Below are positions 1 to 33,898 of a stretch of DNA of 33,898 nt, one piece after another. Made by a program: the position numbers and the translations under genes. The notes beneath the pieces were generated by a model. That model searched no databases, was not told where the DNA came from, and saw nothing but the letters and a program-made list of their open reading frames with translations. Source of the DNA: Aquificota bacterium (lineage in GTDB: Bacteria; Aquificota; Aquificia; Aquificales; Aquificaceae); NCBI GenBank assembly GCA_030549905.1, contig JAUQQK010000007.1, forward strand, positions 66,612 through 100,509. The letters are read 5' to 3'. How positions within the stretch are numbered: the stretch's first letter is position 1; every line of letters starts with the position of its first letter.

Positions 1-261
1 CCTCAGCTTTCCCCCATCAGTGGCGGATTCTAAAACCGCGTTTACATCAGAGGAGTGGTCTAAGTGTATGTGAGAGAGCACCACCAGGTCTATGCTCCTT
101 GGGTCAATGCCAAGCTGATGAAGATATACAAAGGCACCGGGACCCGGGTCCACATGCAGTAGCCTGCCCTTAAGAAAAAGCAAAAAACCACCAGCCTTTC
201 TAAGAAACCTAAAGACACTTGCCCTTCCGCCTGCTGTGCCTAAGAAAAGTATCCTATCCAA
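1..261 (-). CDS. MBL-fold metallo-hydrolase, N-terminal part (cut by window edge)
   Basis: I read 87 open codons from a TTG at 261-259 to the window edge; the C-terminal part lies outside. The translation starts MDRILFLGTAGGR and reaches SHIHLDHSSD, the HxHxDH metal-binding motif of the metallo-beta-lactamase superfamily. The start LxFLGTAGGR and the segment LHVDPGPGA are typical of the hydrolase branch near RNase Z and PhnP-like enzymes; the substrate cannot be told. The TTG lies one base after the stop of the second ferredoxin gene and has no clear Shine-Dalgarno sequence, so it is probably translated by coupling. The family call is firm. The exact start and the function are not. Confidence 0.75.
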   Translation of the reverse strand, partial: MDRILFLGTAGGRASVFRFLRKAGGFLLFLKGRLLHVDPGPGAFVYLHQLGIDPRSIDLVVLSHIHLDHSSDVNAVLESATDGGKLR

Positions 262-262
262 C

Positions 263-484
263 TCAGGAAACTATTATGGAACCACTCGGGCAGTCCTCAG
301 CAACTTTGAGAAGCTCTTCAAGAACCCTCTCAAGATTGCACCTTATCATAACAAGGGGGAGGCCGTCCCCCCTGTTTACAAAGACTTCAGGAAGCCTCTC
401 ATAACAAAGCTCGCAGGCGGTGCAGGTATCTATATCAACCTCTACCCTTATACCTCTTCCGTTATTATAGACCCGCTCGGGCAT
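263..484 (-). CDS. [4Fe-4S] ferredoxin, second of a tandem pair
   Basis: Small one-cluster ferredoxin of 73 residues if read from the ATG at 484. It has Cys21, Cys24 and Cys27 in CTACELC and a fourth ligand, Cys65, in DCPSGS. It is a paralogue of the gene just upstream, with the same pattern VDxDTCTxCELCY and the same CPSGSII end. Such ferredoxins are soluble low-potential carriers; in reductive-TCA Aquificaceae they serve 2-oxoacid:ferredoxin oxidoreductases (family knowledge). The only ordinary start in frame overlaps the upstream gene by 37 bases and adds an N-terminal stretch that does not match the paralogue. An ATA at 451-449, overlapping the upstream TAA, would give a better fitting N-terminus. 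Cys49 is an extra cysteine that the first copy lacks. Confidence 0.9.
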   Translation of the reverse strand: MPERVYNNGRGIRVEVDIDTCTACELCYERLPEVFVNRGDGLPLVMIRCNLERVLEELLKVAEDCPSGSIIVS

Positions 485-666
485 TCGTCCGTTACCTCTT
501 TTACCTCGTTTTCCAGCTCCGCAGGAACCATCATCCAGCCATCAGGTCCGGGGCTTACCACTTCAGCTATGCCATCTCCTCTGTTTTTATAAACCTCAGG
601 AACCCTGTCATAGCAGAGCTCGCATGAGGTGCAAGTATCTGGGTCAACCTTAGTCCTTAAAGCCAT
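448..666 (-). CDS. [4Fe-4S] ferredoxin, first of a tandem pair
   Basis: A 72-residue one-cluster ferredoxin. Cluster ligands are Cys12, Cys15 and Cys18 (CTSCELC) and Cys62 (ECPSGS). The sequence closely resembles the Hydrogenobacter thermophilus type of ferredoxin as I remember it. Expected role: soluble electron donor for reductive carboxylations such as 2-oxoglutarate:ferredoxin oxidoreductase, which fits its place just downstream of sucCD. The start is clear: AAGGAGGT six bases before the ATG. An extended -10 element lies in the gap after sucD, so the pair can be transcribed apart from sucCD. It overlaps the second ferredoxin gene. Confidence 0.95.
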   Translation of the reverse strand: MALRTKVDPDTCTSCELCYDRVPEVYKNRGDGIAEVVSPGPDGWMMVPAELENEVKEVTDECPSGSIITEEV

Positions 667-700
667 ACTATTACCTCCTTTAAAAGTTTGGAGTTTATAA

Positions 701-709
701 AGTATATCA
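701..709 (-). promoter_or_regulatory. Extended -10 promoter for the ferredoxin genes
   Basis: The minus strand reads TGATATACT in the 69-base gap between sucD and the first ferredoxin, matching the TGnTATAAT extended -10 pattern with one mismatch. No good -35 is visible at 17 bases. The predicted transcript would begin about 28 bases before the ATG and include the strong Shine-Dalgarno sequence. Confidence 0.5.
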
Positions 710-735
710 CAATTAGAAGATAAATATAAGCTTAA

Positions 736-1617
736 TCATATTCTACCTAAAACCTCCGCCACAGTCCTGCCTATAAAGGCAGGGTTTTCTATTACATGCA
801 CGCCTGCCTCTCTCAGAGCTTGCATCTTAGCCTGTGCTGTTCCCTTTCCTCCTGTTATTATGGCTCCTGCGTGTCCCATACGTCTGCCGGGTGGTGCAGT
901 AATGCCAGCAATGTAAGCAAAGACGGGCTTTTTCACGTGAGCCTTTATATATTCAGCTGCTTCTTCTTCCGCGGTGCCACCTATCTCACCAATCATTAAA
1001 ATGGCTTCCGTTTCTGGGTCTTCGTTAAACATGGCTATTACATCCTTGTGAGAAAGTCCATGTACTGGGTCTCCTCCTATACCTACCGCAGTGCTTTGTC
1101 CTAGACCATACTGAGTTAGCTGATAAGAAGCTTCGTAGGTTAGCGTTCCGCTCCTTGAGACGATGCCTATGCTTCCACGTTTAAATATATGTCCGGGCAT
1201 TATGCCCACTTTTGCCTCTCCGGGAGTTATTACACCCGGACAGTTTGGACCTATAAGCTTCGCCTTTGGATAGTTTTTGAGCATGTAGTGTTTTACCATA
1301 AGCATGTCTTTGACGGGTATGCCTTCTGTTATACAAACAATAAGTTCTATACCTGCATCAAGGGCTTCCACTATTGCATCTCCTGCGAAGGCTGGAGGGA
1401 CGAATATGAGGGAACAGTTAGCACCTGTCTCCTTTACCGCCTCTTCCACCGTGTTGAAGACAGGTATATCTTCCACCTTCTGACCACCTTTGCCGGGAGT
1501 AACGCCTGCCACCACCTTGGTGCCGTAAGCTTTACACTGGAGGGCATGAAAAGACCCTTCCTTTCCAGTTATACCCTGAACTACTACCCTTGTGTCTTTA
1601 CCTACAAGTATTGCCAT
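736..1617 (-). CDS. sucD: Succinyl-CoA synthetase, alpha subunit
   Basis: 293 residues, the usual length for SucD. With SucC it interconverts succinate, CoA and ATP (or GTP) with succinyl-CoA in the cytoplasm. The N-terminal CoA-binding Rossmann domain has [11 protein letters not shown]. The middle has GPNCPGVI and SRSGTLTYE. The phosphorylated histidine is His249 in GHAGAI. It starts three bases after sucC ends, with GGAGG seven bases before the ATG inside the sucC 3' end, so the two are one operon. In an organism using the reductive TCA cycle it would run in the succinyl-CoA-forming direction. Aquificaceae also carry a related citryl-CoA synthetase (CcsAB), but both subunits here have SucCD lengths. 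Confidence 0.95.
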
Positions 1618-1620
1618 AGC

Positions 1621-2778
1621 TTAACCTCCTCTATTTGCCAGCTCCACAGCCTTTTTTGCTCCATCCCACATATCTTCTGCCGTGATAAAGTTAATACCTG
1701 ATTCTTTCAGAAGTTTCTTACCTTCTTCCACATTCGTGCCTTCCATCCTAACTACTACAGGCACCTTTATATCTACCATCTTTGCTGCCTCTATAAGACC
1801 CTGAGCCAGCCTGTCGCATCTGAGGATACCACCAAAGATGTTTATGAAAACTGCCTTTACGTTCTCATCTGCCATCAAAATCCTGAAGGCATTGGCTATT
1901 TGTTCCACGTTGGCACCACCACCCACATCAAGGAAGTTGGCAGGATTACCTCCAGCCAGTTTTATTATATCCATGGTGGTCATGGCAAGTCCTGCACCAT
2001 TTACCATACAGCCAATGTTTCCGTCCAGCTTTATGTAGTTGAGATTGTAGCGCTTTGCTTCTACTTCAAGAGGGTCAAGCTGGGTGAGGTCCTCCAGCTC
2101 TTCAAGGTCCTTGTGCCTTATAAGGGCATTATCGTCCAGCTCCACCTTTGCATCTAAAAGCACAAGATTTCCCTCCCTTGTAAGTACAAGCGGGTTTATC
2201 TCCACAAGGCTTGCATCTAAATCCATATATGCTTTGTAAAGAGCCAAGGCTGTTTTCACAAATTCATTTACTGGAAGTCCCAGTCTGAAGGCTATTTTCC
2301 GTGCCTGAGAGGGCATGAGGCCAAGAGCTGGGTCTATGTGGAACATGATTATGGCTTCTGGTTTTTCTTTTGCCACCTCCTCTATTTCCATACCACCCTC
2401 TGCGGAAGCCATCAAGATAGGTTTTGAGACGGACCTATCGAGGGTTATGGAAAGGTAATACTCCTTTTCAATATTCGTTGCCTTCTCTATCCATACCCTG
2501 CTCACAGGCTTTCCGTCAGGACATTGGAAGGTCTTTAAAACCTTTCCCAGCATTCCCTCCACCGCCTGCTGTAGCTCCTCCATGTTTTTAACAAGCTTTA
2601 CACCACCAGCCTTTCCTCTACCGCCGCAATGCACCTGAGCCTTTACCACGAGGGGAAACTCACCAAGCTCCTCTGCTACTTGATAGGCTTCTTGAAGGCT
2701 AAAGGCTACTCTACCCTCTGGCACAGGAAGGCCATACTTTTTTAGAATTTCCTTTGCCTGATGCTCGTGCAGCTTCAT
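1621..2778 (-). CDS. sucC: Succinyl-CoA synthetase, beta subunit
   Basis: 385 residues, normal for SucC. It starts [20 protein letters not shown], the standard beginning of the ATP-grasp nucleotide-binding half. Further signatures are [33 protein letters not shown] and GGGANVEQ, then INIFGGI in the C-terminal flavodoxin-like domain that meets the alpha subunit. GGAGG lies five bases before the ATG. The gene diverges from the ubiB-like gene, and a TGCTATAAT extended -10 sits in the gap. It is first in the sucC-sucD operon, with ferredoxins downstream. Confidence 0.95.
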
Positions 2779-2806
2779 GCCTGCCTCCGCAAAAAGGTTT
2801 CAAAAG

Positions 2807-2815
2807 ATTATAGCA
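2807..2815 (-). promoter_or_regulatory. Extended -10 promoter of sucCD
   Basis: The minus strand has TGCTATAAT, a perfect extended -10, 28 to 36 bases upstream of the sucC ATG. The -35 region is poor. The position gives a short leader containing the sucC GGAGG. The ubiB-like gene must be transcribed divergently from the same 56-base gap. Confidence 0.65.
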
Positions 2816-2834
2816 AAAGTCATAAGCTTTCGTT

Positions 2835-4481
2835 ATGCTTATTCTTATGGGGCACATAAAGAGAAAAGCCCAGATGGCAAAGGTTATGGCAAAGCACGGC
2901 TTTGGGCTTTTACTTTTCAGGCTTGGGCTTGGACACCTTGTGCCCTTTCATTGGGGTCTTTTTGGACACAGAAAAAAAGAAAAACCTTACAGACCGGAAG
3001 AACATCTTAGGCTTGCCTTTGAAGAGCTTGGTCCCACTTTTATAAAGCTTGGGCAAATACTAAGCGTAAGACCAGACCTGCTACCCGAGGAGTATATTGA
3101 TGAGCTTTCTAAACTACAGGATAGAGTGCCACCCTCCGATATAGCGTCTATAAAAAAGGTTATAGGAGAGGAGCTCGGTAAAAGTGTAGAAGAGCTCTTT
3201 GAATACTTTGATGAAACACCGATAGCTTCAGCCTCGATAGGTCAAGTGCATAAGGCCGTTTTAAGGGGTGGTGAGAGGGTTGTGTTAAAAGTTCAAAAGC
3301 CCGATGTGGAAAGGAGGATATTAGAAGACCTTGATGTCTTTGAGGAACTGATAGAAACCGTTGAAAGAAGCTGGCTTGGGAAAAAATGGGATTTAGGGTC
3401 CCTTTTTGAGGAATTCTCCTACACGATAAAGAACGAGCTTGATTATATTAGGGAGGGAAGGAATTGCGACACTTTCAGAAAAAACTTCCAGAAGGATAAG
3501 GATATATACATACCAAGGGTCTACTGGGAATACACCACAAGAAGGGTGTTGTGTCTTGAATATGTGGAGGGTATAAAGATAAACCATGTGGAGGAGCTTA
3601 AAAGGGAGGGACATGACCTTAAAAGGCTTGCAAGGAAAGGTACAGGCATGTATTTGAAGATGATATTCAGAGATGGCTTTTTTCATGCAGACCCGCATCC
3701 GGGAAACCTTCTTGTTATGAAGGATGGAAGGATAGCCCTCCTTGACCATGGTATGGTGGGAACCATAGACAGCATGGGAAGGCTAAACCTGTTCCAGTTA
3801 ATGTATGGCATAGTTAAGGGGGATACGGACCTTGTGATGGATGCGGTTTATGACCTTGGCGTGCAGGCAAGAAGGGGAAGCGAGCAGTTTTTGAAAAGGG
3901 AGCTGGAGATACTCTTTTCCTACTACTTCATGCAACCCATAAGAGAGATAAAACTCTCAAGAATAGTGAACGACACACTACGGCTTTCCTACAAGTATGG
4001 CATGAAGATACCATCGGACCTTTACCTGCTTCTGAAGACGCTTGCCCTTGCGGAGGGCACTGGAATACAGCTTGACCCCAACTTCAGAATTATTGAGGAG
4101 ATTGAACCCCTCATTAGAAAGGGCTTCAAGCATATGGTTTTACCAATGCTTACTAAAAGGGAGCTTCTTAAGAACAGTCTGATGGCTACAAAGCTGGGGC
4201 TTCAGGCAGTTTCAAAGACCAAAAAGTTTTTGAGAGATTTAGATAGGGGAGAGGTGAGGGTATCCATTGATTATAAAGGTGAGGAGAGGTTAATAGAAGA
4301 CCTGAGGAAGGACATAAATAGGTTAGCCATGAGCGTGATAACCCTTGGATTTTTACTGGTGGCAACCCTTGTAGTCCTATTCACAGCACCACATATAATT
4401 AAGGAATACACAGTTTACATTATGTTGATAATAACTGCCTTTATGCTTTCCTACGGAATTATTAAATTGAGAAAAACATGA
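2835..4481 (+). CDS. ubiB: UbiB/ABC1 (ADCK) family atypical kinase
   Basis: 548 residues. It carries the family's hallmarks in order: the KxGQ motif (KLGQ, 71-74), the alanine-rich loop ASASIGQ (131-137) that replaces the glycine loop of ordinary kinases, Lys152 in VVLKVQKP, HADPHPGN (284-291) and DHG (304-306). Two membrane helices end the protein (about 505-525 and 528-545). Family members support quinone biosynthesis as ATPases or kinases tied to the inner membrane; in this lineage the quinone is not ubiquinone, so read the symbol as a family name. There is no clear Shine-Dalgarno sequence before the ATG at 2835, and the ATG at 2847 is an equal candidate. Confidence 0.88.
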   Translation: MLILMGHIKRKAQMAKVMAKHGFGLLLFRLGLGHLVPFHWGLFGHRKKEKPYRPEEHLRLAFEELGPTFIKLGQILSVRPDLLPEEYIDELSKLQDRVPPSDIASIKKVIGEELGKSVEELFEYFDETPIASASIGQVHKAVLRGGERVVLKVQKPDVERRILEDLDVFEELIETVERSWLGKKWDLGSLFEEFSYTIKNELDYIREGRNCDTFRKNFQKDKDIYIPRVYWEYTTRRVLCLEYVEGIKINHVEELKREGHDLKRLARKGTGMYLKMIFRDGFFHADPHPGNLLVMKDGRIALLDHGMVGTIDSMGRLNLFQLMYGIVKGDTDLVMDAVYDLGVQARRGSEQFLKRELEILFSYYFMQPIREIKLSRIVNDTLRLSYKYGMKIPSDLYLLLKTLALAEGTGIQLDPNFRIIEEIEPLIRKGFKHMVLPMLTKRELLKNSLMATKLGLQAVSKTKKFLRDLDRGEVRVSIDYKGEERLIEDLRKDINRLAMSVITLGFLLVATLVVLFTAPHIIKEYTVYIMLIITAFMLSYGIIKLRKT

Positions 4482-4524
4482 TTTGACTACCATCATTGAA
4501 AGGCGTTTTAAAAAACCTCATAAT

Positions 4525-5415
4525 ATGCCTGTTATGAAATACTTTAAGCTTAAAAGCTCCAAAATAAGAGTGTATGGCAAACAGGGTAAGCTTCTGCTAA
4601 AGGGCATGGTGGAAGAACATACAGCCTTTCTTCACAGCCTGCTTACAAACGATATAAAAGGAATGAAGGAATCAAGCCTTACTTACAACCTCTGGCTTAA
4701 ACAGAATGGCTTTCCTGTGGGTGAGTTTTATGTGTATAAGGTGGATAATGAATATATACTTGATACACCTCTCCCCGCACAGGAAGTCCTTGAAGAGTTC
4801 AATCGCCTTAAACTTTCCATGAGGGTATATTTTGAAACACTGGATATGGAACATGTTTATATCTTTGGTGAAGGTTCAAGAGACTTTATAAAGGAGCTTT
4901 TGGGCTTTGAGCTGGAAGAAAAGCAAGTGGTGAAAAAGGAAAATCTTATAGTGGCTCGAAACTCCATAAGGCTACGAGAAGAGGGATATGACCTTATGGG
5001 AGACCTCTCAGCCCTTGAGCTGAAGGCTCAGGGGCTTTCAGAAGAGGATGTGGAACACCTGCGTATTCAAAGACTTATTCCAAAGCTTGGTAAGGAGCTA
5101 AAAGAGGGCTTTTCTCCTTTAGAAGCCTGCACCCTTAGTTATGCCATAAGCCTCACAAAAGGCTGTTATGTGGGTCAGGAAGCCATAGCAAGGGTTTACT
5201 ATAGGGGGCGATTGCCAAGACTTTTAGTCTTATTGGAAGGTGAAAGTCTAAAAGAAGGACAGAGGTTATCAGACGGAAACAAGGAAGTAGGTATTATTAC
5301 CTCTGTAAGTCCAAAGGGAAAGTTTGCTCTTGGCTATGTGCTAAGAGCGAGGCTTGAAGAGGAGCTAAAGACAGAAGAAGGTCAAAGGGTAAAGGTTTTA
5401 AAGACTTGTGAGTAA
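4525..5415 (+). CDS. ygfZ: YgfZ/GcvT-like folate-binding protein (Fe-S cluster maintenance)
   Basis: About 296 residues from the ATG at 4525. The signature KGCYVGQE (212-219) defines the YgfZ family, a paralogue of the glycine-cleavage T protein that helps maintain certain Fe-S enzymes in a folate-dependent way. The N-terminal part, with LLTNDIKG, matches the family's tetrahydrofolate-binding fold. The frame is open back to a TTG at 4483, one base after the ubiB-like stop, but that adds residues (TTIIERRF) that do not look like the family. No start has a good Shine-Dalgarno sequence; ATG 4534 is also possible. It probably forms an operon with the gene upstream. Confidence 0.82.
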   Translation: MPVMKYFKLKSSKIRVYGKQGKLLLKGMVEEHTAFLHSLLTNDIKGMKESSLTYNLWLKQNGFPVGEFYVYKVDNEYILDTPLPAQEVLEEFNRLKLSMRVYFETLDMEHVYIFGEGSRDFIKELLGFELEEKQVVKKENLIVARNSIRLREEGYDLMGDLSALELKAQGLSEEDVEHLRIQRLIPKLGKELKEGFSPLEACTLSYAISLTKGCYVGQEAIARVYYRGRLPRLLVLLEGESLKEGQRLSDGNKEVGIITSVSPKGKFALGYVLRARLEEELKTEEGQRVKVLKTCE

Positions 5416-5435
5416 TATCTTTTTTATGGTATAAA
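5406..5435 (+). promoter_or_regulatory. Promoter for kup
   Basis: The -35 TTGTGA (5406-5411) lies in the last codons of the ygfZ gene, followed by 18 bases and the -10 TATAAA (5430-5435), preceded by TG as in an extended -10. The leader to kup would be about 65 bases. It holds a small palindrome, GTTAA-N4-TTAAC (5466-5479), of unknown meaning. Confidence 0.55.
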
Positions 5436-5508
5436 TTTTTTCAAGTTGAGGCATGCATGGGTTAGTTAAGATTTTAACGCTGGGACGCTTCAATGGGAGG
5501 AATATCCC

Positions 5509-7332
5509 TTGAAACTCTACACAAAAGAAATAATGAACACCATAAGGGCGGTAGGAGCTGTTTTTGGAGATATAGGAACAAGCCCTCTTTATGCCCTTGC
5601 GGTTTTAATTACCCTTACAAGACCTAAAGAAGAGCAAATTTTGGGTCTACTTTCCCTGATTATATGGACGCTAATAATCCTTGTCACCATACAATACGCA
5701 TGGTTTGCTATGAACCTGAGCATAAAGGGCGAGGGGGGAACCATAGTGCTTGGTCAAATAGCCACTTCCATTACAAGAAATGAAAAACTAAAAAAGATAT
5801 ACAGAGCCTTTGTGTTTATAGGTGTGGGATTTTTGCTTGGAGATGGTGTTATAACACCAGCTATAACCATCCTCAGCTCAACGGAGGGTATAAGACTTAT
5901 TCCGGGCTTTGAGAATACACCACAGGGAGAGATAATAGCTATAGCCATTCTTATAACTCTCTTTCTCTTTATACTGCAACCAAAAGGAACGGGGAAAATA
6001 GGAGAATACTTTGGTCCTATTATGCTTTTATGGTTTATCTCTATAGGACTTATAGGGTTTATAAACTTTATGCACCACCCTCAAGTTATCCATGCAATAA
6101 ACCCCTACTATGCAATAGAGTTCCTGGTGGAAAATCCTGTAAAAGGATTTATTTCCCTTTCTGAAGTCCTCTTGGTTGCAACAGGTGGAGAAGCTATGTA
6201 TGCTGATATGGGCCACTTAGGAAGAGTTTCTATAAGGTGGGCATGGTTTTTTGTGTTTCCCATGCTATTGTTAAACTACTTGGGACAAACCTCTTTTTAT
6301 ATAACAAATCCAAACATAGACCCACAATCTATCTTTTTCGAAAGTGCTCGCCATATATTGGGAAATCTTTTATACATTCCTTTCCTTGTGCTTGTGATGC
6401 TTGCAGGCATTATTGCTTCTCAGTCTCTTATAAGCGGTGCCTTTTCTATCATCTTTCAAGCCATAAATGCAAGACTTGCTCCGCTTATGTATATAAAACA
6501 CACTTCTACGGAGCTAAGGACGCAGATATACATTCCTGCGGTTAACTGGATGCTTATGATCGGTGTGCTGTTTATGTATTTTAACTTTAAAACCTCTACC
6601 AATATGGCATCCGCCTATGGTTTTGCAGTAAGCGCGGTGATGTTAATAACAGGCTTTTTCCTTACAGTAATACATCTTATAAGGAAGGAACTTTTTTACC
6701 TCCTCGGTTCATGCTTCCTGCTTTTCGTAGATGCCTCTTTTTTCCTATCTAATTTCTATAAAATACCACACGGTGCTTATTGGTCTGTTATATTTGCACT
6801 TGTTCCTATATCTGTTATGGTCCTATACACTGCAGGGCAGAAGAGACTTTACAGAAAGATGACATTTCTGCCCTTGAAAGAGTTTATTATTAAATTTGAA
6901 AAACTTTACAATGAAAGCCCAAAAATAAAAGGCACTGCCATATTCTTGATTAAGGACCCGCATAATATTCCTCCCTATGTGCTTCAAACCCTTTTCGAAC
7001 ATGGCATTATCTACGAAGATAATGTATTTTTATCTCTGGTAAAACAAGATGAGCCCTTTGGAGTGCGCACTGCTCTGAGAGAAGTGCTGACCAAAGGCTT
7101 AAGAGTTGCTGAGATAAGATACGGCTATATGGAAGTTATAGATATCGATAAAGAGCTGAAAAGCATAGGAATACAAGAAAGGGTCATCTTCTATGGTGTG
7201 GAGAATATCCACACGGATAAGCCTGTTTGGAAACTCTTTAGCCTGTTAAAACGCGCTACTCCAAGTTTTGTAGAATTTTACAGATTCCCACAAGGACAAC
7301 TTCACGGCGTTATGGTAAGAGTTGAGTTTTAA
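5509..7332 (+). CDS. kup: Kup-type potassium transporter
   Basis: 607 residues. The N-terminal GAVFGDIGTSPLYAL is the KUP/HAK/KT signature, and GEGGTIVLGQIA and LLGDGVITPAI follow at the expected places. About twelve membrane helices fill the first 450 residues, then comes a hydrophilic cytoplasmic tail. The family takes up K+ together with H+ across the inner membrane. The TTG start has GGGAGG eight bases upstream. The next possible start, ATG 5536, would still keep the signature. A promoter lies just upstream, so the gene is likely its own unit. The tail is somewhat shorter than in E. coli Kup but of normal type. Confidence 0.95.
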   Translation: MKLYTKEIMNTIRAVGAVFGDIGTSPLYALAVLITLTRPKEEQILGLLSLIIWTLIILVTIQYAWFAMNLSIKGEGGTIVLGQIATSITRNEKLKKIYRAFVFIGVGFLLGDGVITPAITILSSTEGIRLIPGFENTPQGEIIAIAILITLFLFILQPKGTGKIGEYFGPIMLLWFISIGLIGFINFMHHPQVIHAINPYYAIEFLVENPVKGFISLSEVLLVATGGEAMYADMGHLGRVSIRWAWFFVFPMLLLNYLGQTSFYITNPNIDPQSIFFESARHILGNLLYIPFLVLVMLAGIIASQSLISGAFSIIFQAINARLAPLMYIKHTSTELRTQIYIPAVNWMLMIGVLFMYFNFKTSTNMASAYGFAVSAVMLITGFFLTVIHLIRKELFYLLGSCFLLFVDASFFLSNFYKIPHGAYWSVIFALVPISVMVLYTAGQKRLYRKMTFLPLKEFIIKFEKLYNESPKIKGTAIFLIKDPHNIPPYVLQTLFEHGIIYEDNVFLSLVKQDEPFGVRTALREVLTKGLRVAEIRYGYMEVIDIDKELKSIGIQERVIFYGVENIHTDKPVWKLFSLLKRATPSFVEFYRFPQGQLHGVMVRVEF

Positions 7333-7358
7333 CAAAAACTTAATAAGTCCATTATAAA
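7329..7358 (+). promoter_or_regulatory. Promoter of the efflux operon, almost leaderless
   Basis: TTAACA (7329-7334, one mismatch to TTGACA), an 18-base spacer and TATAAA (7353-7358). The ATG of the TolC-like gene is at 7368, so transcription should begin at or a few bases before the start codon, leaving no room for a Shine-Dalgarno sequence. The -35 overlaps the stop codon of kup. Confidence 0.65.
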
Positions 7359-7367
7359 ATTGAAGCC

Positions 7368-8576
7368 ATGCTTTTTTTCGTGGTGATGCTAATAACAGGC
7401 TTAGCATTTTCAGAGGAAATAAGCTTAAAAGAAGCTCTTAGGCTTTTGAGGGAAAGGAACTATGATGTCAAAATAGCACAATATGAAGTAAAAAAGGCAG
7501 AAGGAAGTTATATCCAAGCAGGATTTTTACAAAACCCAAGTTTATCTATTAACTACACTGGAATGAACTTTAGTGGCAATACACTTGTTTATGATACAAG
7601 CAATACGCTCCTTTCTATAAGGATAGACCAGCCAATAGAATTAGGAGAGAAAAGACAATACAGAAAACTTTCCGCCTTTTATCAACTGAAAGCTACAGAG
7701 TATTCAAGAGACAACCTCCTTAGAGATATAGCTCTCCAATTTATATCCATATACTTTCAAGCTCTATCAGACAGAGTGTACCTTGAATACCTCAAAGAAG
7801 ACTTCAAAGAGTATGAAAAAATCTTAAATATACAAAGGCAAAAACAAAATTTAGGTTTCTTAAGCTTAATAGACCTTATGAAGTTAGAACTTTACAAAAC
7901 AGAGCTTGAAAATGCTATAAGACAGGCGGAGGCCAACTATAAAAAGGATGTAAAAGAACTAAGCTTTTACCTGAGTGGAGATTATGAACCTGCCCACATA
8001 AAAGAGGTTGCTGAAGACTTAGACCTCGCAAATTTGATACATTCAGCCCTTGAAAACAGAGAAAGTTTGAAGGCTTTAAGGGAACAGATAAAATCCATTG
8101 ATTATCAAATAAAGCTCTTAAGAGCTTATTCAGTGCCAGATGTTGTGATAGGCTTTGAATATGATGCTTTTGGAGTAAAGTACAAACCCGGTATGGGAGT
8201 TGGTCTTTCTATCAACCTTCCTGTTTTTGACCGCAGGCAAGGAGACCTTATTACCGCTTTAAGCACGAAGGAACAAACTCTTACAGCCATGAAAAAAGAA
8301 GAGGAGAGTATAAGAAAGGAAATAACTCAAGCCTTTTACGATTATGAAGCAAGCAAGAGAGTATATGCATCCTATTTGGAAAATAAAAAAAGGATGGACG
8401 AACTCATAGATAGAACAAGAAGAGCTTATCTGTTAGGTGGTATATCTACTTTGGACTACCTTGATACTCTGCGTACATACAGAGCCTTTATAAATACCTT
8501 CTTGCAGGCTAAACACCAATATCTTCAAAACTACTATCGGTTAAAGCTATTGTCAGGAGGCTGGTATGAAAATTAG
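7368..8576 (+). CDS. TolC/CzcC-like outer membrane efflux protein
   Basis: 402 residues with a short signal peptide (VVMLITGLAFS, cut near residue 16), then two repeats of long, charged helices with beta segments, such as NPSLSINYTG, in the pattern of the outer membrane efflux protein family. It is expected to trimerise as the outer membrane channel of a tripartite pump. The next two genes encode the adaptor and an RND pump, which supports this. The start is the ATG at 7368, which seems leaderless. The end overlaps the adaptor gene by 11 bases. Closest type by eye: CzcC/CusC-like channels of metal efflux systems. Confidence 0.87.
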   Translation: MLFFVVMLITGLAFSEEISLKEALRLLRERNYDVKIAQYEVKKAEGSYIQAGFLQNPSLSINYTGMNFSGNTLVYDTSNTLLSIRIDQPIELGEKRQYRKLSAFYQLKATEYSRDNLLRDIALQFISIYFQALSDRVYLEYLKEDFKEYEKILNIQRQKQNLGFLSLIDLMKLELYKTELENAIRQAEANYKKDVKELSFYLSGDYEPAHIKEVAEDLDLANLIHSALENRESLKALREQIKSIDYQIKLLRAYSVPDVVIGFEYDAFGVKYKPGMGVGLSINLPVFDRRQGDLITALSTKEQTLTAMKKEEESIRKEITQAFYDYEASKRVYASYLENKKRMDELIDRTRRAYLLGGISTLDYLDTLRTYRAFINTFLQAKHQYLQNYYRLKLLSGGWYEN

Positions 8577-9591
8577 AATACTTATCCTTCTTCTTCTTCT
8601 TGTGGCTTCTTGCGGAGAGAAAAAGCAAACAGAAGAGGGAAGCCAAAAGCGGACAAAGAATGAAGTAGTGGAAGTTGTATATGAAGAAGTGCCAGATATG
8701 GTAGAAGCTACTGGATATGTTGAACCAGACAAGGAAGGTATAGTAAAGATTAACTCACCTCTTGCGGGTGTGGTGCAGAGCATACAGGTGCAGGTGGGTG
8801 ATGCGGTAAAAAGAGGACAGCTCTTAGCAGTCATAAAGGCTCCCGATACTACAGACTTATATTCGCAGAAGGCATCCCTCTCTATACAGCTTGCACAGGC
8901 GGAAAGGCTTTATAAACTAAAAAAGGAGCTTTATGAGATAGGAGCCATACCCAAGACAGAATTTATGGATGCGGAAACCAATTACAAAGTAATAAAGGCT
9001 CAACTTGAAGGCATGGAAAAAAAGTTAAGGCTTCTGGGTGGAGGTCTTGGCACTCTTAGTCTTACTTCGCCTGTAGATGGAGTAGTCTATCAAGTAAATG
9101 CCCATGTAGGCGACCAGATAGACCCATCTAAAGATATTTTAGGTATAGCTAACCCAAAAAAGGTACTGGTGGTTGCCCTAATACCCGATAAAGATGCAAT
9201 AAAAGTAAAAAAGGGAAACAAGGCGGAGTTTTCTATAAGTTTATACCCTGACAGAAAGTTTAGTGGTGCTATCAAGTATGTAAGCGATGTGGCAGACCCA
9301 GAAACTCATACGGTAAAGGTTTTTATAGAACCTGCGGAGAAGGAAGCTTTTAAGATAAACATGTTCTTTAACATAAAGTTGCTTACAGGACAAAAAACCT
9401 ATGCGGTTTTACCTAAAAGAACGCTGGTATTTCAAGATGGAAAATTCTACGTGTATGTCTTAGAAAATGGAAAACCAGTGAAGAAAGAAGTTGCTTTTAT
9501 AAAAGAACTTGATGAGGAAAAAGTAGCGTTATCAGGCATTGAAAAGGGTCAGAAGGTATTGCTAACCCCCATGAGGGAGGTTTCACCGTGA
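8566..9591 (+). CDS. RND efflux adaptor (membrane fusion) lipoprotein
   Basis: 341 residues. The lipobox LVASC places the lipidated cysteine at residue 16, so it should be anchored in the periplasmic face of a membrane. It has a lipoyl-like half (VKINSPLAGVVQSIQVQVGD), a coiled-coil hairpin (about 95-155), the second lipoyl half (LTSPVDGVVYQVNAHVGD) and a beta-barrel domain, as in CusB/CzcB-like periplasmic adaptors. AGGAGG stands before the ATG inside the end of the TolC-like gene. Its stop overlaps the GTG of the RND gene in GTGA, which indicates translational coupling. I see no CusB-type methionine-rich metal-binding N-terminus, so the substrate remains open. Confidence 0.9.
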   Translation: MKIRILILLLLLVASCGEKKQTEEGSQKRTKNEVVEVVYEEVPDMVEATGYVEPDKEGIVKINSPLAGVVQSIQVQVGDAVKRGQLLAVIKAPDTTDLYSQKASLSIQLAQAERLYKLKKELYEIGAIPKTEFMDAETNYKVIKAQLEGMEKKLRLLGGGLGTLSLTSPVDGVVYQVNAHVGDQIDPSKDILGIANPKKVLVVALIPDKDAIKVKKGNKAEFSISLYPDRKFSGAIKYVSDVADPETHTVKVFIEPAEKEAFKINMFFNIKLLTGQKTYAVLPKRTLVFQDGKFYVYVLENGKPVKKEVAFIKELDEEKVALSGIEKGQKVLLTPMREVSP

Positions 9592-12500
9592 AGAGATTTG
9601 TTGCGTTTGTTTCTGATAATGCTATACTCTTTTTTCTATTTGGACTAATATTTACCTTGCTTTGTGCTGTTTTTTAAAGGACCTTAATGTGGAAGCTTTT
9701 CCTGACCCATCACCACCAGTTATAGAAATAGTAAGTCTTTATCCTGGCAGGTCCGCTGAAGAAGTAGAAAGGCAGATAACTGTGCCACTGGAAATAGCTC
9801 TTTCTGGTATGAGAGGGCTAAAGCGTATAAATTCTGTTTCTTTATATGGTCTTTCTGACATAAAATGCACCTTTTCTTACGAGGTCTCCTATAGAGAAGC
9901 AAGGCAAGAGGTAATAAACAGGCTATCAGGCGTTAGTCTTCCAGATGGAGTATCACCTCAGATAATACCCAATCCCATAGGAGAAGTTATGCGATATGTC
10001 TTAGTAGGTCCTAAAAACCTTATGGAGCTTAGAACCCTACAAGATTGGGTAGTATCAAGGTATTTAAAAACCGCAGAAGGTGTAGAAGATGTGCCCAGCT
10101 ACGGTGGATATATAAAGGCTTATTTAGTAGAAGTAAAACCAGAAAACCTAATAAAGTATAAGATTTCCCTTTCTGATGTGGTGCGAGCGCTTTCAAGTTC
10201 TAACATAAACGTAGGTGGTAGGGCAATAGACTTTGGTTCTCAATACTTTCTTATAAGAGGTGTAGGACTGATAAAAGATTTGAAGGATATAGAAGATGTG
10301 GTTGTTGCCTACAAGAATAATACACCCATACTGATAAAGAATATAGCACAGGTAAGGCTCGGTAATATACCACGAACAGGCATCGTGGGGCTTAACGAAA
10401 AGGATGATGTGGTAATGGGTGTTGTTGTGCTACGTAGAGATGCTAAAAGCATACCTTCAATAAGAGCTATTCATGAAAAGATAAAAGAACTTAACGACCA
10501 TATATTACCGAAAGATGTAAAAATAGTACCTTTCTATGAAAGAGCTAAACTTATAGATACAGTTATTCATAAAGTTTCAGAAATAGCTATAGTGGGTATA
10601 GTTCTGGTTTTTGCTTCCATACTGGTCTTTTTAGGAAGTTTAAGAACAGCTCTTTTTGTAGCCTTAATGGTACCAATGTCTTTGCTAATAGCCTTAGGCA
10701 TAATGGCACTGCGTGGTGAATCTGCTAACTTTCTTTCTATCGCAGCCATAGATTTTGGAATAATAGCGGATATACCCCTTCTTTTTGTAGAAAACTACCT
10801 CTGGAATATAAAAAGCTATAGCGCAGGAAGACGCGCCCTTCTCCAATCCACTCAGGATACAGGAAGGCTTCTACTCTTATCAGTGCTTCTGATAGGTATA
10901 TCCTTCTTGCCCGTCTTTCTTATGGAAGGAGCGGAAAAGCGTATATTTGCCCCTATGGTAAAGACCTACCTTTACGCCATAAGTGCCTCGGTTGTGCTAA
11001 CTTTTACTTTTCTTGTATCCGCTCTCTTTCTTTTTGTGCGAAAAGAAGAAAAGGATACATTTCTTATGAGGTGGCTGGATCGCCTGTACGATAGACTACT
11101 GGAAGCCATAGTAAAGCTAAAGGGTGCCTGGCTTATGGGGGCTTATGCCTTAATAGGATTTCTCAGCATACTTTTCCTTACTCGTCTCGGGCTTGAGTTT
11201 ATTCCAAAGATGGATGAGGGCAACATATACATGCGCATAATATTCCCATATTCCATATCCCTTTCGGAAACCTACAACAATGCTAAGAAAATCAGGGATA
11301 TCTTACTTAGCTTTCCGGAAATAAAAACAGTAGAATTCCAAGTGGGCAGGCCAGAAGATGGCACAGACCCAACTGGACCCTTCAATTCCGAATACTTTGT
11401 AGACCTAAAGCCCTATTCAGAGTGGAAAAACTTCAAAAATAAAGAAGAGCTTGAAGAAGCTATAAGGAGGAAAATAAGGAACCTTTTTCCAAAAGCGGAT
11501 GTAAACATATCACAGTATATTCAAGACAATCTTGAAGAAGTTCTAACAGGCGTTAAAGGAGAAAATGCGGTAAAAATCTTTGGAGATGACCTGTTTATGT
11601 TAGACAACCTTGCAAACCATATATCCGAAAGGATAAGCAAAGTGCCAGGTGTGGAAGATGTGGGCATATTCAGAGAAATAGGACAACCAAACATAGTAAT
11701 AGAAGCGGACAGAGAAAGGCTTGCAAGCTATGGGCTTAGCGTAGAGCAACTTATGGATGTGGTGTCTGCAGCCTTAGGAGGCAAGGAAGCTACTCAGATA
11801 ATTGAGGGCGACAAAAGATTTTCTCTGCTTGTCATACTACCAGAAGAGCTACGGAATAACCCCTCAAAGATAGGAGATATCCCCGTAATGCTTCCTAATG
11901 GCTCCTATGTAAAACTTTCTTCTGTGGCAAATATACACTTTGACACAGGTGCTTCTTTTATTTATAGAGAAAACTACAAAAGGTATATACCTATCAAATT
12001 TAGTGTAGTTTCCAAAGACCTTGCGGGTACTGTGAAAAAGGCTCAAGAAAGCATAAAGGACATAAAGCTACCGGAAGGGTACTTTATAGAGTGGAGTGGT
12101 CAATTCAAAAGCCTTGTGGAGGCTCTTAGACGTTTTACTTTCTCTGGTCTCCTCACAGTTCTTCTACTACTTGTATTCCTGTACATCATAAACCGCTCTG
12201 TAAGGAATACATTCATAGCACTTAGTGGTCTTTTATTTGCGGTTTTTGGTGGCACTCTTAGTCTTTTAGTGGTAGACTTCCCCCTCAGCCTGTCAGCTCT
12301 TGTAGGTTTTGTCTCTATATTAGGTATAGCTATACTAAACATATCTTTTATGATGGGTGAATACAAAAAACATATACTTAATGGTCTTACCAAGGAAATA
12401 GCTATAAAGAAGACAGCCAAGGAAAAGCTAAGACCAGTAATACTTAGCAGTTTTACCGCCTCTATGGGACTTTTACCTACCGCTCTGGCAAAAGGTGTAG

Positions 12501-12619
12501 GAAGCCAGATACAAAAACCACTTGCAATAGTTGTAGTAGGAGGTATGCTAATAACAGGTATACTTATAATGTTGCTTATACCACCCCTTTTAAGGTATAT
12601 GTATGTGGAGGAAAGTTAG
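9588..12619 (+). pseudogene. Heavy-metal-type RND efflux pump, frameshifted near the N-terminus
   Basis: The gene starts at GTG 9588, with AGGGAGG seven bases upstream and GTGA overlap with the adaptor. Twenty-nine codons (first membrane helix) run to TAA at 9675-9677. The rest continues in the -1 frame as LKDLNVEAFPD, the normal continuation for CusA/CzcA pumps, for about 985 codons. One extra T in the T6 run at 9670-9675 would restore a protein of about 1,015 residues. The rest looks intact: two periplasmic loops, twelve helices overall, and the proton-relay residues of the metal-RND group in TM4 (DFGIIAD...VEN; both aspartates and the glutamate are kept, the usual DG is DI). The cause may be mutation, sequencing error or recoding. 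A GTG at 9689 with AAAGG upstream could restart translation in the main frame. Confidence 0.85.
9670..9677 (+). other. T6 run and TAA: frameshift site in the RND gene
   Basis: TTTTTTAA. In the start frame the codons are GTT TTT TAA. A slip of one base back at TTT gives TTA AAG GAC and continues the pump. The pump's main frame is open on both sides of this point. Confidence 0.85.
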
Positions 12620-12833
12620 CATCTTAGGGCTTTCTATATTGGCTTTATTGCTTACTACAGACGATACAGAAAATGTTCCAAGGAGTATGGAACCAGACTT
12701 AACACTAAGCTACAAAATAGATAAGCACACCAATATAAATTTTGGTGTCAGGACACCCTCGGAGCTTGAATATATTGCTAACAGACAAAAGTATATAAAT
12801 CAATACATTCTTTGGCTTAGTATAGACTTTTGA
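12603..12833 (+). CDS. Small exported protein with an outer-membrane-type C-terminus
   Basis: 76 residues, not recognised. It overlaps the end of the RND gene by 17 bases, with TAAGG seven bases before the ATG. The first 20 residues (MWRKVSILGLSILALLL) look like a signal peptide. The remainder has two alternating polar/apolar stretches, DLTLSYKID...INFGVRT and YINQYILWLSIDF, ending in Phe. A final strand with terminal Phe is what outer membrane beta-barrels use for BamA recognition, so this may be the last beta-hairpin of a barrel joined to a new signal peptide by deletion, or a genuine tiny envelope protein. AT-rich like the genes after it. Confidence 0.5.
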   Translation: MWRKVSILGLSILALLLTTDDTENVPRSMEPDLTLSYKIDKHTNINFGVRTPSELEYIANRQKYINQYILWLSIDF

Positions 12834-12875
12834 ATTTTATAAGAATTTGATACCAGCCCTATATATTACTACAAT

Positions 12876-13316
12876 GTGGAAATAAGGGAAGTTAATACAC
12901 CTCTACTTTTTGAGAAATTGAAATACTTAGAGTTAAAAGTCTGGAAAAGCTCAAGTGATATAGAAGTAAGAGAGCTACTACTACAAAATAAGAAGGCATA
13001 TATATTCTGCGATGAAAGTCGTGAAGTTGGGTATCTTGTTTATAGCTACAGAAGGGGTAGGGTATATATAGAGGACCTTGTGGTAGGCTCTACAGCTTAT
13101 TTTATACGTATAATGAGAAGCATAGAATACCTTTTCAAACCTATTACCATTGTTGCTTTAGTAGAGACACACTTTGCTTGGTTCTTTTTACAAAGGTCTG
13201 GAAGAACCCTGAGAAACTCTAACTATAGAATAGCTAAGCTAAGAAAGTTTAATCTCTTTGGAGATTATTTTTTATATGTGAGGTTAGTCTATGAAGGTGC
13301 TGCTTGTCGAAGATGA
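12876..13316 (+). CDS. GNAT-like protein of unknown function
   Basis: 146 residues from a GTG, not firmly recognised. The centre, EVGYLVYSYRRGRVYIEDLVV, has the beta4-beta5 pattern of GNAT acetyltransferases, but the usual acetyl-CoA loop (Q/RxxGxG/A) is not visible, so it may be inactive or only distantly related. The C-terminal FFLQRSGRTLRNSNYRIAKL resembles a GNAT end. The gene overlaps the response regulator by 26 bases, so it is probably cotranscribed with the two-component system. There is no Shine-Dalgarno sequence; TATATT at 12862-12867 could place the transcript start next to the GTG. Confidence 0.55.
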   Translation: MEIREVNTPLLFEKLKYLELKVWKSSSDIEVRELLLQNKKAYIFCDESREVGYLVYSYRRGRVYIEDLVVGSTAYFIRIMRSIEYLFKPITIVALVETHFAWFFLQRSGRTLRNSNYRIAKLRKFNLFGDYFLYVRLVYEGAACRR

Positions 13317-13971
13317 AATAGATATAGCGGTTCCTATAAACAGATTTTTTTCTTCTTTGGGTTGGAAATGCTCAGTGGCAAAAAACTTAAACACAGCTAT
13401 TGAGTTATTAGAAGAAGAGACATTTGATATATGCATACTGGACCTATTTCTTGGAAGGGAAAAGGGTAGTGAGCTTATACCCATATTAAACGATAAAGGT
13501 ATTCCTGTTATCGTCCTTACTGTGGTAGATGATGTATCAGAAAAGGTTAAATGTTTAAAAATGGGAGCGGACGATTATTTGGTAAAACCCTTCAGCTTCG
13601 AGGAGCTTCTTGCACGTATAGAAGCTGTGCTAAGAAGATTGAAAGGAACGAATAAGAAGAATAGTTTAGTATATGAAAACTTAGAAATAGACTTACTTTC
13701 TATGATTGTTAGTATAGACGGTGAAATGCTACCTTTACCCAAGAAACAGGTAATGATACTAATAAAATTGATAGAAAACATTGGTAGAATTACCCCATAC
13801 GAGAAGCTTTTATCCTATGCATGGAGTAGTTATGAAGATGCAACTATAGAGTCTTTAAGAACACATGTTCATTATTTGAGGAAGGCTCTGAGAAAATATG
13901 GATTTGATATAATAAGCTATGTGGGTATAGGGTATGCACTAAAGCATGAGAAAACAACCAAATTCTCTTAA
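13291..13971 (+). CDS. OmpR/PhoB-family response regulator
   Basis: 226 residues. The receiver domain has the acidic pair in VEDE (7-9), phospho-acceptor Asp51 (CILDLFL), Thr77 and Lys99 (DDYLVKP). A linker leads to a winged-helix DNA-binding domain (about 128-222) with LPLPKKQVMIL and the recognition-helix region IESLRTHVHYLRKALRKYG, ending GIGYAL. GAGG lies before the ATG. It overlaps the histidine kinase by 26 bases, so they are partners. The efflux operon immediately upstream is the most likely target, as in CusRS/CzcRS, but no operator was identified. Confidence 0.93.
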   Translation: MKVLLVEDEIDIAVPINRFFSSLGWKCSVAKNLNTAIELLEEETFDICILDLFLGREKGSELIPILNDKGIPVIVLTVVDDVSEKVKCLKMGADDYLVKPFSFEELLARIEAVLRRLKGTNKKNSLVYENLEIDLLSMIVSIDGEMLPLPKKQVMILIKLIENIGRITPYEKLLSYAWSSYEDATIESLRTHVHYLRKALRKYGFDIISYVGIGYALKHEKTTKFS

Positions 13972-15088
13972 CACTTTTCTATTTACTTTTTTGAAATTTC
14001 TTTTGCCTATAGGTATTTTTTTTACTATCAGCTTTATAAGTTTTAGAGAGGATATTATAGACTTGGAAAAGGAATATCTTTTAAAAGCAGGCAACGGAGT
14101 TGTTAATTTTTTAAGCCATGATGAGGACCTTTCAGACAATTACTATTTTATTAGTGATGATTATATTTTTCTTATAGTTGACCAGCAAGGAAATATTGTA
14201 AGCTCTAACAAAAAAGCAAACCTTCTTAGAGATATAGAGTTTTTAAAAGATATAAAACCAGTTTCTGAAGTGCAAAATGTTAGGAATTACTTAGTCTATG
14301 CAAACAACTTTAAGCGAGATGGCTCTTATTATAAAGTTGTTCTTGCTATTACGAAAGAAAATTTAGAAAAAAGAATTAAGCTTTTACTGTTTTCTTCCAT
14401 TTTTGCTTCTCTTGCGACCACCGTAGTTATAACTTTCCTTTCTTTATTGGATATCAAAACACATTTACGCGAATATGAGCTTTATTCTAAGAAGCTTAAG
14501 GAAGTTGCACTTTATCTTTCCCATGAGATAAAAACTCCTCTCAGCATATTACTTATGAATATACAATACATAAAGGCTAATGACGATGTAAAGAATGCTA
14601 TAGAAAGGGCGACAAAACGTATATTAAAACTTATGCGAAATTTAAAGATACTTTCAGAAACAGAGCTAAAACCTAAGAGTTTCACTTTAATTAACATAAA
14701 AGGTTTAATAGAGGAGTTTATTAATTTCTATGGCACTAACCTTCAAGTAAAGAATCTTGCTGTAAATATACAAAGCATGCCTATAGTAAAAGTATATTCT
14801 GATTATGAACTTCTATATACGCTTTTCCTAAATCTTTTTGACAATGCTATAAAATATGCAAGAGAAAATACAGAAATCAGAGTGAACTGGCAGATGCAAG
14901 ATAAAAGATTGAAGATGTTTATAGTCAATGAAACAGAACACAAGATTTTTGAGGAGGAATCTTATGGTCTGGGGCTTATCATAGTAGAGGAAATAGCTGA
15001 AAAATTGGACATAAAAGTTAATTTTATAAGGGATGGTTCTTTATTTACCGCGATAGTAGATATGGAAGTGTATGAGGTAGAAGAATAA
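13946..15088 (+). CDS. Membrane sensor histidine kinase
   Basis: 380 residues. TM1 is at about 14-33, followed by an extracytoplasmic sensor region of about 110 residues, then TM2 at 147-168. The HisKA box SHEIKTP puts the phosphorylated histidine at His193, only 25 residues after TM2, so there is no room for a HAMP domain. The ATPase domain has the N box (NLFDNAIKYA, Asn300) and GLGL (341-344). The DxGxG motif is degenerate (IVNETEHKIF), and the F box is missing, making the ATP lid very short. It pairs with the overlapping regulator. The sensor domain resembles nothing I can name. Confidence 0.9.
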   Translation: MRKQPNSLNTFLFTFLKFLLPIGIFFTISFISFREDIIDLEKEYLLKAGNGVVNFLSHDEDLSDNYYFISDDYIFLIVDQQGNIVSSNKKANLLRDIEFLKDIKPVSEVQNVRNYLVYANNFKRDGSYYKVVLAITKENLEKRIKLLLFSSIFASLATTVVITFLSLLDIKTHLREYELYSKKLKEVALYLSHEIKTPLSILLMNIQYIKANDDVKNAIERATKRILKLMRNLKILSETELKPKSFTLINIKGLIEEFINFYGTNLQVKNLAVNIQSMPIVKVYSDYELLYTLFLNLFDNAIKYARENTEIRVNWQMQDKRLKMFIVNETEHKIFEEESYGLGLIIVEEIAEKLDIKVNFIRDGSLFTAIVDMEVYEVEE

Positions 15089-16129
15089 ATGTTAGGTTTT
15101 TGGCTTTACGTGATTTTTGAGTTTATAGATAATATTTTTTCTTCTCTACTCCTATATATCTATTTCCCTGAAAATGGTTATAGCCTTTTTGATGCAAGTT
15201 CTTATGCTTATATTCTAACAATTTCCAACGTGCTGGGCTTTATATTGCTGTTTTTAGGTTATTACCGCTTTGGGTTTCTTAACTACAGCTTATATGTAAT
15301 CACTTTAAGCCTTCTTTCGTTGCTTATCGGTCTTTCCCCTTCCAACTTTACCCTTCCACTTCTTTTTCTGTTTTTTGTATTTCATATCGCTTTCTTCTTC
15401 TGGTATGAATCGCTTGCCATAAAGTTTGAAAAATTTGAAGCTCTAATAGGGTTTTCTTATTCTGCAGGTTTTCTTGCTTTGGGAGTTCTACTCTTTTTTG
15501 AGAAGTTAAATCTTCGCATCCTGTCTTTCCTGTATGCTTTTTCTTTACTGTCTATGCTTTATTTTAAGAATGTTAAACTTCCTAAAAGAAGCCTGAAACT
15601 GCTAAACCTTAGGGATTTGAAGTTTATAAGGGAGATGCTTGTGATATGGTTTATGGGGGAGTATGCTGAAGTATTGGTTTCTATGGCTTATTACGTGCTT
15701 AAGGATACAACTCATTTTAGTGATGTTCAAATATATAAACTTTTCGCAATAGCCCTTTTCTCCGCCTTCTTTTCAGCTCTCTTATCTCCTTTGCTTCTCA
15801 GGTTTATGAAAGTAAAGTGCTTTGGTAGGCTTGCTCTTTTGCTTATGATTTCTATACCTTTCCTACTTAGTTTACCTTCATTGCTTTATGTGCTTGCTGT
15901 ATTGGTTGGTGCATCTGTAGCTTTCTACTGGGTTTATTTTCGCACCTATCTTTACTATACTTATCCTTTGGAAGAATATATAGAAAGGTTTATGTTCTTT
16001 TATTTCTCTTCACATATAGGTGGCGTAATTTTATATGCTTTTCTATTTCAGCTCTTTCATAACCATCAAATAAGTCTTATGTTTTTTTCAGCTATTTTAT
16101 TTATATTGCTGGTGCTTGACCTACTGTAG
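15089..16129 (+). CDS. Compact 12-TM membrane protein, MFS-like
   Basis: 346 residues, almost entirely membrane helices: I count about twelve, six before and six after a charged linker near residues 165-185 (KLPKRSLKLLNLRDLKF). This 6+6 layout suggests the major facilitator superfamily, but the usual loop 2-3 motif (GxxxDRxGRR) is absent and the protein is shorter than typical members. The start ATG follows the kinase stop directly, and the GAGGT in the kinase end can act as its ribosome site. It is the last gene of the sensor operon and overlaps convergent bioA by nine bases. Substrate unknown. Confidence 0.65.
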   Translation: MLGFWLYVIFEFIDNIFSSLLLYIYFPENGYSLFDASSYAYILTISNVLGFILLFLGYYRFGFLNYSLYVITLSLLSLLIGLSPSNFTLPLLFLFFVFHIAFFFWYESLAIKFEKFEALIGFSYSAGFLALGVLLFFEKLNLRILSFLYAFSLLSMLYFKNVKLPKRSLKLLNLRDLKFIREMLVIWFMGEYAEVLVSMAYYVLKDTTHFSDVQIYKLFAIALFSAFFSALLSPLLLRFMKVKCFGRLALLLMISIPFLLSLPSLLYVLAVLVGASVAFYWVYFRTYLYYTYPLEEYIERFMFFYFSSHIGGVILYAFLFQLFHNHQISLMFFSAILFILLVLDLL

Positions 16130-17470
16130 TGCTTTTAACTCACCTATGGCCCACTTTAAAGTATCTATCACATGGTCCATTTCTCCAAAGCCTATTACCA
16201 AAGGCATCATAAGAACCATCACATCACCTAAAGGTCTCAAGAACACTCCTCTTTCTCTGCACCTGTAGGCTACCTTAAAGCCTGTTCTTTCACCGTAAGG
16301 AAATTTTTCACCTGTTTTTTTATCCTTTACTATCTCTATACCTGCCATAAAACCCAGTTGTCGCACATCACCTACATGAGGTAGTTCCCAAAATTCCTCA
16401 AGTCTTTTCTTCAAATGTTCAATTTTTGGCTGGAGCTTTTCTAAGGTTCTTTCTTCCTCAAACACCTCAAGATTTGCCAAAGCTACCGCACAGGCAAGGT
16501 TATTACCTGTATAAGTATGTCCGTGGTAGAAATGTTTTAACTCTCCAAATTCTCCAAGGAAAGCATTAAAAACTTCATCGGTAGTCAGTGTTGCTGCAAG
16601 AGGTAAATATCCTCCCGTTATACCTTTTCCTAAACACATAAAGTCAGGGCTTACATCTTCCTGTTGACAGTAAAACATGCTTCCAGTCCTTCCAAAACCT
16701 GTAGCCACTTCATCCACTATCATAAGTACTCCGTATTTTTTAGTAAGCTCTCTTACTCCTTTTAAAAATCCCTTAGGGAAAGGTAGCATACCAGCAGCTG
16801 CTTGAATGCCAGCCTCTAAGCTAATTGCTACAATATCGTCCCTGCTTGTCAAGACCTTTTCGAGCATATACAAAAGCTCATCTTTACATTCATCGCACAG
16901 TCTTCCATATTTCTCCTTACAGAAAAGGTAAGGAGAAGGAAGCTTTATAGTTTCAAAAAGAAGGTCCCTGTAGGTGCCATGAAAAAGGTCAATTCCACCT
17001 ATGCTTACAGCTCCCAATGTGTCTCCGTGGTAGGCTTCCTCAAGGGTTATAAATACTTTTCTCTTTTCCCCCTTGTTTCTCCAATACTGATAGGCAAGCT
17101 TTATAGCAATCTCTACCGCCTCCGCTCCATCTTCTGAATAAAAAACCTTTGTAAGACCTTTTGGAGCAATCTCTACAAGCCTTTTCGCCAGAAGTATAGC
17201 AGGTACGTTGGAACTTCCAAGAGTGGTAGTGTGAGCCACTTTTTTGAGCTGTTCTATCAAAGCAGAATTTAACTTAGGATGATTGTGACCATGTACGTTG
17301 CACCATAAGGAAGATATGGCATCTATGAACTTTCTACCATAAATGTCGTAAAGATAAACTCCTTCCCCTCTTTCAAATATCAGGTTTTCTTCTTCACGAT
17401 ATACTTTCATCTGTGTAAAGGGATGCCAGAAGTATTCCTTGTCCCATTGTTCAAGGAGTTTAGGGTCCAT
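16121..17470 (-). CDS. bioA: Adenosylmethionine-8-amino-7-oxononanoate aminotransferase
   Basis: 449 residues. A class III PLP aminotransferase that makes 7,8-diaminononanoate from KAPA with SAM as amino donor, in biotin synthesis. WHPFTQM (15-21) is the BioA N-terminal signature. VDEVATGFGRTG carries the PLP aspartate Asp253, Lys282 in GKGITGG binds PLP, and GHTYTGN follows. GGAGG is nine bases before the ATG, within the rsmI end. It is the last gene after tRNA-Glu, gyrB, uspA and rsmI; I see no other bio gene beside it. Biotin is needed for carboxylases, and the ligase birA lies at 24.4-25.1 kb. Confidence 0.95.
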   Translation of the reverse strand: MDPKLLEQWDKEYFWHPFTQMKVYREEENLIFERGEGVYLYDIYGRKFIDAISSLWCNVHGHNHPKLNSALIEQLKKVAHTTTLGSSNVPAILLAKRLVEIAPKGLTKVFYSEDGAEAVEIAIKLAYQYWRNKGEKRKVFITLEEAYHGDTLGAVSIGGIDLFHGTYRDLLFETIKLPSPYLFCKEKYGRLCDECKDELLYMLEKVLTSRDDIVAISLEAGIQAAAGMLPFPKGFLKGVRELTKKYGVLMIVDEVATGFGRTGSMFYCQQEDVSPDFMCLGKGITGGYLPLAATLTTDEVFNAFLGEFGELKHFYHGHTYTGNNLACAVALANLEVFEEERTLEKLQPKIEHLKKRLEEFWELPHVGDVRQLGFMAGIEIVKDKKTGEKFPYGERTGFKVAYRCRERGVFLRPLGDVMVLMMPLVIGFGEMDHVIDTLKWAIGELKALQ

Positions 17471-17473
17471 CTC

Positions 17474-18142
17474 TTACATCCTCCACACAATAACTACCTC
17501 ACCTTTTATATCTCCCCTTTCCTCAAAGACCTTTAAAACTTCTAAGATTTTCCCCCTTACATACTCCTCGTGTATTTTTGTTAGCTCTCTTGCTACGCAT
17601 ATCTGAAGTTCTTCACCATAAACCTTATAGAGTGCCTGAAGGCTCTTTAATAGTCTGTTGGGAGACTCAAAGGCTATTATGGTTGTATCTTGACAAGTTT
17701 TTAACTCTTGAAGGAAGTTTTCAAGTCCTTTCTTTGGTAAAAAGCCTACAAACATAAAGCGGTCAGTGGGAAGTCCAGAACCCACAAGAGCGGTAAGCAC
17801 AGAACTGGGACCGGGAAGAACCTCTATAGGAATACCTTTCTCTATACAAGCTCTTATAAGCCTGTAGCCCGGGTCTGATATGGAAGGCATACCTGCATCG
17901 CTCACTAAAGCCACATCTTCCCTTTCAAGGAGCTTAAGTATTTTTGGTACCTGTACGCTTTCTTTCGGCTCATAATAAGATATGAGCTTCTTGTCCTTTA
18001 TATCGTAGTGGTTCAAAAGTATGCTGGTCCTCCTTGTGTCTTCACAGGCTATAAAATTAACCTCCTTTAAGACCTCCAAAGCTCTAAGGGTTATGTCCTT
18101 TAAGTTCCCTATGGGCGTTGGTACCACATAAAGCTTACCCAT
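17474..18142 (-). CDS. rsmI: 16S rRNA (cytidine1402-2'-O)-methyltransferase
   Basis: 222 residues. A tetrapyrrole-methylase-fold enzyme that methylates the 2'-O of C1402 in the decoding centre. Signatures are the start LYVVPTPIGNLKDIT, CEDTRRTSILLNHY, VSDAGMPSISDPGYRL and LPGPSSVLTALVGSGL. It is shorter than the E. coli enzyme (286) and lacks a C-terminal extension, as is common in thermophiles. It lies one base after uspA and three before bioA in the gyrB operon. Confidence 0.95.
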   Translation of the reverse strand: MGKLYVVPTPIGNLKDITLRALEVLKEVNFIACEDTRRTSILLNHYDIKDKKLISYYEPKESVQVPKILKLLEREDVALVSDAGMPSISDPGYRLIRACIEKGIPIEVLPGPSSVLTALVGSGLPTDRFMFVGFLPKKGLENFLQELKTCQDTTIIAFESPNRLLKSLQALYKVYGEELQICVARELTKIHEEYVRGKILEVLKVFEERGDIKGEVVIVWRM

Positions 18143-18143
18143 A

Positions 18144-21402
<3,259 letters not shown>

Positions 21403-21408
21403 TTATTT

Positions 21409-21437
21409 ATTATAGCAGAAACCCTGTGGCAAGTCAA
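21409..21437 (-). promoter_or_regulatory. Near-consensus promoter for tRNA-Glu and the gyrB operon
   Basis: TTGACT (21432-21437), a spacer of 17, and TATAAT (21409-21414) preceded by TGC. Only one base departs from consensus. The -35 overlaps the stop region of bpsA. Predicted transcription start is near 21402, about seven bases before the tRNA. Confidence 0.85.
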
Positions 21438-22501
21438 GTAGTAGAACCCTCCTCATCAAGGTAGAAAACATCATCAGAGATGGGCTCATTCCACCTTTTG
21501 AAGCCCGGCAGGGCCTCTATCCTGTACCAGGCGGACCTATACCATACGCCTTTTGGCTGTCTTTTGACGGGTGCCACCTCCGCAGCCTTTGTCTCAGGAT
21601 GATAATCCCATGTGATGTAGGCGTTAAAATCCTGAACTATATCTGTTATGGCAACTCCAAACTCGGTGGTCAGGGCTATCTGAAAATCCCTCCAGCGAAA
21701 CACGGAAGAGTCTCTAAGGGTAAGACCAAAGTAGCCCACACCACCATCTTCCTTGAGGGTTGCAATGCCCCTTCCAATAAAGGCTCTAAAGGCTGGAAGC
21801 GTTTCCGGCGGGTCTGAAACAAAAACATCATAATGCCCAAGCACTTCCTGCGGGAAGGGGTTTCTAAGGTCCCATACGCGTGCCTCCGCGTTGTCTATAC
21901 CCAGCTCTTTGAATATTCTGTTGTCAAAATCTATAAGCCTTTTGTCTATGTCTATCACCAGCACGCTACGGGCTTTCCTTGAAAGTGCCACCGCCAGACC
22001 TGTAAGATCATCTTCCGCCCCTAAGACCAGTATGTCCTTATTTCTCAGGTCTCCCCTTGAATCCATGAAAAGGACCCTCGAGACGGTAGTTTCAGGTGTC
22101 ACGGAGCCCTGGTCATAGTCCCTTATGGCTTTAGGTCTGTCCTTCGTGACCTGCAAAAACTCCCTGTAAAACTCTATGTCTATGTAAAAGGGAATGCCTC
22201 TTCCCTCACAGGCCTGGCACACATAATCCACGTAGGGTTCAATGCCAAGCTCCCTTATAAGGTCATAACCCTTTTGAGTAAGCCTTATGTTCTCCTCATC
22301 GTCTATAAAGGCATAACCCTTCTCTATAAGCGTCTTCACTATGCCAGAGGCTGCCGGCACGGGAAGGTCAGACATATCCACCACTTCCCAGAAGTCTCCG
22401 CTTCTTAAAAGGGCTGAAAGAACCCTTTCCACATTCTTCTTATAAACCCTTACGCCACCAACCTCTCTTGCCCTGCCTGCCAGCTCCACGAGGATGTTCA
22501 A
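21434..22501 (-). CDS. bpsA: Branched-chain polyamine synthase, N4-bis(aminopropyl)spermidine synthase type
   Basis: 355 residues from the TTG at 22501, which has GGAGGTGG a few bases upstream. The family (formerly DUF43) transfers aminopropyl groups from decarboxylated SAM to spermidine, giving quaternary branched polyamines that protect nucleic acids at high temperature. An N-terminal winged-helix-like part (about 15-75, with LTQKGYDLIRELGI) precedes a CxxC segment (CQACEGRGIPFY). The methyltransferase-like fold has LGAEDDLTGLAVAL and the catalytic loop SDPPET (DPPET 230-234). The length agrees with the archaeal enzyme of about 350. The frame is open for 105 more codons upstream, but those read through the promoter and the divergent gene and are not real. 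Confidence 0.87.
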   Translation of the reverse strand: MNILVELAGRAREVGGVRVYKKNVERVLSALLRSGDFWEVVDMSDLPVPAASGIVKTLIEKGYAFIDDEENIRLTQKGYDLIRELGIEPYVDYVCQACEGRGIPFYIDIEFYREFLQVTKDRPKAIRDYDQGSVTPETTVSRVLFMDSRGDLRNKDILVLGAEDDLTGLAVALSRKARSVLVIDIDKRLIDFDNRIFKELGIDNAEARVWDLRNPFPQEVLGHYDVFVSDPPETLPAFRAFIGRGIATLKEDGGVGYFGLTLRDSSVFRWRDFQIALTTEFGVAITDIVQDFNAYITWDYHPETKAAEVAPVKRQPKGVWYRSAWYRIEALPGFKRWNEPISDDVFYLDEEGSTT

Positions 22502-22530
22502 CTTACCACCTCCATTAAAAGCTTTAAGCT

Positions 22531-22542
22531 GTATAATTATAC
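22531..22542. promoter_or_regulatory. Bidirectional promoter core: 12-bp palindrome with a -10 for each strand
   Basis: GTATAATTATAC is a perfect palindrome. On the minus strand it supplies TATAAT preceded by TGG (extended -10) for bpsA. On the plus strand it supplies TATAAT (22532-22537) for the gene at 22556. Both -35 regions are weak. Start sites would lie about 13 bases apart facing outwards, so only one polymerase could use the site at a time. Confidence 0.65.
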
Positions 22543-22555
22543 CACAGGAGGAAAA

Positions 22556-23197
22556 ATGGAGATACAGAAGGTATTTAAGATAAAGCCCGAAGACCCAAGG
22601 GGGCTTGAGCCCTTTAAAAGCTGGGAGGAGCTTGAGCCCGCCTTTGAAATAAAAACCTTTAACGGATGCTTTCTGGTGCTGGCTCACATAGAGGATACAC
22701 AGTTTGAGAGGCTTGTGGGTATCTTTCAAAGCAGAGAAGAAGCGATGGGAGCCTTTTTGACCCTTGCGATGGAGCATGGCTGGGAAGAGACACCAGAAAG
22801 CTACTGCATCTACCACGCCCAGGAATCAGAGGGGAAGCTTATAGCAGGGCTGAAAACTTGCGATGGGATAAGCACATACCAGCAGACAAACGTGGAGGAG
22901 ATGGTCCAGCGCATGGCAAGGGTTCATAGGGTAGTGGCTTATTCCTACGATGTGGTCACCTTCATAAAAGACATATACCCTGACATAGACTCCAAGGTTT
23001 ATGTTATAGCAAGGCAAATAGCAAAGAAGCTTGGAAGGGCTCCCGAGCTTGAAGACCTTGCAAAGGTGTATGGAGCAAGCATTGAGAGCTTAGAGGATAA
23101 GCTGAACTTTATTGAAAGGCTTCTTGAAAACCCGGTGAGGACACCCTTCGGTGAGGTGGAACTTCCAGAGCTTAGCTTTCCTTTAGAGGGGTGTTAA
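22556..23197 (+). CDS. Protein of unknown function with a sigma region 3-like C-terminus
   Basis: 213 residues, soluble, GGAGG four bases before the ATG. I do not recognise the family. The N-terminal part (about 1-75) has mixed alpha/beta character (FNGCFLVLAHIED, LVGIFQSREEAMGAF). The C-terminal part (about 145-205), with IARQIAKKLGRAPELEDLAK followed by VYGASIESLEDKL and ENPVRTPFGE, recalls sigma-70 region 3, where LGREPTxEELA and PxSLDTPxGE occur in this order. That comparison is from memory and would need a profile search. It shares a palindromic promoter with bpsA and ends six bases before convergent hisG. Confidence 0.75.
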   Translation: MEIQKVFKIKPEDPRGLEPFKSWEELEPAFEIKTFNGCFLVLAHIEDTQFERLVGIFQSREEAMGAFLTLAMEHGWEETPESYCIYHAQESEGKLIAGLKTCDGISTYQQTNVEEMVQRMARVHRVVAYSYDVVTFIKDIYPDIDSKVYVIARQIAKKLGRAPELEDLAKVYGASIESLEDKLNFIERLLENPVRTPFGEVELPELSFPLEGC

Positions 23198-23203
23198 ATG
23201 CCT

Positions 23204-23821
23204 TCATGGCTTTCCCAGCCTGAAGACGAGACCTAAAACCTCCTCTCGCAGGTTTCTGTAGCTTGCCCTGTTGCACACGAGCATGGCAGTGGAGGTGGTT
23301 ATTTCCTCTAACACCACCAGATTGTTCTCTTTAAGAGTCCTTCCCGTCTGCACAAGGTCCACTATAAAGTCCGAAAGTCCTATAAGCGGTGCCAGTTCTA
23401 CCGAGCCACTAAGGGGGATTATCTTACATTTTATGCCCTTTTCTGAAAAGAATTGAGAGGCTATGTTGGGATACTTGGTAGCCACCTTAAGGTATGAGCT
23501 TTTAAGGTATTTTTCCCTGCCTTCTTCTTTGCCCGCCACCACCACCCTGCAGAAGCCTATGCCAAGGTCCAGAAGGGTATAAAGGTCTGGCTTCTTTTCT
23601 AAAAGCACATCTTTTCCCACCACGCCCACGTCCGCCACGCCATTTTCCACATAGACGGGCACATCGGAGGGTTTCACAAGTAAAAACTCATAGCCATTTA
23701 CCTTCAGGCTCAGCCTCCTGCCCTCCTCAAAGGGCTGTGGTATAATACCCTTTTTCACGAAAAGCTCCATAGATTCCTCAAAAAGCCTTCCCTTTGGCAG
23801 GGCTATGCGAAGCTCAGTCAA
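23204..23821 (-). CDS. hisG: ATP phosphoribosyltransferase, short form
   Basis: 205 residues. First step of histidine synthesis: ATP + PRPP to phosphoribosyl-ATP. It has the start LRIALPKGRLFEES, DVGVVGKDVL and the PRPP-binding DLVQTGRTLKENNL. The short form lacks the C-terminal regulatory ACT-like domain and needs the HisRS-like partner HisZ, which is not in this window. The TTG start overlaps the TGA of the DUF29 gene, with GGAAGGAG upstream. Last gene of the prfB-hyd-birA run; no other his gene is near. Confidence 0.95.
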   Translation of the reverse strand: MTELRIALPKGRLFEESMELFVKKGIIPQPFEEGRRLSLKVNGYEFLLVKPSDVPVYVENGVADVGVVGKDVLLEKKPDLYTLLDLGIGFCRVVVAGKEEGREKYLKSSYLKVATKYPNIASQFFSEKGIKCKIIPLSGSVELAPLIGLSDFIVDLVQTGRTLKENNLVVLEEITTSTAMLVCNRASYRNLREEVLGLVFRLGKP

Positions 23822-24333
23822 CTCTTTAACTCCTTCCTCAGATTTCTGCTTATGGCTTCTTCATAGGTGTATGGGCATTCCCTCGGAAGCTGAAATTCCT
23901 CAGGATTTAAGTCATTCTCTCTCAACCACTTTATTATATTGCTTCTTGCATACCTCCATGCCCTTTCCAGCTCCATGGGTAGCTTTTTCCTGAGGCTCGG
24001 GTAGTCGTCAAGGATGGTCTCAATATCGGTTCTTGCATTTTCTACCGTCTTTATCCAGCTGTAGCCTACCCTTTCTATGGACACACTCTGCCTTTCTGCC
24101 ACAAGACTCCTGAAGTGGTCCCATTTGTAAAGATGCTCTAAGATAACAGCAAGATAGCTAATCACGCTGTCTAAATGCCTCTGTCCCATGTCCCTTATCT
24201 CCTCAAGGAGGTTTTCCCAGTCCACATACTCGTAAGCCTTTTCCTTCAAAAGCTCCAAATTGACCTCCACCCATAGAGGAAAGTCCTTGTAATATAGCTC
24301 TTTAAGCTCCTGCGGGTTTATGGCTCTCATCAT
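23818..24333 (-). CDS. DUF29 family protein
   Basis: 171 residues. It fits the DUF29 pattern: ELYYKDFPLWVEVNLELLK, then VDWENLLEEIRDMGQRHLDS and LLEHLYKW-like (ILEHLYKWDHF). This all-helical family is common in cyanobacteria and Aquificae, often in several copies, with no established function. It sits between birA (48 bases upstream) and hisG (4-base overlap). Two ATGs in a row start it, and no Shine-Dalgarno sequence is evident. Confidence 0.85.
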   Translation of the reverse strand: MMRAINPQELKELYYKDFPLWVEVNLELLKEKAYEYVDWENLLEEIRDMGQRHLDSVISYLAVILEHLYKWDHFRSLVAERQSVSIERVGYSWIKTVENARTDIETILDDYPSLRKKLPMELERAWRYARSNIIKWLRENDLNPEEFQLPRECPYTYEEAISRNLRKELKS

Positions 24334-24381
24334 TAAGATAAAATTTAGCAGTTTTTCTGTAAAAAAGAAAGTCCATAAGGC

Positions 24382-25074
24382 TCACCACACACCCCTCAGG
24401 CTCACATCTCCCACTGCAAAGCCCTTCAGACCCTCTGAAGTCATGAGAAGAAGGCTACCATCTGCTGATATACCTTCCAGAAGACCCACCACAGGCTCAG
24501 GCGTGTATAAAACCACCTCCTGCCCCTTGAAGAGAAGCCTGTCTTCTATATCCTTTTTGAAGACTACAAAGCCCTCTTCCTTTAGCCTGTGCAGGTTCTC
24601 TTTAAGAAAGTCAAGAAGTAGCATGAGCAATTCTACTCTGTCAAATACTCTTCCGCAGACCATTCTTAAGGAGATAGCCTTTAGCTCCTGAGGAAAGCCT
24701 TCCTGATTTACATTCAGTCCTATGCCCACCACCAGCCTGTCCTTTGTACCTTCCACCAGAACACCGCACACCTTCCTGCCCGACAGATAAACATCATTGA
24801 CCCATTTTATGGCTGGTACAAAGCCAAGGCTTTTGAGAAGCTCGCTTACTGCATAAGAGACTATTAGCGGAAGAGTTTTCTCGTCCCTTAGCCCCCTTGG
24901 AAGTAAAAAGCTAAGGTATAGACCGCCCTCCTGCGAGTGCCAGCTCCTTCCAAGCCTTCCCCTGCCCTTCGTCTGTCTGTCTGCCACCACCACCGTGTAA
25001 GGGTTGAGCTTTTTATCTTTTAAAAAGTCCTGTGTGGAGGTGGTTTCTTTGAGCCACAGCAAGCTTTCAAACAT
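24382..25074 (-). CDS. birA: Biotin-[acetyl-CoA-carboxylase] ligase, class I
   Basis: 230 residues. It joins biotin to the lysine of biotin carboxyl carrier proteins through biotinyl-AMP. Signatures are the biotin-binding loop GRGRLGRSW (37-45), KWVND with Lys90, and GVLVEG. It has no N-terminal DNA-binding domain, so it is a plain ligase that does not repress bio genes. A small C-terminal SH3-like domain follows (about 180-230). The ATG overlaps the hydA stop by eight bases, so it is translated with the hydrogenase genes. Confidence 0.93.
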   Translation of the reverse strand: MFESLLWLKETTSTQDFLKDKKLNPYTVVVADRQTKGRGRLGRSWHSQEGGLYLSFLLPRGLRDEKTLPLIVSYAVSELLKSLGFVPAIKWVNDVYLSGRKVCGVLVEGTKDRLVVGIGLNVNQEGFPQELKAISLRMVCGRVFDRVELLMLLLDFLKENLHRLKEEGFVVFKKDIEDRLLFKGQEVVLYTPEPVVGLLEGISADGSLLLMTSEGLKGFAVGDVSLRGVW

Positions 25075-26338
25075 GTTTGAGTCTTATTCTCAGAAAGTGG
25101 GTGGCGCAGGATATGCAGGGGTCAAAGTTTCTCACCATGGGTTCAGCCACGTCTCTGAGTAGTTTTTCAGAGAAGTCTTCAAAACCTTGAAGGAGTTTAA
25201 ATAAGGATAGCTCCATAGCCTTCTGATTTTGAGAGGTGGGCGGCACTATGTCTGCGGACAGAACCTTGCCTTCCTCGTCAAAGGTGTATCTATGCCATAG
25301 TATGCCCCTCGGAGCCTCGGAAATACCCACCCCTTCAGACCTCTTAGGCTTTATCTCCACCCTGCTCACTGGAGGCTTTATGTAGCTATCTACAAGCTCT
25401 ATAGCCCTTTCAAGGGCATGCACCACTTCAACCAGTCTCACCAATATGCTTTTATAGGGGTTCTTTAAAGGCGGTTCAAGGTTAAGGCTCAGGGCGGTTT
25501 TCACCGCAAGCTCTGAAAGCTTTTCAAAGTTGTTGTTAAGGCGAGAGAGGGCACCCACCAGATAGGGTCTTCCATCCTTCATCCTTGCGTGCTTGGCGGT
25601 AGAGTATTCCACCTCTTCCTCCACAAAGTATTCTTTGAACTCCTCTGGCTTTATGCTTCTGCCTTCAAAGTATATGTCTCCTTTGAGTATGGGATAGTCT
25701 TCTTCTACGAGGGAGACAAAGACAAAGCCCTCAAGCTCAAGGTTCGGGAAGGAAAGTTCTCTTAGCTTTTCCGCTACCCACAGGCTTTTTTCAAGGGCGA
25801 GCTCAAGGGGACTTTTAAGGTCTGAAAGGTCTTCAGGAAGGTAGCTAAAGCCACCGGGTACAGGGCTAACGGGGTGTGAGCTTCTACCACCAAGCTTTTG
25901 GAGTATAAGGCTTCCTGCCCTTTTAATGTCAAGCCCCGCAAGCACAAGCTCCTTATGAACCCTTGAAAGCTCCACTATGGAAGGCAGGCGGTAAAAGTCT
26001 GGAAGGTGCAGGAAAAAGATATGCAGGGCATGGCTCTGTATCCACTCGCCATAGTACATAAGCCTTCTTGCCCTTTCAACCTCCTCAGGGACAAAGGCAT
26101 CAAAAGCCCTCTCAATAGCTTGAAGGGAGCTAAACTGGTAGGCTACCGGACATATGCCACATATGCGTGCAGTAATGTCTGGTATGTATTCATAAGACTT
26201 TCCTTTAAGAAGTGCCTCTATGAAGCGTGGCGGCTCGTATATCTCAAGCTTCAAGGCTTTTAGCCTTCCTTCTTCCAGAAGAAGTTCCAAGGCACCCTCA
26301 CCTTCCACCCTCGTAAGGGCTGAAAGCTTCACCTTCAC
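25067..26338 (-). CDS. hydA: [NiFe]-hydrogenase large (alpha) subunit, group 3b
   Basis: 423 residues. The Ni-Fe site ligands are Cys60 and Cys63 (RICGICP) and Cys408 and Cys411 (DPCISCATH). His414 is the usual maturation cut point, leaving a nine-residue tail to be removed by an endopeptidase not present here. The N-terminal TRVEGEG is standard. The DPCISCATH form and the four-gene set hydBGDA identify the cytoplasmic bidirectional NADP-linked (sulf)hydrogenase group. The GTG start overlaps the hydD stop (GTGA), and the end overlaps birA. Likely role: coupling H2 to NAD(P)H, or the reverse, for biosynthesis. Confidence 0.94.
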   Translation of the reverse strand: MKVKLSALTRVEGEGALELLLEEGRLKALKLEIYEPPRFIEALLKGKSYEYIPDITARICGICPVAYQFSSLQAIERAFDAFVPEEVERARRLMYYGEWIQSHALHIFFLHLPDFYRLPSIVELSRVHKELVLAGLDIKRAGSLILQKLGGRSSHPVSPVPGGFSYLPEDLSDLKSPLELALEKSLWVAEKLRELSFPNLELEGFVFVSLVEEDYPILKGDIYFEGRSIKPEEFKEYFVEEEVEYSTAKHARMKDGRPYLVGALSRLNNNFEKLSELAVKTALSLNLEPPLKNPYKSILVRLVEVVHALERAIELVDSYIKPPVSRVEIKPKRSEGVGISEAPRGILWHRYTFDEEGKVLSADIVPPTSQNQKAMELSLFKLLQGFEDFSEKLLRDVAEPMVRNFDPCISCATHFLRIRLKHV

Positions 26339-27084
26339 AGCACTTCCCTCAGTGCAGGATTATAACCGTTGAAGGAAAGTCTTAAAGCTACTTTTAGCTC
26401 CTTTTCCTCTATGCCAAGCCTTCTAGCCATCTCATAAAAGGCTTCGTAGTTGGGCTTTTCAGAGGGACCAAAACATCCATAACAGCCCCTTCCAAAGGAA
26501 GGGCAAAGGGCACCACAGCCTGTACAGGTAATTGGTCCAAGACACAGCTGACCTTTTGAGACCACCACGCAGGCATTCCCTTTTCTCTTACATTCAAGAC
26601 ACAAAGGATAGGCTGGAAGCTCTGGTCTTAAACCTATAAGAAGGCTGTATATGGTATTCCTCAGATGTTCCCTGTTTATTGGACAGCCTCTTATTTCAAG
26701 GTCTACCTTCACGAAGTCAGATATGGGTCTTGAGTGTGGTTTTATCTCAAAGGAAACCCTTCCCCTATAGATGCCTGTGAATATTTCCTGAAAGTCCTCG
26801 TAGTTTCTTGCGGACTGAATGCCACCTGAAACTGCACAGGCACCTATGGCTATAAGGATCTTAGAGTTTTCCCTTATTTTCCTTATCCTATCCTCTTCCT
26901 CAGGCGTGGAGATGGAGCCTTCCACAAAGGCAAGGTCAAAATCCGTCCATCTGTTTTCTGAGCTTGCCTCAAGAAAGTATTCTATGCTTAAAACCTCCGC
27001 AAGGCTTAAAAACTCTTCTTCCAGCTCAAAGAAGGCAAGCTGACAGCCATCGCAGGAAGAAAACTTAAAAACCCCTACCTTCAT
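26335..27084 (-). CDS. hydD: [NiFe]-hydrogenase small (delta) subunit, group 3b
   Basis: 249 residues, without a twin-arginine signal, so cytoplasmic. The proximal [4Fe-4S] ligands are Cys11, Cys14, Cys83 and Cys134 (SSCDGCQ, GACAVSG, RGCPIN). A cysteine-rich C-terminal part (162-204: Cys162, 165, 172, 181, 187, 190, 194, 201, 204) should hold further clusters that pass electrons to the diaphorase subunits. ATGA overlap with hydG, AAAGAGGT before the ATG. Confidence 0.94.
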   Translation of the reverse strand: MKVGVFKFSSCDGCQLAFFELEEEFLSLAEVLSIEYFLEASSENRWTDFDLAFVEGSISTPEEEDRIRKIRENSKILIAIGACAVSGGIQSARNYEDFQEIFTGIYRGRVSFEIKPHSRPISDFVKVDLEIRGCPINREHLRNTIYSLLIGLRPELPAYPLCLECKRKGNACVVVSKGQLCLGPITCTGCGALCPSFGRGCYGCFGPSEKPNYEAFYEMARRLGIEEKELKVALRLSFNGYNPALREVL

Positions 27085-27881
27085 ACCTCTTTCCTCTCAA
27101 AGTATTCTCTTATGAGGTCATACCTGAAAACAGGACCGTCCTTGCAGACAAAGTATGGTCCTATCATGCAGTGCCCGCAAGCGCCCACCGAACACTTCAT
27201 GTGCCTTTCAAGGGAGGCGTATATGTTCTCAGCCCTTATACCTTTTTCCTCAAGCGTCTTCACGCAGGCTTTCACCATGGGGTCTGGACCGCACATAAAG
27301 ACCACAGCATCCTTCTCAAGCTCAAGCTCTTTCAGAAGCTCCGTTATAAGCCCTACCCTACCCTTCCATTCAGGGTGTGGTCTGTCAAGAGTTATGTGAA
27401 ATTCAGCCCCCTTAGCCCACTTTTCATAGAATTCCTTATAAAGCAGGCTTTCATAGTCCTTTGAGCCGTAAAGATGTATGAGCCTTTTAACGGGGCTTTC
27501 CATAGCCCTTTCAAAGACCCAGCGGGTGGCGGCAAGCCCCAAACCTCCGGAGAGTATAAGGAGGGTTTTACCAAAAGCCCTTTCAAGCTCCCACCGGTTT
27601 CCGTATGGTCCCCTGTAATACAGGTAGTCTCCTTCCCTCAAACTGTCTATGCTTCTTGTGACATTTCCCACAGCCCTCACCGTATGCACCACATAGCCTT
27701 CACCGACGCTGGCTATGGTTATGGGGGCTTCACCGGCACCAAAGGCATAAAGCATGTTATACTGACCGGGTTCCGCAGGCTCTTCGGTAGCTATATGAAA
27801 GGTAAAGACCCCTTCACACTCCTTTACTACCTTTAGAACCCTTCCTTCCTTTAAAAAGTAAGGGTTTTCAACCATAAGCAA
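27081..27881 (-). CDS. hydG: Group 3b hydrogenase gamma subunit (FAD/NAD(P)-binding, [2Fe-2S])
   Basis: 266 residues. The ferredoxin-NADP reductase-like module has an FAD domain (1-100, with GQYNMLYAFG and GPYG), an NAD(P) domain (SGGLGLAATR at 111-120 and CGPDPM at 197-202) and a C-terminal [2Fe-2S] site, Cys230, 235, 238 and 246 (CSVGACGHC). It exchanges electrons between NAD(P)H and the iron-sulfur chain of the hydrogenase. The frame opens with TTG 27881; ATG 27875, with AGAGGG six bases upstream, is an equally good start. It overlaps hydB and hydD. Confidence 0.93.
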   Translation of the reverse strand: MLMVENPYFLKEGRVLKVVKECEGVFTFHIATEEPAEPGQYNMLYAFGAGEAPITIASVGEGYVVHTVRAVGNVTRSIDSLREGDYLYYRGPYGNRWELERAFGKTLLILSGGLGLAATRWVFERAMESPVKRLIHLYGSKDYESLLYKEFYEKWAKGAEFHITLDRPHPEWKGRVGLITELLKELELEKDAVVFMCGPDPMVKACVKTLEEKGIRAENIYASLERHMKCSVGACGHCMIGPYFVCKDGPVFRYDLIREYFERKEV

Positions 27882-28965
27882 CCCTCTTTACCTCCTCTCT
27901 GAGGTCTATGCCGGCAGGACACCAGCTTATGCATCTTCCGCATCCCACACAGCCGAAGGTTCCAAACTGGTCAAGCCAGTAAGCAAATTTGTGCATGAGC
28001 CACTGTCTGTATCTTGAATGAACGCTCTGCCTGAGGTTAAACCGGTGAAGGGTAGCAAAGGAAGGGCTAAAGCAGGAATCCCAGACTCTGACACGTTCGC
28101 TTACATCAAGGGAAGCTCTCTCTAAAAGGTCAAAGCAAAAACAGGTGGGGCATGATTGCGTGCAGGCGGTGCAGGCAAGACACCTTTTCCCAACAGGCTC
28201 CCAGAAACTTTCCTCCATCCTGCCGTAGAGCCTTTCCTTTAGACCTTCTGTTTCAAAGGCTCTTTTCATAGAGCTTTCCACTTTTTTTAGCCTTCTTTCC
28301 TTCTCTTCATAATCCTCCTGTCTTGCTTCTTCCTTGTTTTCCAGACTTTCCAGAAGCCTTCTTCCCCTTTCTGAGCCTTCTTCAAGTAAAAACCTGCCAT
28401 CAAGTTCTGTGATAAGGAAGTCATAGCCTTCCTTCACCTCGGGACCCGTTCCCATGGTAGTGCAGAAGCAGGTATTTGTATGGTTGGTGCAGTTGACCGC
28501 CACTATGAAGACCTTTTCTCTAAGACTTGCGTAGTAGGGGTCCGGGTTTTTGTTCTTATGAAGAAAGACCATGTCAAGCACCTTAAGGGCTGAAAGGTCG
28601 CAGGCTCTTACATCAAAAAAGCAGTATTTTTTATCCGGGTATTCATACTCAAAGGAGAGCTTACCATTTTCTCTTTTAACACGCATAATTGTTAGCTCAG
28701 GAGGGTGGAGGAAGGTCTTTAAGGAATTAGAGGGTCTTACGTAGGTAAAATACCCGTCCGCCTTTTCCACTGCATAATAGCCCGCAAGCTCCATGCTTTT
28801 GCATCCAAAGGGAAGCTCTTCAAAGCTCCTCAGAACCTTATAACTTATAACGCCTTCTTTCAGTGCAGGTCCCACAAGCTCATACTCAGAAGACAGGAGG
28901 TCAAAGAGCTTCCTCAGACCCTCGTGGCTTACTGCGTAGCCTTTGCCCTTTCCTTTGCCCTCCAC
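27868..28965 (-). CDS. hydB: Group 3b hydrogenase beta subunit (4Fe-4S)
   Basis: 365 residues. The C-terminal half has two [4Fe-4S] sites: [12 protein letters not shown] (Cys262, 265, 268, 272) and [12 protein letters not shown] (Cys339, 342, 345, 349). The N-terminal half has other conserved cysteines ([20 protein letters not shown]), as in sulfhydrogenase beta subunits. In related enzymes this subunit is linked to sulfur reduction as well as electron transfer. The only usable start is a GTG overlapping the end of prfB by 37 bases; the first ten residues ([10 protein letters not shown]) are just the prfB tail in another frame, and no Shine-Dalgarno sequence is well placed. Confidence 0.9.
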
Positions 28966-30044
28966 CTCAAATACTCCTCAATAAAGGGGTCAAGGTCTCC
29001 ATCCATGACTGCGGAAACATTCCCCACCTCTAAACCAGTCCTGAGGTCCTTTACAAGCTGGTAGGGCTGGAACACATAGGACCTAATCTGATAGCCCCAG
29101 CCTATGTCCGTCTTCTCACCCTCAAGAGCTTTTTTCTTTTCTTCTAACTTTTGAAGCTCAAGCTGGTATAGCTTAGCCTTGAGAAGCTCTAAAGCCTTCA
29201 GCCTGTTCTGAAGCTGAGACCTCTCCTGCTGGCAGGAAACCACTATACCCGTGGGCTTGTGCCTGAGCCTTACCGCAGTATCTGTCTTATTCACATACTG
29301 ACCTCCAGCACCGCTTGCCCTGAAGGTTTCCATTTCAATGTCTTCCTCCCTTATCTCAATGTTTATGGTCTCATCAATCTGAGGCATGACGCTCACCGCA
29401 GCGAAGGAGGTATGTCTTCTTGCGTTGGCATCAAAGGGAGATATTCTGACAAGTCTGTGCACACCCTGTTCGCCCTTCAGATACCCGTAAGCATATGGTC
29501 CTTTTATGAGAAGGGTTCCGCTCTTTATACCCGCCACGTCGTCTGGGTTTATATCCACCACCTCTACCTCAAAGCCATGCCTTTCCGCCCATCGTTTATA
29601 CATACGCAGGAGCATCTGAGCCCAGTCGCAGGCTTCCGTGCCACCAGCACCCGCCTGCACGGTAAGGTATGCGTTTTTTATGTCCATCTCATCAGAGAGG
29701 AAAGCCTTAACCTCCAGCTCCCTTATGGGTTTTTCTATGCTATGAAGCTCCTCAAGGAGCATGCCTGTGGTTTCAAGGTCTTCCTCCGGTGTTGCCAGCA
29801 GAAGCTCCTCCACATCCTTTAAGGTCTTCTCAATACGCTGAACCTCCTCCAGGTTCTCCTCCAGCCACCTTCTCCTTTGAGTTAAGCTCTTTGCCCTCTC
29901 CTGGTCTTCCCAGAAGTCAGGAGAAGACATTTCCCTGTCTATGCTTTCAAGCTCTTCTTTGAGCCTATCAGGGCTAAAAGTAGCCTTAATATCCTCAAAC
30001 TTTTCTTTAAGCTCTTCAAACTTTTCTCTCACCTCTGCAAGCAT
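28929..30044 (-). CDS. prfB: Peptide chain release factor 2
   Basis: 371 residues. Recognises UAA and UGA. The RF2-specific tripeptide SPF is at 202-204, and the GGQ hydrolysis motif is at 247-249 ([16 protein letters not shown]). The coding frame runs unbroken from the ATG: there is no in-frame UGA and no CUUUGA-like shift site near codon 25, so the autoregulatory +1 frameshift found in many prfB genes is absent. The start seems leaderless, because the predicted -10 is only about nine bases upstream of the ATG. First gene of the hyd-birA-hisG run. Confidence 0.96.
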
Positions 30045-30052
30045 AAATATTT

Positions 30053-30081
30053 AATATAATTTCAACCGCTGGAGGTGAAAA
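30053..30081 (-). promoter_or_regulatory. Promoter of prfB, predicted leaderless
   Basis: Minus strand: TTTTCA (30076-30081), a 17-base spacer, TATATT (30053-30058). The start would fall within a few bases of the prfB ATG at 30044. It overlaps the plus-strand -10 of the next gene. Confidence 0.5.
30055..30060 (+). promoter_or_regulatory. -10 element for the 30086 gene
   Basis: TATAAT on the plus strand, 26 bases before the ATG, with GGAGGTG between the two. No clear -35. It overlaps the prfB -10 on the other strand, a second overlapping divergent promoter in this window. Confidence 0.5.
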
Positions 30082-30085
30082 GGGC

Positions 30086-30436
30086 ATGAGAAGGGTAAAT
30101 GTAGCCATAGCAGGTCTTGGAAGGGTGGGAAGCGAGTTTTTGAATGCCCTGCTGAGTGTAAGCACGGACAGCGTAAAGGTGATAGCGGTAGCTGAACCAA
30201 GGGAAGAGCTTCCCAGCGTCAGTCTTGCAAAGGAAAAGGGTATTGCGTACTTTAGAGATGCTAGGGATATGCTGAGGGCTATGGAGGACATGATTGACAT
30301 ACTTTTTGACCTGACTGGCAATGCGGTTGTAAAGAGCGACCTGCATGATATACTTGTAAAGAGTGGAAACAAGAAAACGGTTATAGTGCCAGAGCCTGTA
30401 GCCTTCCTTATATGGAGCCTAATAAAGCGAGAGTAA
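30086..30436 (+). CDS. Small Rossmann-fold nucleotide-binding protein
   Basis: 116 residues, starting VNVAIAGLGRVGSEFL, a typical GxGxxG dinucleotide loop (GLGRVG, 10-15), then beta-alpha units (VKVIAVAEP, IDILFDLTGN, KTVIVPEPVAFL). There is no catalytic domain after it, so it is a lone NAD(P)-binding domain like the N-terminal half of homoserine or aspartate dehydrogenases. Function unknown. GGAGGTG lies before the ATG. It overlaps the RimI-like gene by 25 bases. Confidence 0.7.
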   Translation: MRRVNVAIAGLGRVGSEFLNALLSVSTDSVKVIAVAEPREELPSVSLAKEKGIAYFRDARDMLRAMEDMIDILFDLTGNAVVKSDLHDILVKSGNKKTVIVPEPVAFLIWSLIKRE

Positions 30437-30858
30437 GGGAAATGCAAAGGGAGGACTTAGAGGAAGTCCTCCGCATAAGCGAGGAGTGTTTCAACTCAGA
30501 CTCGTGGAACAGGAAGGCTTTTGAAAGGGAGTTTGAACTGGACTATTCTTACAGGTTTGTGCTTGAGGAGGAGGGAAAGATAATAGGCTATGCGGTAGTC
30601 TGGAGGATATTTGATGACGCCACACTCATGTCCATCGCCATAAGAAAGGACATGTGGGGAAAGGGCTACGGTAAGAAACTTATGGAATTTCTCATAGACT
30701 ACTTTAAGGAAAAGGCAAATAGATTCATGCTGGATGTGAGACGTTCCAACATAAGGGCTATAAGGCTCTATCAATCTTTGGGCTTTAAGATATCCTCCAT
30801 AAGGCACGCATACTATTCAGACGGAGAAGATGCCTTTTTAATGGTGAGAGAGCTTTAA
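30412..30858 (+). CDS. rimI: GNAT acetyltransferase, RimI-like
   Basis: 148 residues. The acetyl-CoA loop is MWGKGYGKKLMEFL (RxxGxG/A type). The C-terminal LDVRRSNIRAIRLYQSLGFK matches the RimI family, which acetylates the N-terminal alanine of ribosomal protein S18; in thermophiles such enzymes can have wider N-terminal acetylation roles. The start at 30412 keeps the family-typical VREMQREDL. ATG 30442 would remove half of that strand. No Shine-Dalgarno sequence at 30412, so coupling to the upstream gene is likely. Confidence 0.82.
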   Translation: MEPNKARVREMQREDLEEVLRISEECFNSDSWNRKAFEREFELDYSYRFVLEEEGKIIGYAVVWRIFDDATLMSIAIRKDMWGKGYGKKLMEFLIDYFKEKANRFMLDVRRSNIRAIRLYQSLGFKISSIRHAYYSDGEDAFLMVREL

Positions 30859-30866
30859 AGAAGGGC

Positions 30867-30872
30867 TATAAT
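30867..30872 (+). promoter_or_regulatory. Possible -10 for the methyltransferase-hpt pair
   Basis: TATAAT, perfect hexamer, 13 bases before the ATG at 30885, in the 26-base gap after rimI. No recognisable -35. It would give a very short leader with AGGAA. Confidence 0.4.
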
Positions 30873-30884
30873 AGGAATAGGAAC

Positions 30885-31406
30885 ATGCCATTAAAGACTG
30901 CAAAGCGGCTATTTGGAGAGCATTTCACACCCAAAGAGGTCTTTGAAACATACATATATCCAGAAATAAAAAACTGCCTTTATGAACATATATGGGTTGA
31001 CCTGTTTGCCGGCGAAGGCAATCTGATACTTCCAATCCTTGAACATCTTAAGGAAAGCGAGAGGGTTTCCTTCTTCAAAGAGCGTATATTTCTCTTTGAC
31101 ATACAGCAGAGGCTCGTAGAAAAGGCGATAAAAAAAGCGGTTAGGTATGGTATTCCTGAAGAAATAGCAAGACAAAATATAAAGGTTCAGGACACGATAA
31201 AAAATTATCCTTCATGGCTTCTCAAAAAGGAATCCCCTGTCTATCATATTACAAACCCACCATACCTTTATGTGGGTTATATGCCAAAGCAGGAAAGCAC
31301 ACGCAGGCTACTTGAATACTTTGTGGGAGAAAAAGAAGGCTACCAGGACCTATATCAGCTGGCTCTTATAAACGACCTTAAGGAGGCATACCCATGCAGA
31401 GCATAA
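30885..31406 (+). CDS. Adenine-specific DNA methyltransferase, C-terminally truncated
   Basis: 173 residues. Motif I is DLFAGEGN (39-46), the acidic motif II region is FLFDIQ, and the catalytic motif IV is NPPYLY (NPPY 124-127). These belong to N6-adenine methyltransferases of the type II restriction-modification kind. Homologues continue well beyond the segment YQDLYQLALINDL with motifs V-VIII and a target-recognition region. Here the frame ends eight residues later, and hpt begins inside the last codons (13-base overlap). A deletion that joined the gene to the hpt ribosome site is the likeliest reason. No restriction gene is nearby. Probably a remnant without activity. Confidence 0.72.
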   Translation: MPLKTAKRLFGEHFTPKEVFETYIYPEIKNCLYEHIWVDLFAGEGNLILPILEHLKESERVSFFKERIFLFDIQQRLVEKAIKKAVRYGIPEEIARQNIKVQDTIKNYPSWLLKKESPVYHITNPPYLYVGYMPKQESTRRLLEYFVGEKEGYQDLYQLALINDLKEAYPCRA

Positions 31407-31921
31407 AGGGAAGACCCATAAGACTTCTTCTATCTGAAGAGGAAATAAGAAGGCGTGTTTCTCAGCTGGCAAAGGAAATAGAGGATTACTTCAAGGAGCC
31501 TTTCCTTGTGGTGGGGCTTTTAAAGGGTGCCTTTGTGCTTACTGCGGACCTCATAAGGGAGTTTAGCCTACCCGTGCAGGTGGATTTTATGTGGGTTTCC
31601 AGTTATGGTACCTCTCAGGAAAGTCAGGGGCATGTGAGGATTGTCAAAGACTTAGACAGGGACATAGAGGGTAAAAGGCTTCTTCTGGTAGATGACATTT
31701 TAGACACGGGCTACACACTGCAGGAGGTCTTCAGGATACTACAGCTAAAGGGTGCAGAGGAGATAAAAACCTGCGTGCTTTTAGACAAAAAGGAGAGGAG
31801 GAAGGTTCCCTTTGAGGCAGACTTTGTGGGTTTTGAGGTGCCAAACCTATTTCTTGTTGGCTATGGCCTTGACTGGGATGAAGAAGGAAGGCACCTGCGT
31901 GGCATTTATGCGGTAGAATGA
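31394..31921 (+). CDS. hpt: Hypoxanthine phosphoribosyltransferase
   Basis: 175 residues. Salvages hypoxanthine (and guanine) to nucleotides with PRPP. It has VGLLKGAFVLTADL, the flexible-loop region SSYGTSQES and the PRPP motif VDDILDTG (99-106). AGGAGG is seven bases before the ATG, within the truncated methyltransferase end. Its 3' end overlaps convergent pncA by 16 bases. Confidence 0.95.
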   Translation: MQSIKGRPIRLLLSEEEIRRRVSQLAKEIEDYFKEPFLVVGLLKGAFVLTADLIREFSLPVQVDFMWVSSYGTSQESQGHVRIVKDLDRDIEGKRLLLVDDILDTGYTLQEVFRILQLKGAEEIKTCVLLDKKERRKVPFEADFVGFEVPNLFLVGYGLDWDEEGRHLRGIYAVE

Positions 31922-32499
31922 AGCTCTGAAAGCTCCACCGCCACGGTCCCCTCTGAAAGCATCTCCTGAAGGGCTCTTTCTGAGTCTCCGGGTTGAACAT
32001 CCACACCCTTTATACCATCAATGAGCAAGAAAGCCTGATAGCCAAGGTTCAAAGCTCCAAGCACCGTATTCTTCACACAGTAGTCAGTTGCCACTCCACC
32101 CACAAAGACCCTTTTTATGCCTCTTTCTTTGAGTAGGCTGTCAAGGGCAGTACCCTGAAAGCCCGAGTAGGCATCAAAGTCTCTGCTAAAGGCTTTGGAA
32201 ATGATAAAGCGGTTGTCAGAAGGAATGTATAAGTCTGGATGGAACATGGCTCCAGGCGTGTTCTGGACGCAGTGAGGAGGCCATATACCCCCTTGCTCTT
32301 TGAAGGATATGTGGTCTGGTGGATGCCAGTCCCTTGTGAAAAACACGGGAAGACCAAGAGAGCTAAAAAGCTTTATGTATTCATTGAGCCTTGGTACTAT
32401 TTTGTCTCCTTCTGGCACGGGCAGAGCTCCGCCGGGCATAAAGTCTAACTGCATATCTACCACAATGAGGGCATCCTTTTTGCTTAGCTTCACCTTCAT
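31906..32499 (-). CDS. pncA: Nicotinamidase
   Basis: 197 residues. Hydrolyses nicotinamide to nicotinate for NAD salvage. The catalytic triad is Asp15 (VVDMQ), Lys102 and Cys141 (GGVATDYCVKNT). The metal ligands are Asp57, His59, His63 (DWHPPDH) and His76 (WPPHC). The ATG overlaps the sfsA stop (ATGA), so the two are cotranscribed. Confidence 0.95.
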   Translation of the reverse strand: MKVKLSKKDALIVVDMQLDFMPGGALPVPEGDKIVPRLNEYIKLFSSLGLPVFFTRDWHPPDHISFKEQGGIWPPHCVQNTPGAMFHPDLYIPSDNRFIISKAFSRDFDAYSGFQGTALDSLLKERGIKRVFVGGVATDYCVKNTVLGALNLGYQAFLLIDGIKGVDVQPGDSERALQEMLSEGTVAVELSELHSTA

Positions 32500-33149
32500 A
32501 GCCTTTCCTCCAAAACAATTGGTATCTCATCTTTTAATTTAATTTCTTCAAGGCTCACCGTGCATCTGTAAGCCCTCACCTCCAGCCCACGGCTCACATA
32601 CCTGACAAGGGCTTCCGAGAAGGCTCTGTCTGTTTTCCAGTTTGGAGAAAAGGCAATTGCATCTTCTCTTTGAACCACAAAGACCACAAGAGGTTTAAAG
32701 CCTCTTTTTGAAAGCTCAATAAGCTTCTCTATATGCTTTCTGCCTCTTTCTGTAGGAGCATCGGGGAAAAGCCCGATGCCATCTTCCACCAGATTTACAG
32801 ACTTTACCTCCACCGGTCTGCCATCAAGAAGGAGGTCAAAGCGACTGCTGTCAAAGCGTGGCTCAAAAGCGATTTCGTGACCATTCAGGTTTTCTGCGAA
32901 AAGTTTTGGTGTGATATGAGAATCAATGCAAACAAGGGTACTGTTTTTCTCAGACAGAATTATCTCATAAGGATGCTTTCCAGAAGACCGCTCACATACA
33001 TATACCTTATTACCACTTAGTAGAAGCTCAGGAAGCCTTCCTGTGTTTCTTATGTAGGCAGTATATTCTTTGCCTCCTATTCTTATCCTGCCTACGAACC
33101 TGTTTAGCCTCTCTAAAAACTCAGCTTCTTTGAGCTTTGGAAACCTCAT
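32496..33149 (-). CDS. sfsA: SfsA family protein
   Basis: 217 residues. Family signatures are NTGRLPELL near the start, EVKSVNL, and FPDAPTERGRKH in the middle. SfsA was named for sugar-fermentation stimulation in E. coli; structures suggest an OB-like nucleic-acid-binding part joined to a PD-(D/E)XK nuclease-like part, with function unsettled. The ATG has no Shine-Dalgarno sequence. It lies 10 bases after a strong hairpin in a leader of about 95 bases. Cotranscribed with pncA. Confidence 0.93.
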   Translation of the reverse strand: MRFPKLKEAEFLERLNRFVGRIRIGGKEYTAYIRNTGRLPELLLSGNKVYVCERSSGKHPYEIILSEKNSTLVCIDSHITPKLFAENLNGHEIAFEPRFDSSRFDLLLDGRPVEVKSVNLVEDGIGLFPDAPTERGRKHIEKLIELSKRGFKPLVVFVVQREDAIAFSPNWKTDRAFSEALVRYVSRGLEVRAYRCTVSLEEIKLKDEIPIVLEERL

Positions 33150-33159
33150 TTTTAGAAAG

Positions 33160-33179
33160 GCCCCACCGGGCGGTGGGGC
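33160..33179 (-). terminator. Strong GC hairpin before sfsA (terminator or attenuator)
   Basis: A perfect 8-bp stem, GCCCCACC/GGTGGGGC, with a GCCC loop on the minus strand, followed by CTTTCT. The U tract is short and broken, so termination would be partial. It lies between the promoter and the sfsA ATG, ending 10 bases before it. Confidence 0.5.
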
Positions 33180-33189
33180 AAAACAATTA

Positions 33190-33207
33190 GGGGAGGGAGG
33201 GGGAGGG
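33190..33207 (+). other. G-quadruplex motif, four G runs with one-base loops
   Basis: GGGG-A-GGG-A-GGGGG-A-GGG on the plus strand: four runs of at least three G with single A loops, the most stable class of predicted quadruplex. It is the template strand for transcription towards sfsA. Confidence 0.7.
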
Positions 33208-33251
33208 AGTTTCTAACTTCCCCTACTTTTTATATCCTAGTCTAAGGGTAT

Positions 33252-33279
33252 ATTATAAACGAATTTCTGAAATTGTCAA
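33252..33279 (-). promoter_or_regulatory. Perfect consensus promoter reading towards sfsA
   Basis: TTGACA (33274-33279), spacer 16, TATAAT (33252-33257), both hexamers exact. Predicted transcription start is near 33245. This is the best -35/-10 pair in the window. Confidence 0.85.
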
Positions 33280-33282
33280 GAG

Positions 33283-33294
33283 TGATTTAAATCA
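33283..33294. promoter_or_regulatory. 12-bp palindrome just upstream of the -35, FNR-like
   Basis: TGATTTAAATCA, perfect palindrome, four bases from the -35. The half sites TGAT-N4-ATCA match the core of FNR-family boxes (TTGAT-N4-ATCAA). The centre is about 43 bases upstream of the predicted start, near the place used by class II activators. Confidence 0.45.
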
Positions 33295-33304
33295 TAAAAT
33301 TAGG

Positions 33305-33433
33305 CTAATAGTTCCTCGGAACTAAAAGAAGCTTTTCAGACAGCACAGGCTCCTTGAGAAGCTCTTTTAGTTTGCTCCTTTTAGTTTTTCCTCTTATCAC
33401 CTTTTTCAGAGTTTCAAAGACCCTCCAGCACAT
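33305..33433 (-). CDS. Possible 42-residue basic protein (weak)
   Basis: A short frame from ATG 33433 to TAG 33305 in the gap after the Rpn-type gene. The product is lysine-rich (VIRGKTKRSKLKELLKEP) and ends LLLVPRNY. There is no Shine-Dalgarno sequence in front. It may be a real small gene, a decayed relict of an Rpn-like gene, or chance. Confidence 0.25.
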   Translation of the reverse strand: MCWRVFETLKKVIRGKTKRSKLKELLKEPVLSEKLLLVPRNY

Positions 33434-33478
33434 ACCCGAGCTTTAATTCTATAAACACCTCTTAACCTCCTGTAAAAG

Positions 33479-33898
33479 TCAGGAAAGCTCAAGCTCAGGA
33501 TAAAAACTTCTTAAAGTCTCAAAAGGCTCTTTGCTGATTATCAATTCCCTTAGAAGCCTTCTGAGCCTATCCCTGTCTGTTTCAGACCTTATGAGCCTTT
33601 CCACCTCTTCTGGAACACTCCCAAACCTTAGCTCAATAACCTCAAGAACCATCTCCTGAGCTTCTATCAAAAGACCTTTTTCCAAGCCTTCCTCATATTT
33701 CCTCTCAGGATAAAGCTTTAACTCCTTAAGCACCTCTTGACCTCCTCTCTCTATTATTTTATGCAGGACACTTTCTTCGTCAATTTTCTTAAAATGGGCT
33801 ATAAACTTTACATAAAGCCAGAAAAAGTAGCCCCTTCTTTCACTTAGCAGTGTGCCAAGGCTTATAAACCTTTCTACCACTTCAAGCAACTCCTCAAG
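33479..33898 (-). CDS. Rpn/PD-(D/E)XK nuclease-family protein, C-terminal part (cut by window edge)
   Basis: The frame is open to the window edge and ends at 33479; about 139 residues are visible. GLEKGLLIEAQEMVLEVIELRFGSVPEEVERLI is reproduced in kind in the C-terminal regions of Rpn-family (recombination-promoting, PD-(D/E)XK transposase-like) and DUF4351 proteins: I see LEKG (about residues 88-91 of the visible part) and RFGSVPEEV. The nuclease domain would lie beyond the edge. Such genes are mobile and often multi-copy. Confidence 0.6.
   Translation of the reverse strand, partial: LEELLEVVERFISLGTLLSERRGYFFWLYVKFIAHFKKIDEESVLHKIIERGGQEVLKELKLYPERKYEEGLEKGLLIEAQEMVLEVIELRFGSVPEEVERLIRSETDRDRLRRLLRELIISKEPFETLRSFYPELELS

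Follow-up and report, generated by a model that had tools for sequence, protein, structure and literature searches.

The C-rich small RNAs (sRNAs) of Firmicutes, IsrR, FsrA and RsaE/RoxS, share an exposed C-rich single strand and a Rho-independent terminator with the RNA reported here, which is encoded in a 33,898-nt stretch of an Aquificota contig (the window, meaning the whole stretch analysed), and in IsrR and FsrA the exposed C-rich regions pair with Shine-Dalgarno regions (PMC9410917). No sequence relation to these sRNAs was found (no Rfam match), and the window RNA differs from them in having one continuous 20-nt tract, not several short C motifs, and in coming from a deep-branching thermophile phylum with Hfq paralogues. 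The alphaproteobacterial ar14/'cuckoo' and CcsR sRNAs presumably resemble it in their C-rich character and anti-Shine-Dalgarno loops, but its tract is a linear strand and theirs are repeated hairpin loops. The Rfam ar14 model gave 15.8 bits on the window RNA against a cut-off of 58.8, and no DUF1127 gene was seen among the annotated neighbours of the RNA copies. The sRNA associated with the gonococcal pilE G-quadruplex likewise has a promoter adjoining a G-quadruplex-capable tract, but its polarity is opposite, as the window RNA is C-rich by promoter and terminator (pilE definition in PMC10094033).

Two transcripts of Aquifex aeolicus are homologous to the window RNA, with the same C tract and the same terminator. 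One is n68, identical with Aae-65 (989704-989840, plus strand, 476/756 reads; read libraries of 33,697 and 25,816 reads), and the other is n75 (1168974-1169071, minus strand), which gave Northern signals on both strands and whose polarity was left open (PMC4227106). Aae-65 had first been described in ref. 85 of Lechner et al. 2014 (PMC4227106). In the main text of that paper n68 and n75 stand as separate candidates, and homologous regions are given for no more than 4/2 and 3/3 species; the main text does not join them as a family, leaves the strand of n75 unassigned, and gives neither structure nor function. Both copies that we located in A. aeolicus VF5 coincide with these published ncRNAs, and n68 also has the same promoter type as the window RNA. 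As a check on the identity of the chromosome, the A. aeolicus tmRNA falls at 1153498-1153844 in our analysis and at 1153499-1153856 in the published Table 3 (PMC4227106).

Promoter, transcript and terminator

The features of the locus are collected in Table 1. The exact TTGACA-16-TATAAT promoter of the preliminary description is borne out as a sigma-70 promoter upstream of the C-rich RNA on the minus strand, with a 12/12 consensus match. A consensus promoter precedes essentially every main copy in relatives, despite diverged surroundings, and is weak only in the n75-type paralogues and in one further genome (G017). These n75-type second paralogues of the Aquifex genus (L033, L042, L136) have a different tract, CCCCTCCCTCCCCCCACCTCCCTCCACC, and the weak promoter TTGCAA, and lie upstream of a phosphoesterase gene. 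The 5' boundary of n68 (989704) is 8 nt after its TATAAT (989691-989696), and applying the same spacing would place the start of the window RNA at about 33244. The start near 33245 looked for earlier thus agrees with the data by homology only, through the mapped 5' end of n68. The palindrome TGATTTAAATCA had also been seen correctly upstream of the promoter. Its spacing, TGAT-N4-ATCA, is FNR/CRP-like, with the centre ~44 bp upstream of the predicted start. Because it is absent upstream of the homologous promoters in relatives, it may contribute species-specific regulation at most.

Table 1. Features of the C-rich RNA locus and its neighbour (window coordinates)
Feature	Position	Strand	Remark
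-35 hexamer TTGACA	33274..33279	minus	equivalent TTGACA upstream of nearly all main copies
-10 hexamer TATAAT, 16-nt spacer from -35	33252..33257	minus	position kept across genera
12-bp palindrome TGATTTAAATCA	33283..33294		upstream of promoter
Predicted small RNA, ~91 nt	33154..33244	minus	start set from the 5' end of A. aeolicus n68
G-rich 5' arm running into the C tract; bulged local hairpin GGGGAAGTTAGAAACTCCC	33205..33223	minus	
C-rich tract CUCCCUCCCCCUCCCUCCCC, 20 nt	33190..33209	minus	near-invariant in alignments of the family; G-quadruplex motif on plus strand
A/U-rich linker UAAUUGUUUU, directly 5' of terminator	33180..33189	minus	candidate Hfq contact
Terminator hairpin GCCCCACC-GCCC-GGTGGGGC	33160..33179	minus	covariation
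Terminator tail CUUUCUAA	33152..33159	minus	UUUUUU-type in Hydrogenothermaceae-like copies
sfsA	32496..33149	minus	Pfam SfsA and SfsA_N; neighbour, outside the RNA family

The transcript would run from a short G-containing leader through CUCCCUCCCCCUCCCUCCCC, the linker and the hairpin to the CUUUCUAA tail, and the covariance-model match in the window spans 33152-33227 (99.0 bits). The C-rich tract and the strong hairpin noted at the outset are both where they had been placed: 10 bases separate the terminator stem from the sfsA ATG (33149), and they contain no Shine-Dalgarno sequence. In the alignments, the linker is U-rich in f1 copies and more A-rich in family f3. The window transcript is without any ATG, and in the alignments of copies the tract accepts indels that disrupt all reading frames; judged from these sequences, the C-rich RNA is therefore noncoding.

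The fold energy of the segment is unremarkable (z = -1.5, with 10/200 shuffles equally good). Folding alone proves little here, and it is the conservation of the 62-nt core that marks the segment as a real feature and not a product of chance. In an alignment of 27 sequences that was not fitted to the structure, the terminator stem is 100% paired, with two-sided changes at 5/8 pairs (36 cells). In a second alignment, which covers 50 distinct sequences from three families and was fitted to the structure, 398/398 cells are paired, two-sided changes are found at 7/8 pairs (115 cells), and shifting the partner by 1-3 columns cuts pairing to 54-69%. The loop and the CUUUCUAA tail are nearly fixed in Aquificaceae, and Hydrogenobaculum-type copies have a different loop. 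Family f3 copies have a classical U run as their tail, and this favours a terminator reading of the hairpin on the minus strand. The hairpin is not a generic terminator, since CCGCCCGG-N6-CTTTCTAA occurs in the A. aeolicus chromosome solely at the two RNA copies.

The stems of the 5' region behave differently from the terminator, which covaries within a conserved core; they are not conserved as such. The two mutually exclusive pairings of the preliminary description can both form in the window, as GGGGAAGTT/AACTCCC (33223-33205, bulged) and as TAGGGGA/TCCCCTA (33225-33219 with 33194-33188), with the same G run entering either the local hairpin or the alternative pairing with 33188-33194. Their reading as a switch is unsupported, as the terminator is the only helix conserved across the family. 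The long-range pairing is kept in the window's genus as UUAGGGGA/UCCCCUAA and is compensated in G029 as UUUGGGGA/UCCCCAAA; other genera have a local hairpin, GGGAGU/AACUCCC, instead, and in most family f3 copies the leader is all but absent. Across the family 69% of the cells of the local hairpin are paired, and its 3' strand is invariant. The C tract is predicted to be largely single-stranded in the genus (mean 0.5-0.7), and less so in some other genera.

Conservation, gene neighbourhood and strand

In 11 other genomes of the same genus, the 62-nt core from tract to terminator tail is 98%-100% identical (mean 99.4%), compared to 64%-70% (mean 65.7%) for the adjacent sfsA DNA, 41%-51% (mean 45.8%) for the DNA upstream of the promoter, and 63% for the 40-nt leader. 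By this measure, the RNA core is far more constrained than its neighbour sfsA. A whole-genome search with the DNA of this element found the C-rich RNA in most genomes of the genus and family, with 80%-90% identity between genera. A covariance model built from 27 sequences (R1) matched 112/136 phylum genomes at E<=0.1; in Aquificaceae nearly every genome matched, at 1e-13 to 1e-24, and in family f3 many did, at 1e-4 to 1e-11. Rebuilding it with matches from this search (R2) gave hits in 128/136 at E<=0.01; most of family f5 was among them (1e-12 to 1e-5), and families f2 and f4 were marginal. Together the models cover nearly all Aquificaceae and Hydrogenothermaceae-like genomes and, less strongly, the other families of the class. 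Two copies scoring above 40 bits are present in several family f3 genomes. When R2 was run on the complete A. aeolicus chromosome, the two copies there scored 75.6 and 66.6 bits, and no other match exceeded 18.2. The tract can persist where all around it changes: the part CCCUCCCCCUCCCUCCCC is identical in G088 (family f3), whose leader and hairpin differ entirely.

A search of 84,980 species genomes for the exact 23-mer AAACTCCCTCCCCCTCCCTCCCC gave 25 contigs, and 24 of the titles name Aquificota-type organisms. The 25th contig, L106 (RFFP01000015.1), is labelled Acidobacteria and probably belongs to a mislabelled genome of the window's genus. The C-rich RNA had no match in viral contigs or plasmids, and no Rfam 15 family came above or near its gathering cut-off. 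A number of assemblies are broken at or beside the element (G015:C17:1, G024:C12:121103, G028:C97:11450, G064:C115:1, G076:C173:1), perhaps due to the G-quadruplex motif or to multiple copies, and absence of the element in such fragmented genomes is not reliable.

With a consensus promoter of its own, a covarying terminator and two A. aeolicus relatives both detected by RNA-seq, the window element is almost certainly an sRNA gene, the first of the options that had been offered for it. On comparative grounds, it is a member of an unnamed sRNA family kept through most of the class. The family is new in the sense of recognition, given that two members were already known as transcripts and the general kind is known.

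The other options, an attenuator or a cis-regulatory RNA for sfsA-pncA, fare poorly. They would have the two 5' pairings switch a terminator that decides sfsA transcription, and the local arrangement does invite this: sfsA follows the terminator immediately in the window's genus, as it does in three further Aquificaceae genus groups (g2, g7, g10), and it lacks both a Shine-Dalgarno sequence and space for another promoter. Elsewhere, however, the RNA sits beside tmk, a DeoR-type HTH gene, purD/gltX, or permease, phosphoesterase, rhomboid or ABC genes; the next gene is convergent in several genera (tmk or the DeoR-type HTH gene), and the same downstream gene on the same strand is not kept in relatives. 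The varying and often convergent neighbours indicate, as far as gene order can, that the C-rich RNA is an independent gene and not an sfsA leader, and they exclude a cis-leader role as the common function. Synteny in other genera likewise rules out a leader or attenuator as the family-wide function. The 5' pairings, as noted, are not conserved, and the arms of the terminator (33160-33179) lie outside both of them, leaving no antiterminator helix evident. We therefore consider a cis-acting leader very unlikely. That the RNA stands directly before sfsA in the window's genus holds, but the link is not general. There sfsA, just past the terminator, would probably be fed by read-through, a side effect of position. 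On the far side of the RNA, the window ends at the contig end inside an ORF without Pfam match (33479-33889), and 33300-33478 resembles a broken coding sequence.

The strand of the RNA also has to be weighed. The published n75 Northern shows signals on both strands (PMC4227106), and the plus strand carries GGGAGTTTCTAACTTCCCC followed by TACTTTTT, a 5' hairpin and T run that could terminate a functional G-rich RNA. But in essentially all copies it is the C-rich strand that carries the conserved promoter, as well as the covarying hairpin with its T-containing tail, and the plus-strand hairpin with its T run is missing in family f3, making a functional RNA from the opposite strand extremely improbable. 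Alternatively, the element might work as DNA, with a plus-strand G-quadruplex or C-strand i-motif that takes part in transcription or recombination, by analogy with gonococcal pilE. The motif GGGGAGGGAGGGGGAGGGAG is the sole four-run G-quadruplex motif in the window, and its four G runs are kept in most copies. In several copies from family f3, though, the G runs number only three, and the promoter, U-rich linker and covarying terminator conserved alongside point to RNA. The pilE RNA, moreover, is proposed to pair with the C-rich strand and would thus be G-rich (PMC10094033), and the window RNA is C-rich. A DNA-level role is accordingly given little credence.

Possible action of the C-rich RNA

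We hold with modest confidence that the window encodes an independent sRNA, probably assisted by Hfq, that acts in trans through its C tract on G-rich ribosome-binding sites. Of the parts of this reading, action in trans by base pairing seems somewhat probable, and action mainly on Shine-Dalgarno regions falls slightly short of an even chance. The RNA would be produced at a high level and bound by Hfq through the U-rich linker and tail; the exposed C tract would pair with G-rich mRNA stretches, e.g., Shine-Dalgarno regions like GGGAGG; and pairing would block ribosome loading or alter mRNA stability. The 5' G-rich arm, where present, may mask one end of the tract. Hfq (PF17209) is encoded in 130/136 genomes, usually as two paralogues, and the window's genome has two. 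Most family f5 genomes have three. The Hfq protein of A. aeolicus has nanomolar affinity for U6 and A18 RNA and does not detectably bind C6 (PMC5379935), so that the C tract would stay free.

Target searches did not confirm this pairing model and identified no target. A. aeolicus ribosome-binding sites are dominated by AGGAGG/GGAGGT, and ~60 genes each have GGGAGG or GGAGGG. At -24 kcal/mol or better, 123 tract-complementary sites were predicted in start regions of A. aeolicus vs 89 mid-gene, a modest excess, and the result was only slightly above that for permuted tracts, with gene starts taken from our own simple ORF caller, a weakness of these tests. Agreement on targets between orthologues of A. 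aeolicus and 800 kb of G013 was no better than for permuted tracts. The best joint candidate, a WrbA/flavodoxin-like gene with a 14-nt complement in G013, was set aside as not conserved in relatives. Across 10 genomes no 13-nt tract complement was conserved in a 5' region, and the pattern GGGGAGGGAGGGG, with one mismatch allowed, returned only the sRNA itself and scattered sites. The U positions in the tract are exactly conserved, stricter than loose Shine-Dalgarno pairing requires, and this too counts against the pairing model.

One tract-matching site, GGGGTGGGAGGGG, recurs in five genomes of the genus; it is located beyond the end of a gene and not within a 5' region. The conserved sequence CCCCTCCCACCCC closely follows the end of a gene and shows no obvious hairpin, at G000:C2:25421 and in four same-genus genomes (L153-L156, L164); it is possibly a Rho-type termination signal, or a 3' site on the other strand that matches the sRNA tract. 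Four type III-B cmr-like genes and one cas3-like gene, within A. aeolicus 248981-262955, rank in the top 45 of the predicted start-region partners of the tract, under names assigned by eye and post hoc.

A different account of the tract is that it serves as a decoy, a C-rich single strand that binds and titrates a protein with a preference for pyrimidines, most obviously Rho, or else one of cold-shock type. Rho entry signals are C-rich, G-poor RNA. The tract is C-rich, G-free and largely unpaired in prediction, it is near-invariant through the class while its surroundings change, and the lack of convincing mRNA targets is what one might expect of a decoy. At ~20 nt, however, it is short next to the 60-90 nt ribosome-free stretches published for Rho loading, a loose YC preference would not need the exact U spacing that is conserved, and we found no precedent. 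On balance, we think titration unlikely.

A further and doubtful extension is that one RNA with an essentially fixed ~20-nt tract serves as a class-wide global regulator in these bacteria, which have two or three Hfq paralogues. It would either buffer Rho or cap many Shine-Dalgarno sequences together, in the latter case as a mobile counterpart of the anti-Shine-Dalgarno of the ribosome. Apart from housekeeping RNAs, few sRNAs are kept across a whole class, and to our knowledge none has been described for this deep-branching hyperthermophilic lineage. The family joins two published but unconnected A. aeolicus transcripts and indicates the likely functional strand of n75, and its covariance model makes the sRNA easy to annotate. 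It also provides a defined and apparently abundant RNA for studying the role of the Hfq paralogues of Aquificota.
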